A stretch of 64,000 nt of DNA, taken from contig QXWX01000015.1 in NCBI GenBank assembly GCA_009911175.1, forward strand, positions 32,051 to 96,050, written 5' to 3'. This DNA comes from Lachnospiraceae bacterium. GTDB lineage: Bacteria; Bacillota_A; Clostridia; Lachnospirales; Lachnospiraceae. How positions within the stretch are numbered: position 1 is the stretch's first letter; the number at the start of each line of letters is the position of its first letter. The translations under genes and the position numbers were made by a program. Below, one piece after another: positions 1 through 64,000 of this stretch. Below the pieces are notes generated by a model. The model was not told the DNA's origin. It saw nothing but the letters and a program-made list of their open reading frames with translations, and made no database searches.

Positions 1-915
1 AGTGGAAGAAGCGACCGTTTTATTGTCATCATCGGACCGTGTTCGGCGGACAATGAGGAGGCTGTATGCGATTATATCAGTCGTCTGGTGCGGGTCCAGG
101 AGGCCGTCATGGAGAAAGTGATCATTGTACCGAGGGTTTATACCAATAAGCCGCGGACTACGGGGGAAGGATATAAGGGGATGTTCCACCAGCCGGATCC
201 GGAGAAGGCGCCGAACCTTCTGGCAGGCCTGGTTGCGATCCGCCATCTGCATATGCGGGTGCTGGAGCAGTTCCGGCTTCCGGTCGCGGACGAGATGCTC
301 TACTCGGAGAATTACCGTTATCTGTCCGATATCTTATCCTATGTGGCTGTGGGCGCGCGCTCTGTGGAGGACCAGCAACACCGCCTGGTATCCAGCGGGA
401 TCGAGGTTCCGGTGGGGATGAAGAACCCTACCAGCGGAGATTTTTCTGTGATGCTCAATTCGGTTGTGGCGGCGCAGCACGGCCATAATTTCCTGTACCG
501 CGGGTGGGACGCGACCACAAGCGGAAACCCGTACGCCCATGTGATCCTGCGGGGCGGCGTCAACCAGTATGGGCGTACACTGCCCAACTACCACTATGAA
601 GACCTGATGCGGCTGTGGGAGATGTACCAGGAAAGGAAGCTGGCGAACCCGGCCTGCATCATTGATGCCAACCATTCCAATTCCGGAAAGAGGTATAAGG
701 AGCAGATTCGGATCGTGAAGGAGGTACTGCACAGTCGTGCGCACTCACGGGAGATCCGCAGGCTGGTAAAGGGCGTGATGATCGAAAGCTATCTCGAGGA
801 AGGCCGCCAGGACATTGGCTGCGGCAATCACGTTTACGGCAGGTCCATCACGGATCCCTGCCTTGGATGGGAGGACTCGGAGCGGCTGCTGTATGAGATT
901 GCGGAGAGGTGTTAG
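1..915 (+). CDS. 3-deoxy-7-phosphoheptulonate (DAHP) synthase, 5'-truncated by window edge
   Basis: The enzyme condenses phosphoenolpyruvate and erythrose 4-phosphate in the first step of the shikimate pathway, in the cytoplasm. The reading frame is open from base 1, so the true start lies outside the window. Visible class I motifs are IIGPCSADN near the edge, the KPRTTGEGYKG substrate loop, SGNPYAHVILRGG and DANHSNSGK. The C-terminus (WEDSERLLYEIAERC) is intact. The internal GTG at 88 is not a credible start because the conserved GPCS motif precedes it. The gene ends 69 bases before the next start, so the two may be co-transcribed. The family is clear; which feedback-regulated isozyme it is cannot be told. 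Confidence 0.93.
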   Translation, partial: SGRSDRFIVIIGPCSADNEEAVCDYISRLVRVQEAVMEKVIIVPRVYTNKPRTTGEGYKGMFHQPDPEKAPNLLAGLVAIRHLHMRVLEQFRLPVADEMLYSENYRYLSDILSYVAVGARSVEDQQHRLVSSGIEVPVGMKNPTSGDFSVMLNSVVAAQHGHNFLYRGWDATTSGNPYAHVILRGGVNQYGRTLPNYHYEDLMRLWEMYQERKLANPACIIDANHSNSGKRYKEQIRIVKEVLHSRAHSREIRRLVKGVMIESYLEEGRQDIGCGNHVYGRSITDPCLGWEDSERLLYEIAERC

Positions 916-983
916 GAGTTGTCGAAAAATGCCGCGGTTGTTTATGCGGCAGGCCCACAGACAGGAAGGCAGGTTTGAGAGAG

Positions 984-1628
984 ATGGATTACCGTACCGT
1001 GTATGAATGTGGAAAAGGGGAGATCGTAGAAAAAAAATCTCGTTTTATCGGGGAGGTGTTTCCGGTGGAAACGGAAGAGGAGGCGGCGGAGATTCTGGGG
1101 AATATTAAGAAACAGTACTGGGACGCGCGCCATCACTGCTGGGCATACGTGATCGGAGAGGAACAGGTCCAGGAACGGTTCAGTGACGATGGGGAACCGG
1201 GAGGGACAGCCGGGAAACCGATCCTGGAGGTGATCCGGGGGCATGGCCTGAAAAATGTCCTTGTGGTGGTGACCCGGTATTTCGGCGGAACCCTGCTTGG
1301 AACCGGCGGTCTGGTGCGTGCCTATACCCAGTCGGCTCAGGCGGGGATTGCCGCAAGTACGCTGATTACGAAGATAGACGGGTATGAATTGAAGATCGAG
1401 ACGGATTATTCCGGGCTGGGAAAGCTGCAGTACCTTCTGGCTCAGCGCGGCCTTCCCACGGTTGACGCGGATTACGCGGAGACGGTGACTCTTTCCACTC
1501 TGGTTGCGGCTGGAGAAGAGAAGGCGTTTATAAAGGCAGTCACGGAAGCGACCAATGCCCAGGCTGCTGTACGGCGGGAACGGGCTTGCAGGTTCGCTTA
1601 TCAGGAAGGCGAGGCGGTGATATTTTAA
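984..1628 (+). CDS. yigZ: YigZ/IMPACT family protein (UPF0029)
   Basis: A conserved protein of the IMPACT family, whose N-terminal domain has a ribosomal-protein-S5-like fold; its exact biochemical role in bacteria is not settled. Family motifs are ARHHCWAY, the DDGEPGGTAG loop and RYFGGTLLGTGGLVRAY, followed by the usual C-terminal DUF1949-like domain. I start at ATG 984, giving 214 aa, the usual family length. The longer frame from GTG 909 adds 25 residues with no family similarity and overlaps the preceding gene. Transcription should end at the hairpin at 1722-1766. Confidence 0.92.
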   Translation: MDYRTVYECGKGEIVEKKSRFIGEVFPVETEEEAAEILGNIKKQYWDARHHCWAYVIGEEQVQERFSDDGEPGGTAGKPILEVIRGHGLKNVLVVVTRYFGGTLLGTGGLVRAYTQSAQAGIAASTLITKIDGYELKIETDYSGLGKLQYLLAQRGLPTVDADYAETVTLSTLVAAGEEKAFIKAVTEATNAQAAVRRERACRFAYQEGEAVIF

Positions 1629-1708
1629 GGCACAGCAGACCCCAGACACGCCCGCTGCGCAGATGATCCTCTGCATACGCGGCTTTTCTCTGAGGTTCCT
1701 GTTGTGCC
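1629..1708. repeat. 80-nt nested near-palindrome
   Basis: Directly after the yigZ stop the sequence folds on itself in nested arms: GGCACAGCAG (1629-1638) with CTGTTGTGCC (1699-1708), ACCCCAGA (1639-1646) with TCTGAGGT (1689-1696), and GCAGA/TCTGC at the apex (about 1659-1675). Each of the two outer arms has one mismatch or wobble. It lies upstream of a separate classical terminator, so it is not simply the terminator. It could be a structured 3'UTR RNA or a small non-autonomous element. Confidence 0.55.
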
Positions 1709-1721
1709 CAACACTCGTATA

Positions 1722-1766
1722 AAACAGCCCCCAGCAAGTGATGAGCTTGCTGGGGGCTGTTTTTTA
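1722..1766. terminator. bidirectional intrinsic terminator between yigZ and hpf
   Basis: AAAACAGCCCCCAGCAAG pairs with CTTGCTGGGGGCTGTTTTTT around a short loop. There is an A-run on one side and a T-run on the other, so it can end transcription from yigZ (+) and from hpf (-), which converge here. Confidence 0.93.
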
Positions 1767-1780
1767 GTGTGCCGCGGTTC

Positions 1781-2338
1781 TTAATGGAATTCAGGCTCAA
1801 TCAGGCCGAAGGCTCCGTCTTTTCTCTTATAGACTACATTGACCTCGTCAGTCTCCGCGTTGCTGAATACGAAGAAATTATGTCCGAGCAGTTCCATCTG
1901 GATACAGGCATCCTCGGGGAACATAGGCTTGATCCCGAACTTCTTGGTACGGACGATCCGGATCTCGCCGTCTTCTTCGGAGTCTTCCTCGGACTCGAAA
2001 AATTCCTTTTTAAAATTACTTGGAGAGGCTGCAGCGGTGGGATGTCCCTGGCTGCGCGCGACCAGCTTGTTTTTATATTTACGGAGCTGACGCTCAATCA
2101 CCTCTTCTACCAGGTCAATGGATACGTACATGTCATTGCTTGTCTGCTCGGAACGAATGATATTGCCCTTCACGGGGATCGTGACCTCGATCTTCTGCCG
2201 TTCCTTCTCCACACTGAGCGTTACGATGATTTCGGTTTCAGGAGTGAAATACCTTTCCAGTTTTGCGAGTTTTTGTTCAATTGTGCTTTTCAGTCCGGGT
2301 GTTACTTCGATGTTTTTTCCACTGATAATAAATTTCAT
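1781..2338 (-). CDS. hpf: ribosome hibernation-promoting factor, long form
   Basis: Long HPF dimerises 70S ribosomes into inactive 100S particles in stationary phase or stress. The 185-aa length fits the long form: an N-terminal S30AE domain (MKFIISGKNIEVTPG to about residue 100), an acidic linker (EEDSEEDGE), and a C-terminal dimerisation domain with the MELLGHNFFVF and NVVYKRKDGAFGLIEPE signatures. I choose ATG 2338, behind AAAGGAG; a TTG three codons upstream is less likely. It is last in a leftward group after typA and the PsiE-like gene and also appears to have its own promoter. Confidence 0.97.
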   Translation of the reverse strand: MKFIISGKNIEVTPGLKSTIEQKLAKLERYFTPETEIIVTLSVEKERQKIEVTIPVKGNIIRSEQTSNDMYVSIDLVEEVIERQLRKYKNKLVARSQGHPTAAASPSNFKKEFFESEEDSEEDGEIRIVRTKKFGIKPMFPEDACIQMELLGHNFFVFSNAETDEVNVVYKRKDGAFGLIEPEFH

Positions 2339-2375
2339 GCAGATCAACTCCTTTACTCATATTAGACTTGTCCCT

Positions 2376-2404
2376 ATTATAACATGAAAAGGAGTTAATG
2401 TATA
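2376..2404 (-). promoter_or_regulatory. predicted sigma-A promoter of hpf
   Basis: Read on the minus strand: TATACA, 17 bases, TATAAT. The -10 box is at 2376-2381 and the -35 box overlaps the 3' end of the preceding gene. This would allow hpf to be induced apart from typA. Confidence 0.6.
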
Positions 2405-3006
2405 GAACGAATCACTTCAATTCTTGTAATTTTCCCATCCGTGATCTTGGCAATGCGCAGGGCGCAGTCCGGGAAGTAGATGCATGCGCCGACCCCCGGA
2501 TAGGTATCCTCTTCCCGCAGCTTTTTCAGAAGGATGTCCCGCAGCGTCTCGTTCTCCTCATAGGGAAGGTTGAGATGGAGGAGCCGGTTGACGCTTCGCA
2601 CTTTCTGGCTGGCACGGAAGAGAATCTTGTCGGACTCGTCAAAAGTCACGAACAGGAACTTGCGGGTGGCAAACAGGATGGCGATGGCGATCACACCGAT
2701 CAGGCTGTTGATCGGGGAGGAATGGTCGATGATGATCTGCCTTGCGATGGCAAAAAGCAGAACCTCATACATGGTCTGCGGGGAATGGAAATAGAGCATG
2801 CGCACCATCTCGATCCCGATGGCCAGGTTAAAGCAGGTGGTCAGCAGATCCTCATAGTTCGGATATTTGTTAAAATCCGACAGATTGCCGAAGGTCAGGA
2901 TCAGCCGGACAGTCATGATCAGGATACCGGCTGCCAGGAGCAGTGCGATGACGTACTCCAGAAGATTGGTCAGACGCTTTAAAAATAAAGTCATATATTC
3001 TTTCAT
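2395..3006 (-). CDS. membrane protein, PsiE-like with transporter-associated-like C-terminal domain
   Basis: Function unknown. About the first 120 residues hold four hydrophobic segments (near 15-38, 55-75, 80-98, 100-118) in the manner of PsiE-like small membrane proteins. The C-terminal 75 residues (PYEENETLRDILLKKL ... VGACIYFPDCALRIAKITDGKI) look like a soluble transporter-associated (CorC/HlyC-like) domain. The start has a GGAGG site 10 bases upstream. It sits 57 bases after typA and 56 before hpf, all on the same strand, which suggests a link with translation stress, but that is inference. Confidence 0.72.
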   Translation of the reverse strand: MKEYMTLFLKRLTNLLEYVIALLLAAGILIMTVRLILTFGNLSDFNKYPNYEDLLTTCFNLAIGIEMVRMLYFHSPQTMYEVLLFAIARQIIIDHSSPINSLIGVIAIAILFATRKFLFVTFDESDKILFRASQKVRSVNRLLHLNLPYEENETLRDILLKKLREEDTYPGVGACIYFPDCALRIAKITDGKITRIEVIRSIH

Positions 3007-3063
3007 TGTCCGGCTGCCTCCTTTGCGGATCTTGTTTTCTGCTCCGGCCGCGGAGCAGATTCG

Positions 3064-4899
3064 TTATTTCGGATTATTCTGATTGCTGCGCTTGCGCAGT
3101 CTGGAATCCAGGATCTTTTTCCGGATGCGCAGGGACTTCGGAGTGACCTCCAGAAGCTCGTCCGTGTCAATAAAATCCAGCGCCTGCTCCAGACTCAGGA
3201 TATGAGGCGGGGTCAGACGAAGGGCTTCATCCGCGCTGGACGACCGGGTGTTGGTCAGGTGCTTGGTCTTGCAGACATTCAGCTCGATATCGTCCGTTTT
3301 CGCGTTCTGCCCCACCACCATGCCGGAATAGACCTTTTCGCCGGGGCCGATGAACAGGGTGCCCCGCTCCTGGGCACTGTATAGTCCGTAAGTGACGGAC
3401 TCGCCGGTCTCAAATGCGATCAGGGAACCCTGCTTCCGGTACTGGATGTCTCCTTTGTATGGAGCATAGCCGTCAAAGCTGGTGTTCAGGATCCCATTTC
3501 CTTTGGTATCGGTCAGAAATTCGCCCCGGTATCCGATCAGCCCCCGGGCCGGGATGGAAAATTCCAGACGGGTATATCCGCTGCCGATGCTGTTCATGCC
3601 CTGCAGCTCCCCTTTCCGCTGGCTGAGCTTGTCAATGACGGTGCCGGTAAATTCGTCGGGGACATCTACGAACGCGGCTTCCATGGGCTCCAGTTTTTTC
3701 CCGTTTTCATCGGTCTTGTACAGCACCTCGGCCTTGCTGACCGCAAATTCATAGCCCTCCCGGCGCATATTCTCGATCAGTACGGACAGATGGAGTTCCC
3801 CGCGTCCGGAAACCTTATAGTTGTCCGCGTTTTCCGTCTCCTCCACCCGGAGGCTGACATCGGTGTTCAACTCCCGGAACAGACGGTCGCGGATATGCCG
3901 GGAGGTGACATACTTGCCCTCCTGTCCGGCGAAGGGACTGTCGTTGACGATGAACTGCATGGAGATCGTAGGCTCGGAAATCTTCTGGAACGGGATGGGG
4001 GTCGGATTCTCGGGGGAGCACAGGGTATCTCCGATGGAAATGTCGGAGATACCGGAGATGGCAACGATGGAACCGATGCCTGCTTCCTTTACATCTACCT
4101 TATTCAGTCCGTCAAATTCATAGAGCTTGCTGATCTTGACCTTCTGCTGTTTGTCCGGGTCATGGTGGTTCATCAGGAGCACCTCCTGATTCACGGAGAT
4201 GGTACCGTTGTCCACTTTGCCCACGCCGATGCGGCCCACGTATTCATTGTAGTCGATGGTGCTGATCAGGACCTGGGTGGGCGCGTCGGGATCCCCCTCC
4301 GGAGCCGGGATATAATTCAGGATCGTCTCGAACAGCGGTTCCATGTTCTTTTCCTCGTCCGTCAGATCCAGCACGGCCACACCTGCCTTTGCGGACGCAT
4401 AGACAAAGGGGCATTCCAGCTGTTCGTCGGAGGCGTCCAGATCCATGAACAGCTCCAGCACTTCATCGATCACCTCATCCGGGCGAGCTTCGGGACGGTC
4501 AATCTTGTTGATGCACACGATGACCGGAAGATCCAGCTCCAGTGCCTTGCGCAGTACGAATTTGGTCTGTGGCATGGCGCCCTCGAAGGCATCCACTACA
4601 AGGACGACGCCGTTGACCATCTTGAGCACACGCTCCACCTCGCCGCCGAAATCCGCGTGTCCCGGGGTATCGATGATATTGATCTTGGTGCCCTTGTAGA
4701 ATACGGCAGTGTTCTTGGACAGGATCGTGATGCCGCGTTCACGCTCGATATCGTTGGAATCCATGACACGCTCCGCCACTTCCTGATTTTCACGGAATAC
4801 GCCGCTCTGCTTTAAAAGCTCATCCACCAGGGTCGTCTTGCCGTGGTCTACATGAGCGATGATCGCAATATTTCTTACATCTTCTCGTTTGGTCTTCAT
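3064..4899 (-). CDS. typA: translational GTPase TypA/BipA
   Basis: A ribosome-associated GTPase of the EF-G family needed for ribosome assembly and stress adaptation. The G1 motif AHVDHGKTT, the switch I region with RERGITI, G3 DTPGHADFGG, G4 NKID and SAKAG-type G5 are all present, followed by domain II, two EF-G-like domains and the TypA-specific C-terminal domain ending in LRIRKKILDSRLRKR. The 611-aa length is normal. The start is ATG 4899 with AAAGAGG upstream. It leads the leftward typA/PsiE-like/hpf set. Confidence 0.98.
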   Translation of the reverse strand: MKTKREDVRNIAIIAHVDHGKTTLVDELLKQSGVFRENQEVAERVMDSNDIERERGITILSKNTAVFYKGTKINIIDTPGHADFGGEVERVLKMVNGVVLVVDAFEGAMPQTKFVLRKALELDLPVIVCINKIDRPEARPDEVIDEVLELFMDLDASDEQLECPFVYASAKAGVAVLDLTDEEKNMEPLFETILNYIPAPEGDPDAPTQVLISTIDYNEYVGRIGVGKVDNGTISVNQEVLLMNHHDPDKQQKVKISKLYEFDGLNKVDVKEAGIGSIVAISGISDISIGDTLCSPENPTPIPFQKISEPTISMQFIVNDSPFAGQEGKYVTSRHIRDRLFRELNTDVSLRVEETENADNYKVSGRGELHLSVLIENMRREGYEFAVSKAEVLYKTDENGKKLEPMEAAFVDVPDEFTGTVIDKLSQRKGELQGMNSIGSGYTRLEFSIPARGLIGYRGEFLTDTKGNGILNTSFDGYAPYKGDIQYRKQGSLIAFETGESVTYGLYSAQERGTLFIGPGEKVYSGMVVGQNAKTDDIELNVCKTKHLTNTRSSSADEALRLTPPHILSLEQALDFIDTDELLEVTPKSLRIRKKILDSRLRKRSNQNNPK

Positions 4900-5119
4900 G
4901 ATGTGATACCTCTTTCTAATATCAATAAAATATAAAATAACTGCTGCATATTTACAGCGTACTCATTCTATCATAAAATATAGAGGAAAAAAAGAGGAAA
5001 ATTGTCGAGAGAAAATGTCGAACGATTTAGGGGGGATTTTTGTTCTATCCGGAGACAGCCCGACATAAAATTAGTAGTGACTCAAAAATACCGCACAGAG
5101 GAAGGGAGACCTATAAATT

Positions 5120-5752
5120 ATGTCAGATAAGATTATTGAAAACAACCAGGTAACGATCATGGGTGAGGTGGCGTCCGGATTTACATACAGCCATGAAGTC
5201 TTCGGAGAAGGCTTTTATATGGTAGACGTGCTGGTACGTCGGCTGAGCAATTCCGAGGACCGGATCCCGCTGATGATCTCAGAACGGCTGATTGACGTGA
5301 CACAGGATTACACCGGAGAATTTATCATGGTATCCGGACAGTTCCGATCCTACAACAGGCATGAGGAGCAGAAGAACCGCCTTGTACTGTCCGTGTTTGT
5401 ACGGGAAGCAGAATTTATCGAGGAGGAGCTGGACGGGGCAAAGACCAACCATATCCTTCTGGAGGGCTACATCTGCAAAAAGCCCATTTATCGGAAGACA
5501 CCGCTTGGGAGGGAGATCGCGGATCTGCTTCTGGCAGTGAACCGCCCCTATGGAAAATCAGATTATATCCCCTGCATCTGCTGGGGCAGGAACGCGCGCT
5601 ACGCGTCCGGCTTCGAGGTGGGGGAGCATGTCCGGATATTGGGCAGGATCCAGAGCCGGGATTATGTGAAAAAAATATCAGAGACAGAGACAGAGACGCG
5701 GACGGCATACGAGGTATCCGTCAGCAAGCTGGAATGCCCGGAGGAGGATTAG
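5120..5752 (+). CDS. single-stranded DNA-binding protein-like, two OB folds
   Basis: The 210-aa protein reads as two successive OB-fold segments of SSB type. The first runs about 8-105 (NNQVTIMGEVASGF ... NRLVLSVFVREAEFI). The second runs about 112-205 (NHILLEGYICKKPIYRKTPLGREIADLLLAVNR ... YIPCICWGRNA), the latter close to the classical SSB pattern. It lacks the acidic C-terminal tail with DDDIPF, so it is probably an accessory ssDNA or RNA binder rather than the replicative SSB. It stands alone, with typA diverging from the same intergenic region and a terminator-like hairpin downstream. Confidence 0.72.
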   Translation: MSDKIIENNQVTIMGEVASGFTYSHEVFGEGFYMVDVLVRRLSNSEDRIPLMISERLIDVTQDYTGEFIMVSGQFRSYNRHEEQKNRLVLSVFVREAEFIEEELDGAKTNHILLEGYICKKPIYRKTPLGREIADLLLAVNRPYGKSDYIPCICWGRNARYASGFEVGEHVRILGRIQSRDYVKKISETETETRTAYEVSVSKLECPEED

Positions 5753-5810
5753 AAGAGAGCAATATAGAATCGTTTAAAATAGCAGTCCTATGAAAAGTGA
5801 AAAGTTTGTT

Positions 5811-5858
5811 AAAGGGATATCATTTATTGAGGAATCTTCTCAAATGTGATATCCTTTA
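5811..5858 (+). terminator. hairpin terminator after the SSB-like gene
   Basis: AAAGGGATATCA pairs with TGATATCCTTT, with a second inner stem TTGAG/CTCAA. The arms carry A- and T-rich flanks. It lies 60 bases past the stop codon. Confidence 0.7.
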
Positions 5859-5879
5859 TTTATGTCTGAGACCTTTTGG

Positions 5880-5916
5880 GTTACTATTCGCAGCCGGTCA
5901 GGCCGTGAATTGAGAC
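5880..5916. repeat. copy A of the dispersed 37-nt palindrome
   Basis: A 37-base stem-loop starting GTTACTATTCGC, with centre GCCGGTCAGGCC and ending GTGAATTGAGAC. It is followed at once by a run of six T, so this copy may also act as a terminator upstream of dapB. Its length and centre match copies at 35873 and 48236. Confidence 0.65.
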
Positions 5917-5962
5917 TTTTTTCGGGCGGCAGGCTCATATCATAGACGAGGAGGAGAACAAC

Positions 5963-6721
5963 ATGATAAATGTTTTGATGCATGGATGCAATGGGAGGAT
6001 GGGACAGATGATCACCGGCCTGGTGAAGGAGGATCCGGGAATCTCGATCGCGGCGGGAGTAGACACCTATCAGGAGGTGCAGAATCCCTATCCGGTCTTT
6101 GACACGATCGCAAAATGCGATGTCAGCGTGGATGTGGTGATTGACTTCTCTACGGCATCCGCGCTGGAGGACGTTCTGACGTACTGTGTGGAAAAGCAGA
6201 TCCCGGCGGTGCTCTGTTCCACAGGCTATTCGGAGGAGCAGCTGAAAAAAATTGCCGAGGCATCGGAAAAAACGGCGGTCCTGAAGTCCGCGAATATGTC
6301 TATGGGGATCAATCTGCTGCTGAAGCTTCTGAAGGACGCGGCAAAGGTGCTTGCCCCGGCAGGATATGACATGGAGCTGGTGGAACGCCATCATAACCAG
6401 AAGCTGGACGCCCCCAGCGGTACGGCGCTGGCGCTGGCGGATTCCATCAACGAAGCGCTGAACGGAGAATATCACTATGTATATGACAGAAGCCAGGCGC
6501 GTCAGAAGAGAGACGGGAAGGAGATCGGGATTTCCGCGGTCCGCGGCGGGACGATCGTGGGAGAGCATGAAGTGATCTTTGCAGGTGTGGACGAGGTGAT
6601 CGAGTTTAAGCATACCGCGTTTTCCAGAAGCGTTTTCGGCAAAGGAGCCGTGGAGGCTGCGAAATTCCTGGCGGGAAAGCCGGCAGGGATGTATGATATG
6701 AGCGACGTGATTCAGCTTTAG
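5963..6721 (+). CDS. dapB: 4-hydroxy-tetrahydrodipicolinate reductase
   Basis: NAD(P)H-dependent reduction in the lysine and diaminopimelate pathway, feeding peptidoglycan synthesis. The Rossmann motif MHGCNGRMGQ lies at the N-terminus. The signature ELVERHHNQKLDAPSGTA with the catalytic His pair and Lys lies near residues 138-156, and FKHTAFSRSVFGKGA near the C-terminus. The 252-aa length is normal. GGAGGAG precedes the ATG. It is not next to dapA, and I saw no lysine riboswitch upstream. It ends 46 bases before fbp. Confidence 0.97.
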   Translation: MINVLMHGCNGRMGQMITGLVKEDPGISIAAGVDTYQEVQNPYPVFDTIAKCDVSVDVVIDFSTASALEDVLTYCVEKQIPAVLCSTGYSEEQLKKIAEASEKTAVLKSANMSMGINLLLKLLKDAAKVLAPAGYDMELVERHHNQKLDAPSGTALALADSINEALNGEYHYVYDRSQARQKRDGKEIGISAVRGGTIVGEHEVIFAGVDEVIEFKHTAFSRSVFGKGAVEAAKFLAGKPAGMYDMSDVIQL

Positions 6722-6767
6722 GAGGGGCGGAACTATATTCCATAGGACGCAAATGAGGGACGTTTGA

Positions 6768-8723
6768 ATGAAGAATTTAGAGACAAGATATCTGGAACGG
6801 CTGTCGGATTTGTACCCAACGATCGCGGCGGCGTCTACGGAGATCATTAATTTACAGGCGATTTTAAATCTGCCGAAGGGGACGGAGCATTTTATTACGG
6901 ATGTGCACGGCGAGTACGAGGCATTTGCCCATGTGCTGAAGAACGGTTCCGGGTCTGTGCGCCGCAAGATTGATGAGGTCTTCGGCAATACATTGAGTAC
7001 AAAGGAAAAACGGTCTCTGGCGACGCTGATCTATTATCCGAGGGAGAAGATGCGGATCGTAAGGAAGACAGAGGATAATATGGAGGACTGGTACAAGGTC
7101 AACCTGTACCGCTTGATCGAGGTGAGCAAGCGGGCGGCGAGCAAGTATACCCGCTCCAAGGTGCGCAAAGCCCTGCCGAAGGATTTTGCCTATGTCATTG
7201 AGGAGCTGATCACGGAGAAGGCGGAGGTCAACGATAAGGAATCCTACTACAATGAGATCATCATGACGATCATCCGGATCGGCAGGGCGGAAGGGTTTAT
7301 TGCGGCGATCTCCTCCTTGATCCAGCGTCTGGTCGTGGATCACCTTCATATTGTGGGAGATATCTATGACCGGGGACCGGGACCGCATATCATCATGGAC
7401 AAGCTGATGAACTACCATTCCCTGGATATTCAGTGGGGGAATCATGATGTGCTGTGGATGGGGGCCGCGGCGGGGCAGCGGGGCTGTATTGCCAATGCCA
7501 TCCGGATCTGCGTGCGCTATGGGAATCTGGATATCCTGGAGGACGGGTACGGCATCAATCTCCTGCCGCTGGCGTCTTTTGCCATGCGTGTCTATGAGAC
7601 GGATCCCTGTACCTGCTTTACCCTGAAAGGACAGGACAATACGATCAGCAAAGCGGAGATGGAGATGAACCTGCGGATCCATAAGGCAATCTCCGTGATC
7701 CAGTTTAAGGTGGAGGGACAGATCGTCCAGCGGCAGAAGGGATTTCACATGGAGGACCGGGCACTGCTCCACAGGATTGATTACGAGAAAGGAACCATTA
7801 CCCTGAATGGAAAGGAATATGCTATGCTGGATATGAATTTCCCGACCATTGACCCGAAGGATCCGTATGCGCTGTCCGGGGAGGAAGAGGAAGTGATGGA
7901 ACGCCTGGAACGCGCGTTTCTGGGCTGCGAGAAGCTGCAGGAGCATATGCGGCTTCTGCTGACGAAGGGAAACCTCTACATGGTGCACAACAACAACCTG
8001 CTGTATCACGGATGCGTGCCGCTGAATGAGGACGGGAGCCTGCGGGAGGTGAGCCTTTTCGGACATACCTTCAAGGGGCGTTCCCTGTATGACGCGCTGG
8101 ACCGCTATGTGCGCAAGGGCTTCTTTGCTCTGGACGAGCAGGACCGGGAAAACGGAAAGGACATCATGTGGTATATCTGGCTGAGCCCGGATTCCCCGCT
8201 GTTCGGCAAGGACAAGATGGCTACCTTCGAGCGGTATTTCCTGGCGGAGAAGGAGACCCATGTGGAAAAGAAAAACCCATATTATAAGCTTCTCGAAAAG
8301 GAGGACGTGATCGACAATGTGATGCGGGAATTCGGTCTGTCGCCGGAGAGCGCTTACATCGTCAACGGCCATGTTCCGGTGAAGCGTAAAAATGGAGAAA
8401 GCCCGGTCAAATGCAACGGCAAAGTGATGGTCATTGACGGAGGATTTTCCAAGGCATACCAGAAGGAGACCGGGATCGCAGGCTATACTCTGATCTATAA
8501 TTCCTACGGGCTTCGCCTGGTGGCGCATGAGCCTTTCGAATCTACAGAGGCGGCTATCGAGCGGGAAAGCGATATCCACTCCGAGAGCGTGATCATCAAG
8601 CGGGTGATGGAACGGCGGCTGGTGGGTGATACGGACGCCGGCATGGACCTGAGAGAGCGGATCTCAGATCTGGAAGCGCTGCTCGCGGCGTACCGGAGCG
8701 GCGAGATCAAGGAGAAGCGTTAA
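6768..8723 (+). CDS. fbp: fructose-1,6-bisphosphatase class III
   Basis: This gluconeogenic phosphatase converts fructose 1,6-bisphosphate to fructose 6-phosphate. The 651-aa length and the calcineurin-like metal motifs FITDVHGEYEAF, VGDIYDRGPGPH, WGNHDVLWMGA and VNGHVPV identify the Firmicutes-type class III enzyme, unrelated in sequence to class I. GAGGGA sits 9 bases before ATG 6768. Together with pckA at 20.6 kb and the phosphoglycerate-mutase-like gene at 15.5 kb, the window holds several gluconeogenic or glycolytic-type genes, though not in one operon. Confidence 0.97.
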   Translation: MKNLETRYLERLSDLYPTIAAASTEIINLQAILNLPKGTEHFITDVHGEYEAFAHVLKNGSGSVRRKIDEVFGNTLSTKEKRSLATLIYYPREKMRIVRKTEDNMEDWYKVNLYRLIEVSKRAASKYTRSKVRKALPKDFAYVIEELITEKAEVNDKESYYNEIIMTIIRIGRAEGFIAAISSLIQRLVVDHLHIVGDIYDRGPGPHIIMDKLMNYHSLDIQWGNHDVLWMGAAAGQRGCIANAIRICVRYGNLDILEDGYGINLLPLASFAMRVYETDPCTCFTLKGQDNTISKAEMEMNLRIHKAISVIQFKVEGQIVQRQKGFHMEDRALLHRIDYEKGTITLNGKEYAMLDMNFPTIDPKDPYALSGEEEEVMERLERAFLGCEKLQEHMRLLLTKGNLYMVHNNNLLYHGCVPLNEDGSLREVSLFGHTFKGRSLYDALDRYVRKGFFALDEQDRENGKDIMWYIWLSPDSPLFGKDKMATFERYFLAEKETHVEKKNPYYKLLEKEDVIDNVMREFGLSPESAYIVNGHVPVKRKNGESPVKCNGKVMVIDGGFSKAYQKETGIAGYTLIYNSYGLRLVAHEPFESTEAAIERESDIHSESVIIKRVMERRLVGDTDAGMDLRERISDLEALLAAYRSGEIKEKR

Positions 8724-8900
8724 AAAGTGATGGCTGAGTATGCCCAAGGGCATCCCATCATGGCCAGGCGGCCATTTCATAAGGTATAGTTTTTTGTATC
8801 TTTGGAAAATATTTTTAGAAAAAATTTCCATACATAGTATCCGGAACTTTGCGGATATTACATGTATGAAAAAATATTTTTTGAAAGGGAGAAAAAAACT

Positions 8901-9299
8901 ATGAAAAGATATAAGAAGCTTCTATTATTAATGGTATGTACCGGTGTGATCGGGAGTATGACTGCCTGCGGCAGGAACAATGATACCAATGGCGCGGACC
9001 AGACAGACACGGAGAATGTGGACCGGAACGACAATATGAATGATGCTACCGGCGGGAACAGCAGCACCAACAAAAACAATACCACCAACGGGACCAACAA
9101 GAACAACGGGTCCGATAAGAACAACACGACGAATGGAACCAACAAGAACAATACGACCAATGGAACCGATGGGAATAACGGAACCACCAACAATAACGGA
9201 ACCACCGACAGAAATGAAGGGGACGGCGTGATCGGGGATGCGATAGATGATGTAAGGGACGGCATTGATGATGTGGCAGATGACGTCAATAACAGATAG
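8901..9299 (+). CDS. Asn/Thr-repeat lipoprotein, function unknown
   Basis: The 132-aa product starts at ATG 8901, behind GAAAGGGAG. It has a basic N-terminus, a hydrophobic stretch and the lipobox MTAC with Cys23, so it should be lipid-anchored on the outer face of the membrane. Residues about 42-108 are a low-complexity string of NKNN, TTNGT and NNGTT units coded by imperfect DNA repeats. The C-terminus (GVIGDAIDDVRDGIDDVADDV) forms an acidic amphipathic helix. No enzymatic motif is visible; a spacer or wall-exposed stalk is possible. Confidence 0.8.
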   Translation: MKRYKKLLLLMVCTGVIGSMTACGRNNDTNGADQTDTENVDRNDNMNDATGGNSSTNKNNTTNGTNKNNGSDKNNTTNGTNKNNTTNGTDGNNGTTNNNGTTDRNEGDGVIGDAIDDVRDGIDDVADDVNNR

Positions 9300-9335
9300 T
9301 TACAGGAACCGTCTGATCAAGGTTTGACGCGTAAC
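9299..9335. repeat. possible degenerate member of the 37-nt palindrome family
   Basis: GTTAC and GTAAC bracket exactly 37 bases immediately at the lipoprotein stop codon, but the interior pairs poorly (only AACC with GGTT). It is listed because the outer boxes and length match the better copies. It may be chance. Confidence 0.25.
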
Positions 9336-9397
9336 AACTGACAGCAGCTATACTGAGCGGCAGATTTCATCAGCCGTGAGGATAGCACAAAGGCAGG

Positions 9398-9428
9398 GGA
9401 GCCGGGGATGCAGTACGGCTCCTTTTTC
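9398..9428 (+). terminator. intrinsic terminator of the lipoprotein gene
   Basis: GGAGCCG (9398-9404) pairs with CGGCTCC (9416-9422), followed directly by five T. Confidence 0.88.
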
Positions 9429-9544
9429 CATATTTCAGGATCGTCTTATATTTTCATGCGACATCATATTTGTAATCTTCGATCTGAATAAAGGGAGTTC
9501 CATGTAAACGGTGCGGTGAGACAGAGAGGGACAGGAGCGGAAAA

Positions 9545-10321
9545 ATGAGGTTCAGACCTTGTATTGATATACATAACGGAAAAGTAAAACAGATCGTAGG
9601 AGGAAGCCTCAAGGATCAGGGAGACCAGGCAAAGACCAATTTTGCTTCGGAGCTGGATGCGGCTTATTATGCGAAGCTGTACAGAAAGGACGGGCTCGCG
9701 GGCGGGCACATGATCCTTCTGAATGGTCAGGATTCCCTCTACTATGAGGAAGACAGAAGGCAGGCATTATCCGCGCTGCGGGAATATCCCGGGGGCCTGC
9801 AGATCGGAGGAGGGATCACGGCGGACAATGCGGGTGATTTTCTCGAAGCAGGCGCCAGCCACGTGATTGTGACCTCCTATGTATTTCAAAACGGAGCGTT
9901 TCAGAGGGAAAATCTGGAAAAGCTGAAGCGTGCGGTGGGACGGGAGCATATCGTCCTGGACTTAAGCTGCCGGAAGCGGGACGGGGTATACTATATTGTG
10001 ACGGACCGCTGGCAGACATTTACAGAGGTAAAGCTGGAGCGGAGAACATTGGAAGCATTGGCGGGAGAGTGTGATGAATTTTTGATCCACGGGGTCGATG
10101 TGGAAGGCAAGTCCTCGGGAGTGGAGGAAGAGCTGGTACGTCTGCTGGCAGAGTGGAACGGGGCGGAGATGACCTATGCAGGGGGCATCGGAAGTATGGA
10201 GGAACTGGAGCATTTCCGCGGGATCAGCGGCGGGAGGCTGGACTTTACCATCGGGAGCGCGCTGGATCTGTTCGGTGGAAATATCCCCTACCGGGAGCTT
10301 TGCAGAATGAAAACAACTTGA
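9545..10321 (+). CDS. hisA: eukaryotic-type phosphoribosylformimino-AICAR-ribotide isomerase (HisA)
   Basis: The enzyme is a TIM-barrel isomerase of histidine biosynthesis, converting ProFAR to PRFAR. The sequence resembles the fungal/plant HIS6 branch rather than usual bacterial HisA: PCIDIHNGKVKQIVGGSL, KTNFASELDAAYYAKLY, LQIGGGI, ASHVIVTSYVF, IVLDLSCRK, DRWQT, EFLIHGVDVEG, TYAGGIGS and FTIGSALDLFGG all follow yeast His6 order. The 258-aa length fits that branch. AGGAG lies 7 bases before the ATG. It stands alone, outside any his operon, between a lipoprotein gene and secA. Confidence 0.9.
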   Translation: MRFRPCIDIHNGKVKQIVGGSLKDQGDQAKTNFASELDAAYYAKLYRKDGLAGGHMILLNGQDSLYYEEDRRQALSALREYPGGLQIGGGITADNAGDFLEAGASHVIVTSYVFQNGAFQRENLEKLKRAVGREHIVLDLSCRKRDGVYYIVTDRWQTFTEVKLERRTLEALAGECDEFLIHGVDVEGKSSGVEEELVRLLAEWNGAEMTYAGGIGSMEELEHFRGISGGRLDFTIGSALDLFGGNIPYRELCRMKTT

Positions 10322-10403
10322 AAATCCACAGGATTTGATATAAGATAAGTCCAGCGGTTTTTTTCAAATTTCCCCTGGAGTTTGTTAATAAACTATGAAT
10401 CTG

Positions 10404-10432
10404 TTGAATTTGAGAGAAGTTAGTGTTAAAAT
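10404..10432 (+). promoter_or_regulatory. predicted sigma-A promoter of secA
   Basis: TTGAAT (10404-10409), 17 bases, TAAAAT (10427-10432), about 40 bases before the secA start. The region is AT-rich between hisA and secA. Confidence 0.72.
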
Positions 10433-10471
10433 ACAATCTGAATAAACATAAGAAGGAGTTAATTGCAGATT

Positions 10472-13042
10472 ATGGGCTTGATAGAGAAAATATTTGGTAC
10501 GCACAGCGAAAACGAACTGAAGCGTATTTACCCGATCGTAGACCGGATCGAGGCATTGGAGCCTGAGATGCAGGCGCTCAGTGATGAGGAGCTCAAGGGC
10601 AAGACCCGGGAGTTCCGGGCGCGGCTGGAGGAAGGCGAGACCCTGGATGACCTTCTGCCGGAGGCATTTGCGGCTGTCAGGGAAGCGGCGGTCAGAAGCT
10701 TAGGCATGCGGCATTACCGGGTTCAGCTGATCGGCGGTGTGATCCTGCATCAGGGCAGGATCGCGGAGATGAGGACCGGAGAAGGTAAGACGCTGGTATC
10801 TACGCTGCCGGCATATCTGAACGCGCTGCCGGGAGAAGGCGTCCACATTGTCACGGTCAATGACTATCTGGCAAAGCGTGACGCGGAGTGGATGGGCAAG
10901 GTACATGAATTCCTGGGACTGACAGTGGGCGTCGTGCTCAACAGCATGGACAATGACGAGCGCCGTAAGCAGTATAACTGTGATATCACCTATGTGACCA
11001 ACAATGAACTGGGATTTGATTATCTCCGCGACAACATGGTCATCTACAAGGAGCAGCTGGTGCAGCGGGGACTCCATTACGCGATCATCGACGAGGTGGA
11101 CTCGGTCCTGATTGACGAGGCAAGGACGCCGCTGATCATTTCCGGACAGAGCGGCAAGTCTACAAAGCTCTATGAAGCCTGCGATATCCTGGCAAGACAG
11201 CTGGAGCGGGGCGAGGCCAGCGGCGAATTTTCCAAGATGAATGCCATCATGGGAGAGGAGATCGAAGAGACCGGAGATTACATTGTCAATGAAAAGGAAA
11301 AGTCTGTCAACCTGACCGAGGACGGTGTGAAGAAGGTGGAGAAGTTCTTCCATCTGGAAAACCTGGCCGATCCGGAGAACTTAGAGGTTCAGCACAACAT
11401 CATCCTTGCGCTGCGGGCGCACAATTTGATGTTCCGCGACCAGGATTATGTGGTGACCCCGGAAGGAGAGGTGGTCATCGTTGACGAATTTACCGGACGT
11501 ATCATGCCGGGACGACGCTATTCGGACGGACTCCATCAGGCCATTGAAGCGAAGGAGCATGTGAAGGTAAGGCGGGAGAGCAAGACCCTGGCCACCATTA
11601 CCTTTCAGAACCTGTTCAATAAATTCGAGAAGAAAAGCGGTATGACCGGTACCGCGCTGACAGAGGAAAAGGAATTCCGGGATATTTACGGGATGGACGT
11701 CGTGGAGATCCCCACCAACCTTCCGGTTCAGAGGAAGGATTTGGACGACGCGGTCTATAAGACGAAGGAAGGAAAGTACCGGGCAGTCGTGGAAGCGGTC
11801 AAGGAAGCCCATGCCACAGGACAGCCGGTTCTGGTGGGTACCATTACCATCGAGGTATCGGAGCTTTTGAGCAAAATGCTGAAAAAGCAGGGAATCCAGC
11901 ACAATGTCCTGAATGCCAAGTTCCATGAGATGGAAGCGGAGATCGTGGCGGACGCCGGGCTGCACGGGGCTGTGACCATCGCCACCAACATGGCAGGCCG
12001 GGGTACGGATATCAAGCTGGACGAGGAGGCCAAGGCAGCCGGCGGATTGAAGATCATCGGCACGGAGCGGCATGAGTCCCGGCGGATCGACAACCAGCTC
12101 CGGGGACGTTCCGGACGTCAGGGCGACCCGGGAGAATCCCGCTTTTACATTTCCCTGGAGGATGACCTGCTGCGTCTGTTCGGTTCCGAGAAGCTGATGA
12201 GCGTGTTCAATACGCTGGGCGTGGAAGAGGACGAACAGATCGAACATAAGATGCTTTCCAGCGCCATTGAGAAGGCGCAGAAGAAGATAGAGAGCAACAA
12301 CTTCGGAATCCGTAAGAACCTGCTGGAATATGATCAGGTCATGAATGAACAGAGGGAGATCATCTACGGGGAACGCCGCCGGGTGCTGGACGGAGAGAGC
12401 ATGCGGGACACGGTTTACAATATGATCACCGAGTATGTGGAGAATACCGTAGACCGGTATGTATCCGCGGAAGTGGATTCGGAAGAGTGGGACCTGGCCG
12501 GACTGGATGTGGCGCTCCATGGGGTAATCCCGCAGCTTGTGCTTCCGCCTGCAAAGGAAGTCGAGGACATGCAGCAGAAGGAGCTGAAGCATCTGCTCAA
12601 GGAACGGGCTGTCAAGGCATACGAAGCGAAGGAAGCGGAGTTCCCGGAGCCGGAGCATATCCGGGAATTGGAGCGTGTTGTGCTGCTCAAGGCCATTGAC
12701 GGAAGATGGATGGACCACATCGACGACATGGATCAGCTTCGTCAGGGAATCGGCCTGCAGGCATACGGCAACCGGGATCCTCTGGTAGAGTACAAGATGA
12801 TGGGATACGACATGTTCGGCGGCATGACCAATGCCATTGCCGAGATTACCATCCGTACCTTGTTCCACGTGCGGGTAGAGCAGAAGGTGGAGCGGGAGCA
12901 GGTTGCCAAGGTGACCGGCACCAACAAGGACGACAGCGCGGCGCGCGCCCCGAAGCGGCGTGACACGAAGAAAGTCTATCCCAACGACCCGTGTCCCTGC
13001 GGCAGCGGCAAGAAGTATAAGCAATGCTGCGGAAGGAAATGA
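10472..13042 (+). CDS. secA: preprotein translocase ATPase SecA
   Basis: The motor ATPase that pushes unfolded preproteins through SecYEG. Visible in order are the Walker [10 protein letters not shown], the [15 protein letters not shown] helicase motif, the preprotein cross-linking domain, [12 protein letters not shown] and [12 protein letters not shown] of NBD2, the helical scaffold and wing domains, and a C-terminal SEC-C zinc motif ([19 protein letters not shown]). Length is 856 aa from ATG 10472 ([10 protein letters not shown], the usual start). A TTG at 10463 is closer to the AAGGAG site and cannot be excluded. Confidence 0.98.
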
Positions 13043-13128
13043 TCATATCCAGAACGGCAGCAGACGGGTCTGTGGTCTGCCGCGTGAACAGTCTAAAAAA
13101 TAAAATTAAAATGAAAGAGGTGATTAAG

Positions 13129-14233
13129 GTGGTTTTATTAGATGAATTAAAAGCAACTCTGCTTGCATATGAAGAACCGCTGAAAGATTTGAGGGATTCA
13201 CTTTGACTTAGCGTCAAAGAAGGAAAGAATCGAAGAGCTGGAAAGAAATATTGAAGAACCGGGATTCTGGGATAAGCCGGAGGAATCCCAGCACACGATG
13301 AAGGAACTGAAAAGCCTTCAGGATTCGGTCAAACAGATCGAGGGAATGTTTGCGGACCATGAGGATCTGGGGCTTCTGATCGAGATGAGTGAGGAAGAGC
13401 CGGATGAGGACACGATCGCGGAGATTCAGGAGGAGCTGGAGCGTTTCAAGGCGGAATTTGAAGAGCTGCGGATCCAGACTCTTCTGACCGGGGAGTACGA
13501 TAAGAGTAATGCCATCGTGACGCTGCACGCGGGGGCCGGGGGAACCGAGTCCTGCGACTGGACAGGAATGCTTTACCGGATGTACAGCCGGTGGGCGGAG
13601 AAAAAAGGCTTTTCGCTGGAAGTTCTGGATTATCTGGAAGGGGATGTGGCCGGGATCAAGGGCGTAACCTTTGAGGTGTCCGGCGAGAATGCCTACGGCT
13701 TCCTGCGCTCGGAGAAGGGAGTACACCGCCTGGTGCGGATTTCCCCGTTCAATGCGGCGGGCAAGCGGCAGACGTCCTTTTCTTCCTGCGACGTGATCCC
13801 GGATATTGAGGATGACATTGAGATCGACATCAATGATGATGACCTTCGGATTGATACATACCGCTCCAGCGGCGCGGGAGGCCAGCACATCAACAAGACC
13901 TCCTCGGCGATCCGGATCACCCATCTTCCTACTGGGATCGTGGTACAGTGTCAGAATGAACGTTCCCAGCACCAGAACAAGGATAAGGCCATGCAGATGC
14001 TGAAATCCAAGCTGTATGTGCTGAAACAGCAGGAGCAGGCGGAGAAGATGTCTGATATCCGCGGAGATATCAAGGACATCAATTTCGGAAATCAGATCCG
14101 CTCTTACGTGATGCAGCCATACACGATGGTCAAGGACCATCGGACCAATGCGGAGATCAGCAATGTGGGCAGCGTGATGGACGGCAATATTGATCCGTTT
14201 ATCAATGCCTATCTGAGCGCTTCCGGTAAATAA
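13129..14233 (+). CDS. prfB: peptide chain release factor 2 with programmed +1 frameshift
   Basis: RF2 ends translation at UGA and UAA. The gene is in two frames. A first segment of 25 codons from GTG 13129 (AAAGAGGTGAT just upstream) ends at CTT TGA at 13201-13206; shifting by one base at TGA-C (continuing at 13205, GAC) gives DLASKKERIEELERN and the rest of RF2. This is the classical autoregulatory slippery stop, with a Shine-Dalgarno-like GAGGG just upstream. The product is 367 aa, with the GGQ motif in SGAGGQHINKT and the SNVGSVMDGNIDPFI tail. An ATG at 13111 is a weaker start because no ribosome binding site precedes it. Confidence 0.96.
13201..13207 (+). promoter_or_regulatory. programmed +1 frameshift site of prfB
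   Basis: CTT TGA C: ribosomes pause at the poorly decoded UGA when RF2 is scarce and slip from CTT to TTT. The stimulating GAGGG lies 5 bases upstream of CTT, two bases farther than in the E. coli site. Confidence 0.93.
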
Positions 14234-14255
14234 TAGAAAGGAAAGAGAGAAAAAG

Positions 14256-15473
14256 ATGGTAAATATAGCAGTAATGGGGTATGGTACGGTAGGCTCCGGC
14301 GTGGTGGAGGTGATCAACACCAACGGGGCGCGTATCAACCAGAGGATCGGCGACGAGCTCCGTATCAAGTATGTGCTGGATCTGCGGGATTTCCCGGGGG
14401 ATCCGATCCAGGAAAAGATCGTCCATGATTTTGACGTCATTGTAAATGATCCGGAGATTCAGATCGTAGTGGAGGTTATGGGCGGGATTGAGCCGGCCTA
14501 TACCTTTGTGAAAAAATGCCTCCTGGCCGGAAAAAGCGTGGCTACCTCGAACAAGGCGCTGGTTGCCAAGCACGGGGCGGAGCTTTTGTCCATTGCCCGG
14601 GAGCGGGACATCAATTTCCTGTTCGAGGCAAGCGTAGGAGGCGGAATCCCGATCATCCGGCCCTTAAATTCCTCCATGACGGCGGACGAGATCGAAGAGA
14701 TCACCGGTATCCTGAACGGGACTACCAACTATATGATGACGAAAATGTTCTATGAGGGCTCGGATTATGACGATGTGCTCAGAGAAGCACAGGAGAAGGG
14801 CTATGCGGAGCGCAATCCGGAGGCGGATGTGGAAGGCTATGACGCCTGCCGTAAGATCGCCATTCTGTCCTCCCTGATCTCCGGGCAGCAGGTAGACTTC
14901 GAAGACATTTACACCGAAGGCATCACTCATATCACCAAAGAGGACATGATGTACGCGAAGGCCATGGGGATGACCATCAAGCTGCTGGCAACAAGCAAGC
15001 GGCAGGGAGATCTTCTGCAGGCCATGGTTGCGCCGTATCTGCTGAGAAAAGAGCATCCGCTGTACAGTGTCAATGACGTGTTCAACGCGATCTTTGTCCA
15101 TGGAAATGTCCTCGGAGACGCCATGTTCTACGGCAGCGGAGCCGGCAAGCTTCCCACCGCCAGCGCGGTGGTGGCCGACGTGGTGGACGAGGCAAAGCAT
15201 CTTCACAGAAATATCATGACCATGTGGAAGAGCGACAAGCTGGAACTGCTTCCCTTTGAAGATACGAGCAAACGGTTCTTTGTCCGGATCTCCGGGGAGC
15301 CGGAGGCGTTGAAAGCTCACGTGGAAAGTAAATTTGGACCGGTGGAGATTGTCAGGGCAGACGGCTTGGAAGGGGAATTCGGATTCCTGACCGGCGTGCT
15401 GACCGAGCGGGCTTACGAGGAAAATGCAAAAGAGTTCCCGGGGATCCTTCACAGGATCCGTGTGGAAGGGTAG
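14256..15473 (+). CDS. hom: homoserine dehydrogenase
   Basis: NAD(P)H-dependent reduction of aspartate semialdehyde to homoserine, the branch point to threonine and methionine. An N-terminal Rossmann fold (MGYGTVGSGV), SNKALVAKHG, EASVGGGIPIIRPL with NGTTNYMM, and the catalytic domain through residue 320 are clear. The last 80 residues (FFVRISGEPEALKAHVESKFG) form an ACT-like regulatory domain, so threonine feedback is expected. Length is 405 aa. The stop is 6 bases before the next start, which indicates a tight operon with the phosphoglycerate-mutase-like gene. Confidence 0.97.
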   Translation: MVNIAVMGYGTVGSGVVEVINTNGARINQRIGDELRIKYVLDLRDFPGDPIQEKIVHDFDVIVNDPEIQIVVEVMGGIEPAYTFVKKCLLAGKSVATSNKALVAKHGAELLSIARERDINFLFEASVGGGIPIIRPLNSSMTADEIEEITGILNGTTNYMMTKMFYEGSDYDDVLREAQEKGYAERNPEADVEGYDACRKIAILSSLISGQQVDFEDIYTEGITHITKEDMMYAKAMGMTIKLLATSKRQGDLLQAMVAPYLLRKEHPLYSVNDVFNAIFVHGNVLGDAMFYGSGAGKLPTASAVVADVVDEAKHLHRNIMTMWKSDKLELLPFEDTSKRFFVRISGEPEALKAHVESKFGPVEIVRADGLEGEFGFLTGVLTERAYEENAKEFPGILHRIRVEG

Positions 15474-15479
15474 TGGGGC

Positions 15480-16697
15480 ATGATGAAAAAATATGTAATT
15501 GTTTTGTGCGACGGGATGGCGGATGAACCGCTGCCGGAGCTGGATGGAAGGACGCCTCTGGAAGCGGCGCGCACGCCCCATATGGACCGGCTGGCGCCCC
15601 GCTCCGAGATCGGCATGGCGCGGACGGTGCCGGAGGGGATGTCTCCGGGCAGCGATACGGCCAACCTGTCGGTCATCGGATACGACCCGGTTAAATACTA
15701 TTCCGGGCGTTCCCCGCTGGAAGCGCTGAGTATCGGGGTGGATATGAAAGAGGATGACGTGTCGTTCCGCTGCAATGTGGTGACACTGTCTGAGGAGGAA
15801 GAAAACTACGAGGACCGGCGGATTCTGGATCACAGCGCAGGAGAGATCAGCAGTAAGGACGCGGCAGTCCTGATTGAGGCATTGAAGGAAGGATTGAAGC
15901 GGGACGGGTATGAGTTTTATGCGGGAACCAGCTACCGGCATCTGCTGATCTGGAAGCAGGGCAGAGTGGTGGAGCTGACCGCGCCCCATGATATATTGAC
16001 CCGGCGAATTGGGGAATACCTGCCGGCAGACCCGGTGCTCCGGGAGATGATGGTGAAGAGCTATGACATTCTTTCCAACCATCCCATCAATGTGAAGCGG
16101 AAGGAACAGGGACTGAACCCGGCCAACTCCGCCTGGTTCTGGGGAGCCGGCACCCGGCCCGCGCTGACCTCCTTTGAGCAGGAGCATCATCTGAAGGGCG
16201 CCATGGTATCCGCTGTGGATCTGCTGAAAGGCATCGCGGTGGGCGCAGGAATGCGCAATATCACCGTGGAAGGCGCCAACGGCGGCCTGGATACGAACTA
16301 CACGGGCAAGGGACAGGCAGCCATAGACGCGCTCCGGGGGGATATGGATTTTGTGTATATCCATATCGAGGCTCCGGACGAGATGGGACATCAGGGGAGC
16401 TTTACGGATAAGATCACGGCGATTGAGCGGATCGATGCGCAGATCATCGGCCCGATCGCGGAAACCCTGGAAGCGGAAGGTATGGACTTCCGCATGCTGG
16501 TACTGCCCGATCATCCGACTCCGGTCCGGGTGCGCACCCATGTCGGAGATCCGGTTCCCTATCTGCTGTATGACAGCACGGCGGATCTGGGCGGCAAAGC
16601 GGTCCGGTATGATGAAAAGACCGGGCAGGAGAGCGGGATCCTGGTGGAGAAGGGGCATATGCTGATCCGGCATCTGTTTGAGAACGGTGAAAAATAA
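15480..16697 (+). CDS. ApgM-type phosphoglycerate mutase family protein, candidate homoserine kinase
   Basis: An alkaline-phosphatase-superfamily protein of the archaeal-type cofactor-independent phosphoglycerate mutase branch. Motifs are VLCDGMADEPLPELDGRTPLE with metal-binding Asp, GSDTANLSVIGYDP with the phospho-accepting Ser, the HIEAPDEMGHQG metal site and LPDHPTP. It begins 6 bases after hom. Comparative genomics has proposed such hom-linked proteins as non-orthologous homoserine kinases, which would make this the threonine pathway step here. Simple glycolytic mutase activity is the alternative. Two adjacent ATG codons (15480, 15483) are possible starts. Confidence 0.9.
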   Translation: MMKKYVIVLCDGMADEPLPELDGRTPLEAARTPHMDRLAPRSEIGMARTVPEGMSPGSDTANLSVIGYDPVKYYSGRSPLEALSIGVDMKEDDVSFRCNVVTLSEEEENYEDRRILDHSAGEISSKDAAVLIEALKEGLKRDGYEFYAGTSYRHLLIWKQGRVVELTAPHDILTRRIGEYLPADPVLREMMVKSYDILSNHPINVKRKEQGLNPANSAWFWGAGTRPALTSFEQEHHLKGAMVSAVDLLKGIAVGAGMRNITVEGANGGLDTNYTGKGQAAIDALRGDMDFVYIHIEAPDEMGHQGSFTDKITAIERIDAQIIGPIAETLEAEGMDFRMLVLPDHPTPVRVRTHVGDPVPYLLYDSTADLGGKAVRYDEKTGQESGILVEKGHMLIRHLFENGEK

Positions 16698-16733
16698 AAA
16701 ATCGCAGTTTCCGTCAGGAGACTGCGGTTTTTA
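16695..16733 (+). terminator. terminator of the hom operon
   Basis: CGCAGTTTCC (16703-16712) pairs with GGAGACTGCG with one wobble; the stem has an A-run before it and TTTTT after it. It directly follows the stop. Confidence 0.9.
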
Positions 16734-16735
16734 AA

Positions 16736-16834
16736 ATGATGGAGGCACAGGGCTTGATTAAGGCAATTCAGGGCAAAGGCAAGGGAAGATACGTTTTGAA
16801 TGTCTCCAGTGCAGTAAAAAAGGATAAAAATATT
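16736..16834 (+). pseudogene. possible leftover tail of a winged-helix protein fused in frame to the DUF1848 gene
   Basis: The in-frame extension reads MMEAQGLIKAIQGKGKGRYVLN, the style of the last wing of a winged-helix domain. It abuts the hom terminator with no gene body upstream. It may be a deletion scar or simply untranslated sequence. Evidence is by resemblance only. Confidence 0.3.
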
Positions 16835-17770
16835 ATGATCTTAAGCGTCAGCAGAAGAACAGATATCCCCGCCTTCTATGCGGAGTGGTTTTTCCGGCGG
16901 ATCCGGGAAGGCTTTCTGTATGTCAGAAACCCGATGAATCCCCGTCAGGTGAGCAGGATCGCTCTGTCTCCGGATGTGGTGGACTGCATCGTGTTCTGGA
17001 GCAAAAATCCGGCGCCGATGCTGGAAAGACTGGATGAGCTGCGGGAATATCCCTTTCATTTTCAGTTTACGCTGACGGGATATGGAAGGGATATCGAACC
17101 GGGGCTTCCGGATAAAAGGAAAGAGCTGATCGGTACATTTCAGAGATTATCTGAAAAAGTGGGGAAGGAGAGAGTCGTCTGGCGGTACGATCCGATCCTG
17201 GTAAATGACAGGTATACGATGGAATATCACTTGAAAGCATTTGAAGAGATCGCCGGCTGTCTCAAAGGCTACACGGAAAAGGCGGTCATCAGCTTTGTGG
17301 ATTTTTATGCGAAAACGCTGCGCAATACAAAGGATCTGCATATAAAGAACCTGAGCAGGGAAGAAATGACGGAAATTGCGAAGGGAATGTCGCAGATTGC
17401 AGATTGCTGCGGGCTGGTGATCGAAACCTGTGCGGAGCAGATTGATCTGAAGGATGTGGGAATCCGGCACGGAAGCTGTATTGACAAAAAGCAGATCGAG
17501 AAGATTGCGGGATGTTCACTGAGCGCGGAAAAGGACAAAAACCAGCGAGAAGCCTGCGGCTGCTGTGAAAGTATTGATGTGGGAGCCTACAATACCTGCG
17601 GAAATGGGTGCCGGTATTGCTATGCGAATTTTAGCGGGGAACAGGTGCGAAAATGCATAGCATGCTATGATGCGGATTCGCCGCTGCTCTGCGGAAGGAT
17701 TGGCCTGGAGGACCGGGTGACAGACAGGAAAGTGAAATCTTTTCGGAACCCGCAGCTGAGCATTTTCTGA
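16835..17770 (+). CDS. DUF1848 family protein with C-terminal Cys-rich motif
   Basis: A conserved protein of unknown function. ILSVSRRTDIPAFYAEWF at the start, VFWSKNPAPML, FQFTLTGYG and VVWRYDPILV mark the DUF1848 family. The last 60 residues carry many cysteines, ending in CGNGCRYCYANFSG, a C-x3-C-x2-C spacing like radical-SAM iron-sulfur sites but at the C-terminal end. I start at ATG 16835 (AAAAGGAT 9 bases upstream). The frame stays open back to 16736 but those 33 codons look like the tail of an unrelated protein. The gene stands alone after the hom terminator. Confidence 0.83.
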   Translation: MILSVSRRTDIPAFYAEWFFRRIREGFLYVRNPMNPRQVSRIALSPDVVDCIVFWSKNPAPMLERLDELREYPFHFQFTLTGYGRDIEPGLPDKRKELIGTFQRLSEKVGKERVVWRYDPILVNDRYTMEYHLKAFEEIAGCLKGYTEKAVISFVDFYAKTLRNTKDLHIKNLSREEMTEIAKGMSQIADCCGLVIETCAEQIDLKDVGIRHGSCIDKKQIEKIAGCSLSAEKDKNQREACGCCESIDVGAYNTCGNGCRYCYANFSGEQVRKCIACYDADSPLLCGRIGLEDRVTDRKVKSFRNPQLSIF

Positions 17771-17914
17771 CCGTACAGCTGTGTTGGCAGACGTAAGCGT
17801 GCGTCAGCAAGGTTTTTGCGAATGAATGAGCAGGGTGGACGTTCTTTAGAGCATCTAACCGTACAGTTGAGTGTTTTCGCAGATGGATGTTGTAATTGAC
17901 TGGGAGAAGAACGA

Positions 17915-18415
17915 ATGGAAGTGAAATTTTATCCCTTATCGGACGAAGTACGTTCGTCCTGCAGGGAGATGAATAACGGGGAGCCTTTCAGCGGCCCGAC
18001 AGTGGAAGATTCGGATTTAAAATTCGCCGTCATTATTTCCAGGGCAGATGGAAAATGGGTATTCTGTAAGCACAAAGACAGAAATACATACGAAGTGCCC
18101 GGCGGCCACAGAGAAGAACATGAAAGTATCCTGGAAACCGCAAAACGGGAATTATATGAAGAGACAGGTGCTGTAGAATACGACCTCCGTCCTGTCTGCG
18201 TTTATTCCGTGATCGGGCGGACACGGGTCAATCAGACGGGGGAAGAGACCTTTGGGATGCTGTACTATGCAGAGATCAGGAAGTTTGAACAGGAACTGCA
18301 CAGCGAGATAGAAAAGGTGGAGTTCTTTGAAGAGCTGCCGGAGGCGTGGACATATCCTGACATACAGCCGCTGCTGATCCGGGAGCATCTGAGGCGTGAA
18401 GCGCTCATAAAATGA
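17915..18415 (+). CDS. Nudix hydrolase
   Basis: Hydrolyses a nucleoside diphosphate linked to another moiety; the substrate cannot be read from sequence. The full Nudix box is present (GGHREEHESILETAKRELYEETGA, spanning about residues 71-94, within the G-x5-E-x7-REUxEExGU pattern). Length is 166 aa. The start is ATG 17915 with GGGAGAAG upstream. It is preceded by a 144-base spacer in which a short phrase (ACCGTACAG) occurs twice. No operon partner. Confidence 0.9.
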   Translation: MEVKFYPLSDEVRSSCREMNNGEPFSGPTVEDSDLKFAVIISRADGKWVFCKHKDRNTYEVPGGHREEHESILETAKRELYEETGAVEYDLRPVCVYSVIGRTRVNQTGEETFGMLYYAEIRKFEQELHSEIEKVEFFEELPEAWTYPDIQPLLIREHLRREALIK

Positions 18416-18427
18416 AAAGCAGGAATC

Positions 18428-18472
18428 CCCCTGCCTTGCTGCAAGCAGTACACCAGCAGCAGGGCAGGGGGA
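18428..18472. repeat. long inverted repeat after the Nudix gene
   Basis: CCCCCTGCCTTGCTGC pairs with GCAGCAGGGCAGGGGG with one mismatch or wobble. Neither side has a good T-run, although A-rich sequence follows. It may serve as a weak terminator between the Nudix gene and the gene remnants. Confidence 0.45.
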
Positions 18473-18478
18473 AAAATC

Positions 18479-18608
18479 TTATTTCTTTTTGACAGGGATC
18501 CAGATCTCGGTATAATAATTTTCATCATCGGTCCACTTAGGACACTTGTCCGGTGCGTCATACATCTCAACGCAGTATCCTGCAATATGCATCGCTGTGG
18601 GAGAGCAA
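18479..18608 (-). pseudogene. 3' remnant of a GyrI-like (effector-binding) domain protein
   Basis: On the minus strand an open stretch ends with HIAGYCVEMYDAPDKCPKW, then TDDENYYTEIWIPVKKK and a TAA at 18479-18481. This is the typical tail of GyrI-like small-molecule-binding domains. Nothing upstream (beyond about 18608) continues the domain: the DNA there belongs to another remnant in the opposite direction. The gene body has been lost. Confidence 0.6.
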
Positions 18609-18707
18609 AAAGCGGAAGCAGTGTTGGGGGCAGTCAGAGGGAACTATATTGGAACCTTGATCATGGACGATAAATGTGCCCAAAAAATTTTAAAAACGAT
18701 CAAGTAG
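18588..18707 (+). pseudogene. 3' remnant of a SorC-family sugar-binding regulator
   Basis: On the plus strand the frame reads IAVGEQKAEAVLGAVRGNY, then IGTLIMDDKCAQKILKTIK and a TAG at 18705-18707. This matches the C-terminal end of SorC/DeoR-type sugar-binding regulators (GGeeKaeAilaalrggyidtLitDe pattern). No start and no DNA-binding domain remain. Its upstream edge runs into the GyrI-like remnant at about 18590-18608, marking a deletion or recombination junction. Confidence 0.55.
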
Positions 18708-18725
18708 GCAGAGGTGATTTTTCCG

Positions 18726-18760
18726 GCCTGCGGCCGTACGTCAACGATACGGCCGCAGGC
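18726..18760. repeat. 13-bp perfect inverted repeat
   Basis: GCCTGCGGCCGTA (18726-18738) and TACGGCCGCAGGC (18748-18760) around a 9-base loop. It lies 13 bases past the stop of the HD-domain gene on the minus strand. There is no T-run after it in that direction, so it may be a Rho-independent-like pause or an mRNA 3'-end stabiliser. Confidence 0.6.
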
Positions 18761-18772
18761 TTGAGGGAAGCT

Positions 18773-19348
18773 TTACAGATTCCCCTTCAACCCAATCTCC
18801 TCCGCCTTTTCCTTCATCCCTTCAATGGTCTCCCGGATCACCTCATCCAGCTCCATCCCCAGCATTTCACAGCCCTTGCGGATGACGTCGCGGTCTACGC
18901 CGGCGGCAAAGCGTTTGTCCTTGAATTTTTTCTTTACGGACTTCACCTCCAGATCCAATACGCTTTTGGAGGGACGCATCAGACATGCCGCATTGATCAG
19001 GCCGGTCAGCTCATCGATCGTATACAGTACCTTCTCCATCTGGCTTTCCGGCTTTGTGTCCGTACAGATTCCGTATCCGTGGCAGCTCATGGCGCGGATA
19101 TAGACCTCATCAATTCCATGCTCACGCATGATCTCTTCGGCCTTTTTGCAATGCTCCTCCGGGAACTGTTCATAATCCAGGTCGTGCAGCAGCCCGGCTA
19201 CACCCCAGACTTCCTCATCCTCGCCGTTCAGGCGCCCGAAATGGGCCATTACAGCTTCTACGGCCATGGCGTGCTGCTGCAGCGCCGGGGATTTTGTGTA
19301 ATCCGTCAACAATTTCCATGCGTCTTCTCTTGATAGTTTCTTTTCCAT
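18773..19348 (-). CDS. HD-domain (HDIG-type) hydrolase
   Basis: A small metal-dependent phosphohydrolase of the HD superfamily; the substrate is unknown. The His-Asp pair lies in VAGLLHDLDYEQF near residue 56, with an upstream His in LQQHAMAVEAVMAHF and a downstream AMSCHGYG, giving the usual H...HD...D set. Length is 191 aa from ATG 19348, which has GGAGG 7 bases upstream; an ATG five codons earlier overlaps that site. Monocistronic. Confidence 0.88.
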   Translation of the reverse strand: MEKKLSREDAWKLLTDYTKSPALQQHAMAVEAVMAHFGRLNGEDEEVWGVAGLLHDLDYEQFPEEHCKKAEEIMREHGIDEVYIRAMSCHGYGICTDTKPESQMEKVLYTIDELTGLINAACLMRPSKSVLDLEVKSVKKKFKDKRFAAGVDRDVIRKGCEMLGMELDEVIRETIEGMKEKAEEIGLKGNL

Positions 19349-19436
19349 TTTAAAAACCTCCATGTATGTATAATCTATATCTCTTCATCAGCAGCAAAAT
19401 CGGGGCTTATGAAATCCGTTTTTGGGAACAATCACA

Positions 19437-19763
19437 CTATCGAAAGATCGTCTGTACCAGAAACATATATATAATCGTCCCGCCTCCGATGCTCAGCAGC
19501 GTATTCTTTTTCCATTTATGCAGACCAACAATGAAAAGAATGGCGGTCAGCTCCGGCAGGGCAAAATGTCCGCCGCCGAACGCATCCTTTAAGCAGTACA
19601 CCACCAGCAGCCCGATCACCGCATAGGGCAGGACCGTTCCGAGATAGGTAATATAGCGGGGCGGCTCTTTGCCCTCTGGAAATATGAGAAAAGGAAGGAA
19701 CCGTGTCGTCATGGTTCCCAGCACGACAGCCAGGATCGTGAGTATACTCTGTGCGGTTGTCAT
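19437..19763 (-). CDS. azlD: branched-chain amino acid exporter small subunit AzlD
   Basis: The small, three- to four-segment partner of AzlC, forming a LIV-E-type exporter of branched-chain amino acids. The 108 residues are nearly all hydrophobic, with the family phrases [10 protein letters not shown] and [20 protein letters not shown]. Its start overlaps the azlC stop by four bases (ATGA), typical of coupled translation. Confidence 0.92.
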
Positions 19764-20452
19764 GGTGTCTCCTCCTTCTTATGGTACCTTCTGCCAATGG
19801 AAAAGCACAGGATGATCAGGGCCATGGCAGGCAGGATAAAGCTCTGGCTTCCGAATACCAGCAGGCAGAGAAGCGAACAGCCCAGGCCGGTGAGGGCCGG
19901 GCGGTGATCCTTAGATTCCTCCCACTGGTTGATGAACATGACGACAAACAGCGCCGTCATGACGAACTCGATGCCTGTCGTGTCAAAATGGATAACATAA
20001 CCCAGAAGGGCTCCCATGGTTGCGCCTGCGACCCAGTACATCTGATTCAGAAGCGTCACAAAGAGCATGAACCATCCCCTGTCCACATCCGGAGGCGGCG
20101 TCACGGTACAGTTGACCGTAAAGGACTCATCGCACATCCCATAGATCAGATAGGTTTTTTTCCAGCCCGTATTCTTATACTTTTCCAGCATGGAGATCCC
20201 GTAGAACAGATGCCGCGCATTGACCATCAGCGCCAGAAAAAAGGCATGCAGCGGATGAAAGGCGGACAGCAGCAGCTCCACGGTGACAAATTCCATAGAA
20301 CCGGCAAAGATAAACAGGCTCATGAACATGGGATAGACAAAGGAAAAGCCCTTGCTCCGCATGAGAAAGCCATAGGACATCCCCAGAAAGAGAAATCCGA
20401 TGCAGATGGGGATCGTATAAGGCAGGGCAGCTTTGAATGCTTTTGTTTTCAT
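19760..20452 (-). CDS. azlC: branched-chain amino acid exporter AzlC
   Basis: The large subunit of the AzlCD exporter in the cytoplasmic membrane. About six to seven hydrophobic segments; family motifs [29 protein letters not shown] and [11 protein letters not shown] near residues 8-100. Length is 230 aa from ATG 20452 with AGGAGG 11 bases upstream. An 18-codon upstream extension overlaps that site and is unlikely. It is followed by azlD and separated from pckA by a terminator. Confidence 0.94.
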
Positions 20453-20538
20453 GGATATTCGTTCCTCCTGATCCGCAGTAAGGGACTGCGCAGAAAAATC
20501 CTGCAAACGTTTTGCGGATCAATCCGGACAGTTACTAA

Positions 20539-20571
20539 GAAAGAAACAGGAGCCTTTGCCCCTGTTTCTTC
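20539..20571 (-). terminator. terminator of pckA
   Basis: AGAAACAGGGGCAAAGGCTCCTGTTTCT on the minus strand forms a hairpin followed by TTCTT. It lies 32 bases beyond the pckA stop. Confidence 0.85.
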
Positions 20572-20602
20572 TAGTCGGATCCAATCAATCTCGTATTGAG
20601 AT

Positions 20603-22213
20603 TTATAACTGAGGACCAGCAGAAACCAAAGCCTTGCCTGCGTCATTGCCCTCATATTTTGTAAAGTTCTTGATGAATCTCTGCGCCAGATCCTTCGCCT
20701 TGGTTTCCCACTCAGCAGCATCGCCGTAAGTATCGCGCGGATCAAGGATACCGGAATCTACGCCCGGAAGCTCTGTCGGAACTTCGAAGTTGAAGTACGG
20801 GATCTTCTTTGTCGGTGCTTTCAGGATATCGCCGCTTAAGATCGCGTCGATGATACCGCGGGTATCCTTAATAGTGATACGCTTGCCTGTGCCGTTCCAT
20901 CCGGTATTTACCAGATATGCCTTTGCGCCGTTTGCTTCCATTCTCTTAACCAGCTCTTCGCCGTACTTGGTCGGATGCAGTTCCAGGAATGCCTGTCCGA
21001 AGCATGCGGAGAAGGTCGGTGTCGGCTCTGTGATACCGCGCTCTGTTCCGGCAAGCTTTGCGGTAAAGCCTGACAGGAAGTAGTACTGTGTCTGTTCCGG
21101 AGTCAGGATGGATACCGGAGGAAGTACGCCGAACGCGTCTGCGGACAGGAAGATCACTTCCTTCGCTGCAGGAGCCGCGGATACTGGACGCACGATCTTT
21201 TCAATGTGGTCGATCGGATAGGATACACGTGTATTCTCTGTCACGCTCTTATCGTTAAAATCAATCTTGCCGTTCTCATCCAGTGTTACGTTCTCAAGCA
21301 GAGCGTTGCGCTTGATCGCATTGTAGATATCCGGCTCAGATTCCTTGTCCAGGTTGATGACCTTCGCATAGCAGCCACCTTCGAAGTTGAAGACGCCGTT
21401 GTCATCCCAGCCGTGCTCGTCATCACCGATGAGGAGACGCTTCGGGTCTGTGGAAAGCGTTGTCTTGCCGGTTCCGGAAAGACCGAAGAAGATAGCGGTA
21501 TTCTCGCCGTTCATATCTGTATTTGCGGAGCAGTGCATGGAAGCGATGCCCTTGAGCGGCAGATAGTAGTTCATCATGGAGAACATACCCTTCTTCATCT
21601 CTCCGCCGTACCATGTATTCAGGATAACCTGCTCGCGGCTTGTGATATTGAATACTGCTGCTGTCTCAGAATTCAGGCCTAACTCTTTATAATTTTCAAC
21701 CTTTGCCTTGGAAGCGTTGTAAACAACGAAATCAGGCTCAAAGCTTGCCAGCTCTTCGTCTGTCGGCTGGATGAACATGTTCTTTACAAAATGTGCCTGC
21801 CACGCAACTTCCATGATAAAACGGATTGCCATGCGGGTATCAGCGTTCGTTCCGCAGAATGCGTCTACTACAAAGAGTCTCTTATTGGAGAGCTCTTTCA
21901 GAGCAAGATCCTTTACAACAGCCCAAGTCTCTTCAGAAGCCGGATGGTTGTCATTTTTGTACTCATCGGAAGTCCACCATACGGTATCCTTTGAATTTTC
22001 ATCCATAACGATGAACTTATCTTTGGGTGAACGGCCCGTATAGATACCAGTCATTACATTGACTGCACCCAGTTCGCTTACCTGGCCCTTTTCAAAACCT
22101 TCCAGATCAGGTCTTGTTTCCTCTTCAAATAACATTTCATATGAAGGATTGTGTACAATTTCTGTAGTTCCGGTAATACCATACTTACTTAAATTGAGTT
22201 CTGCCATCTTCAT
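20603..22213 (-). CDS. pckA: phosphoenolpyruvate carboxykinase (ATP)
   Basis: Interconverts oxaloacetate + ATP and PEP + CO2 + ADP. In fermenting gut anaerobes it often runs toward oxaloacetate to feed succinate or propionate. RSPKDKFIV, the P-loop [21 protein letters not shown] and the adenine-site region [14 protein letters not shown] are present. Length is 536 aa from ATG 22213 (AGAGG 5 bases upstream); ATG 22207 ([10 protein letters not shown]) is also possible. A long leader and its own promoter lie upstream. Confidence 0.97.
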
Positions 22214-22300
22214 TAAACCTCTCTTCTTCAATATTTGTCCATATATGCAGGATATGTGATGCCCTCTCCTGCGAAACAGACATTGTAACTTCAATATCAT

Positions 22301-22328
22301 ATTATACATAATAAAGCGATAAAATCAA
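22301..22328 (-). promoter_or_regulatory. predicted sigma-A promoter of pckA
   Basis: On the minus strand TTGATT, 16 bases, TATAAT. The leader is about 85 bases and contains a GCAGGA/TCCTGC hairpin before the ribosome binding site. Confidence 0.72.
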
Positions 22329-22454
22329 TAACAATTCTCCAAAATTTTCGAAATACCAGTAGAAAAACACGGTTTGACCGGGAAATAGATTCCTCTTTCA
22401 AAACAGATGCAGGTAAGATACAGGATAGACGTAAAATCAGGGCAGGTGATCGAG

Positions 22455-22844
22455 TCACCGGCCCTGGGGATTCATCTGATGCAATACATATGCGACAAGA
22501 TGCTGACGCTCCCATTCGGCGCCGCGGTATTCCAATACAAACCGAATCTCCTCATCGGTCAGATAGAGGATGTCATTCGTGCCGCTGCGGTAGGAGATAT
22601 GATAGGAAGCTATGGATTCCTTAAACTCATCCTCGGAGAACGGCGTGCGTACCAGCTGATCCAGCGTGATGGAATAGACCTCGCACAGCTTGGTCAGCAG
22701 ATCCAGATCCGGATCTCTTTTTGCGGTCTCATAGTTGGAATATGCCTGACGGGAGATGCTGATCCTCTCAGCCAATGCCTGCTGAGTGAATCCATATGCT
22801 TCACGATATCTTTTTAAATTGTATGCAAGCTGTATATTCGCCAC
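22455..22844 (-). CDS. XRE-family HTH transcriptional regulator
   Basis: A Cro/CI-type helix-turn-helix spans residues about 7-63 (LKRYREAYGFTQQALAERI, SRQAYSNYETAKRDPDLDLL). The C-terminal 60 residues (LTDEEIRFVLEYRGAEWER) resemble short regulators of this type but no ligand domain is clear. It uses GTG 22844, with GGAGGTG just upstream. It lies upstream of pckA on the same strand with about 240 bases between, so it could act on pckA, but nothing proves this. Confidence 0.88.
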   Translation of the reverse strand: MANIQLAYNLKRYREAYGFTQQALAERISISRQAYSNYETAKRDPDLDLLTKLCEVYSITLDQLVRTPFSEDEFKESIASYHISYRSGTNDILYLTDEEIRFVLEYRGAEWERQHLVAYVLHQMNPQGR

Positions 22845-23050
22845 GATGCACCTCCGTATAGTGGGAAAAAGATTCCCGGAAAATCTGTTGAATGTTGAAA
22901 AAGACCATATTTCCTTTCCTGAATTATAGCAATGATTTTCCGATACGGGTTATTATGCAACAGAATGGAGAAAATATTTGAAAAGCATACAAAATAGTAT
23001 ATCTGGGTTTCCGTGTCCGCAAGGCACTGTAGGCGTGCGGTTTATGGGCA

Positions 23051-23500
23051 TTACAGCCGGCTCAGCGTGCTGTTCTGGTATTGCGGGGAGCAGGTGACAT
23101 CCTCACCGAACCAGCTTGGAGGCCGGAAGGAATTGGCAGCCGCTTCATCCGGAAATTCGACCTCGGCAAAGATCATGCCGTCCAGATAACCGGAGAAAAA
23201 GTCCAGCTCGATGTTCAGGCCGCCGTCCAGGGGGATGACATAGCGGTCCTTGGTGATCAGATGTCCGTCTGCTTTTTCGATCAGGTGGGTATATGCCTCG
23301 CGGGTAAGCGGTAGGTTGTATTCTTCCCGGACCAAAAGGCCCTTTGATTTGTAAGTCAGGTAATAGTCGTCGTTGTCACGCCGGATCCGTACGACCGGTT
23401 CGGTGCACAGGTATCCCTGCTCGATCCTGCGGCACGGATAGTCCTTCGGGTCAAAAGGGATCTTCGAGCGTTCGATCAGATATTTGCGTTCGATTTCCAT
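23051..23500 (-). CDS. CYTH-domain protein (triphosphate tunnel metalloenzyme family)
   Basis: CYTH proteins bind triphosphate groups in a beta-barrel tunnel; members are inorganic triphosphatases, thiamine triphosphatases or adenylate cyclases. The ExExK signature is at the very start (MEIERKYL); VVRIRRDNDDYYLTYKSKG, REEYNLPL and IELDFFSGYLDGMIFAEVEF follow in the family order. Length is 149 aa, typical of bacterial stand-alone forms. GGAGGAG precedes the ATG. The most likely activity is tripolyphosphatase. Confidence 0.9.
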   Translation of the reverse strand: MEIERKYLIERSKIPFDPKDYPCRRIEQGYLCTEPVVRIRRDNDDYYLTYKSKGLLVREEYNLPLTREAYTHLIEKADGHLITKDRYVIPLDGGLNIELDFFSGYLDGMIFAEVEFPDEAAANSFRPPSWFGEDVTCSPQYQNSTLSRL

Positions 23501-23560
23501 GGATCTCCTCCTTCAGATGCTTTTCTGACGCTTGTATCATATTATGTTACATGTCACACA

Positions 23561-23690
23561 CTGACCAATCACTACGCTGATTGGTCAGGAGGATGCACAT
23601 AAAAGCTGGGATTCAGGCCGTCCATTGCCGTAGGCAATTTTAAATGACGGCCTGAGTTACAGGGCACGCCTTCAAGGTGTGACCTGTAAC
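23561..23690. repeat. three tandem strong hairpins in a gene-free region
   Basis: The 348-base gap between the CYTH gene and the next gene holds three palindromes in a row. CTGACCAATC/GATTGGTCAG is at 23561-23588. TCAGGCCGTC/GACGGCCTGA with inner ATTGCC/GGCAAT is at 23613-23655. GTTACAGG...CCTGTAAC with inner CACGCC/GGTGTG is at 23656-23690. The third carries the GTTAC/GTAAC ends of the dispersed palindrome family. No ORF overlaps them. Confidence 0.65.
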
Positions 23691-23848
23691 CATATCATAA
23701 TACGACTGAGAAAAAAAGTAAACGCCGATTGCTTTTTTTTGCGCCTTCTGCTACACTGAATATAGTTTTTACCTAGGACAATAAGGGGACGGGATGCAGT
23801 GATGAAGACTGCTGCCGGCAGTATAAGCAAGAAAGGAATCGAAGAACG

Positions 23849-24196
23849 ATGGATGAGAACGTTTTTGGCTTTGTCAGTATCATGGCTTTTGGATGTGGGA
23901 TCTATGGGCTGTATGCCTATATACAGATGCGGAAGAGCGGGAGCATCAATGAAACGCTTCTCCTGGGAAAGAAGTATTCGGAATATATGTGCAGGGATAA
24001 AGCCGCATTTGTGAAAAAAGCGCTGCCGGCGGTGCTGGTATTCGGGATCGTGGCAACGGTATATGGGGTGATCGACATGATCCATTGCTTTGTGACGCCC
24101 ATTCCGGTGCTGGATTATACCGGGCTTGCGGTCTTTCTCGGCGTGCTTGTCTGGTATATGGTTTACACCACAAAATTAAAAAATAAATACTTCTGA
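23849..24196 (+). CDS. small membrane protein, function unknown
   Basis: A 115-aa protein with hydrophobic segments at about 5-25, 60-82 and 90-108, and a positively charged C-terminus (TTKLKNKYF), which places the tail inside. I do not recognise the family. It stands alone between the hairpin cluster and a downstream terminator, with AAAGGA about 12 bases before ATG 23849. Confidence 0.7.
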   Translation: MDENVFGFVSIMAFGCGIYGLYAYIQMRKSGSINETLLLGKKYSEYMCRDKAAFVKKALPAVLVFGIVATVYGVIDMIHCFVTPIPVLDYTGLAVFLGVLVWYMVYTTKLKNKYF

Positions 24197-24210
24197 AATT
24201 GCGATTTTTC

Positions 24211-24245
24211 AGGCCGGAGACTGCAGAGAGTTCCGGCCTCTTTTA
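24211..24245 (+). terminator. intrinsic terminator
   Basis: AGGCCGGA (24211-24218) pairs with TCCGGCCT (24232-24239), followed by CTTTTAT. Confidence 0.85.
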
Positions 24246-24287
24246 TGTAGAAAAACCCGTACTCTTCCAGGTTTGGCCGACAGAGGA

Positions 24288-24857
24288 TCATTCCTCCGGC
24301 TCAAAAGCAATTCCTTTCTTGTCAAAAAATCTGGGGACCATGGCGTCCCACTCATGCTCTAAGGATTTATCCATGGAAAATGTTTTCAGAGAGGTTCCGG
24401 TGATGCACTGGAGAGCGGTGCCGTCAAACCGGATATTGAGGTACAGTCCCTGCACATCGGATGCCTGATAGTCCAGGCTATTCTGCTCGATCAGCCTTGC
24501 AATATTTTCAGGGGACAGACTGAATACGAACCGGAAGCTCAGCGGAGTCCGCTTTCCCTTAATGATCGAAAAGCACAGCTCCCGCAGCTGCTTCCATGAG
24601 GAATAACCTCCCTTTGAGCTGCCGCCGGCGTTTTCGTGATCCGGGGTCGAACCGGAGCCGGATGACGCGGCAGAACCCGGGCTGTCCGATCCTGGGGCCA
24701 TGGAATCTTCATAAAAGGCTTTTTGGATATAACCGTCTATGGTAAAGGTATTGAATGTGACGATCTCGCCTTCGATAAACAGAAAGTTGTCAAAGGTATC
24801 GGACAGCAGAAGGCGCGTCATGAAATTTTTGGTATTTTTCAGCTTCAGTGCGATCAA
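24288..24857 (-). CDS. DUF5721-like protein
   Basis: A cytoplasmic protein of unknown function. The pattern MTRLLLSDTFDNFLFIEGEI, VTFNTFTIDGYI and a later FSIIKGKRTPLSFRFVFSLSPENI corresponds to what I recall as the Lachnospiraceae DUF5721 family. Between the two halves lies a Gly/Ser/Pro-rich stretch (about residues 53-85), probably an unstructured linker longer than usual. Translation begins at TTG 24857, nine bases after GGAGG. No neighbour gives a functional clue. Confidence 0.7.
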   Translation of the reverse strand: MIALKLKNTKNFMTRLLLSDTFDNFLFIEGEIVTFNTFTIDGYIQKAFYEDSMAPGSDSPGSAASSGSGSTPDHENAGGSSKGGYSSWKQLRELCFSIIKGKRTPLSFRFVFSLSPENIARLIEQNSLDYQASDVQGLYLNIRFDGTALQCITGTSLKTFSMDKSLEHEWDAMVPRFFDKKGIAFEPEE

Positions 24858-25060
24858 TATTTTTTCCTCCGATCATTGGGAATCGTGTTGTTTTGCGGGG
24901 CTGTGTCCTTGCGGCGCGGTGTGCGATCCAAGGGGGAGCAACCACTATTCTATCACAAAAATCTGGTGTAGTGAACCGCAGACATTGACTTTTTATGTTA
25001 AAAAACGTATTATATAGAAATATTGTAATTGCCGTCAGATTGCAAATACAGAAGTTTATC

Positions 25061-25094
25061 GTTGCAGGGTGCCGGTCAGGCATGGACCTGTAAC
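25061..25094. repeat. copy F of the dispersed palindrome
   Basis: GTTGCAGG ... CCTGTAAC around a centre GTGCCGGTCAGGCATGGA, 34 bases. The centre shares GCCGGTCAGGC with the copy at 5880. It lies in the spacer before the SGNH gene. Confidence 0.6.
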
Positions 25095-25133
25095 AGTTTA
25101 TCAAAATACATAAGAGAGGTACAATAAAGAATA

Positions 25134-25892
25134 TTGGATAATAAAAAGAAAAGAATCATGGTGATCTCAGGACTGGCGCTTGCGGCGGTGCTGATCACAG
25201 TCATCATAGCGGTGGAGGCGGTGGGAAGCCTGACCAGAAAAAAGGTGGATACATCGGAAGGTGTGGAGATCATTAAGCAGGCGGAAGCGGCGGAGGTCAC
25301 CGTGATCGAGACGAAGATACAGAATCTGGAGGAGCAGGAGAAAAAAGAAGCAGAAGCGGAAGATACCCGCAGTATCAAGGAAAAATTTACCACTGCGGTC
25401 GTTATGGGGGATTCTATTACGGCCGGATTTACAGAGTACGACATCCTGAACGCTTCCAGTGTGGTGGCAGAGATCGGAGCCGGACTGGGAGGGTTGGAGG
25501 AACAGATCGGGAAGCTAAAGGAACTCAACCCCCAGGTGGTATTTTTGTCTTACGGCATGAACGATATCCTTTCTACCCAGGGGGATACGGATGCATTTAT
25601 AGATCAATACAAGTCTATTATTAAGCAAATGCAGAAAGAGCTGCCGAATACAAAGATCTTTATCAATTCCATTTTCCCGGTCTCGCGGCAGGAAAGGGAA
25701 AGAGAACCTTTATTTCAGGAACTGGATGCCTATAATGAAGCGCTGCGGGAGATGTGCGACAGGCAGCAGATCGCGTATGTGGACAACACGGAGCTGGTGT
25801 CTGACCGATACTATGAAGAGGACGGAGTCCATTTTAAACCAGATTTTTACCCGGTTTGGGCAGAACGCATGGCGGAGGTGGCTTCCTTATGA
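25134..25892 (+). CDS. membrane-anchored SGNH/GDSL hydrolase
   Basis: An esterase-type domain outside the cell, likely acting on acetylated glycans. An N-terminal transmembrane anchor (about residues 9-30) is followed by a charged coiled stretch (about 45-85). Then come the SGNH blocks: VVMGDSITAGF with the catalytic Ser, the Gly in AEIGAGLGG, SYGMND with the Asn, and the Asp-His pair in EDGVHFKPDFY. Translation appears to begin at TTG 25134; the next ATG (25158) would cut the anchor. It overlaps the next gene by four bases and heads an acylation operon. Confidence 0.86.
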   Translation: MDNKKKRIMVISGLALAAVLITVIIAVEAVGSLTRKKVDTSEGVEIIKQAEAAEVTVIETKIQNLEEQEKKEAEAEDTRSIKEKFTTAVVMGDSITAGFTEYDILNASSVVAEIGAGLGGLEEQIGKLKELNPQVVFLSYGMNDILSTQGDTDAFIDQYKSIIKQMQKELPNTKIFINSIFPVSRQEREREPLFQELDAYNEALREMCDRQQIAYVDNTELVSDRYYEEDGVHFKPDFYPVWAERMAEVASL

Positions 25893-26725
25893 CAGAGAGA
25901 TACGGAGTGAATTACCGGGGAAATGCCGGACAAAATTATAGTCAGAGATACGGGCAGAGCGGCATCGCTGATCACGACTGGGGATACGGACAAAACGGCG
26001 CTGGTTACAGCCAGGGCTATGCGCCTGATTACGGTCAGAATTATGGTCAGGGCTATGAGCCAGGTTACGCGCCTGATTACGGTCAGAATTATGGCCAGGG
26101 CTATGAACAAAGCTATCATCAAAATTCCAGCCAGAATGACGGCGGCCAATATGCAGCCAGCCATGAAGAAACCAATTATGAAGCCGGCTATGCAGAAGGC
26201 ACAGAGAAATATGACGCAGAGGATTACCGGCAGGATCAGCAGGAGGTTTCGTCCTTCAGCAAAGCGGGAATCCTCAAATTGGGAGCGGCCTTTTTGATCC
26301 TGGTGTATATCGTGCTGCTGCTGATCTATACCAGCGGGAGTACGAAGCCCTTCGAGGAGGTTGCCGGAGCCGTTGAGCCCCTGCTGGATAAGGAAAGTCT
26401 TGTCAGGCAGGACGCCCAGGCGCTGAAGCGGTATTATGGGCTGAACAGCGCGGACTATGAAGGCGTCCTGTTTTATTCAGCCGAGTTCAGTATCTCAGCG
26501 CAGGAGGTTCTGCTGATTGAAGTGAAAACGGACCAGCAGGTGCATGAGGTACGGGACGCCATAGAGGAACGCCTGGAAAGCCGAAAGAATACCTTTGAGG
26601 GGTACGCGCCGGAGCAGGCGCAGCTGATCGGGCAGGCACAGATCCAGGTGAGGGGACGGTTTCTCTTTCTGGCCGTCTCGCCGGAGGCAGAAACCTTAGC
26701 CGCCGCATTTACAAAGAGCCTGTAG
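25889..26725 (+). CDS. DUF4358 membrane protein with Tyr/Gly/Gln-rich repeats
   Basis: I start at ATG 25889 (ATGA overlap with the SGNH gene, GGAGGTGG upstream), giving 278 aa. Residues about 5-110 are low-complexity and rich in Tyr, Gly, Gln and Asn, with a duplicated unit APDYGQNYGQGYE. A single transmembrane segment lies near residues 137-157 (LGAAFLILVYIVLLLIYTSG). After it comes the extracytoplasmic DUF4358 domain (FEEVAGAVEPLLD ... YYGLNSADYEGVLFYSAEF), whose function is unknown. It regularly accompanies MBOAT/DHHW genes in this family of bacteria. Confidence 0.85.
   Translation: MTERYGVNYRGNAGQNYSQRYGQSGIADHDWGYGQNGAGYSQGYAPDYGQNYGQGYEPGYAPDYGQNYGQGYEQSYHQNSSQNDGGQYAASHEETNYEAGYAEGTEKYDAEDYRQDQQEVSSFSKAGILKLGAAFLILVYIVLLLIYTSGSTKPFEEVAGAVEPLLDKESLVRQDAQALKRYYGLNSADYEGVLFYSAEFSISAQEVLLIEVKTDQQVHEVRDAIEERLESRKNTFEGYAPEQAQLIGQAQIQVRGRFLFLAVSPEAETLAAAFTKSL
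26019..26112 (+). repeat. tandem DNA repeat inside the DUF4358 gene
   Basis: Two near-identical units of about 48 bases encode GYAPDYGQNYGQGYE-type blocks. They differ by only a few bases, which suggests recent duplication or slippage and likely length variation between strains. Confidence 0.7.
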
Positions 26726-26750
26726 ACCGGGCTGGGAAGAGGATAGTTGA

Positions 26751-28163
26751 ATGCTGTTTAGTAGTATGACATTTTTGTTTGTATTTCTGCCTGTGACGCT
26801 GGCAGTTTATTATCTGGCGCCTGCACAGATGAGGAATCTGGTGATGCTGGCTGCCAGTCTGTTTTTCTATGCATGGGGAGAACCGGTCTATATCATATTG
26901 ATGCTGCTGTCCATCCTCATGAATTATTACTGCGGGCTGGATATTGACGGCAAGAGGAACAGCCCGCAGCTTGCCAGGCGGAGCCTGATTTTTGCGGTGG
27001 CGGCAAATGTACTGGTGCTTGGCTTTTTTAAATATTACGGACTGATCATGGAGACGGTGAATGGGACGCTGCCGGTGGATATTCCCTACCGGGTGCTTCC
27101 GCTGCCCATCGGGATCTCTTTTTATACCTTTCAGGCGCTGTCCTATATTGTAGATGTGTACAGAGGAGAGGCACGGGCGCAGAAAAAGTTCACCTGGTTT
27201 GCCTCCTATATCTGTATGTTTCCGCAGCTGATCGCAGGGCCGATCATCCGGTATGTGGATATCGAGGAGCAGCTGAGACAGCGCAGCTTCGGCATTGTAA
27301 AGTTCGGCCGGGGAGCCATGTTTTTTATCCGGGGACTGGCGAAAAAAGTGGTCATCGCCAATTCCATCGGTACGGTCTATGAGCAGGTGATGCAGCTCCC
27401 GGTAGGGACGGTATCCGTGCTGACCTCATGGGTCGGGTGCCTTGCATACGCATTCCAGATCTATTTTGATTTCAGCGGATATTCGGATATGGCAGTCGGG
27501 CTGGGAAAAATGTTTGGCTTTGAATTCCGCAGGAACTTCCATTACCCATATGTTTCGAAAAGTATTACAGAGTTCTGGCGGAGATGGCACATTTCCCTGA
27601 GCACCTGGTTTCGGGAATACGTGTATATTCCACTGGGAGGAAACCGGTGCGGCGGACAGCGCAATATGGTGAACCTGATCCTGGTATGGGCGCTGACCGG
27701 ACTTTGGCACGGCGCGGAATGGAATTTTCTGTTTTGGGGCCTTTACTACGGTGTGCTGCTGATCCTGGAGAAACATGTGTGGGGAGCTTTGATGGACCGG
27801 CTTCCGGGAGTGATCCAGCATATTTACACGTTTGTCCTGGTGATGGTGGGATGGGTATTTTTCTTCAGTCCGGACCTGGGCTCGGCGCTGGACTACATCG
27901 GAATGATGTTCGGCATGGGGGCGAGCGCCCTGGCGGACCGGCAGGCGGTGTTCCTGCTGACGACCCACTGGCTGCTGTTCCTGCTGTGTATCCTGGGATC
28001 CTCATCCATCGGATGGACGATCTTGCGCGCCTTTATGGAGTCCTATAAAAAAGGAAGGACGCAGAGGATCATGTCCTGCGTGATCTATATGGGGATATTC
28101 CTGGTCAGCGTGGCATTCCTGGTGACGGAAACCTTTAATCCGTTTTTATATTTCCGCTTTTAA
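26751..28163 (+). CDS. MBOAT-family O-acyltransferase (AlgI/DltB-like)
   Basis: A polytopic membrane enzyme that passes acyl groups, usually acetyl, to surface polymers. The 470 residues show ten or more hydrophobic segments. Motifs include FYAWGEPVYI, GISFYTFQALSYIVDVYRG, FPQLIAGPI, FDFSGYSDMAVGLG, FWRRWHISLSTWFREYVYIPLGGNR and LTGLWHGAEWNF with the catalytic His. It is intact, unlike the second MBOAT gene at 62560. It follows the DUF4358 gene and precedes DHHW, forming a complete acylation module. Confidence 0.96.
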   Translation: MLFSSMTFLFVFLPVTLAVYYLAPAQMRNLVMLAASLFFYAWGEPVYIILMLLSILMNYYCGLDIDGKRNSPQLARRSLIFAVAANVLVLGFFKYYGLIMETVNGTLPVDIPYRVLPLPIGISFYTFQALSYIVDVYRGEARAQKKFTWFASYICMFPQLIAGPIIRYVDIEEQLRQRSFGIVKFGRGAMFFIRGLAKKVVIANSIGTVYEQVMQLPVGTVSVLTSWVGCLAYAFQIYFDFSGYSDMAVGLGKMFGFEFRRNFHYPYVSKSITEFWRRWHISLSTWFREYVYIPLGGNRCGGQRNMVNLILVWALTGLWHGAEWNFLFWGLYYGVLLILEKHVWGALMDRLPGVIQHIYTFVLVMVGWVFFFSPDLGSALDYIGMMFGMGASALADRQAVFLLTTHWLLFLLCILGSSSIGWTILRAFMESYKKGRTQRIMSCVIYMGIFLVSVAFLVTETFNPFLYFRF

Positions 28164-28250
28164 CGTCAAAACTCCCGCAGGGAGGATTTTGTGTGAAATG
28201 GCGGCATCCGCGAAAAGAAATCGGATGCCTTTCGATATCAGGAGACCAAT

Positions 28251-29405
28251 ATGAGGAATCATAGAAGACTAAGAAGAATTGAAGGGACAGTAGGAAAAGC
28301 ATTTGTCATGTGCATGATCATTTTTTTCCTGCTGAACCTGATCGTATCGGATAAGGAGATGTCCGAGGAGGAAAACCGGATGCTCGCCGGGAGCCCCAGG
28401 CTCTCCTGGAGCAGCCTGGTGTCAGGGGATTTTATGACAAAATATGAAACCTATCTGGCGGACCAGTTTGCCGGGCGGAATTTCTGGAGGAGCATCAAGG
28501 TGGGCTTAAGCGGCCTCGGCGGAAGCAGACAGGAGGAGGACATCCTGATCGGAAAGGATGATTATCTGATGGAAGAGATCGTGTCGCCGGACCAGGATAC
28601 GCTGATGGAAAATCTGGAAGCGATCCGGCAGTTTGCGAAACGGAGCCGGGATATTCAGACGTATATGCTGCTGGTTCCCAATGCGGCCAATATCATGCGC
28701 GACCGGCTTCCCGCGTTTGCCACGGTGTCCGATCAGAGCCGGATGTTCGCCCAGGTGAAGCGGGAGCTGGGGGAGGACGTGGAGTGGCTGGATGCCGCAG
28801 AAGCTTTGAAGAAGCATGCGGGGGAACAGATCTATTATAAGACGGATCACCACTGGACCAGCCTGGGGGCGTTTTATACGTTCAGCCAGGTGGCGGAGCA
28901 GATGCAGATCAAGACCGATGTGTCCAGCGGGTTTGTCTCCTATCCCATCTCCACCACCTTTAACGGGATGCTAGCGGCCAAGAGCGGCTGCAGGATGGAC
29001 GTCAGGGAGGATATCTATATGTATGTTCCCAGAGACACGGACAATGACGTGGTGGTCAACTATGTGGATGAACAGCGCAAGACCGCTTCGCTGTATGATT
29101 CGTCCAAGCTCAAGACCCGGGACCAGTATGCGGTCTTTCTGGGGGAAAATACGTCCGTGGTGGATATCAAGACGGTGTCGGAAAGCAAGAGGAGGCTCCT
29201 GCTCATCAAGGATTCCTACGCAAACAGCTTTGTGCCGTTTCTGACCCCGTATTTTCGGGAGATCGTGCTGGTGGATCCCAGATATTACAGCGGGACGATC
29301 GAGGATATCATGGATACCTACCGGATCTCAGACGTGCTGTATTTATACAGCGGCAATACCTTTTTCCAGGACAACAATCTCAAAGGCGTGCTGAGCGGGG
29401 AGTGA
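28251..29405 (+). CDS. DHHW family protein (AlgJ/AlgX-like)
   Basis: An extracytoplasmic partner of MBOAT acyltransferases, thought to take the acyl group onward to the polysaccharide. An N-terminal anchor spans about residues 16-35, then LVSGDFMTKYETYLADQFAGRNFWRSIK, and the family signature YYKTDHHWTSLGAFY near residue 200, with the catalytic-type Asp-His. LLLIKDSYANSFVPFLTPYF carries the Ser block. Length is 384 aa, AGGAG before the ATG. It is the last gene of the acylation set, ahead of rluF by 6 bases. Confidence 0.94.
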   Translation: MRNHRRLRRIEGTVGKAFVMCMIIFFLLNLIVSDKEMSEEENRMLAGSPRLSWSSLVSGDFMTKYETYLADQFAGRNFWRSIKVGLSGLGGSRQEEDILIGKDDYLMEEIVSPDQDTLMENLEAIRQFAKRSRDIQTYMLLVPNAANIMRDRLPAFATVSDQSRMFAQVKRELGEDVEWLDAAEALKKHAGEQIYYKTDHHWTSLGAFYTFSQVAEQMQIKTDVSSGFVSYPISTTFNGMLAAKSGCRMDVREDIYMYVPRDTDNDVVVNYVDEQRKTASLYDSSKLKTRDQYAVFLGENTSVVDIKTVSESKRRLLLIKDSYANSFVPFLTPYFREIVLVDPRYYSGTIEDIMDTYRISDVLYLYSGNTFFQDNNLKGVLSGE

Positions 29406-29411
29406 GAGAAG

Positions 29412-30158
29412 ATGAGCAATCAGATCCAAAAGGAATTTCAGCAGAAAACAGAGCCTGTCCGGCTGAACAAATATCTCAGCGAGGCAGGCGTATGTTCCAG
29501 GCGGGAGGCAGACCGCCTGATCGCGTCCGGCCGGGTGACGGTGGACGGGAGGCCCGGGGAGACCGGAATGAAGGTCTGTCCGGGGCAGAAGGTCTGTATC
29601 GGGAAAAAAGTGATTTCCCGCCAGGAGGAAATGGTCGTGCTGGCGGTGAACAAGCCTGTGGGCATTGTGTGTACGGAGGAGCGCAGGGAACGCGGCAGCA
29701 TCATCCGTTATCTGGATTATCCGGTGCGGGTCACGTATATCGGAAGGCTGGATAAGGATTCCCGGGGGCTGCTTTTGATGACCAACAACGGGGATATCAT
29801 CAATCAGATCATGCGGTCCGCAAACCGGCACGAGAAGGAATATAAGGTCACAGTGGACCGGGAGGTGACCCGGGATTTTCTGGACCGGATGGCGGCAGGC
29901 GTGCCCATCCTGGATACGGTGACGAGACCCTGCCAGGTACAGAAGATCGGGAAGTATACGTTTTCGATCATCCTGACTCAGGGCATGAACCGGCAGATCC
30001 GCAGGATGTGCGAAGCCCTGGGATACCAGGTGAAGGATCTGTTGCGCACAAGAATATTAAATATCAGGCTGGGAAACCTGAAAGAAGGGGAGTACCGACA
30101 GGTCACGGACGAAGAACTCAATGAATTGTATGAGCAGATCCGGGGTTCTTCGAAATAA
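29412..30158 (+). CDS. rluF: 23S rRNA pseudouridine synthase RluF-type
   Basis: Isomerises uridine in 23S rRNA (U2604 by homology). An S4 RNA-binding domain occupies about residues 17-77 (RLNKYLSEAGVCSRREADRLIASGRVTVDG). The catalytic domain carries VNKPVGIVCT, GRLDKDSRGLLLMTNNGD with the catalytic Asp, and QGMNRQIRRMCEALGY. The order and spacing follow RluF more closely than RluB. Length is 248 aa. Its start lies 6 bases after the DHHW stop, so it may be carried on that transcript without a functional link. Confidence 0.92.
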   Translation: MSNQIQKEFQQKTEPVRLNKYLSEAGVCSRREADRLIASGRVTVDGRPGETGMKVCPGQKVCIGKKVISRQEEMVVLAVNKPVGIVCTEERRERGSIIRYLDYPVRVTYIGRLDKDSRGLLLMTNNGDIINQIMRSANRHEKEYKVTVDREVTRDFLDRMAAGVPILDTVTRPCQVQKIGKYTFSIILTQGMNRQIRRMCEALGYQVKDLLRTRILNIRLGNLKEGEYRQVTDEELNELYEQIRGSSK

Positions 30159-30250
30159 AATCAGAGGGTATGGAATGCTGTTTCTGCGTATACGTATGAA
30201 GTGACGGAGCAGATCAGCTGCAAAATGAACAGGAACAGGAGCAGGATCTT

Positions 30251-32221
30251 ATGGAGCAGAAAAGACAGCGGCTGCAGGAATTGACAGAGCTTTTAAACCG
30301 CGCCCGGCGTGCCTATGAGCAGGAAGACCGGGAGATCATGAGCAATTACGAATATGATAAGCTGTATGACGAACTTTCAGGGCTGGAGCAGGAGCTGGGA
30401 ACAACACTTGCATCCAGCCCCACCGTCCATGTGGGGTATGAGGTGCTCAGCGAACTGCCGAAGGAGCGGCATGAGCGTCCCATGCTTTCCCTGGATAAGA
30501 CCAAGGAGGTGCCCCGGCTGCAGGAATTTCTGGGAGACCAGCAGGCGGTGATCTCCTGGAAGCTGGACGGGCTGACCATCGTGCTGACCTACCGGGACGG
30601 AGAACTGCAGAAGGCGGTCACCCGGGGAAATGGAGAGGTGGGGGAGGTCATCACCAACAATGCCAGAGTGTTCAAAAATCTTCCTCTGCGCATTTCCTAC
30701 CAGGGAGAACTGATCCTGCGGGGGGAGGCGGTCATCGGATACAGGGACTTCGAGCGGATCAATGAGGAGATCGAGGATGTGGATGCCCGGTATAAGAATC
30801 CGAGGAACCTGTGCAGCGGTTCGGTGCGGCAGCTGAGCAATGAGGTGACGGCAAGGCGCAATGTCCGTTTTTTCGCCTTTTCTCTGGTGCGGGCAGAAGG
30901 GGTGGATTTTGACAATTCCAGGTTCCGTCAGATGGAATGGCTGGAATCCCAGGGCTTTGAGGTGGTGGAGCACCGCAGGGTGACGGCGGAGACCATTCGG
31001 GAAGAGGTGGACTGGTTCGCGGGACGGATCGAGAGCAACGATTTTCCGTCAGATGGACTGGTGCTGGTCTATGACGACATTGCATACGGACAGTCGCTGG
31101 GGGCAACGGCAAAATTTCCCAGAGACTCCTTTGCGTTCAAATGGGCAGATGAGGTTCGGGAGACGACGCTGCGGGAGATAGAATGGAGTCCTTCCCGGAC
31201 TGGGCTGATCAACCCGGTGGCAATCTTTGAGCCGGTGGAACTGGAGGGGACTACGGTGAGTCGGGCCAGCGTCCACAACCTGAGCATCATGGAGGAACTG
31301 GAGCTGGGAATCGGGGACACCATCCAGGTCTATAAGGCAAATATGATCATTCCCCAGATCGCGGAAAATCTGACCCGGAGCGGAAAGCGCGAGATCCCGG
31401 CGGTCTGCCCGGTGTGCGGCGGAGCGACACGTATTTCCACGGAAAATGACACGAAGACCCTGTATTGCACCAATCCGGACTGTCAGGCAAAGCAGGTCAA
31501 GTCGTTTGCCCTGTTTGTGAGTCGGGATGCCATGAACATCGAGGGGATGTCCGAGGCCACGCTGGAAAAATTTATCATACAGGGATTTATCAAGGACTTT
31601 TCGGATATCTTCCATCTGGACCGCTATGAGGAAGAGATCAAGAATCTGGAAGGGTTTGGGGAAAAGTCCTACGTGAACCTGCAGAAGAGCATTGAAAACG
31701 CAAGGAATACGACGCTGCCCCGGCTGGTCTACAGTCTGGGGATCGCGAATATCGGACTGGCAAATGCCAAAGTGATCTGCCGTGCCTTTGGGAATGACCC
31801 GGCCCGGATCCCGGACGCGACCGAGGAGGAGCTGGATGAGATCTCGGGTGTAGGCGGTGTGATCGCAAAGACCTATGTGGATTATTTTGCTCAGGAAAAG
31901 CATCGGGAGCTTTATCAGAAGCTGCTGGCGGAGGTGACGATTCCGCAGGAGGAGGCCGCGGCGGAGGCAGCCATGTTTGCCGGAGTGAATTTTGTGATCA
32001 CGGGGAGCGTGACGCATTTTGCGAACCGGGGAGAGGTGAAGGAGCTGATTGAGAGCAGGGGCGGCAAGGTGACAGGCTCCGTAACCTCCAAGACCCATTA
32101 TCTGATCAACAATGACGTACAGTCCGCCTCCTCGAAGAATAAGAAGGCGAAGGAGCTGGGAGTGCCCATTATTTCGGAGGAAGATTTCCTTGGGATGCTG
32201 GAAAACGGGCTGCCGGGCTGA
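30251..32221 (+). CDS. ligA: NAD-dependent DNA ligase
   Basis: Joins nicks in replication and repair. The N-terminal Ia domain is followed by the adenylation motif SWKLDG with Lys104, ILRGEAVI and the OB fold. A four-Cys zinc finger follows (CPVCGGATR ... LYCTNPDCQAK), then a helix-hairpin-helix region (LVYSLGIANIGLANAKVI) and a C-terminal BRCT domain (FAGVNFVITGSVTHFANRGE). Length is 656 aa, slightly short of typical but complete. AGGAGCAGGATCTT precedes the ATG. Confidence 0.97.
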   Translation: MEQKRQRLQELTELLNRARRAYEQEDREIMSNYEYDKLYDELSGLEQELGTTLASSPTVHVGYEVLSELPKERHERPMLSLDKTKEVPRLQEFLGDQQAVISWKLDGLTIVLTYRDGELQKAVTRGNGEVGEVITNNARVFKNLPLRISYQGELILRGEAVIGYRDFERINEEIEDVDARYKNPRNLCSGSVRQLSNEVTARRNVRFFAFSLVRAEGVDFDNSRFRQMEWLESQGFEVVEHRRVTAETIREEVDWFAGRIESNDFPSDGLVLVYDDIAYGQSLGATAKFPRDSFAFKWADEVRETTLREIEWSPSRTGLINPVAIFEPVELEGTTVSRASVHNLSIMEELELGIGDTIQVYKANMIIPQIAENLTRSGKREIPAVCPVCGGATRISTENDTKTLYCTNPDCQAKQVKSFALFVSRDAMNIEGMSEATLEKFIIQGFIKDFSDIFHLDRYEEEIKNLEGFGEKSYVNLQKSIENARNTTLPRLVYSLGIANIGLANAKVICRAFGNDPARIPDATEEELDEISGVGGVIAKTYVDYFAQEKHRELYQKLLAEVTIPQEEAAAEAAMFAGVNFVITGSVTHFANRGEVKELIESRGGKVTGSVTSKTHYLINNDVQSASSKNKKAKELGVPIISEEDFLGMLENGLPG

Positions 32222-32239
32222 CAAAGGGAGCGCCGGTTT

Positions 32240-32314
32240 ATGAGCAAAAATAGCAGCAAAGCGGCGGAAAAGTATCGAAGATACGTTTTGCGAATGGCGC
32301 GGAGTGAACTATAA
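32240..32314 (+). other. 24-codon small ORF, possibly not a gene
   Basis: MSKNSSKAAEKYRRYVLRMARSEL preceded by GGGAG at about 10 bases. It is basic and helical in character. No family recognised; it could be a small protein or chance. It lies upstream of the clpX promoter. Confidence 0.2.
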
Positions 32315-32356
32315 CTCTGCTCTGCCTGGGGCTGAACACGTTTAGAAAAAGTTAAT

Positions 32357-32385
32357 TTGTATCTACGGCGTGTTTCGTCTATAAT
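32357..32385 (+). promoter_or_regulatory. predicted sigma-A promoter of clpX
   Basis: TTGTAT (32357-32362), 17 bases, TATAAT (32380-32385). The leader to clpX is about 105 bases. No CIRCE-like repeat was seen here. Confidence 0.78.
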
Positions 32386-32494
32386 GAAACAGTGGGCTGA
32401 TATTCATGACAGGAGTTTTACAGCCGGACACGCAAAGAGAAAGCGGTCCGCCTGGCAGGTTTGCCTGCGGAAATATGAATCTGGAGGATGAAGA

Positions 32495-33961
<1,467 letters not shown>

Positions 33962-33995
33962 GTATGGAGGAGGAATCGTACGGAAATGGAACACG

Positions 33996-34036
33996 GCGGC
34001 TGTTGGGAAATATGATTTTTCCAGCAGCCGCTTTTT
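33996..34036 (+). terminator. terminator of clpX
   Basis: GCGGCTGTTGG pairs with CCAGCAGCCGC around an A/T-rich loop, followed by TTTTT. Confidence 0.9.
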
Positions 34037-34082
34037 ACATTCATGTGATAAGGAAAATATTGCTTTCGGCAGAGAAGATCCC

Positions 34083-35786
34083 TTAGAGCTCCCGGATCTC
34101 ATTCAGCGCGTTATACAGATCCAAAAGGCCGTATCCCCACTCGCGGTTCGGGAACTGTACCCCCGGGGGGCGCTGGGCTCCGATCATGAGAATGCTTTTT
34201 ACCTGATAGGAATCCACAGAGGTATTGCCCATTTTGCCCAGGATCCATTCCAGCAGGAGCGCTACGGCGCCCGCGGTGATCGCGGCGGCCGCGCTGGAGC
34301 CTGTGCGCAGGGCATAACGTCCGCCAGGGAGGGCTCCCAGCACATCTACGCCGGGGGCCGCTAGGGTGGGATTGATGAGGTCATTGCGGCTGTATCCCCT
34401 TCCGGAACTAAGAGCCATCGCCTTGGTAGTCCCCTCATAAAAGGCGGTATTGACCGTACTTACGCCGTTAGCGGGATTTGTGACGGTATAGTAGGGATTG
34501 GAATTCAAAAAATAAACCTCTCCACTGATAAATTCGCTGAGTGGAAGCCAGATATGGAACTGTCCGTTAAAGATCCGCACAGGCTCGATATTGAGCCTCC
34601 AGATGCCGGGGGAAGGATTGGCAAACCGGAAAAAGATCAGCTCCGAGCTTTCCAGATCCGCCGCGACCCGATAGTCAACAGTCACGCGGGTCGGCTCCAG
34701 CAAAAACTGGAAGGATGTACGGACATTGGCCCGGATGGCAAGCTTGGAGGTGCTTTCACCGGATGGCGAGGTCAGGGAGATGGAGAGGATATTGGGGATG
34801 GAGGTCCAAAGCTCCATGGTAAATCCGATGACACCTTCGCTAACTCGTATTTCTGCCGTATGATTTGTGTAGACATCCGGGATCTCGTAATAGTAGTGGT
34901 GGCGTTTGTCTGCTTCATTTCCGCAGCCGATGACAGGAATCCGGTTGATGGAGGAACCGTAATAGTTCAGAATGATCGGACAGGGAAGAGCAGCGACGTG
35001 CCCTCCTGCGTTGGTGCCGAGGGCAAAGCAGAAAACAAGCGGAAGATCCAGTTTCCGCGCCAGAAGATGCAGATAGCGCAGGGCTAGTATAATATCGGTT
35101 TCCTGATGGCAGGGGACACCGTCCGGAATAAAATAATAGTTCCGCAGATATTTTTTTGCCTGCTTTAGTTTTACCACCGCAAGGGTACATTCCGGCGCGG
35201 CGCCTAAAAAGTTTTCTGCAGGGTTTCCGCTTCCGGCCGCAAGGCTTGCGGTAAAAGTACCATGTCCCGATTCATCTACGGAAGGGACGATGCTCAGGGG
35301 AGTGTCGCTGAGCAGAGCTTCGTTGATCATCTCTTCGGTATATTCGGAACCGTAGGCAAACCATTCCGGCGGAGTTCCATCCTGGATTGTCTGATCCCAA
35401 ATGGCGGCGATCCTTGTGGTTCCGTCCAGATTCCGGAATATCGGATTGCGGTAGTCGATCCCGCTGTCCAGAAAGCCGATCAGCACGCCTTTTCCCATCA
35501 GGTGGAGGGTGGGATAGCTGTGCAGCGGCAGGACACCGGCCTGGTTCAAGGAGTCGGTACTGATATGCGTATAGCATTTCGGAACGGCCGGGTAATACAG
35601 CATTTCCGAGGTGAGCGGATCCGCCTGTTCGCTGGGAACATAGATGCAGCGGTAATTCGTTTCCGCAGTCTGTGTACAAAAATCTTCTTCATTGATCCGC
35701 GAGATCAGTGAGGAATTATCATTCACGATAAAATCACGGTAATCGTCAGAGAGGATGGCTGTTTTACATGTTTCCAGATCAACCAT
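34083..35786 (-). CDS. S8 family serine peptidase, Csp-like, without signal peptide
   Basis: A subtilase with all three catalytic residues: Asp107 in GFLDSGIDY, His175 in DESGHGTFTASLAAG and Ser498 in RTGSSAAAAI (the usual GTS is GSS here). A long insertion of about 200 residues between His and Ser (280-470) fits the jelly-roll domain of the CspA/B/C group, which process cortex hydrolases in clostridial spore germination. There is no signal sequence; the N-terminal 90 residues form a prodomain-like segment. Length is 567 aa. It lies alone, converging on clpX. Confidence 0.92.
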   Translation of the reverse strand: MVDLETCKTAILSDDYRDFIVNDNSSLISRINEEDFCTQTAETNYRCIYVPSEQADPLTSEMLYYPAVPKCYTHISTDSLNQAGVLPLHSYPTLHLMGKGVLIGFLDSGIDYRNPIFRNLDGTTRIAAIWDQTIQDGTPPEWFAYGSEYTEEMINEALLSDTPLSIVPSVDESGHGTFTASLAAGSGNPAENFLGAAPECTLAVVKLKQAKKYLRNYYFIPDGVPCHQETDIILALRYLHLLARKLDLPLVFCFALGTNAGGHVAALPCPIILNYYGSSINRIPVIGCGNEADKRHHYYYEIPDVYTNHTAEIRVSEGVIGFTMELWTSIPNILSISLTSPSGESTSKLAIRANVRTSFQFLLEPTRVTVDYRVAADLESSELIFFRFANPSPGIWRLNIEPVRIFNGQFHIWLPLSEFISGEVYFLNSNPYYTVTNPANGVSTVNTAFYEGTTKAMALSSGRGYSRNDLINPTLAAPGVDVLGALPGGRYALRTGSSAAAAITAGAVALLLEWILGKMGNTSVDSYQVKSILMIGAQRPPGVQFPNREWGYGLLDLYNALNEIREL

Positions 35787-35872
35787 AGGCTATATATACT
35801 TTCTTTTTCATGCTGCTGTTTAATGCTACTATATGACGGAAGTGGATTTTTCAGAACAGCAGACTGTATTGC

Positions 35873-35909
35873 GTTACTATGAGCGGCCGGTCATGCCGCG
35901 AATAGAAAC
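35873..35909. repeat. copy B of the dispersed 37-nt palindrome
   Basis: GTTACTATGAGCGGC ... GCCGCGAATAGAAAC around CGGTCAT; exactly 37 bases. It lies in the 290-base spacer between the divergent S8 and zinc-ribbon genes. Confidence 0.65.
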
Positions 35910-35970
35910 TGTACTGACGCCGGGAATCGTAAAAAAAATATTATGAAAGTATAAAAAAAGTTAGAAACTA

Positions 35971-35999
35971 TTTGAAGTTGACGGAGAATGGGGTATAAT
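35971..35999 (+). promoter_or_regulatory. predicted sigma-A promoter of the zinc-ribbon/LspA-like pair
   Basis: TTTGAA (35971-35976), 17 bases, TATAAT (35994-35999), about 75 bases before the ATG. Confidence 0.72.
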
Positions 36000-36076
36000 G
36001 AAGACTAGTGAACGTAACTGTGTAAGCTGAACAGTTGCATGCCAAATTATAAACCAATGAAAGGGGCTGTGTTGAT

Positions 36077-36634
36077 ATGAGAAATTTTTTGGAGGATTTG
36101 GGAAAGCGTCTGGGTGAAACTGCTGAGAGCGTAACGAACAAAGCGGGAGAGGCGATGGAGATCCAGAAGCTGAAAAGCCAGATCCGTACACTGGAAAGGG
36201 AGAACGACAGTGACCTGGCAGAGCTTGGGCTTGCGGTTTACGACCAGTTTAAGTCCGGGACAGAGGTAGGTGAAGAAGCTGCAGGGCTGTGCGAGGCTAT
36301 TCAGAGCAGAGAAGAGAGCATTGCGGAATGCCTGCAGAAGATTTCCGATGTAAAGGGTGATTCCCAGTGCGAGGATTGCGGAAAGACCGTTGGAAAAGGC
36401 ATGGCATACTGCCCATTCTGCGGACATAAGATGCCGGAGATCGTCGAGGAGGCAGCGGAGGACGTTGCGGAAGCAGTGGAAGAAGCAGTAGACGTGGCGG
36501 CTGAGAAGACGGAAGAAGCAGCGGAAGCGGCGGCTGAGAAAGTGGAAGAAGTTGCGGAAGCTGTGGCAGAGAAGGCGGAAGACATTGCGGAAACGGCAGC
36601 AGAGCATGTGGACGAAGCAAAGACAGAATCATAA
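36077..36634 (+). CDS. zinc-ribbon protein with Ala/Glu-rich helical tail
   Basis: Function unknown. The 185 residues divide into a coiled-coil N-terminal part (about 1-90), a C4 zinc ribbon (CEDCGK ... YCPFCGHKM, about 97-118) and a 65-residue tail of repeating EEAAE/AEKVEE units. The tail resembles long amphipathic or apolipoprotein-like helices. No signal peptide. Its start is behind AAAGGGG. It ends 15 bases before the LspA-like gene, so the two are probably an operon. Confidence 0.78.
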   Translation: MRNFLEDLGKRLGETAESVTNKAGEAMEIQKLKSQIRTLERENDSDLAELGLAVYDQFKSGTEVGEEAAGLCEAIQSREESIAECLQKISDVKGDSQCEDCGKTVGKGMAYCPFCGHKMPEIVEEAAEDVAEAVEEAVDVAAEKTEEAAEAAAEKVEEVAEAVAEKAEDIAETAAEHVDEAKTES

Positions 36635-36649
36635 AGCAGGACGATGGTT

Positions 36650-37126
36650 ATGGGAATTTTATTATTGATCAGTATTACGGCCTGTCTGGCACTTCTGGAT
36701 ATTACGGCCAAGTCTGTCATAGAAGGATATATGACCCGGAAGGAAGAGCGGACGGCCTGCAAGGGAAAGGTGATCCTGCGCAAGGTCTATAATCGCGGAT
36801 TCTGCATGAATCTGCTGGAAGAGAGGCCGGAGGCCGTAAAGTATGCTTCGGCATATGCGGCAGTGCTCCTGACCATTTACCAATTGCTTACGCTGACGCG
36901 GAAGAAGCACCGCGTGAAGAAGATCGGCCTGTCGCTGATGACGGCAGGCGCGTGGAGCAATACTTTTGACCGGTGGTTCCGCGGCTACGTGATCGATTAT
37001 GTGGGATTTCAGACCAGGTGGGAAAAGATTACGAAGCTGACCTTCAATCTGGGCGACTTTCTCCTGGGGGCAGGAAGCATCCTGGTCATGCTTTGCGCGT
37101 TGCTTCATAGCAGTAAGAAAAAATAA
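36650..37126 (+). CDS. LspA-like signal peptidase II family protein
   Basis: Signal peptidase II cleaves lipoprotein precursors in the membrane. Four hydrophobic segments and both Asp motifs of the family are visible: GAWSNTFDRWFRGYVIDYVGF (NxxDR) and FNLGDFLLGAGS (FNxxD), plus YNRGFCMN at the first conserved block. The length of 158 aa is usual. It differs from canonical LspA around the first block, and its linkage to a zinc-ribbon protein is unusual, so it may be a paralogue beside a housekeeping copy elsewhere. ATG 36650 is best spaced from AGGA; ATG 36644 is possible. Confidence 0.82.
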   Translation: MGILLLISITACLALLDITAKSVIEGYMTRKEERTACKGKVILRKVYNRGFCMNLLEERPEAVKYASAYAAVLLTIYQLLTLTRKKHRVKKIGLSLMTAGAWSNTFDRWFRGYVIDYVGFQTRWEKITKLTFNLGDFLLGAGSILVMLCALLHSSKKK

Positions 37127-37152
37127 AATAGTTCCGGAGATCTCCGGTTCTC

Positions 37153-37198
37153 GGAGCCACCCTGCCTGAGATACATCCATCTCAGGCAGGGTGGCTCC
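37153..37198. terminator. 20-bp perfect hairpin between convergent genes
   Basis: GGAGCCACCCTGCCTGAGAT and its exact complement flank a 6-base loop. It overlaps the last codons of the PucR-type gene. There is no T-run in either direction, so it may stop transcription only in part. It separates the LspA-like transcript from the regulator gene. Confidence 0.6.
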
Positions 37199-38876
37199 TG
37201 TAATGTGAAAAGTAGTCAAACTGGTTCAGTAGAATCGTAAGCCGGAGCCCTATGATACTGTCCAGATTGGAAAAACTGACATGGATCAGGTGTTCGATTT
37301 TCGAAATTCGCGCATGCAGCGTATTGACGTGAATGAATAGTTTTTCGCTGGTCAGCTTATAGGAAAGCTCATTCGAAAAAAAAGATTCCAAGGTAAAATA
37401 GAGGTCGGAGGAATGCTTCCTGTCATATTCAAGGATCGGTCTCAAGTATAATTGGTACAACTCGTCCAGGTAGGCATCGTTGATGTTGCCGTTGCTGTCC
37501 GTAAACAGCTTGATGATCCCCAGCTCTCCATATATAAGCAGAGAAACGCTGTCCTGCCTGTTTCTGACATAATTCAAAGTAAATACGGCTTCATTATATG
37601 CCCTCCGCAGATCATAGTAGCGATGGAGGTCACTGATCCCCATAATAAAGTGGGAGGAATTAAAATAAGTGGACAGGGCATCATAGAGCTGCATGCCCAC
37701 ATCTTTTATGGATCGTACTTTATCATCAATCAGAATCACCCATTGTTCTTTATATAAAAACACAAGAAATTTATTATTGTAGAGCCTGATATGCTTTAAA
37801 TGATTGATAAATCCGGTCAATAGCTCCACGTTATTAAAGAGATTTAAGTCTTTGCGGCTGTTGATTAAGAGCAGATAATAGCTGTTGCTCAATTCTGTAT
37901 TCAGACTCAGGCTGATCTGCTTTTTGCGGGCACGGTCCTCGTGCGGCAGGTCAAGGAGACTTTCAAAAACAACACTTTTGAAGTAATAGTTTGATTTCTC
38001 AAATTCTGCCGTAATACTGATTTTCAGAGAATATATGGACATGATTGTTTCCAGTCGGCAGATCAGTTCAGGAGGAAGCGTCTCGGCAGATGAACGGTAT
38101 TTTACAATAATATAAAATGCAGAAGTAAATTTTGAAATATGGGAAGGGATGATAAAATACTGATCTTGTTCATTGACAGAATTGTCATGGTATTTATATC
38201 CGTTCATGGCAGTGCCGTTGAAATTTTCCCCGACAGGAATGCGCTGTAAAAGAGTACTGACTCTCAGATTCCGAAGCTCCGAATTCCAGTCGTTGTCATT
38301 AGAGCTGTCCTGAATCCGAAGATTATAGTCTGCAAGAGCGATCGTGATTTTTGTCAGGTTATGCACAATTTCGCAAAGGCTGTTCAGCAGGTAATTATTG
38401 GACAGATAGTTGATAATAGAATTCTGAAAATTCTGATTTTCTACAAGGTACTGTGTTTGATTATTGATGATCAGATTCTGGATCAGAACGATCATACTGC
38501 TCCATGGAACGTGATCTTCAATAAATATAAGAGGAATGTGATATTTGATCAACAACTCTTTTTGTTCCTCAGTGATATACTTTTCATACAGCTTGTGCGT
38601 GATCACGCCGGAAATTTTTTTCCGGTGCAGAGTATTGATAAAGCTCTCAGTGAGACAAGTACGCATGAAACGGCTTACAATCAGAATATCGCCTTCATGC
38701 AGCCAATTCTCTATATCCTCCACGTCCATGACGGTTGCACTTTTTATAATGTGCTCCAATCCCTCCTCAGTTATGATCATATCGCAGGAAACCATCGGTT
38801 TTGTATTGAGTAGATCTCGGATGGAAACCTCCTTAAAATCATTATGAAATGTGTAATTTAATAGATTTTCTTCCAT
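37182..38876 (-). CDS. PucR-family transcriptional regulator
   Basis: The N-terminal 120 residues form a PucR-type ligand-sensing domain (VSIRDLLNTKPM ... GDILIVSRFMR ... KISGVITHKLY). A middle GAF-like or linker region follows, and the C-terminal 60 residues hold the PucR helix-turn-helix (LTSEKLFIHVNTLHARISKIEHLI). Such proteins control purine, amino acid or polyamine genes in response to a metabolite. It faces away from the transporter/deiminase cluster across a 306-base AT-rich spacer and is the obvious candidate to control it. Length is 564 aa. AAGGTGGTGG lies before the ATG. Confidence 0.88.
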   Translation of the reverse strand: MEENLLNYTFHNDFKEVSIRDLLNTKPMVSCDMIITEEGLEHIIKSATVMDVEDIENWLHEGDILIVSRFMRTCLTESFINTLHRKKISGVITHKLYEKYITEEQKELLIKYHIPLIFIEDHVPWSSMIVLIQNLIINNQTQYLVENQNFQNSIINYLSNNYLLNSLCEIVHNLTKITIALADYNLRIQDSSNDNDWNSELRNLRVSTLLQRIPVGENFNGTAMNGYKYHDNSVNEQDQYFIIPSHISKFTSAFYIIVKYRSSAETLPPELICRLETIMSIYSLKISITAEFEKSNYYFKSVVFESLLDLPHEDRARKKQISLSLNTELSNSYYLLLINSRKDLNLFNNVELLTGFINHLKHIRLYNNKFLVFLYKEQWVILIDDKVRSIKDVGMQLYDALSTYFNSSHFIMGISDLHRYYDLRRAYNEAVFTLNYVRNRQDSVSLLIYGELGIIKLFTDSNGNINDAYLDELYQLYLRPILEYDRKHSSDLYFTLESFFSNELSYKLTSEKLFIHVNTLHARISKIEHLIHVSFSNLDSIIGLRLTILLNQFDYFSHYRSHPA

Positions 38877-39182
38877 TTAGCCACCACCTTATCTGCTGAT
38901 TATATCATTGTTTCCTGAATATGCAAAGATGATTATGGTAAATTTAGTTACTGAAAGATTAATTAAATTTAAATACAAGAAAAGCAAAATGTAAATTGGT
39001 GCAGAATATAAAAATAGGGGCAAAATTTTGTGGATGCATACAATAGAAAAAACAGAATTTAAAAATTATACTTTATGAAAAGACCATGATGGGATGCCTA
39101 TGGGTATACTATGAGAAGATGAAACGTTTTTGGTGGGGACGGCGCGGCGCGTAAATAACATGGATGTACAGGAGAAAAAAAT
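38877..39182. promoter_or_regulatory. divergent AT-rich control region of the deiminase cluster
   Basis: This 306-base gap separates the regulator from the YjiH-like gene. On the minus strand TTTGCA, 17 bases, TATAAT (38899-38927) is a good promoter for the regulator. The plus-strand promoter is less clear; TATACT at 39105-39110 is a candidate -10 box. An AT-rich stretch (GATTAATTAAATTTAAAT, about 38957-38974) lies between them. No ORF was seen. Confidence 0.55.
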
Positions 39183-40544
39183 ATGGAGAGTAAAGGCAAA
39201 AAAAGTTATAGCGGAGGGGAATTATGCAGATTTATCCTCCCGTCTCTTTTGGGGACGGTCATTTTCCTGCTGCCGATCAAATGGCATGGAAATATGACCA
39301 TATTAATCGGAATTATTACGGATGCACTGCAGGTATTGCTTGCGCCGGTGATTTCAGCTGTGGTGACAATTGCAATTGTCCTTTCAGCAGTGCTTTCTAC
39401 GATCAGAAAATTTTTGAAACCGGAATGGATTATAAAAAGTGAACGCCTGAACGCGATTTTTTCATGCAGTACCTTCTATTATATCTGCCGTCTTCTGGGA
39501 ATGGTATTTGCGGTGATGGTGTATTTTGAAATCGGCTTTGAAGCTGTGGTTTCCCCGGATACCGGCGGAACCATGCTGGGATTATTAAAGACGATTACCG
39601 TGTGGTTTATGGCAGCAGCTTTTTTGATTCCGCTGCTGATGGATTTCGGAATTATGGATTATGTCGGTACGCTGCTGCGCAGGGTGACCAGGCCGGTGTT
39701 CCATCTGCCGGGAAGAGCGGCGGTGGATCTGCTGGCATCCTGGCTGGGAAGCAATACGGTGGGTGCGGTGCTTACTATCAAGCAGTATGAGCGGGGATAT
39801 TATACGGCGAGAGAAGCCATTGTGATCGCATGTTGTTTTTCTGCCGTGTCGCTTCCATTCAGCCTTGTAATCGCCGCAATGATCGGTGTGGATCATTTGT
39901 TTATTCCCTTTTATCTGATCGTGACAATTACCGGCTTCGTAAGTGCGGCGCTCATGATCCGGATCCCGCCGCTTCGTCTGTATCCGGACGAGTTCTGTCC
40001 TGATGTAGGAAAACAGGTCAAGGAGGAGGAAATTGAAGGATATACCATGCATCAGTGGGCGTTGAAGCTGGCTGTAGAAAAGGCGGCTAAGGGACCGGGG
40101 GTGAGGCAGATCCTGCTTAGCGGGCTGAGTACCTTTATGGGGATCGTATTTCAGACGGCTCCGATCGTAATGGCTTTTGGTACGATTGCATGTATGGTGG
40201 AGGCATATACACCGATTTTTAAATGGCTTTCCGTTCCGTTCGGATATTATCTGCGGTTATTTGGGATTGAGGATGCATTTGCGGTGGCGCCTGCGGCAAT
40301 CATTGGATTTATTGACATGTTTTTGCCGTCTGTGCTGCTTGCAGGAGTGGAGTCGGTGAAAACCAGATTTATACTGGGGGCACTGTCATTGGTTCAGATC
40401 GTATATATTACGGAGATCGGATCGATTATGATTTCCTCGAAAGTTCCGGTCAAGTTGAAAGATCTGTGCTTTATATTTATAGAAAAGACGCTGATCGCAC
40501 TGCCGATAATTGTGCTGCTGACAAATTTATTTGGTGTATTTTAA
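39183..40544 (+). CDS. YjiH-like membrane protein (nucleoside-recognition/GATE family)
   Basis: A polytopic inner-membrane protein with about eleven hydrophobic segments and the duplicated gate-domain pattern (LLASWLGSNTVGAVLTIKQYERGYYTAREAI in the first half, AVAPAAIIGFIDMFLPSVL in the second). Family members are proposed transporters or channels, with no firm substrate. It opens the cluster, with AGGAG before the ATG, and is followed by a second transporter after 254 bases. Uptake of the guanidino substrate or exchange of a product is a reasonable guess. Confidence 0.82.
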   Translation: MESKGKKSYSGGELCRFILPSLLGTVIFLLPIKWHGNMTILIGIITDALQVLLAPVISAVVTIAIVLSAVLSTIRKFLKPEWIIKSERLNAIFSCSTFYYICRLLGMVFAVMVYFEIGFEAVVSPDTGGTMLGLLKTITVWFMAAAFLIPLLMDFGIMDYVGTLLRRVTRPVFHLPGRAAVDLLASWLGSNTVGAVLTIKQYERGYYTAREAIVIACCFSAVSLPFSLVIAAMIGVDHLFIPFYLIVTITGFVSAALMIRIPPLRLYPDEFCPDVGKQVKEEEIEGYTMHQWALKLAVEKAAKGPGVRQILLSGLSTFMGIVFQTAPIVMAFGTIACMVEAYTPIFKWLSVPFGYYLRLFGIEDAFAVAPAAIIGFIDMFLPSVLLAGVESVKTRFILGALSLVQIVYITEIGSIMISSKVPVKLKDLCFIFIEKTLIALPIIVLLTNLFGVF

Positions 40545-40798
40545 AGAATGAAGGGGCTGCCTGCTGACAGTCTCTTTTTTCACGTCTGTTTGGAACATGC
40601 TGTTTTGAAGATAACGTTTTTATCATCAGGAGGCAGAAAAGCTGATAGCAGGGCGCTTTTGGATTGGTGATTCATACAAATCTTTTGAACTGACTTTGTG
40701 GGTTCAGACAATATATTTCGGAAAATATTTTTACTAAAATAAAATACACAAGGAAAAAACAGAAAATACAGACAAATGAAAAGGAAGGTGAGTCAACA

Positions 40799-42316
40799 AT
40801 GGGAGAAACTCAAAAAAAGAAAAAAGAAAAGAAGGGTCTGAATTCCTATGTAGTTATATTTGTTGTAATTGCATTCATGGCAATTCTGACCTGGTTCATT
40901 CCGGGAGGGGAATATGAATTGGATGAGGCCGGATATGCGATTGCCGGGACTTACAAAGAGCTTCCAGCCAATCCGCAGGGGCTTTGGGACGTGATCACTG
41001 CGCCGATCGTAGGTATGGTCGGAAATGGCGCGGTGAGCGGGGCGATTTCCATTTCCCTTTACATCATGCTTTTCGGGAGCTTCCTGAAGATGATGGAAGA
41101 GACAGGTGTCATCGGATTTGCGCTGACATCCGTGGCAAAAAAATTTCAGAAAAAGCCTTATATACTGATAACAATCCTTGTATTTATTCTGTCATTCCTT
41201 GGTACGTCACAGGGAGCATATGAAGAATGTGCCATTTATGTATCCTTGTTCCTGCCGATTTTCCTGGCGATGGGGATGGATACGATTACGGTCGTGATGA
41301 TTTCTGTATTCGGTACGCAGATTGGATGTGCCGCATCAGCGATCAATCCGTTTTCCACAGGGATTGCTTCGGATATTGCAGGAATTTCTTTTGGAGACGG
41401 TATTATTCCAAGACTGATTCTGTTCTTCGTACTGTCGGCAGTTGTTTCCGTGCTGATCAGCTGGTATGCGAAGACAGTGCAGTCTCATCCGGAAAAATCC
41501 GTGCAGTTCTACCGGCGGGATCAGGATATGAAGGAATTTTCCAATTCCGAAGAGGCGGGTGATACGGCAAGTGATGTGAAGCATATGAAGGGGCTTGTGA
41601 TCGTGTTTGTCCTGACCTTCGTGATCATGCTCCTGGCATTGTTCCCATGGACATCCATTAATGAGCATTTTACAATTTTTGCGTCAATTGCGGAATGGGT
41701 GAATACGACACCGGTTATCAGCACCGTGATCGGAAGCAGCGTGGTGGCATTCGGAGACTGGTATTTTACGGAATTGACAGCATTGATGCTTGTGATGTGC
41801 CTGATTGCGGGATTTATGGCAGGGTATGACCTGGATAAGATCATTAATATTATAATCAAGGGTGCGGCGGAGCTTGTGTCAACGGCCCTGATCGTTCCCA
41901 TGGCACGCGGTATCCAGGTGATCATGACATCCGGAAATATTACATCCACCATCCTGCATGCTACAGAGGTGACACTGGGATCCCTGCCGGTCGTGATATT
42001 CGTAATTCTGGCATTTGTGATCTATCTGATCTTTGCATGCTTCCTTCCCAGTTCTACAGGGCTTGCAGGGGCAACCATATCGGTCATGGTTCCTCTGGGG
42101 ACATTTGCAGGGGTACCGCCGTATGTGATGATCATTATTTATAACTTTGCGCTTGGCATTGCCAAGATGTTTACACCGACTTCGATCGCGGTTATGACAT
42201 GTACCCAGTACGCGAAGATTGACTATACATCCTGGATCAAGGCAGTATGGAAACCATTGGCTGTGATCTTCCTGGTGTGCCTCGCATTTGCGTTGGGATT
42301 GACCTTGATTGGTTAA
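40799..42316 (+). CDS. YfcC-family transporter (ArcD/dicarboxylate superfamily)
   Basis: A 505-aa permease with about twelve hydrophobic segments. WFIPGGEYELDEAG just after the first segment, GTSQGAYEECAIYVSLFLPIFLAMGMD, CAASAINPFSTGIASDIAG and FFACFLPSSTGLAGATISVM-type blocks mark the YfcC family, relatives of arginine/ornithine exchangers. Next to a deiminase, carbamoyltransferase and carbamate kinase it most likely exchanges the substrate for the amine or amino acid product. A Lys-rich N-terminus (TQKKKKEKKG) stays inside. AAGGTGAG precedes the ATG. Confidence 0.88.
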   Translation: MGETQKKKKEKKGLNSYVVIFVVIAFMAILTWFIPGGEYELDEAGYAIAGTYKELPANPQGLWDVITAPIVGMVGNGAVSGAISISLYIMLFGSFLKMMEETGVIGFALTSVAKKFQKKPYILITILVFILSFLGTSQGAYEECAIYVSLFLPIFLAMGMDTITVVMISVFGTQIGCAASAINPFSTGIASDIAGISFGDGIIPRLILFFVLSAVVSVLISWYAKTVQSHPEKSVQFYRRDQDMKEFSNSEEAGDTASDVKHMKGLVIVFVLTFVIMLLALFPWTSINEHFTIFASIAEWVNTTPVISTVIGSSVVAFGDWYFTELTALMLVMCLIAGFMAGYDLDKIINIIIKGAAELVSTALIVPMARGIQVIMTSGNITSTILHATEVTLGSLPVVIFVILAFVIYLIFACFLPSSTGLAGATISVMVPLGTFAGVPPYVMIIIYNFALGIAKMFTPTSIAVMTCTQYAKIDYTSWIKAVWKPLAVIFLVCLAFALGLTLIG

Positions 42317-42410
42317 AGCGGATATGAGAAGGAGTCGTGTAGACAAACTAAGGTATTCAAACTGGTAACAAAGTGGTAAGAAGCATTCAATAATAAAGGA
42401 GAAAACAAAA

Positions 42411-43532
42411 ATGGCAATTTCACTGAAAGGAAGAAACTTTTTCGCATTGGAGGATTTTACACCGGAGGAGATCCGTTACCTTTTGGATCTTGCAATCCAG
42501 CTGAAAAAGGAAAGTAAGGAACACATCAAACATCAGGACTATATCGGGGAGGACTTTCTGTTATTATTTGAAATGAATTCTACACGAACCCGCTGCGCGT
42601 TTGAGACTTCCGCAAATGATCTGGGAATGGGAACCACATTTCTTTCAAACTCGCATTTCGGAAATACGGAGACGATCAAAGACTCCATGCGTGTATTCAG
42701 CGAGATGTACAGTGCCATCGGCTACCGGGGCGCTAAGCACAGCACGCTGCTTGAAATGGCAAAGGACAGTACGATCCCGATCATCAACGGATACACAGAT
42801 CATCAGCATCCGACCCAGATGCTGGCGGACGCGATGACACTGGACGAGGTTTGGGGACGGGAGAACTATAAGGGGAAAACATTGTGCTTTATCGGGCGGG
42901 GCGGTGCCGTGAACTCCTTCTCATATGGCGTAATGTGTGCTATGCTTGGTATGAACTTTACCTATATTACCTCTTATATGGAAATGGACGAGGCTCTGGA
43001 AGGTCTGACAGCAGCAGAAAAGGCTACGTTCCGCAAATTTGTGCCCGAAGGAGTAGTATCTCCGAACTGGGATACCAAGATGGACGCGAGAAAGCGCAAA
43101 ATTGTAGAAGAACTGTTCGCGAAATACAGCCCGGAATGTAAATTTATTGAAACGGATGATATCAACGCGATCAAGGGCGTGGATGTGATCACAACAGAGA
43201 ACTGGGGATTCTTTACAGACCCTGTGGAGACATGGCTTCCTGGCATTGTGCGTTTCCGTCCGTACCAGGTGAACAGAGAGCTTCTGGAACGTTCGGAAAA
43301 TCCGGATTGTATTGTCATCCATATGCTGCCGTCCACACACAATATGGATCACGCGTCCGGACAAAAGCTGCTGTCCGTAATAGAGGATCCGGAACTGCGT
43401 GAATTTTTAAAGGGCGGAATGGAAGTGACAGATGAAGTCTTTGAACAGAACGCAAAATATATTTTCCAGGAAGCAGGCAACCGAAAGCACACGATCAAAG
43501 CGGTGATCAAAGCTGTATTAGGAGAAAGATGA
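42411..43532 (+). CDS. carbamoyltransferase of the ornithine/putrescine type, variant active site
   Basis: In catabolic use this enzyme splits a ureido compound with phosphate to carbamoyl phosphate and an amine. The carbamoyl-phosphate site is intact: STRTR at 57-61 and HPTQ at 133-136. The next signature, HCLP in ornithine and putrescine enzymes, reads HMLPS (304-308). The usual side-chain loop is replaced by ENWGFFTDPVETWLPG, and there is an extra segment at about 195-235. The 373-aa length exceeds the usual 310-340. It sits between the YfcC transporter and the deiminase. Substrate may be N-carbamoylputrescine or another ureido compound. Confidence 0.88.
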   Translation: MAISLKGRNFFALEDFTPEEIRYLLDLAIQLKKESKEHIKHQDYIGEDFLLLFEMNSTRTRCAFETSANDLGMGTTFLSNSHFGNTETIKDSMRVFSEMYSAIGYRGAKHSTLLEMAKDSTIPIINGYTDHQHPTQMLADAMTLDEVWGRENYKGKTLCFIGRGGAVNSFSYGVMCAMLGMNFTYITSYMEMDEALEGLTAAEKATFRKFVPEGVVSPNWDTKMDARKRKIVEELFAKYSPECKFIETDDINAIKGVDVITTENWGFFTDPVETWLPGIVRFRPYQVNRELLERSENPDCIVIHMLPSTHNMDHASGQKLLSVIEDPELREFLKGGMEVTDEVFEQNAKYIFQEAGNRKHTIKAVIKAVLGER

Positions 43533-43598
43533 TATATAGCATGCAACTTGTAATTTTGCGAAGTTAAAGCGATAGACCTTAAGAAGGAGGAACCATTT

Positions 43599-44870
43599 AT
43601 GGATATTTTAAACTACAGAGGGCTGGATTATGAAGATTTTCGCGTACCGGGGGAATTTGAACCCCAGGAGGCCGTGATCCTGGGATGGCCGGAAATGGCG
43701 GAATGTATAAAAGGGTACAGTCTGCACAAAGCATTTGCACAGTTGATCAAGATTATTGTGGAACAGGCAGAGGGTGTGACCGTCTATGTGAACTGTCCGG
43801 ATCAGAAGCGTGCGGAAAGCTGCAGGAAGGCTTTGACAGAGGAAGAAGTGGAGATTGAAAAGGTTGTGATCACGACCTACCCGGACGGCAGTAACTGGAC
43901 AAGGGACTACGGCCCGGATATTCTGGTGGACGATAAGGGCCATCGTCTCCTTGCCAATCCGAGATTTAACATGTATGGTCAGAGTACCATTGATAGTGTT
44001 ACTTCTACATTATGCGCAAAGTTCGCGCCCCACCTCGCGTTGGAAATCGGATGCCGGGATTTTGTGAATTCCACCCTGATTACAGAAGGCGGAGACAAGG
44101 AATTCAACGGCAACGGTGTGCTCATGGCATTGCGTGATACGGAGGTGACGAAGCGTAATCCACATATGTCAACCGAAGAGGTAGAAGAAGAGCTGAAGAG
44201 ATTGTTCCACTTGAAAAAAGTGCTCTGGCTGGAGAAAGGTGTGTTCGACGACGAGCTGACCACCTCAGGGGTATTAGATTATGTGGATGGAGAGCCAGTT
44301 TACCGTTCCTCATCCGCAAATGGGCACATGGATGAATTTGCAAGGTTTGTAGGACCCAATACGATCCTTCTCACCGAAATTACGGAAGAAGAGGCATCAA
44401 ACCTGAACTCCCACCGGATTACAAAGGAGCGCTGTGATGCCGCTTATGAAGTTTTAAAAAATGCAACAGACGCGGAAGGAAATCCGTTTAAGATCGTGCG
44501 TATGCCGGCTCCGGAGCCATTCTATGTATATTCTAAACCGGGAGACTGGATCAATGATACATGGTCCTGCCGTTACGGGGAGGGAAATGAATTCCTGGAT
44601 GACGGAACACCGATGCCGACAGGGGATATGATCATGCAGCCGGCTTTGAGTTATATTAACTTTTTGATCCTGAACAATATCGTGATCGCTCAGAATTACT
44701 GGGAAGAAGGACGTCCGGAAAGCATTAAAAAACGGGATGAACAGGCACTGGCTGTGCTGCGGGAGGTGTTCCCGGACAGAAAGATCGTGCCGTTTGTCAG
44801 TACCGCGCTGAATATCCGGGGCGGCGGAGTGCACTGCGCGACGAAGAATGTACCGAGGGCATCGAAATAG
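43599..44870 (+). CDS. agmatine-deiminase-family (PAD_porph) enzyme, enlarged
   Basis: A pentein-fold amidinotransferase/deiminase that hydrolyses a guanidino group to a ureido group plus ammonia. Expected active-site residues are visible: WTRDYGPD (Asp103), EGGD (Glu163), NGHMDEFARF (His243, Asp245) and the catalytic Cys413 in RGGGVHCATKNVP, 11 residues from the end. Classical agmatine deiminases are about 365 aa with GGGNIHC; here the length is 423 aa with insertions at about 170-230 and 315-350. The substrate could be agmatine or another guanidino compound. GGAGG lies before the ATG. Confidence 0.88.
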   Translation: MDILNYRGLDYEDFRVPGEFEPQEAVILGWPEMAECIKGYSLHKAFAQLIKIIVEQAEGVTVYVNCPDQKRAESCRKALTEEEVEIEKVVITTYPDGSNWTRDYGPDILVDDKGHRLLANPRFNMYGQSTIDSVTSTLCAKFAPHLALEIGCRDFVNSTLITEGGDKEFNGNGVLMALRDTEVTKRNPHMSTEEVEEELKRLFHLKKVLWLEKGVFDDELTTSGVLDYVDGEPVYRSSSANGHMDEFARFVGPNTILLTEITEEEASNLNSHRITKERCDAAYEVLKNATDAEGNPFKIVRMPAPEPFYVYSKPGDWINDTWSCRYGEGNEFLDDGTPMPTGDMIMQPALSYINFLILNNIVIAQNYWEEGRPESIKKRDEQALAVLREVFPDRKIVPFVSTALNIRGGGVHCATKNVPRASK

Positions 44871-44899
44871 GAGTTCTTTTCATAGGAAGAGGTGAAAAC

Positions 44900-45841
44900 A
44901 TGCCGAAAATTGTAATTGCTCTGGGCGGGAACGCGCTCCAGTCCAAGGACAGCAAACCGACAGCAGAAGGACAGCTGGAAGTGGTCAGGCAGACCTGCGA
45001 AAGGCTGGCGGAGATCAGCGCCCAGGGATATGAGATGAGTATTGTCCATGGAAACGGACCTCAGGTCGGGAGAATCCTTCTGGCCTCTGAGGCCGCAAAG
45101 GATCTGACACCTGCAATGCCGTTTGATGTATGCGGAGCCATGAGCCAGGGATATATCGGGTATCATATCCAACAGGCATTAAAATACGCGCTCAGTATTC
45201 GGAATAAGCATTGCCCGGTGGTGACAGTCGCGACGCAGATGGTGGTTGACAGAGACGACAGGGCTTTTGAAAATCCTGTAAAACCAATCGGTCCGTTTTA
45301 TACGGAGGAAGAGGCAAAGAAGCTGGAAGAGGAAAATGGATATACGATGAAAGAGGATGCGGGCCGGGGATGGCGCAGAGTGGTTGCGTCTCCGATCCCC
45401 AGAAAGATCGTAGAGATAGAGGCAATTAAAAATCTGTGGAAATCTACAATTGTGATTTCCTGCGGAGGAGGCGGCATTCCGGTAGTCGAGAATCCGGACG
45501 GGACATTGGAAGGGGTGGCTGCCGTCATTGATAAGGATCATGCGGCTGAGCTGCTTGCGGAGCAGGTGGAAGCGGATATTCTGATGATTCTGACAGAAGT
45601 GGAAAAGGCCGCGGTCAACTGGGGCAGGCCGAATCAGAAAAATCTGGATACCATGAGTCTGAAAGAAGCGGCGCAGTATGTGGAAGAGGGGCAATTTGCT
45701 CCGGGAAGTATGCTTCCGAAGGTGGAAGCCTGCATGAAGTTTGTACGTCAGAATCCACAGAAAAAAGCGATTATCACCAGCCTTGACAAAGCGCTGGAAG
45801 CATTGGAGGGGAAGACTGGAACAGTGATTACATTTGCATAA
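44900..45841 (+). CDS. arcC: carbamate kinase
   Basis: Transfers phosphate from carbamoyl phosphate to ADP, giving ATP, CO2 and ammonia; this is the energy-yielding step of deiminase pathways. Motifs IVIALGGNALQ, IVHGNGPQVGRIL, AMSQGYIGYHIQQAL, VISCGGGGIPV, VIDKDHAAELLA and GSMLPKVEA are all present. Length is 313 aa, normal. It starts 29 bases after the deiminase gene. It completes the cluster, which then ends in a run of hairpins. Confidence 0.97.
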   Translation: MPKIVIALGGNALQSKDSKPTAEGQLEVVRQTCERLAEISAQGYEMSIVHGNGPQVGRILLASEAAKDLTPAMPFDVCGAMSQGYIGYHIQQALKYALSIRNKHCPVVTVATQMVVDRDDRAFENPVKPIGPFYTEEEAKKLEEENGYTMKEDAGRGWRRVVASPIPRKIVEIEAIKNLWKSTIVISCGGGGIPVVENPDGTLEGVAAVIDKDHAAELLAEQVEADILMILTEVEKAAVNWGRPNQKNLDTMSLKEAAQYVEEGQFAPGSMLPKVEACMKFVRQNPQKKAIITSLDKALEALEGKTGTVITFA

Positions 45842-46272
45842 AGTAAATCTTTGCTGGAATAGCCGGAATACGTAGAGGCTATTTCAGGAAAAACAGGGCG
45901 TGGCATCTGAAATCAGAAATACTCAGACGCCGCGCCGTTCGTATATTGGCAGTTGATTTATTGTTACTGTTCACACCTTTTGGGTGCTCCAGTAACAGTA
46001 TACAGCCCATTTTTAGTCGCCTTCGGCGAGGGGCTGGATATTATGGCAAATGTTGCTTTATTGGCCGGTCGCCGTGCAGCAGGGAGCACGACGCCGTGTG
46101 AACTGTAACGATTTATTTCTGGATAAATATTTTTGCGGACAAAGAGTAAAAATGTATAGTATTTTTTATAAAGTAGTGTTAAAATAGAAGAAATGCGTAG
46201 CTTCAAAAAATAGCATCAAATAAATTTGTATGTGTGAGGTTACGAAAATACATGATATAGGAGGTTGCATAA
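45842..46272. repeat. hairpin-rich intergenic region after arcC (composite palindrome D)
   Basis: A 431-base gene-free stretch. CTGGAATAGCC/GGCTATTTCAG occurs at about 45852-45886. GGCGTGGCATCTGA/TCAGACGCCGCGCC at about 45893-45939 is a plausible terminator without a T-run. Then GTTACTGTTCACAC (45963-45976) pairs with GTGTGAACTGTAAC (46096-46109), enclosing a smaller GTTAC...GTAAC hairpin (45963-45996), TCGCCTTCGGCGA, and GGCCGGTC. The end of the region holds a promoter for the next gene. Confidence 0.6.
46133..46160 (+). promoter_or_regulatory. predicted promoter of the small coiled-coil gene
   Basis: TTGCGG (46133-46138), 16 bases, TATAGT (46155-46160). Confidence 0.5.
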
Positions 46273-46497
46273 ATGGCGAGAGGACGCAAAAAACAGGTAA
46301 ATCTTACATTAGAGGAACAGCTTGAGGCAGTGAATAACGAGATTGCCGCATGTGAGGAACAGATCAAAGAACTGAAGCGTAAGAGAAAAGAGATAGATAA
46401 GCAGATCAAGGAAGAGAAGAAGGAAGCTCTCTTTAAAGCTGTGGAGGAGTCAGGCAAAAGTATAGACGATATTCTGTCCGCTCTTTCCGAAGGCTGA
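46273..46497 (+). CDS. small basic coiled-coil protein
   Basis: The 74-aa protein has a basic start (MARGRKKQVNLTLEEQ), a continuous coiled-coil helix over about 12-55 with many Lys and Glu, and a short helical tail (SGKSIDDILSALSEG). The shape recalls H-NS-like or nucleoid-associated oligomerising proteins; a DNA-binding function is only a guess. GGAGG lies 7 bases before the ATG, so it is surely expressed. It is followed by a terminator. I do not know the family name. Confidence 0.75.
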   Translation: MARGRKKQVNLTLEEQLEAVNNEIAACEEQIKELKRKRKEIDKQIKEEKKEALFKAVEESGKSIDDILSALSEG

Positions 46498-46564
46498 TGT
46501 TGGCGCGATGTTCACAGCAAATGGATTTTGCCGTGAGTGTAATGATGTGAAAAATGAAATGCAG

Positions 46565-46605
46565 GCCGCTATGAGAATGGGATAATTCTGTGGCGGCTTC
46601 TTTTC
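46565..46605 (+). terminator. intrinsic terminator
   Basis: GCCGC-TAT-GAGAAT pairs with ATTC-TGT-GGCGGC, followed by TTCTTTT. Confidence 0.78.
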
Positions 46606-46621
46606 ACGGAGGAAAAAACTC

Positions 46622-47458
46622 ATGATACAGGATATAGCTCCGCATCATCTGGACAATGCATACCGTCCTGTCCCGCCGGACCGGGACAGTATAGCCTTGT
46701 GTTATGAAGGACGCGCCTGTCTGATGAAACGAGCGGGAGAAGAGATCATTTTTCCAAGATTTGCGGATCTGGAGAAAGAAAATACGGAGATTTACAAAGC
46801 TTATACCTATCTGTTCCAGGTAGATGAAGAACGGTATTATCTGGTCACGGAAGCAAAATGGGACTGTCTGTCTGACTTTGAGCTGGAGGATCTGACTGTT
46901 TTCCGACAGGCCGAACCACAGTACAGGGCATTTGCCGGAATTACGGGTCATCAGTTATACCATTGGTATCAGGCCCACCGGTACTGCGGACAGTGTGGTT
47001 CTCCCACAAAGCCGGACGGGAAAGAGCGGATGCTGTATTGTGAAACATGCCGTTCCATGGAATATCCCAGGATCTGCCCTGCCGTGATCATCGGCGTGAC
47101 AGACGGAAACCGGCTTCTGCTTTCCAAATATGCAGGGCGGACATATAAAAAATATGCGCTCCTTGCGGGCTACACGGAAATCGGGGAGACGATGGAAGAG
47201 ACCGTGGCACGGGAGGTCATGGAAGAGGTGGGGCTGAAGGTGAAGAATATCCGCTACTATAAAAGCCAGCCGTGGGCGTTCAGCGATACCATTTTGATGG
47301 GCTTTTACTGTGATCTGGACGGATCGGATGAGATCCGGCTGGATGAGGAAGAACTGGCGCTGGCGGAGTGGTTCGAACGGGAGGAGATTCCGGTCACGCC
47401 ATCCAGGGACAGCCTGACCAATGAGATGATCATGCGGTTTAAGAATGGAAGAATATAA
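46622..47458 (+). CDS. nudC: NAD+/NADH diphosphatase (NudC)
   Basis: Cleaves NAD(H) to NMN(H) and AMP and can remove NAD caps from RNA. A C4 zinc ribbon (YCGQCGSPTKPDGKERMLYCETC, near residues 118-140) precedes the Nudix box (AGYTEIGETMEETVAREVMEEVG). The family-specific SQPWAFSDTILMGF follows; the usual SQPWPFPxS is altered at three positions, which may affect substrate preference. Length is 278 aa. GGAGG lies 10 bases before ATG. Confidence 0.94.
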   Translation: MIQDIAPHHLDNAYRPVPPDRDSIALCYEGRACLMKRAGEEIIFPRFADLEKENTEIYKAYTYLFQVDEERYYLVTEAKWDCLSDFELEDLTVFRQAEPQYRAFAGITGHQLYHWYQAHRYCGQCGSPTKPDGKERMLYCETCRSMEYPRICPAVIIGVTDGNRLLLSKYAGRTYKKYALLAGYTEIGETMEETVAREVMEEVGLKVKNIRYYKSQPWAFSDTILMGFYCDLDGSDEIRLDEEELALAEWFEREEIPVTPSRDSLTNEMIMRFKNGRI

Positions 47459-47579
47459 GCGATGTAATGCGCGGCTGAATAAAACAGCATGGTACTTAAG
47501 CTTGCGGAAAGTAAACAAGAAGCAAAAGAATTTGGTATAGCATTTGCCAATTGAATATATAAATGAGAAAGGAAGAAAC

Positions 47580-48005
47580 ATGATGAGAGCAGAATTTGAC
47601 GAAACCTTGATTACAGGAAACGAGATGATCGATTCCCAGCACAAAGAACTGATCGGCAAGATCAACGGATTGCTGGACAGCTGTGAGGACGGCAATGACA
47701 AGCTGGCGGCGGTCAAGACGCTGGACTATCTGGCGGAATATACGGATTTCCATTTTACGGCGGAGGAAAAGCTGCAGGAGGAAATGGAGTATCCGGGGAT
47801 AAAAGAGCACAAAGAAGAGCATGCTAAGCTGAGAAAGGTGGTAGATGAGCTCCACCAGATGCTTGTGGAGGAGGAAGGGCCGACGCCGGCATTTGTAGAG
47901 CAGGTGAACCGCAACGTGATCGACTGGCTGTACCGGCATATTAAAGGATTTGACCGTTCCGTAGCGGAATACAGGTTTATGCGCGGGAACAGCGCGAATC
48001 TGTAA
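47580..48005 (+). CDS. bacteriohemerythrin
   Basis: A di-iron O2-binding four-helix protein, useful to anaerobes for oxygen scavenging or sensing. The iron ligands are visible in IDSQHKELI, TDFHFTAEEKLQEE, HKEEHAKL and YRHIKGFD. Length is 141 aa from ATG 47580, behind AAAGGAAG; ATG 47583 is equally possible. No fused signalling domain. It lies between nudC and lon, both stress-related, though on separate transcripts. Confidence 0.94.
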   Translation: MMRAEFDETLITGNEMIDSQHKELIGKINGLLDSCEDGNDKLAAVKTLDYLAEYTDFHFTAEEKLQEEMEYPGIKEHKEEHAKLRKVVDELHQMLVEEEGPTPAFVEQVNRNVIDWLYRHIKGFDRSVAEYRFMRGNSANL

Positions 48006-48126
48006 GAGACGGAAGACTCATCGAACGTGACTGATTTTGAGTATCAGAAAAGCAGTTCGCTTTTATGCGGATCAGGACAGCAGAGAAAGATCGTTTCCTG
48101 CTGCAGGATCGATAAGGAATACGAAG

Positions 48127-48164
48127 GAGTGGTTTGTAATCATGCATGCAAATCACTCTTTTAT
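48127..48164 (+). terminator. terminator in the gap before lon
   Basis: GAGTGGTTTG (48127-48136) pairs with CAAATCACTC (48149-48158) with one wobble, followed by TTTTATA. It is 120 bases past the bacteriohemerythrin stop. Confidence 0.7.
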
Positions 48165-48235
48165 ATAGAAGTATTACGACTCCGCTTTTGGCTTATGCGG
48201 GTGAAGTGAATTCCAGCTATAAAATATATCAATTA

Positions 48236-48272
48236 GTTACAATTTACGGTCGGCCAGGCTATGAATTGTAAC
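48236..48272. repeat. copy C of the dispersed 37-nt palindrome
   Basis: GTTACAATTTACGG ... CTATGAATTGTAAC, exactly 37 bases, with perfect GTTACAATT/AATTGTAAC arms and centre GGTCGGCCAGGC. It lies just upstream of the lon promoter. Confidence 0.7.
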
Positions 48273-48299
48273 AGCAATTATCTTCAAGCGACTCTATGC

Positions 48300-48328
48300 T
48301 TTACAAATGACGGGAAGTGTGGTATGGT
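48300..48328 (+). promoter_or_regulatory. predicted sigma-A promoter of lon
   Basis: TTTACA (48300-48305), 17 bases, TATGGT (48323-48328). The expected start of transcription falls at the edge of the CIRCE operator. Confidence 0.7.
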
Positions 48329-48338
48329 TACAAATAGG

Positions 48339-48365
48339 TTAGCACTCGGTCGAATAGAGTGCTGA
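48339..48365 (+). promoter_or_regulatory. CIRCE operator (HrcA binding site) upstream of lon
   Basis: TTAGCACTC, nine bases (GGTCGAATA), GAGTGCTGA. This matches the CIRCE consensus TTAGCACTC-N9-GAGTGCTAA at 17 of 18 arm positions with the exact spacing. It ends 17 bases before the lon ATG and lies just downstream of the predicted promoter, as expected for HrcA repression. Confidence 0.95.
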
Positions 48366-48382
48366 CAGAAGGAGAGACTGTT

Positions 48383-50647
48383 ATGATTACAATACCCATT
48401 TATGATATGATCATTTTGCCGGATGTGACCTATTATTTTAAGAAAGACGTACTGAAGGATCTGGGGGCACAGGGCGCCGAGAAGGGGGATCAGCTCCTGT
48501 TTCTTATGCTGAAAGAGGATAAGAGCAGGAAGGACATGACCATGTCAGATTTCTATCCGATCGGTGTGATCGGGGAACTGGAGACCATTGACGGGGACGG
48601 CAATGTGAGCGTCAAGACCGGGGAGCGGGTGGAGGTATCGGATCTGCAGGTGACAGAGGAAGCCATTGAGGCGTCGGTGTCAGTCAGAAAAGTGGAGGAG
48701 GACATCGAGTCCGAAGAGATCCAGGAGCGTTTTGAGAAAATGCGCTCCACGCTGCTTCATTTTATACAGGGATTCCAGTGGGGAATCTGGGCGCGCAGCT
48801 ATGTCCTGCACTGGAAGTCCATGAATGAGGTGGTATCTGCCCTGTCCGGATATCTCACACTGTCAGACGATGAGAAATATGCGATCCTTGCCTCAGATAC
48901 GGTATCCGAGCGTATGGAACGGATCGAAAAAGCAATCTATGAATTTATCGAGATGGCCAGAGTCAGCGAGGAAGCGGAGACGGCGCAGCAGGAGAAGCAC
49001 GAGAAGGTCTATCGGGAAGAAGCCATCAAGAAGCAGATCGATTTTCTGCAGAGGCAGCTCGACGAGATGCATCCGGAAAATGTCTCCGATATCCGGAAGT
49101 TTGAACAAAAGCTCCAGGATTCCGGGATGAACCAGGATGCGAGAAAGGAAGCCGACAAGGTTCTGAACCGGATGAAGCAGGAAGGGAAGGACAGCCACGA
49201 GTACGGGCTGCTCTATGACTATCTGGACTTTGTTACCAGCCTGTCCTGGAAAAAAATGGACGCGGAGGATGTGGATCTGAAAGAATCCGAGGAAATCCTG
49301 GACCGCGAGCATTACGGACTGAAAAAGGTGAAGCAGAGGATCGTGCAGCAAATGGCGGTGATGGCGCTCAAACAGAGCCAGTCCGGCTCGATCCTGCTGT
49401 TTGTAGGCGCGCCGGGAACCGGAAAGACGAGTATCGGCCAGAGCATTGCGGAGGCCCTGCACCGGAAGTATGTCCGGGTCAGCTTAGGCGGCGTGCGCGA
49501 CGAGGCGGAGATCCGGGGACACCGCAGAACCTACGTGGGTGCCATGCCGGGCAGGATCATGGAGGGGATGAAGCGCTGCGGGACCTCCAATCCGGTGATG
49601 GTATTGGATGAGGTGGATAAGCTGTCCAGGGATTACAGCGGCGATCCGGCAAGCGCGCTGCTGGAAGTATTGGATCCGGAGCAGAATAATAATTTTACGG
49701 ATCATTATATGAATGTGCCTTACGACCTGTCGGATGTGCTGTTTGTATGTACGGCCAATACCACGGACACGATACCGGAGCCTTTGCTGAACCGGATGGA
49801 GGTGATCCAGTTCCCGGGCTACACGGCGGTGGAGAAGTTCCAGATCGCGAGGAAGCATCTGCTGCCCAAAGCCATGAAGGGAATGGGAATCAAGGCCCAG
49901 AACCTGAAAGTGACGGATCAGGCTGTCCAGGCCATCATCAGTGATTATACCAGGGAATCCGGCGTGCGCGGACTGAAAAAGCGGCTGGACGGCCTATGCA
50001 GATACGCGGCGGTGAAGCTGGTCAAGGGCGAGCAGAAGAGCATCACGGTGAGCCCCAAAAGGCTGCCGGAATTTTTGGACCGGAAGCCCATCCGGCATGA
50101 GGAAGCGCTGGAGGAGAAGAAGCAGGGGATTGTCACCGGGCTTGCATGGACGGCAGCAGGCGGGGAGATCCTTTTCGTAGAGACTTTATTTACCAAAGGG
50201 GAAGGAAAGGTGAAGGTCACCGGACAGCTCGGGGATGTGATGAAGGAGTCCGCCCAGATTGCGGTCAGCCTTGTAAAATCCAGATATCCCGAAGCGGCGG
50301 AGGCATTCAAGACCAATGACCTGCATATCCATGTGCCATCGGGCGCGGTTCCGAAGGACGGACCGTCAGCCGGGATCACCCTGACTACGGCCCTGGCGTC
50401 CTTAGTGACCAAAAAGCCGGTGAGCCCGGAATATGCTATGACAGGCGAGGTGTCCCTGCGGGGGACGGTGATGCCCATCGGCGGCCTGCCGGAAAAGCTG
50501 ATGGCAGCGCAGCGGGCCGGAATTTCCAAGGTATTTATACCGGAGGACAATGTGGATGATCTGGACGATGTGGCGGAGGAAGTGAAGGAGAAGCTGGAGA
50601 TCATACCGGTGAAGAAGGTAGAGGAAGTGCTGGAGAGGGTTCTTTGA
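48383..50647 (+). CDS. lon: ATP-dependent protease Lon
   Basis: A hexameric AAA+ protease that degrades misfolded and regulatory proteins. A divergent N-terminal LON domain (MITIPIYDMIILPDVTYYF) is followed by a long coiled coil (about 195-265). Then come Walker A GAPGTGKTS, LDEVDKL as Walker B, and the protease domain with catalytic Ser662 in PKDGPSAG and Lys705 in LPEKLMAA, 43 residues apart as in E. coli Lon. Length is 754 aa from ATG 48383 with AAGGAG upstream. A CIRCE operator lies directly before it, so it should be heat-induced through HrcA. Confidence 0.97.
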   Translation: MITIPIYDMIILPDVTYYFKKDVLKDLGAQGAEKGDQLLFLMLKEDKSRKDMTMSDFYPIGVIGELETIDGDGNVSVKTGERVEVSDLQVTEEAIEASVSVRKVEEDIESEEIQERFEKMRSTLLHFIQGFQWGIWARSYVLHWKSMNEVVSALSGYLTLSDDEKYAILASDTVSERMERIEKAIYEFIEMARVSEEAETAQQEKHEKVYREEAIKKQIDFLQRQLDEMHPENVSDIRKFEQKLQDSGMNQDARKEADKVLNRMKQEGKDSHEYGLLYDYLDFVTSLSWKKMDAEDVDLKESEEILDREHYGLKKVKQRIVQQMAVMALKQSQSGSILLFVGAPGTGKTSIGQSIAEALHRKYVRVSLGGVRDEAEIRGHRRTYVGAMPGRIMEGMKRCGTSNPVMVLDEVDKLSRDYSGDPASALLEVLDPEQNNNFTDHYMNVPYDLSDVLFVCTANTTDTIPEPLLNRMEVIQFPGYTAVEKFQIARKHLLPKAMKGMGIKAQNLKVTDQAVQAIISDYTRESGVRGLKKRLDGLCRYAAVKLVKGEQKSITVSPKRLPEFLDRKPIRHEEALEEKKQGIVTGLAWTAAGGEILFVETLFTKGEGKVKVTGQLGDVMKESAQIAVSLVKSRYPEAAEAFKTNDLHIHVPSGAVPKDGPSAGITLTTALASLVTKKPVSPEYAMTGEVSLRGTVMPIGGLPEKLMAAQRAGISKVFIPEDNVDDLDDVAEEVKEKLEIIPVKKVEEVLERVL

Positions 50648-50692
50648 GCTAAGGAACTGTCTCAAAATATTATGTATATCTTGCTTGCCTAA

Positions 50693-50764
50693 ATTTGTAT
50701 AGGCATCGTTGTCATCAGTCGCCGCAGCCCACTGCGGCTTCTTCTTCCGCCAGCCTATGCAAAT
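50693..50764. repeat. nested palindrome after lon, with inner terminator-like stem
   Basis: Outer arms ATTTGTATAGGC (50693-50704) and GCCTATGCAAAT (50753-50764) enclose GCCGCAG CCCA CTGCGGC (50721-50738), which is followed by TTCTTCTT. The inner stem is a plausible lon terminator. The outer arms suggest a compact repetitive element instead of, or as well as, a terminator. Confidence 0.6.
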
Positions 50765-50790
50765 ATACTGTTGATAAAAAAGAGGTTGGA

Positions 50791-51288
50791 ATGATGGTCA
50801 GTTTGAGTACATTGTGTTATATCGAAAAAGACGATCAATATTTGATGCTTCACAGGACGGTGAAGAAGAATGACATCAATAAGGACAAATGGATCGGTGT
50901 GGGCGGACATTTTGAAAAAGGGGAGAGCCCGGAGGAATGTCTGCTCCGTGAGGTGAAGGAAGAGACGGGATATACGCTGACGTCCTGGAAATACAGGGGA
51001 ATCGTGACGTTTCTCTATGGGGAGGACGTGACGGAGTACATGTCCCTCTATACGGCGGAAGGGTTTGAGGGAGAAGCGATTCCCTGTGACGAAGGAGAGC
51101 TGGAATGGGTGGAAAAGAAAAAGATCCAGGAGCTGGACATCTGGGAAGGGGATAAGATCTTCTTCCGGCTTTTGGAGGAAGGGTATCCATTCTTTTCTTT
51201 GAAGCTGGTCTATGACGCCAAGGGAACTCTGCTGTATGCGGCGCTGGATGGGAAGCAGATGGAATTAGACGCGCAGACAGACCGGTGA
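50791..51288 (+). CDS. Nudix hydrolase, MutT/8-oxo-dGTP-type
   Basis: Probably removes oxidised nucleotides. STLCYIEKDDQYLMLHR at the start and the Nudix box GGHFEKGESPEECLLREVKEETG at about 38-60 match the 8-oxo-dGTP diphosphatase group of Firmicutes. ELEWVEKKKIQELDIWEGDKIF completes the typical tail. Length is 165 aa from ATG 50791 (or 164 from 50794), with AGAGG upstream. It lies downstream of the lon hairpin and converges with the kinase-like gene. Confidence 0.91.
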   Translation: MMVSLSTLCYIEKDDQYLMLHRTVKKNDINKDKWIGVGGHFEKGESPEECLLREVKEETGYTLTSWKYRGIVTFLYGEDVTEYMSLYTAEGFEGEAIPCDEGELEWVEKKKIQELDIWEGDKIFFRLLEEGYPFFSLKLVYDAKGTLLYAALDGKQMELDAQTDR

Positions 51289-51312
51289 TCACGCAGAGAA
51301 CCGGATGGACAG

Positions 51313-51377
51313 AAAACCTGCATCCGGAACCGGGCAGACTCTTTTACAGAAGCGTGCAGATCCCGGATACAGGTTTT
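51313..51377. terminator. hairpin between convergent genes
   Basis: AAAACCTGCATCCGG (51313-51327) pairs with CCGGATACAGGTTTT (51363-51377) with one wobble. The outer A/T runs suit a bidirectional terminator for the Nudix (+) and kinase-like (-) genes. Confidence 0.6.
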
Positions 51378-51449
51378 GGAGATGTTTTTGGATACGGGAA
51401 AACAGGCGGACGCTGGTGATGCCGCCGCTTTGGCCGTATGTATGTTCAA

Positions 51450-52076
51450 TTAGTTGACGTCGGCAGCAGATTCAGGGCAGTAGCGGTCTTCATAGGCGGC
51501 CTTTAAGATCTGGACAGCCTGTGTTTCCGTAAATCGGCTGCTGTCGATGCACAGATCGTAAGAAGTGATGTCCAGCCATTTCTCATCTGTAAAATACTCG
51601 TAATAATTGCGCCGCTCTTTGTCCATCTTCTTTACATAAACACGCGCGTCCCGTTCCGGAATATCCATCCGTTCGGCAGCCGTTGATACCCGGAAGTCGA
51701 AGGGGGCGTGGATAAACACGCGCAAAGCCTGCTTTTCCAGGATATGTCCGGCACATCGCCCGATGATGACACAGTCCTCACGTTGGGAAAGGGAGAGGAT
51801 GATTTCGCTTTCGGCCTGGTAGAGTACGTCATTCATGGGATAAAAGCGGTATTGGGGCGCCATCTGCATTGGTTCGTCCAGGGGATAACGCCATTGGCTG
51901 GCACGCTTTTCGTCTACTTTCTGCAGTTCTTCATATGGGATGCCTTCCTTTTCGCTGGCAATCCGGATGAGTTCCTTGTCATAGTAATGGATTCCCAACT
52001 CGTCCGACAGTGCCTTTCCAATCTTTCTCCCATTGCTCCCATACATCCGATTGATGGTAATGATTCGTTTTGTCAT
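51450..52076 (-). CDS. cytidylate kinase-like family protein
   Basis: A P-loop kinase-like protein of the cytidylate-kinase-2 family. ITINRMYGSNGRKIGKALSDELG holds a variant P-loop, GIHYYDKELIRIASEKEGI follows, then CVIIGRCAGHIL and the lid-type region RRNYYEYFTDEKWLDITSYDLCIDSSRF. Length is 208 aa. The housekeeping cmk is a different gene; this family often lies beside membrane or nucleotide genes and its substrate is not known. AAAGGAG precedes the ATG. Confidence 0.88.
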   Translation of the reverse strand: MTKRIITINRMYGSNGRKIGKALSDELGIHYYDKELIRIASEKEGIPYEELQKVDEKRASQWRYPLDEPMQMAPQYRFYPMNDVLYQAESEIILSLSQREDCVIIGRCAGHILEKQALRVFIHAPFDFRVSTAAERMDIPERDARVYVKKMDKERRNYYEYFTDEKWLDITSYDLCIDSSRFTETQAVQILKAAYEDRYCPESAADVN

Positions 52077-52319
52077 ATTACAGGGCTCCTTTCACTTCCG
52101 TGCCGCGCAGCAGGCTGCATGGCATCGGGATACCTTGGTGTGCAGAAAAACCGCGGGCGGCGGGATTTCTGCAGTGGAAAAATATCGGTTTCTATGAATA
52201 CATTATAACAGAATTTTCAGAAAATGACTATAAAAAGAGGGGGATCCGGAATATGTTGCCCATGTAATGAGGTACTATTTGGGAGGAAATTTGTTTGCGG
52301 GATTATTTGGAACAGCCAG

Positions 52320-52475
52320 ATGGTGTCGGTGGCAATGGCACAGCTTGGAAATGAAGGCGGTCAGAAGTTCTGGTCGTGGTATGGGGTTTCACATAGAGAA
52401 GAATGATGTGCCTGCTTTGTCAGCTGGCGCGCGGAACAGCGCGGTTTGATCACGGGCGGGGTGGCAAAAGGATAA
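52320..52475 (+). pseudogene. broken CHAP-type cell-wall hydrolase fragment
   Basis: The frame reads MVSVAMAQLGNEGGQKFWSW, YGVSHREE, a TGA (52404-52406), then CACFVSWRAEQRGLITGGVAKG and TAA. Intact relatives have EEWCACFVSWCAD, so the TGA stands where Trp (TGG) belongs, with the catalytic Cys just after it. No signal peptide, upstream start or downstream domain is left. It is a decayed remnant inside the 623-base gap before the glycan locus. Confidence 0.65.
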
Positions 52476-52498
52476 GCGAGTTCTCAGGCCAGGTGACA

Positions 52499-52508
52499 TT
52501 AACGTTAA
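52499..52508. promoter_or_regulatory. palindrome TTAACGTTAA, possible LacI-family operator
   Basis: A perfect 10-base palindrome with the central CG typical of LacI-family operators. It lies about 190 bases before the GH2 gene in an AT-rich stretch. No LacI-type gene is inside the window, so this is tentative. Confidence 0.35.
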
Positions 52509-52699
52509 AAAACAGACAATTCGCGTGTAAATTTGTATTTCATCTCATGGTTATGTTACACTTTTTGATAACCGGGACCTGCATAAATAATGTAGGAAAT
52601 GTATTCGGGCACTATGGAAATATAGGGAAATAATGGAGACAAGCTGTACAGGATATTTTCCTATGGTTCTTGAGAAGGAAACAGGAAAGGAAGCATAAG

Positions 52700-55114
52700 A
52701 TGAGAAAAGTGGATTTTAACGAAGGCTGGACCTGTAAATGCCTGACATATGACGAGGCGGAGTATCCAGTTGCTCTGCCTCATGACGCTATGTGGTCAGA
52801 GGCCCGTACAGAGACAAGTAAGGGAGAGAATAATATCGGGTGGTTTGAGGGCGGAGACTATGAATACCGGAAATTATTTTTTGTATCAGAAGATGACCGG
52901 GCCAAGAAGATCCTGATAGAATTTGAAGGAGTCTATCATAATGCAGAGGTCTTTCTCAATGGGAAAAAGATTCTGTCCCGTCCCTACGGCTATACCAACT
53001 TTTATGTGGATACAAAAGATGCGCTGCTTTACGGTGAGGAAAATGAAATCTGTGTGATCGCCCATAATTCGGATCAGCCCAACAGCCGTTGGTATCCGGG
53101 AACCGGAATATACCGCCCGGTATTTCTCTGGATTGGAGAGGAAAAGCACATTCCGGTTAACGGTGTGCGGATCCGCGCCGTCAGTTATGAACCTGCTGTT
53201 ATAGAGGTGGAAGTCAAAACTACTATAAATGGCCGAGTGAAGATTGAGATTGTTGATGACAGCGAAAAGTGCGTGGAAGTAAAAGAACTGGATACAGAAT
53301 CTCAAGCTTCTGTCCAGATGCGGATTCCGTCTCCAAAACTCTGGAACTGCGATACTCCAAATCTGTATCGCTGTAAAGTGACATTCGGGGAAGACGTCGT
53401 GGAAGAGCATTTTGGAATCCGGCTTCTGGAGTGGAACAAAGATGCAGGCCTCACCATCAATGGAAAACGTGTTATCCTCTGCGGCGCCTGCATCCACCAC
53501 GACAATGGAATCCTGGGGGCATGTGCCTTCCCGGAAGCAGAGGAACGGAAAGTGCGGATTTTGAAGGAACAGGGATACAATGCCCTGCGTTCCGCCCATA
53601 ATCCCTGCTCCAAAGCCATTTTGGATGCCTGTGACCGTCTGGGCATGTTGGTGATGGATGAATATGTGGATGTATGGTATATCCACAAGACAGAGCATGA
53701 TTATGTGGATCACCTCCCCCGCTGGTGGAAGCAGGATCTGAAAGATATGGTGGAAAAGGATTACAACCATCCGTCCGTCATTATGTATTCCACAGGAAAT
53801 GAGGTATCGGAGACTGCCCAGAAAAAAGGAATAAAGCTGACAGGCCAGCTTACCCAGTACCTTCATTCTCTGGACAGCACCAGGCCGGTAACCTGCGGGA
53901 TCAATATTTTCTTTAACTTTTTAAGTTCCATCGGTTTTGGGGTTTACAGTGACGACAAGGCAAAAAAGAACGCCCAGGCGGCGGAGAAGAATGCTCAGGC
54001 AGCACGAAAGAAAACAGATGCAGGGAAGGAAAAAAAGAAAAAACCGGTGGGAAGTGAATTTTATAATACTCTGGCCTGCCTTGCCGGGGATTATTTCATG
54101 AAATGCGGAGCCACGCTGTACCCCTGCGATTTAAAAACCAGAGACGCATTTGCCAATATGGATATTGCAGGTTATAATTACGGCATCTTCCGCTATCTTC
54201 ATGACCTCAAAAAATATCCGGACCGTCTGATTCTGGGAACAGAGACGTTCTGCAAGGATGCATATTCTTTCTGGGAAAAAGCAAAACAGAATCCACGCAT
54301 TCTGGGAGATTTTGTATGGGCCGGTATGGACTATATCGGAGAGACGGGTGACGGAGCCGCAGAATATTCGGACTATAAAGAAGAAAATCCGGCCTGCCGC
54401 ATGACCGGAGGCAACGGGCGTGTGGATCTGCTCGGAAAACCACGGGCAGAGGCCGCATTTACCCGAGTCGCCTTTGAGCGGGAAAAGGGGCCGCTCATTG
54501 CGGTCAACCCGGTATACCAGAAGGAGAAGCTGAACCTGACCGGGTGGCAGCTGACGAAGGCGCTGGAAAGCTGGTCGTGGCACGGGTGTCAGGGGCAGAC
54601 AGCCACGGTGGAAGTGTACGCAAGGGCCGCAGAAGTGGAACTTCTGGTGAACGGGCAGGCCGTGGGCAGAAAAAGCTATAAAAATACATGCCGCAGGGTA
54701 TTTAAAACAAAATACGAGGATGGAGAAATCACGGCGGTTTCCTATGACAGCATGGGCAGGATCATCGGTCGCCGGACTTTGAAAACAGCAGGGGAAGATA
54801 TCCGGCTCAGGATTTGTCCGGAACAGCAGGAAGTAAAGCCAGGGAAGCTTGTGTTTATTCCGCTCCAATATACAGATGCAGAAGGGATCTGGAAGCCGAT
54901 GGCGCGGGAGCGGCTGAAGGTATCTGTGGAAAACGGAGTCCTGATGGGGCTTGGCAGTGCAAATGCATATGTAAAAGGAAATTACGCGCAGGATACGGCG
55001 GACACCTATTATGGGGAGGCCATGGCGGTTGTCAGGGCCGGGGAAGCCGGTGTGGTAACCGTAACGGTGGAAGACAGCCGGGGGAGCCATACCGCAGAGG
55101 TTCTGTGTAAATAA
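52700..55114 (+). CDS. glycoside hydrolase family 2 (beta-galactosidase/glucuronidase-like)
   Basis: Cleaves a beta-linked sugar inside the cell; no signal peptide. A jelly-roll sugar-binding domain (YRKLFFVSEDDR ... NSRWYPGTGIYRPVFLW), an Ig-like domain and the TIM barrel follow. The acid/base is Glu368 in YSTGNEVSE and the nucleophile Glu515 in LGTETFCKD. Residues about 425-455 are an insertion very rich in Lys, Ala and Gln. Two further C-terminal Ig-like domains bring the length to 804 aa. ATG 52700 has AAAGGAAG upstream. It begins a glycan-use locus. Confidence 0.93.
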   Translation: MRKVDFNEGWTCKCLTYDEAEYPVALPHDAMWSEARTETSKGENNIGWFEGGDYEYRKLFFVSEDDRAKKILIEFEGVYHNAEVFLNGKKILSRPYGYTNFYVDTKDALLYGEENEICVIAHNSDQPNSRWYPGTGIYRPVFLWIGEEKHIPVNGVRIRAVSYEPAVIEVEVKTTINGRVKIEIVDDSEKCVEVKELDTESQASVQMRIPSPKLWNCDTPNLYRCKVTFGEDVVEEHFGIRLLEWNKDAGLTINGKRVILCGACIHHDNGILGACAFPEAEERKVRILKEQGYNALRSAHNPCSKAILDACDRLGMLVMDEYVDVWYIHKTEHDYVDHLPRWWKQDLKDMVEKDYNHPSVIMYSTGNEVSETAQKKGIKLTGQLTQYLHSLDSTRPVTCGINIFFNFLSSIGFGVYSDDKAKKNAQAAEKNAQAARKKTDAGKEKKKKPVGSEFYNTLACLAGDYFMKCGATLYPCDLKTRDAFANMDIAGYNYGIFRYLHDLKKYPDRLILGTETFCKDAYSFWEKAKQNPRILGDFVWAGMDYIGETGDGAAEYSDYKEENPACRMTGGNGRVDLLGKPRAEAAFTRVAFEREKGPLIAVNPVYQKEKLNLTGWQLTKALESWSWHGCQGQTATVEVYARAAEVELLVNGQAVGRKSYKNTCRRVFKTKYEDGEITAVSYDSMGRIIGRRTLKTAGEDIRLRICPEQQEVKPGKLVFIPLQYTDAEGIWKPMARERLKVSVENGVLMGLGSANAYVKGNYAQDTADTYYGEAMAVVRAGEAGVVTVTVEDSRGSHTAEVLCK

Positions 55115-55277
55115 AAATATATAAAGTGATTGCTGGACATAATGGCAAGGGCAAAAGAGCATCCATAAATACAGCGAACAGAGGGGACTTTTGAGTTTGG
55201 ACGAAAATAACCGGCCCCTCCATTCGCGTCAAAAAAAGTGCAGCTGACGTTCCTGGCCATCTGCCGGAAAAAAGACA

Positions 55278-55286
55278 TGCTATAAT
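55278..55286 (+). promoter_or_regulatory. extended -10 promoter of the GH3 gene
   Basis: TGCTATAAT (TG-N-TATAAT) about 34 bases before the GH3 start; no good -35 box, as usual for extended -10 promoters. Confidence 0.6.
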
Positions 55287-55319
55287 CCTTACATCAAAAA
55301 GAGAAAGGGAGAGAAAGAG

Positions 55320-58300
55320 ATGAGTTACAGAAAAAATCTTTGGCGGGGCTTGTCCACCTGCACGGCATCATTGCTGGCGGTTTCTCTGGCAGCAGGTCCG
55401 CTCGTAGACAGCTATCGCACGGACATTGACAAATTCCTTGGAACGAAAAGCAGCATGATGATCACGGAAAATAAGGACGGAGAAGATTTGTATACTTACA
55501 AGTCGGATTATTCCAGCACCACGGAACTTCTGGATTCCATCGAAGATCTGGGGGAACGTATGAGTGAAGAGGGCACGGTCCTGTTGAAAAATGAAAACAA
55601 TGCCCTTCCGCTTACTGAGGAAGAGACACAGAAAATTTCCCTGCTGGGCTTTTCCAGTTATTATCCGGTACAGGGCGGCGATATGGGAAGTTCCCTGACA
55701 GCCAATGGCGGGGGCGGAACAGATAACGGCGGAACAGACGCAGATACGGTAGATTTTGTACAGGCATTGTCTGCAAAGGGCTTTGGCATGAATGAAAAAC
55801 TGCAGGAGCTTTACAAAGGTCTGGAATCGAGCTTTAAGACAGAGATCGATATGTGGGGAAATATCATGGAATATTACCACATTACCGCTCCGGCGACAGA
55901 CGGTGTTTTTTCCAGCAAAGAGCCGTCTCAGGAAATCATGGACAGTACGGACCCTTCATGGAAAGACAGTATGGATGATTACAATGTGATGCTGGTGACC
56001 ATTGCGCGTTCTTCTACGGAAAACGGAACCTATCTGCCGGGAGAGACGGGCGTAGACCCGTCACAGAATCTGAACCAGACAGATCCTTTGGGACTTTCCG
56101 ATGACGAACGTGATCTGATCAATGCGGCAGTTGAGGCGAAAAAATCAAACGGCGGAAAAGTGATCGTGCTTCTGAATAACGCAAACGCCATGGAAATTGA
56201 CGAGATCAAGAATCATACCGGTGTGGATGCCATCATGGAGATCGGCCTGCCGGGAGGATATGGTTTCTATGGAATCGCAGATGTCTTAAGCGGGGAGGCA
56301 AATCCTTCCGGCCATCTGACGGATACCTATGTTGTGAAGAATGCAAATTCTCCCGCGGCACAGAATTTTGGCAATTTCGCATGGACAAACCCGGATCCGT
56401 CTACCAGCACCAATTCTTTTGAGGTAGAGGCGGAAGGGATCTACACGGGATATAAATATTACGAGACCCGTTATGCGGATGTGGTGCTCGGGCAGGGAAA
56501 TGCTGCTTCTAAAGCAGGAAGTACCACAGGCGGCGCATGGGATTATGACAGTGAAGTTTCTTATCCATTTGGTTATGGGCTGTCCTACACGACTTTTGAG
56601 CAGGAATTGGAAAGTGTGGAGGTAGATCTGGATTCCAAAACAGTGACCGCAGAAGTAACAGTGACGAATACCGGTGACGTTGCGGGAAAAGATGTGGTAC
56701 AGTTCTATACATCTGTTCCATATACCGAATATGACAAAGAGCATCTGGTAGAAAAATCGGCAATCCAGCTTCTGGATTATGAAAAGACAGATCTCATTGA
56801 GCCGGGTAAATCCGAGAAGGTGACCATCACGGCAGACGCGCAGGATATGGCAAGCTGGGATTCCACCTGCAAAAATGAGGCGGGGACTGCGGGAAACTGG
56901 ATTCTGGATGACGGAACTTATTATTTTACCGTAGGAAACGGAGCGCATGAGGCGGTCAATAATGTGCTTGCGGCACAGGGCGCGGCAGCAGACGGGGATG
57001 AGGGAAATGTAAAGACATGGGATTTAGACAACTTTGATTCGGAATCTTTTGCAGTGACATTAAACGGAACTCCGGTAGAAAACCAGCTTGCAGACGCAGA
57101 TCTGAATTACTATATGCCTGATACGGTCACCTATCTGACCAGAAATGACTGGGAGGGCACCTGGCCAAAGACCTATCAGGATCTGACGGCGACGGACGAG
57201 ATGCTGGATATTATGGACAATGACATCCGTGAGATTACGGCCCAGGGCGACCCTGAGTCTGTCATATTCGGCGCGGATAACGGCCTGACACTGGCTGATC
57301 TAAAGGGCGTGACAGATATTGAAGACGAGCGGTGGAGCCAGCTGATCGACCAGATTGAACTGGAAGAGGCTTTGATCCGTACTGCATTTGGCGGAACAAG
57401 CACGAAGATCATTGAATCCATCGTATCTCCTGAGGTAATTCAGAACGACGGGCCGAACGGTTTCAACTCCTATCCTCTGGGACAATATGCCAATAAGGAT
57501 GCTTCTACAGGAGACCCCTGTGCAGTCGATCCGGATGACCCGAACCTGGGCTACAGGATGGGGGTTATGGGAAATGGCACAATTATGGGGCAGACCTTCA
57601 GCAAACAGCTCATGGAAGAATGGGGCAAGGTGATCGGAAACTACTCCCTGTGGGCAAATACAACGATTTTCTGGGGGGCAGGCACGAACCTTCACCGTGT
57701 ACCGTACAATGCGAGAAATCATGAGTATTTTTCAGAAGACGCAGTGCTGACAGCAGGACAGGCTTCCACATTCATTGCCGCAGGACAGGAATACGGAACT
57801 ATTATTGCGCCGAAGCATCTGGCATTTAATGATACGGAGATCAACCGGACCGGTATTGCTGCGTTTATGACCGAACAGGCGGCAAGGGAAAATGAACTCA
57901 GGGGGACACAGGATTGTATCGAAGAGGCAGGCGCCCTGGGTGTGATGTCCACCTATAACCGTGTGGGATGTACACAGAGCAATGCCCACGAAGGACTGCT
58001 CCTGAACATTCTCCATAAGGAATGGGGCTTCAAAGGCCTGATGTCGGAAGACTTCATCCAGGATCCGAATTATACGGTATTAAAAGAAGCCGTACATAAC
58101 GGCGTGACCATGACCTGTAATACAGGTGACAACAATATTGAGGCAGTCTCTGCAAAATGGCCTTACTGGACCGTGGAAAATGTAAGCCAGGACGAGACTC
58201 TGCTTCAAGACTTGAAACAGGTGATGCTGTATCAGAATTATGCACTGGCGAATTCCAATGCAATGGACGGTATGTCTACCAGTACCCACATCGAAAAGGT

Positions 58301-58409
58301 CAATACATGGTATGACAACCTGGTATTGGGCCTGAGAGCCGGATTTGGCATTCTGACAGTACTTTGCATCGCAATGTATCTTCTTGGAATGAAGAAGAAA
58401 GAGCAGTAG
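55320..58409 (+). CDS. glycoside hydrolase family 3, permuted domains, membrane-anchored
   Basis: A beta-glucosidase-type enzyme. An N-terminal hydrophobic segment (about 10-28) suggests export. The order is swapped relative to common GH3: the alpha/beta sandwich domain comes first (GERMSEEGTVLLKNENNALPL at about 77, KVIVLLNNANAMEID, GYGLSYTTFEQEL). A fibronectin-III-like domain follows (about 435-520), and the TIM barrel last. The barrel has GPNGFNSY, APKHLAFNDTEINR and Asp911 in GFKGLMSEDF at the nucleophile position. A second transmembrane segment (about 1000-1022) and KKKEQ end the 1029-aa protein. It would be outside the cell, fixed at both ends. Confidence 0.9.
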   Translation: MSYRKNLWRGLSTCTASLLAVSLAAGPLVDSYRTDIDKFLGTKSSMMITENKDGEDLYTYKSDYSSTTELLDSIEDLGERMSEEGTVLLKNENNALPLTEEETQKISLLGFSSYYPVQGGDMGSSLTANGGGGTDNGGTDADTVDFVQALSAKGFGMNEKLQELYKGLESSFKTEIDMWGNIMEYYHITAPATDGVFSSKEPSQEIMDSTDPSWKDSMDDYNVMLVTIARSSTENGTYLPGETGVDPSQNLNQTDPLGLSDDERDLINAAVEAKKSNGGKVIVLLNNANAMEIDEIKNHTGVDAIMEIGLPGGYGFYGIADVLSGEANPSGHLTDTYVVKNANSPAAQNFGNFAWTNPDPSTSTNSFEVEAEGIYTGYKYYETRYADVVLGQGNAASKAGSTTGGAWDYDSEVSYPFGYGLSYTTFEQELESVEVDLDSKTVTAEVTVTNTGDVAGKDVVQFYTSVPYTEYDKEHLVEKSAIQLLDYEKTDLIEPGKSEKVTITADAQDMASWDSTCKNEAGTAGNWILDDGTYYFTVGNGAHEAVNNVLAAQGAAADGDEGNVKTWDLDNFDSESFAVTLNGTPVENQLADADLNYYMPDTVTYLTRNDWEGTWPKTYQDLTATDEMLDIMDNDIREITAQGDPESVIFGADNGLTLADLKGVTDIEDERWSQLIDQIELEEALIRTAFGGTSTKIIESIVSPEVIQNDGPNGFNSYPLGQYANKDASTGDPCAVDPDDPNLGYRMGVMGNGTIMGQTFSKQLMEEWGKVIGNYSLWANTTIFWGAGTNLHRVPYNARNHEYFSEDAVLTAGQASTFIAAGQEYGTIIAPKHLAFNDTEINRTGIAAFMTEQAARENELRGTQDCIEEAGALGVMSTYNRVGCTQSNAHEGLLLNILHKEWGFKGLMSEDFIQDPNYTVLKEAVHNGVTMTCNTGDNNIEAVSAKWPYWTVENVSQDETLLQDLKQVMLYQNYALANSNAMDGMSTSTHIEKVNTWYDNLVLGLRAGFGILTVLCIAMYLLGMKKKEQ

Positions 58410-58425
58410 GAAAGGGGAAAATGAG

Positions 58426-58860
58426 ATGGGCGAGAAAAGAAAGATTGGTATCGGATTTATCCTGACAGTTTTGACGATGATCGTGACTGCCGTATCACTG
58501 TTCCTTTATCTGCAGAACTGTAAGACAAATTATTTTGCAAATATGGGCGTCAACACGACAGTGGCTGCATGCCTTGTGGCTGCAGTGGTGCTGGAAGCAT
58601 TGATGCTGGCTTTATCCATGAAGCAGGGTGAGAAAGCGTATCTGGATGCGATCCCGGTAGTGTGCGGAATCCTGACGGCTGTTGCGGCAATCCAGTTTAT
58701 CGGAAGCAGGATTGCAGGTGCGGCTTCCATTATGACCTTTGAAAGCAATGCAGAAAATATGGCGGACCTGAACAATGCCATTGTTGCCATGGCCTGCTGT
58801 GTGATCGCATTATTACTGGTGATGATCAGTTCCTTCTTTAAAGTTGTGAAAGTAGCATAA
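58426..58860 (+). CDS. small membrane protein linked to GH3
   Basis: The 144 residues form four hydrophobic segments (about 9-28, 43-62, 74-95, 117-140). The family is not known to me. It starts 17 bases after the GH3 stop behind GGGGAAAA and is followed by the transporter after 60 bases. A role in holding or stabilising the doubly anchored GH3 enzyme is a plausible inference. Confidence 0.78.
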   Translation: MGEKRKIGIGFILTVLTMIVTAVSLFLYLQNCKTNYFANMGVNTTVAACLVAAVVLEALMLALSMKQGEKAYLDAIPVVCGILTAVAAIQFIGSRIAGAASIMTFESNAENMADLNNAIVAMACCVIALLLVMISSFFKVVKVA

Positions 58861-58920
58861 TTATGGAAGTTTGGAACTGCACGGTAATACCGCTGCAGTT
58901 CCAGAAAGGAATGAAGAAAT

Positions 58921-60402
58921 ATGAGCAGTCAGAAAAATGATTTTTGGAGCAGTCCGCTGACTCGTTCCAGGATTACGGCCTCGGATGTCAGGACACCGGA
59001 GATGCTTCTGGGCTATTTTATCGGCCCTTTCGGAGCGCTGCTTTCATCCGGTATATTTACCAGCATCCTGCAAAATTATTTTACGGATGTTCTTCGTCTG
59101 GATCTGACGTTTCTGACAACCCTGCAGTTGTTCTCCACCATTCTGATCGTAGCGGCAAACCTGATCGTGGGACAGTTGATCGAGCGGACAAAAACCTTTG
59201 CCGGAAAGGCAAGGCCCTGGATCTTGCTTTCCGCTCTGACCCTGTCGGCGGCCAGCGTCCTGATGTTCATTGTTCCCTTTGAAGGGGCGACAAAGCTGGT
59301 CTGGGTTGCCATTGCCTACAACTTGTATTATGCAGTGGCGTATCCAATCTATAATACGGCAAATTCTACGTTGGTGCCGGTGTCTACAAGGGACAGCCAG
59401 AAGCGGGGCGCATTGGCTTCCTTTACCAATGTGGCGGGCCTGGGCGTTATGGGGTTTGGCTCCATGGTATTTCCGATTTTAGTGTCTTTTGCGTTAAAAG
59501 ATAATCAGGCATTGTGGTTTATGGTTATGCTGGCGGTTGCCGTATTTTCCGCGCTGACCATCTATCTGCAGTTTATGTTTACCAGAGAGCGTGTGACAGA
59601 GGAACTTATGGCGTCCGGTGGGAAAGAACCGGATGGAAAAGCGGCGGAATCCGTGTCCTTGTCCGCACAGCTGAAAGCCGTTGCAAGCGAGAAAATGTGG
59701 TGGACCGCAATTCTGTTCTACCTTGTATTTCAGTGGAGCGGCGCCATCAAAAATGGCTCCATGTCCTTCTTTTGTAAATGGGTATTGGATAATACTTTTT
59801 TTGGCTCCGCCGATGCATGGGGGGCTTCCCAGTCTCTTTTGAGCATTATGGGGGCGATTCCGATGGCTCTGGCAGTTGTGGTCGTGGTTCCGCTGTGCAA
59901 TAAATTCAGCAAGAGAGTGGTTGTATTTATCGGAATGGTGATCGGTGTGGCAGGCGGTTTGATCGCCGGCCTGGGAAACGGAAGCATTGTGCCGGTAGCA
60001 GCCGGCGTTGCGCTGAAATGCCTGGGGTCTTCTCCGGCGGCTTATGTGATTCTGGCAATGCTGGCAGATGTGATCGACCATATTGAGTTTAAGGAAGGGA
60101 TGCGTACCGATGGATTGACAATGTCTATCTATAGTTCTATCATGGTAGCAGGGACTCCAATCTGTAATTCCATCTTCAGCGCAGTCCTGAATTTCAGCGG
60201 ATATGTGCAGGATGCGGATGTGGCGCTGGGGACGGCGGCACAAAGCGCGGCAGTGCAGAATGCGATTTCGATCAGCTATATCTGGGTGGAGACTGCTGCT
60301 TATGCGGTTTGCGCGGTGCTGATCTTCCTGTTTACGGTGGAAAAGAATCTGCCGCAGGAGCAGGCGCAGATTGCGAAGAGGAAAGAACGGGAAGTGGGAT
60401 AA
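58921..60402 (+). CDS. GPH-family (glycoside-pentoside-hexuronide) sugar:cation symporter
   Basis: A 12-segment MFS-type transporter. ITASDVRTPEMLLGYFIGPFGA at the start, the loop GQLIERTKTFAGKARPWIL (the family's GxxxDRTxxxGKxRPW pattern), NLYYAVAYPIYNTANSTLVP and the C-terminal DVIDHIEFKEGMRTDGLTMSIY identify GPH. Length is 493 aa. It probably imports the mono- or disaccharides freed by the GH3 enzyme for cleavage by the intracellular GH2. AAAGGAATGAAG precedes the ATG. A terminator follows. Confidence 0.94.
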   Translation: MSSQKNDFWSSPLTRSRITASDVRTPEMLLGYFIGPFGALLSSGIFTSILQNYFTDVLRLDLTFLTTLQLFSTILIVAANLIVGQLIERTKTFAGKARPWILLSALTLSAASVLMFIVPFEGATKLVWVAIAYNLYYAVAYPIYNTANSTLVPVSTRDSQKRGALASFTNVAGLGVMGFGSMVFPILVSFALKDNQALWFMVMLAVAVFSALTIYLQFMFTRERVTEELMASGGKEPDGKAAESVSLSAQLKAVASEKMWWTAILFYLVFQWSGAIKNGSMSFFCKWVLDNTFFGSADAWGASQSLLSIMGAIPMALAVVVVVPLCNKFSKRVVVFIGMVIGVAGGLIAGLGNGSIVPVAAGVALKCLGSSPAAYVILAMLADVIDHIEFKEGMRTDGLTMSIYSSIMVAGTPICNSIFSAVLNFSGYVQDADVALGTAAQSAAVQNAISISYIWVETAAYAVCAVLIFLFTVEKNLPQEQAQIAKRKEREVG

Positions 60403-60411
60403 TGTCTTAAG

Positions 60412-60445
60412 TGCAGTGGATGGAATACCATCTGCTGCATTTTTG
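60412..60445 (+). terminator. terminator of the glycan-use operon
   Basis: TGCAGTGGATGG pairs with CCATCTGCTGCA (wobbles at two places), followed by TTTTTGC. Confidence 0.75.
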
Positions 60446-60476
60446 CAGTAGTCAGTTGCGGATAGAGGAGGGCGCA

Positions 60477-62348
60477 ATGGAAAGAAAACGGCATATTGTT
60501 TCATGTGTCCTTGGGGTTTGTATTGCCTTTGGTGTCATGGGATGCGGCAAAAGGGTGCTGGAAGAAAAGGATTTCTGCCATCTTGTGCTGGAAGAAGGGG
60601 AAGGTTTTTTTGTGGAGGAAGGTGCCCTGACAGTGGAACGGGGGAAGGATGCGTCTTTTGAGATGATCCTGGAGGATGGATATGAACTGCAAAATGTGAA
60701 ATATGGAGATGACAGGGAAGCAGGAAGTGCTGCCCACAATTATTCCGTGAAATATGATGGGGATGGCAGAGCGCTTACTTTGACGCTGTATGACGTTCGA
60801 TATTCCGAGACTGTGCAGGCACGGGTTGAAAAAAGTGATGTGGTCATCCGGTATCATGCCAATGGGGGCCGCAGATGTGAAAGCAGGGATATGGCGGATG
60901 AAGGATATGGGGAGGATGGCGGCGGGGATGAAGTCCCGGTTGCTGTTGTGCGTTCCCATTTGCGGCCGAATACGTCGATTGGTACAGATTTATTTGAGAG
61001 GACCGGCTATACGCTGATTGGCTGGAATACAAAGCAGGACGGGAGCGGGACTCAGATCGGGCTTGGCAGCAGGGTGGATACTCAGGAGGGGATGTTACTC
61101 TATGCGCAGTGGGTTCCCTGGACAGATGCGGCTCTTTTTGAGTATGAAGAACAAGGAGAATTTGCGCGGATTATAGATTATCAAGGGCAGGAAGATACGA
61201 TCTGTATTCCGGCAGAACTGGATGGAAAGAAGGTACGGCGGATCGCAGAAGGGGCATTTGCGGGTGTGGATTGCAGAAGAGTGATTTTGCCGCCGGGAAT
61301 CTATGAAGTGGAAAACAAAGCGTTTGAAAGTGCATCGCTGCAGGAACTTTATCTTTATGATGATATTTCCAAGATCAGCGATCATGCATTTGCAGGATGC
61401 GGGCAGTTTGAAACGCTGCATATCAATGCAATAGAGCCGCCGGTATATAGCGGAAATTATTTTGACACCTTCCAGGACAAATATGACAGGCTTTTGCAGT
61501 TGAAGGATCAGAAAAAAATCGTATTGTTTTCAGGTTCTTCTACCCGGTTCGGCTATGACAGCGCTATGATCGATGAGGCGTTTGAGGAGTATGAGGTGGT
61601 GAACATGGGAGTGTTTGCCTATACTCCGGCGCTTCCGCAGCTGCAATTGATTCTGGAATGTATGCAGGAAGGAGATATTCTGCTCCATGCGCCGGAATTT
61701 GATGCCAGCAACCGGCAGTTCTGCGGGCAGAAAGCTTTGGATTACGCCACATTTGCTATGATGGAATCAGGTTACGATGTGTTTACAAAGCTGGATATCC
61801 GGGATTTTGAGCAGGTATTTACCGCATTTTCTTCTTACAATGCCGGGCGGGAAGGAATGGAAAAGAAAAATTATAAAATCTCCGCGTCTCATTATGATGA
61901 GGATGGTATTCCGGTAGAAGAAGACAGCTATAACGAATATGGGGACTATTGCCTGTATCGGCCAAATTCTGCAGAAGAACAGCCAATCTATGGCCTTCCG
62001 GTGCATTATACAGTCAATGCATTTCCAAAGGGACAGTATATTGAGCCGTTGAATGCAGTGTATGAGCAGTTTTTGGAAAAAGGGGCTGACGTTTATTTTA
62101 CATATTCGCCCCGTAACCAGTATGCCGTGTCAGAGGAGAGTACACCCGAAGAACGTGCGCGGCTGCACCAGTATTTTCAGGAGAACCTGATCGTGCCGGT
62201 GATCACGGAACTGGAGGATTCTCTGGTTTCCGGGGTGTATCTGTATGGGACGGATAACCATCTGTCTACCGAAGGGGTGGAGATCCGGACCAGGAGGATC
62301 ATTCAGGAATTGAAAGAAGAAATGGAAAAGGAACAGGATGAGAAATGA
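60477..62348 (+). CDS. lipoprotein with InlB-type repeat, LRR_5 and SGNH-like domain
   Basis: Signal segment with lipobox VMGC (Cys about 22), so anchored to the outer membrane face of the cell. A divergent N-terminal region is followed by an InlB B-type (Flg_new) repeat at about 160-215 (RTGYTLIGWNTKQDGSG ... LLYAQWVP). Next comes a BspA-like leucine-rich segment at about 215-310 (RRIAEGAFAGVDCRRVILP). From about 345 an SGNH-like domain carries Ser354/355 in FSGSSTRFGYD and Asp593-x-His595 in TDNHLSTEGVE. It overlaps the next gene by four bases and belongs to an MBOAT module. A fused adhesion and acyl-transfer role is inferred. Confidence 0.85.
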   Translation: MERKRHIVSCVLGVCIAFGVMGCGKRVLEEKDFCHLVLEEGEGFFVEEGALTVERGKDASFEMILEDGYELQNVKYGDDREAGSAAHNYSVKYDGDGRALTLTLYDVRYSETVQARVEKSDVVIRYHANGGRRCESRDMADEGYGEDGGGDEVPVAVVRSHLRPNTSIGTDLFERTGYTLIGWNTKQDGSGTQIGLGSRVDTQEGMLLYAQWVPWTDAALFEYEEQGEFARIIDYQGQEDTICIPAELDGKKVRRIAEGAFAGVDCRRVILPPGIYEVENKAFESASLQELYLYDDISKISDHAFAGCGQFETLHINAIEPPVYSGNYFDTFQDKYDRLLQLKDQKKIVLFSGSSTRFGYDSAMIDEAFEEYEVVNMGVFAYTPALPQLQLILECMQEGDILLHAPEFDASNRQFCGQKALDYATFAMMESGYDVFTKLDIRDFEQVFTAFSSYNAGREGMEKKNYKISASHYDEDGIPVEEDSYNEYGDYCLYRPNSAEEQPIYGLPVHYTVNAFPKGQYIEPLNAVYEQFLEKGADVYFTYSPRNQYAVSEESTPEERARLHQYFQENLIVPVITELEDSLVSGVYLYGTDNHLSTEGVEIRTRRIIQELKEEMEKEQDEK

Positions 62349-62563
62349 AGATCGGAATCATTTGTATTATTTGTGAGTTTTTTACTGTGGCCGGAATTCT
62401 GTATGCGCTGGTCTGCGGCGCTAAACTTCAGGAAATTTTGGCGGGGGTGCTTTTGATGCTCTTTGTGAGCCTGCTGGTCGTCCGGGCGGGCAATAAGAGA
62501 AACGTGAAGAAGGCGATCGGGCCGCAGAGCGGACCGGCCGTGAAAAATGAGGAAAATATATGA
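62345..62563 (+). CDS. small membrane protein of the second acylation module
   Basis: The 72 residues hold two hydrophobic segments (about 3-23 and 30-48) and a basic tail. Its ATG overlaps the lipoprotein stop and its TGA overlaps the MBOAT start, both by four bases, so it is coupled to both. No known family. Confidence 0.72.
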   Translation: MKIGIICIICEFFTVAGILYALVCGAKLQEILAGVLLMLFVSLLVVRAGNKRNVKKAIGPQSGPAVKNEENI

Positions 62564-63951
62564 ATTTTACATCTTTGGAATTTATCACTTTTTTTCCGGC
62601 GGTCCTGATTCTTTATTGGATCATGCCGGGACATAGAAGATGGATCCTGCTTTTAGCGGCAAGCTACCTGTTCTATATGGACGGGAGCCTCAGATCAGGG
62701 GCGCTGCTTTTGTTTACTACAGGGGTATCCTATACGGCCGCATTACAGATGGAGAGAATCCGAAGTGAGAAAGGGGCGGGGGCAAAAGAGATTAGATTGT
62801 GGATGCTGTTAGCTCTTGTCTGCTGTCTGGGGTGTCTGGTGATTTGGAAGCGAAAAGGCTTTCTGGTTGTAGGAATTTCGTTTTATACATTCCAGACATT
62901 GGCCTATGTGCTGGATGTGTACCGCGGACAGATCCGATGTGAACGGCATTTTGGATATTATGCATTATTTGTCTCTTTCTTTCCTCAGTTGGTCGCCGGA
63001 CCGATTGAACGGACGGAAAGACTTCTTTTGCAGTTAAAAAAAGTACAGATCTGGAATCGAAATGATATTATTGATGGGGGCTGGCTTATGCTCAAGGGCT
63101 TCTATAAAAAACTGGTGGCAGCGGACTAGCTGGCCGTTTTTGTGGATGTTGTCTATGCTTCGCCGGGGAAGGCGGGGGGACTTGGGGCAGTCCTTGGGAC
63201 TTTATGCTTTGCGGGGCAGATTTATTGTGATTTTTCCGGCTATACGGATATTGCGCGGGGGACGGCGCTTATGATGGGAATCCGTCTGACAGAAAATTTT
63301 AAGAATCCATATGGGGCGGAAAATATCCGGGAATTCTGGCAGAGATGGCATATCAGCCTGACAAAATGGTTTACGGATTATGTGTATATTCCGCTGGGAG
63401 GCAGCAGGTGCGGTACACTGATCCGCTGCAGAAATATCATGGCGGTCTTTCTGCTGAGTGGGTTATGGCATGGGCTGTCCTGGAATTACGCAGCCTGGGG
63501 GCTGCTGCATGGAGTCTGTTTTTTAGCGTATACATTGTGGAATGAAGTCTGTCCGTCCAAAAGCGGCAGGCATTTGCCTGGCCGGTTTGTTACATTTGGA
63601 TTTGTCTGCTTTGCCTGGATCTTCTTCCGGGCAGAGAATTTGAGGGAGGCAGGGCAGGTCCTGGGGCAGATCCTGTTCCACTTTGCGGATCTGGGAATCT
63701 TAGAGACACTGCAGTCCATGCAGATACAAGGAATCGATTTATTGCTCCTGCCGTTGGCGCTGGGCTGCCTGCTGCTTGTGGAACAGATGCCGGATACAAT
63801 CTGTAGGGCCAGGACATTAAAAGAGACCGTAAAAGTATCATTTCTTGGATTTTATATGGTAAACGCGATTGCCATTTCCTGGCTGGTTGGAGCCGCGGCG
63901 GACAGAGGAAATTCTTTTATTTATTTTAGGCCACTTATAAATATTTTTTGA
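62560..63951 (+). pseudogene. MBOAT O-acyltransferase interrupted by an in-frame TAG
   Basis: Read through, the frame gives a complete MBOAT protein of 463 residues: VGISFYTFQTLAYVLDVYRG, FPQLVAGPIE, FDFSGYTDIARGTALMMG, FWQRWHISLTKWFTDYVYIPLGGSR and LSGLWHGLSWNY with the catalytic His. Codon 190 (63127-63129) is TAG, in AAD-stop-LAVFVD, where relatives have Arg (ADRL); AGG to TAG is one change. No frameshift and no other lesion are visible. The product would stop at 189 aa, before the active site, unless there is suppression or a base error. A GTG restart at 63142 has no clear ribosome binding site. Confidence 0.88.
63127..63129 (+). other. in-frame amber codon in the MBOAT gene
   Basis: TAG in frame with strongly conserved MBOAT sequence on both sides, at a position normally Arg. 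It is the only defect in the gene. Confidence 0.9.
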
Positions 63952-63957
63952 CGCAAA

Positions 63958-64000
63958 ATGGCAAAATTTCTGCATAAGAAAAACACTTATGCCAATGCTG
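63958..64000 (+). CDS. possible start of the next gene (cut by window edge)
   Basis: ATG 63958 opens MAKFLHKKNTYANA to the end of the window. There is no good ribosome binding site. In the first module the MBOAT gene is followed by a DHHW gene, so the same could be true here. Too short to name. Confidence 0.3.
   Translation, partial: MAKFLHKKNTYANA

What the first reader, a model, noticed from the sequence alone, without database searches (positions are those of the whole stretch)
37182..45841. Non-canonical deiminase-carbamoyltransferase-carbamate kinase cluster under a PucR-type regulator
The gene order is PucR-type regulator (divergent), YjiH-like, YfcC-like, carbamoyltransferase, agmatine-deiminase-family enzyme, carbamate kinase. 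This is a full ATP-yielding guanidino-degradation route. However, the deiminase is about 60 residues longer than classical agmatine deiminase, the carbamoyltransferase lacks the HCLP motif, and the regulator belongs to a purine/amine-sensing family. Together these suggest a substrate other than agmatine or arginine. The chemistry is established for the families; the new substrate is inference.
Basis: partly seen in the sequence, partly recalled or inferred. Interest (0 to 1): 0.72.

Follow-up and report, generated by a model that had tools for sequence, protein, structure and literature searches.

The report
Unassigned guanidino-compound energy operon in gut bacteria
A gut bacterium carries a complete ATP-making pathway built like the known arginine and agmatine pathways, but its two key enzymes belong to separate, uncharacterised families that probably act on a different guanidine-containing compound, not yet identified.

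Summary
The operon is real: divergent PucR-type regulator, Gate/YjiH-like protein, YfcC-type carrier, carbamoyltransferase (CT), PF04371 deiminase (DIM), carbamate kinase. DIM and CT miss the curated cut-offs for agmatine deiminase, putrescine CT and ornithine CT; the kinase passes. DIM forms a clade apart from agmatine deiminases (100/100); CT sits beside ornithine CTs, not putrescine CTs (AU p=0.0002). Catalytic residues are kept, but all five ornithine-contact residues are replaced. CT lies within 1.5 kb of DIM in 11 of 18 loci and the pair co-diverges (r=0.95). Of 10 genomes tested that hold the pair, 8 also hold a curated ArcA or AguA, so another substrate is likely. New: the YfcC-CT gap is a deletion scar of a D-2-hydroxyacid dehydrogenase gene, intact in two relatives; a kindred dehydrogenase sits in a sibling operon with an unrelated deiminase in the closest held genome. 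Most likely an ATP-yielding deiminase pathway for an unassigned guanidino compound, possibly a hydroxy- or keto-acid. The substrate is inference; no assay exists.

The parts
37182..38876 (-). PucR-type transcriptional regulator, 564 aa, divergent from the operon
   Evidence: PF07905 45 bits (cut-off 33.5), PF13556 44 bits (27); relative at 50% identity beside the same module in Enterococcus L003
39183..40544 (+). Gate / YjiH-like membrane protein, 453 aa
   Evidence: PF07670 52 bits (cut-off 29.6)
40664..40680 (+). candidate regulator site TTGGTGATTCATACAAA upstream of the YfcC gene (weak)
   Evidence: one hit in the window, exact (with 3 mismatches allowed, 29 of 100 shuffles also give a hit); the 15-base core lies upstream of both Gate and YfcC in L002 and of YfcC in L004, and in none of the other 80 loci held then
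40799..42316 (+). YfcC-type (DcuC family) carrier, 505 aa; presumed importer or exchanger of substrate and product
   Evidence: PF03606 277 bits (23); YfcC model 184.5 bits, below cut-off 500
42317..42410 (+). deletion scar of a D-2-hydroxyacid dehydrogenase gene; its last ten codons, stop included, survive in frame at 42350-42379
   Evidence: gap bases 10-32 match the first 23 and bases 33-94 the last 62 bases of the 1075-base gap in L001, which holds the intact gene (5787-6782); L004 has the same scar
42411..43532 (+). carbamoyltransferase CT1, 373 aa; STRT at 57-60, HPTQ 133-136, HMLP 304-307, TENWGFFT loop 262-269
43599..44870 (+). PF04371 guanidino deiminase DIM1, 423 aa; D103, H243, D245 and C413 invariant in the 21-row alignment
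44900..45841 (+). carbamate kinase, 313 aa (ATP-forming step)
   Evidence: TIGR00746 arcC 415.9 bits, over cut-off 358.25

Best explanation
An energy-conserving deiminase operon for a guanidino compound other than agmatine and, probably, other than L-arginine. The carrier brings the compound in. DIM hydrolyses its guanidino group to a ureido group plus ammonia through the conserved Cys413. CT phosphorolyses the ureido compound to an amine plus carbamoyl phosphate. Carbamate kinase makes ATP, CO2 and ammonia. The PucR-type protein is the presumed inducer sensor. Shown: gene set, families, catalytic residues, linkage, phylogeny, loss of ornithine and putrescine signatures, an ancestral dehydrogenase gene. 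Inferred: reaction order, direction, transport role, regulation, substrate. The ancestral D-2-hydroxyacid dehydrogenase points to a substrate or product that is, or becomes, a 2-hydroxy or 2-oxo acid.
For: Kinase passes its curated model, DIM and CT pass none. DIM clade of 39 rows against 14 AguA-side rows at 100/100; CT1+CT2 clade of 26 rows at 100/100 beside ornithine CTs; CT with putrescine CTs as one clade rejected, AU p=0.000185. Ornithine contacts K53, N167, D231, S235, M236 (named in PMC4581275, passages) become M55, V167, E263, F267, F268, and HCLP becomes HMLP. CT within 1.5 kb of DIM in 11 of 18 loci; matched divergence r=0.95 over 18 pairs, 0 of 2000 permutations. Of 14 genomes searched, curated AguA in at least 7 and ArcA in 7, either in 11; of the 10 with the CT1-DIM pair, either in 8. 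Dehydrogenase gene intact in L001 and L002, scar in window and L004. Sibling operon with kindred dehydrogenase, kinase, YfcC and Gate genes but a different deiminase in the closest held genome.
Against: No assay or expression data for any CT1 or DIM1 member. The nearest CT fold is ornithine CT, Asp to Glu at 263 is conservative, and relaxed specificity is known (putrescine CT uses ornithine poorly, PMC3282769 passages). 7 of 18 loci have DIM without CT1, so DIM alone may have other roles. No kinase is found in the stretches held of L001, L007 and L008. Three of the 14 genomes show no ArcA or AguA over a cut-off (G006, G010, G011; G011 scores 482.4 against 489.1 for ArcA), where this operon could serve a classical substrate. 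CT1 lost the lysine that pairs with ornithine's carboxylate, which does not fit a simple arginine-like hydroxy acid.
Confidence: 0.75

Rival explanations
1. A diverged duplicate of the agmatine or arginine deiminase pathway that still uses agmatine/putrescine or arginine/ornithine under different regulation.
For: Same reaction chemistry; CT fold nearest to ornithine CT; a carrier that reads like an APC antiporter lies downstream of DIM in Enorma L008 (read by eye).
Against: All five ornithine contacts changed and the putrescine signatures absent; agmatine-deiminase motifs WPxRxDNW and EGGSxHVD absent; coexistence with curated AguA or ArcA in 11 of 14 genomes searched.
Confidence: 0.12
2. The pathway consumes the 2-hydroxy or 2-oxo acid analogue of arginine (argininic acid or 2-oxoarginine), with the dehydrogenase interconverting the acid. 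A specific form of the best explanation.
For: Dehydrogenase ancestral to this operon. The same dehydrogenase family adjoins deiminase-b in 14 of the 14 Eggerthellaceae genomes that have it (138 searched). In 397 Lachnospiraceae it has 12 places in 10 genomes: a HisC-family aminotransferase adjoins it in 6 and a deiminase-b relative is in view in 5, one of them weak. The CT of the sibling module keeps the carboxylate-binding Lys and the SMG but lacks the Asp that holds the alpha-amino group.
Against: CT1 itself shows the opposite pattern: acid kept (Glu263), Lys and SMG lost. The gene was deleted in the window lineage, so it is not essential there. The two Enterococcus relatives have only a different dehydrogenase subfamily (about 30% identity), downstream of the core operon. 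In 7 of the 12 Lachnospiraceae places no deiminase-b is in view, and the aminotransferases pass the histidinol-phosphate transaminase model.
Confidence: 0.15
3. A nitrogen-scavenging, detoxifying or ammonia-producing system in which ATP formation is incidental.
For: DIM occurs alone in several lineages, beside a divergent MerR-family gene in L012 and a relative of it in L020.
Against: In the window and in 8 of the 11 CT1 loci a carbamate kinase is linked.
Confidence: 0.1

Closest known systems
Agmatine deiminase pathway (aguA, putrescine carbamoyltransferase, carbamate kinase; Enterococcus faecalis)
   Same: Three-step logic; deiminase of the same Pfam family with the catalytic Cys, His and Asp; carbamate kinase
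   Different: DIM 25-30% identical to the 14 AguA-side proteins, 164 bits against cut-off 381.8; CT not of the putrescine clade; YfcC and Gate instead of the APC-type carrier seen in L035, L051 and L052
Arginine deiminase pathway (arcA, arcB, arcC)
   Same: CT derives from the ornithine CT branch; kinase passes arcC; YfcC-type carriers are recalled as arginine/ornithine exchangers in streptococci (recall, no call)
   Different: Deiminase is PF04371, not ADI; ornithine-binding residues all replaced
Eggerthella lenta extra 'agmatine deiminase' operon not induced by agmatine (PMC10234575, section 10 read)
   Same: Authors suggest it may serve a related compound; the genome I take for this strain also holds a DIM2-CT2 pair of this clade
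   Different: Judged by its locus tags (my inference) the operon named in the paper is the AguA-like one at 2.57 Mb (L040), not DIM2-CT2; DIM2 and CT2 are 39-45% and 44-48% identical to the window pair
Sibling module: DDAH/ADI-type deiminase-b, CT of ornithine type, D-2-hydroxyacid dehydrogenase, kinase, YfcC, Gate (L066)
   Same: Kindred kinase (77%), carrier (52-53%) and Gate (37%) partners, PucR-type HTH gene beside it; same dehydrogenase family as the deleted gene
   Different: Deiminase from another branch of the guanidino-modifying superfamily (PF19420/PF02274); CT keeps Lys and SMG

Membership tests
Agmatine deiminase (TIGR03380) | curated score cut-off 381.8 | tested here: not met
   164 bits; seven AguA from the DIM genomes and one from G464 score 551-594; L033 scores 420 and the AguA-like L054 206
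Agmatine deiminase (TIGR03380) | placement in the AguA clade | tested here: not met
   100/100 split
Agmatine deiminase (TIGR03380) | activity on agmatine | not testable with these tools
   needs purified enzyme
PF04371 guanidino-group deiminases | Pfam gathering score 25 and catalytic Asp, His, Cys | tested here: met
   214 bits; D103, H243, D245, C413 invariant in 21 rows (roles of these residues recalled); fold nearest 1xkn, 1vkp, 6nic, 2jer
Putrescine carbamoyltransferase (TIGR04384) | cut-off 500 | tested here: not met
   169.5 bits
Putrescine carbamoyltransferase (TIGR04384) | HCLP, 230-loop (Y/W)(G/W)(V/L/I)X, Gln two before STRT | tested here: not met
   HMLP, GFFT and Met at these columns (signatures from passages of PMC3282769 and PMC4581275)
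Ornithine carbamoyltransferase (TIGR00658) | cut-off 280.85 | tested here: not met
   237.2 bits
Ornithine carbamoyltransferase (TIGR00658) | DxxxSMG loop, Lys two before STRT, HCLP | tested here: not met
   ENWGFFT, Met55, HMLP
Transcarbamylase superfamily | SxRT, HPxQ and HxLP motifs and the common fold | tested here: met
   motifs at 57-60, 133-136, 304-307; monomer model matches OTC with TM about 0.8; trimer not tested; the third position of Fx(E/K/N/D/A/Q)xSxRT is Met, outside the published set
Carbamate kinase (TIGR00746) | cut-off 358.25 | tested here: met
   415.9 bits
YfcC basic amino acid antiporter (NF008611) | cut-off 500 | tested here: not met
   184.5 bits; member of the wider DcuC family

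The most novel reading that the evidence does not exclude
A previously undescribed fermentation of gut bacteria: a new deiminase and a new carbamoyltransferase specificity that make ATP from a guanidino hydroxy- or keto-acid (such as argininic acid), redox-coupled through a D-2-hydroxyacid dehydrogenase, with two non-orthologous enzyme sets (PF04371-DIM/CT1 and ADI/DDAH-type deiminase-b/OTC-b) serving the same or closely similar compounds under PucR-type control.
Probability: 0.18. Interest if true: 0.82.

Novelty: new variant of a known kind. Interest (0 to 1): 0.58.

Why it matters
Guanidino compounds are host, diet and uraemic metabolites (argininic acid and alpha-keto-delta-guanidinovaleric acid are listed as uraemic retention solutes in PMC8745165, passages), and the ATP-yielding deiminase routes known to me cover arginine and agmatine. 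A linked, co-diverging deiminase/transcarbamylase pair with a rebuilt amine pocket defines a testable further substrate class and a new transcarbamylase specificity. Members are labelled 'agmatine deiminase' or 'ornithine carbamoyltransferase' where databases name them (names seen), so metabolic models of gut species that carry them may be wrong.

Tried and rejected
Agmatine and arginine as substrates were tested by trees, curated models, residue mapping and genome coexistence and judged unlikely. Purine-derived substrates suggested by PucR found no support: in other lineages the module has TetR-like regulators. A knotted CT (YgeW type) was rejected: YgeW model 38 bits against 500, fold nearest ornithine CT. 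A conserved operator was sought: only a 15-base motif in three clusters counting the window, too weak to claim. A Bacillus DIM (P0088) against plasmids gave 36 records, all under 60% identity; the 20 listed are at 26-28% and, where annotated, agmatine deiminases. Literature: nine searches showed no title or abstract on this gene pair; only four papers were opened (PMC4581275, PMC10234575, PMC3282769, PMC8745165), and subscription journals are mostly not held. The D-2-hydroxyacid dehydrogenases near the Enterococcus operons are a different subfamily (about 30% identity) and were not counted as support. Neighbours of Bacteroidota loci L013, L014 and L016 were called but not studied. Selections: alignments A1 and A2 hold 21 and 18 sequences (20 of the 120 listed hits, 17 of the 120, plus the window); trees hold 53 deiminases and 47 CTs that I chose from these and from the loci; genome coexistence was run on 14 of the 18 loci's genomes (L001, L013, L014, L016 not given). 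Gene calls came from simple scripts and may miss or mis-start genes; TetR-like, APC and some HisC labels were read by eye.
Full report
Observation. The closest named genome is Schaedlerella arabinosiphila DSM 106076 (L004, DIM 99% identical). The window's own assembly is not held; the nearest held genome, G001, shares 29% of the window's sampled 31-letter words. G001 and G004 (the genome of L004) give the same hits at the same coordinates, so I treat them as one. Statements on 'its genome' refer to that relative.

Membership. Against NCBIfam the kinase passes arcC (415.9 over 358.25). The deiminase scores 164 against 381.8 for agmatine deiminase. The CT scores 237.2 against 280.85 for ornithine CT and 169.5 against 500 for putrescine CT. 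As controls, the AguA and PTC of a separate operon of G004 score 551 and 534.5, over both cut-offs. Of seven further AguA candidates scanned six pass and one (L054, G010) does not; three of three further PTC candidates pass. In L017 the AguA passes (594) and the PTC candidate does not (430 against 500).

Phylogeny. In a tree of 53 chosen deiminases the 39 DIM rows are split from 14 AguA-side rows with support 100/100; in a tree of 47 chosen CTs the 26 CT1/CT2 rows form one clade at 100/100 next to ornithine CTs. Rebuilt without YgeW and the two CT3 rows (44 rows), CT plus five ornithine CTs is one side of a branch at 99/98.9, while CT plus seven putrescine CTs as one clade is rejected, AU p=0.000185. 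The L017 putrescine-type and L059 ornithine-type rows, on long branches, and the two OTC-b rows were left out of the tested groups.

Active sites. DIM keeps the catalytic Asp, His-x-Asp and Cys (D103, H243, D245, C413, invariant in 21 rows; their roles are recalled from the family) but lacks the WPxRxDNW and EGGSxHVD motifs of AguA and has its own RSxSANGHxDE and (S/T)EGGDKEFN motifs, both with variants, most of all in DIM2. The CT keeps STRT, HPTQ and HxLP. The ornithine contacts named in PMC4581275 (passages) are changed: Lys53 to Met55, Asn167 to Val167, Asp231 to Glu263, Ser235 to Phe267, Met236 to Phe268; and HCLP is HMLP. The HxLP residue itself varies in the clade: Gln in L015, Glu in 4 of 8 CT2 rows. 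Arg163 and the TENWGFFT loop are invariant in the 18 CT1 rows of A2, but Arg163 is not kept in CT2. Models: CT mean pLDDT 87 with ornithine CTs at ranks 1-32 and putrescine CT first at rank 33; DIM mean pLDDT 90, best match 1xkn (deposited as putative peptidyl-arginine deiminase), then agmatine deiminases, and Porphyromonas peptidylarginine deiminase from rank 24.

Unit conservation. Of 18 loci fetched, CT1 adjoins DIM or is one gene away (within 1.5 kb) in 11 (L001-L009, L011, L015); in L017 DIM is near a genuine AguA and a PTC-like gene; six have DIM without a CT in view. In the 11, a kinase is in view in eight, one of them cut by the contig end (L006). Regulator and carrier vary: PucR with YfcC in Lachnospiraceae and Enterococcus, TetR-like with YfcC in Slackia and Rubneribacter, TetR-like with a carrier of the PF03553 group (checked in L011) in Enorma, two Oscillospiraceae and a Eubacteriaceae locus. 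A second paralogue pair DIM2-CT2, often with an MFS carrier, occurs in Eggerthellaceae. Identity matrices of 18 DIM-CT pairs correlate at 0.95, none of 2000 permutations reaching that; shared descent of hosts also contributes to this. At strict cut-offs DIM is rare in Lachnospiraceae (2 of 397 genomes at E 1e-60) and frequent in Eggerthellaceae (20 of 138 genomes at 440 bits or more, counted).

Coexistence. Among 14 genomes behind these loci (of 18), ArcA is over its cut-off in 7; AguA passes in 7 (G003, G004, G005, G007, G009, G014, G015; not all candidates were scanned); either in 11; both in G007, G014 and G015. Counting only the 10 genomes that hold the CT1-DIM pair (G002-G009, G011, G013), either in 8. 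Ornithine CT over its cut-off is in 13 of 14, but some of those hits are putrescine CTs. This argues for a different substrate; it is not proof.

A lost gene. L001 and L002 carry a D-2-hydroxyacid dehydrogenase (PF02826 and PF00389) between YfcC and CT. In the window and L004 this gap is 94-95 bases: 23 bases match the start and 62 (63 in L004) the end of the L001 gap, including the last ten codons of the dehydrogenase in frame. The scar shows deletion in the window lineage rather than insertion elsewhere. A relative of that dehydrogenase (57-58% identity) lies in a second operon of G004 with an ornithine-type CT, a DDAH/ADI-type deiminase-b under all NCBIfam cut-offs, a 77% identical kinase, a YfcC carrier and a Gate protein, next to a PucR-type HTH gene. 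In 138 Eggerthellaceae the dehydrogenase (E 1e-60, 49-55% identity) is in 14 genomes and deiminase-b (E 1e-40) in 15; the 14 are shared and in each the two genes are within about 0.5 kb; G006 has a second dehydrogenase copy some 8 kb away. In Lachnospiraceae there are 12 dehydrogenase places in 10 of 397 genomes: a deiminase-b relative is in view in 5, one of them weak (28%) and one the G004 operon itself, and an aminotransferase of the HisC family lies beside it in 6 (five of these scanned, all over the hisC cut-off); flanks of only 1.5 kb were seen. This suggests oxo- or hydroxy-acid chemistry around a guanidino compound; the CT of the sibling module, which keeps the Lys and SMG but lacks the Asp for the alpha-amino group, fits that. 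CT1 does not show the same pattern, so carrying this idea over to the window's operon is uncertain.

Literature. In Eggerthella lenta the authors report two complete and two partial 'agmatine deiminase' operons, one of the complete ones not responding to agmatine, and propose a related compound (PMC10234575; section 10 read; its supplements not seen). The genome I take for that strain (by its length, recalled) holds DIM2-CT2-MFS at 528 kb, two AguA-type operons near 850 kb and one near 2.57 Mb. Nine text searches showed no title or abstract describing this pair.

Verdict. A real, conserved further branch of the deiminase-carbamoyltransferase-kinase theme, with an uncharacterised substrate. It works like the agmatine and arginine pathways; its deiminase and CT are not members of those enzyme families by the tests above.

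Noticed in passing
window 42317-42410; L001 5787-6782; L002 5797-6795: Deletion scar of a D-2-hydroxyacid dehydrogenase between the carrier and CT genes; intact in two relatives.
   Followed up: yes
L066 7142-14150: Sibling operon with deiminase-b (283 aa), ornithine-type CT, dehydrogenase, kinase, YfcC and Gate next to a PucR-type HTH gene; substrate also unknown.
   Followed up: partly
L025-L032, L034, L038, L041: Second paralogue pair DIM2-CT2, in several of these loci beside an MFS carrier or a LuxR-type membrane regulator, in Eggerthellaceae including the genome taken for E. lenta.
   Followed up: partly
L033 2400-6749; L042 5194-7565: A further CT type (CT3, HYLP/HFLP) next to an AguA-like deiminase and a cytosine/purine-type permease in Rubneribacter, and next to a divergent DIM in E. 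guodeyinii.
   Followed up: no
L018 8001-17139: Solitary DIM of Anaerovorax followed by genes that look like aconitase X, a 2-hydroxyacid dehydrogenase, an opine dehydrogenase-like protein, a racemase-like protein and an NhaC-like carrier (read by eye).
   Followed up: no
L005 1777-4810: The PucR gene of Enterococcus sp. PF1-24 is split by an ORF that reads like a transposase.
   Followed up: no
L012 7046-7870; L020 2828-3691: MerR-family gene (Pfam-checked in L012) divergent from a solitary DIM; could mark a detoxifying role for solitary DIMs.
   Followed up: no
L036 5781-11215: Rubneribacter locus with an ornithine-type CT, YfcC-type carrier and two arginine-deiminase-like genes, one on the opposite strand and much diverged (257 bits to arcA).
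   Followed up: no
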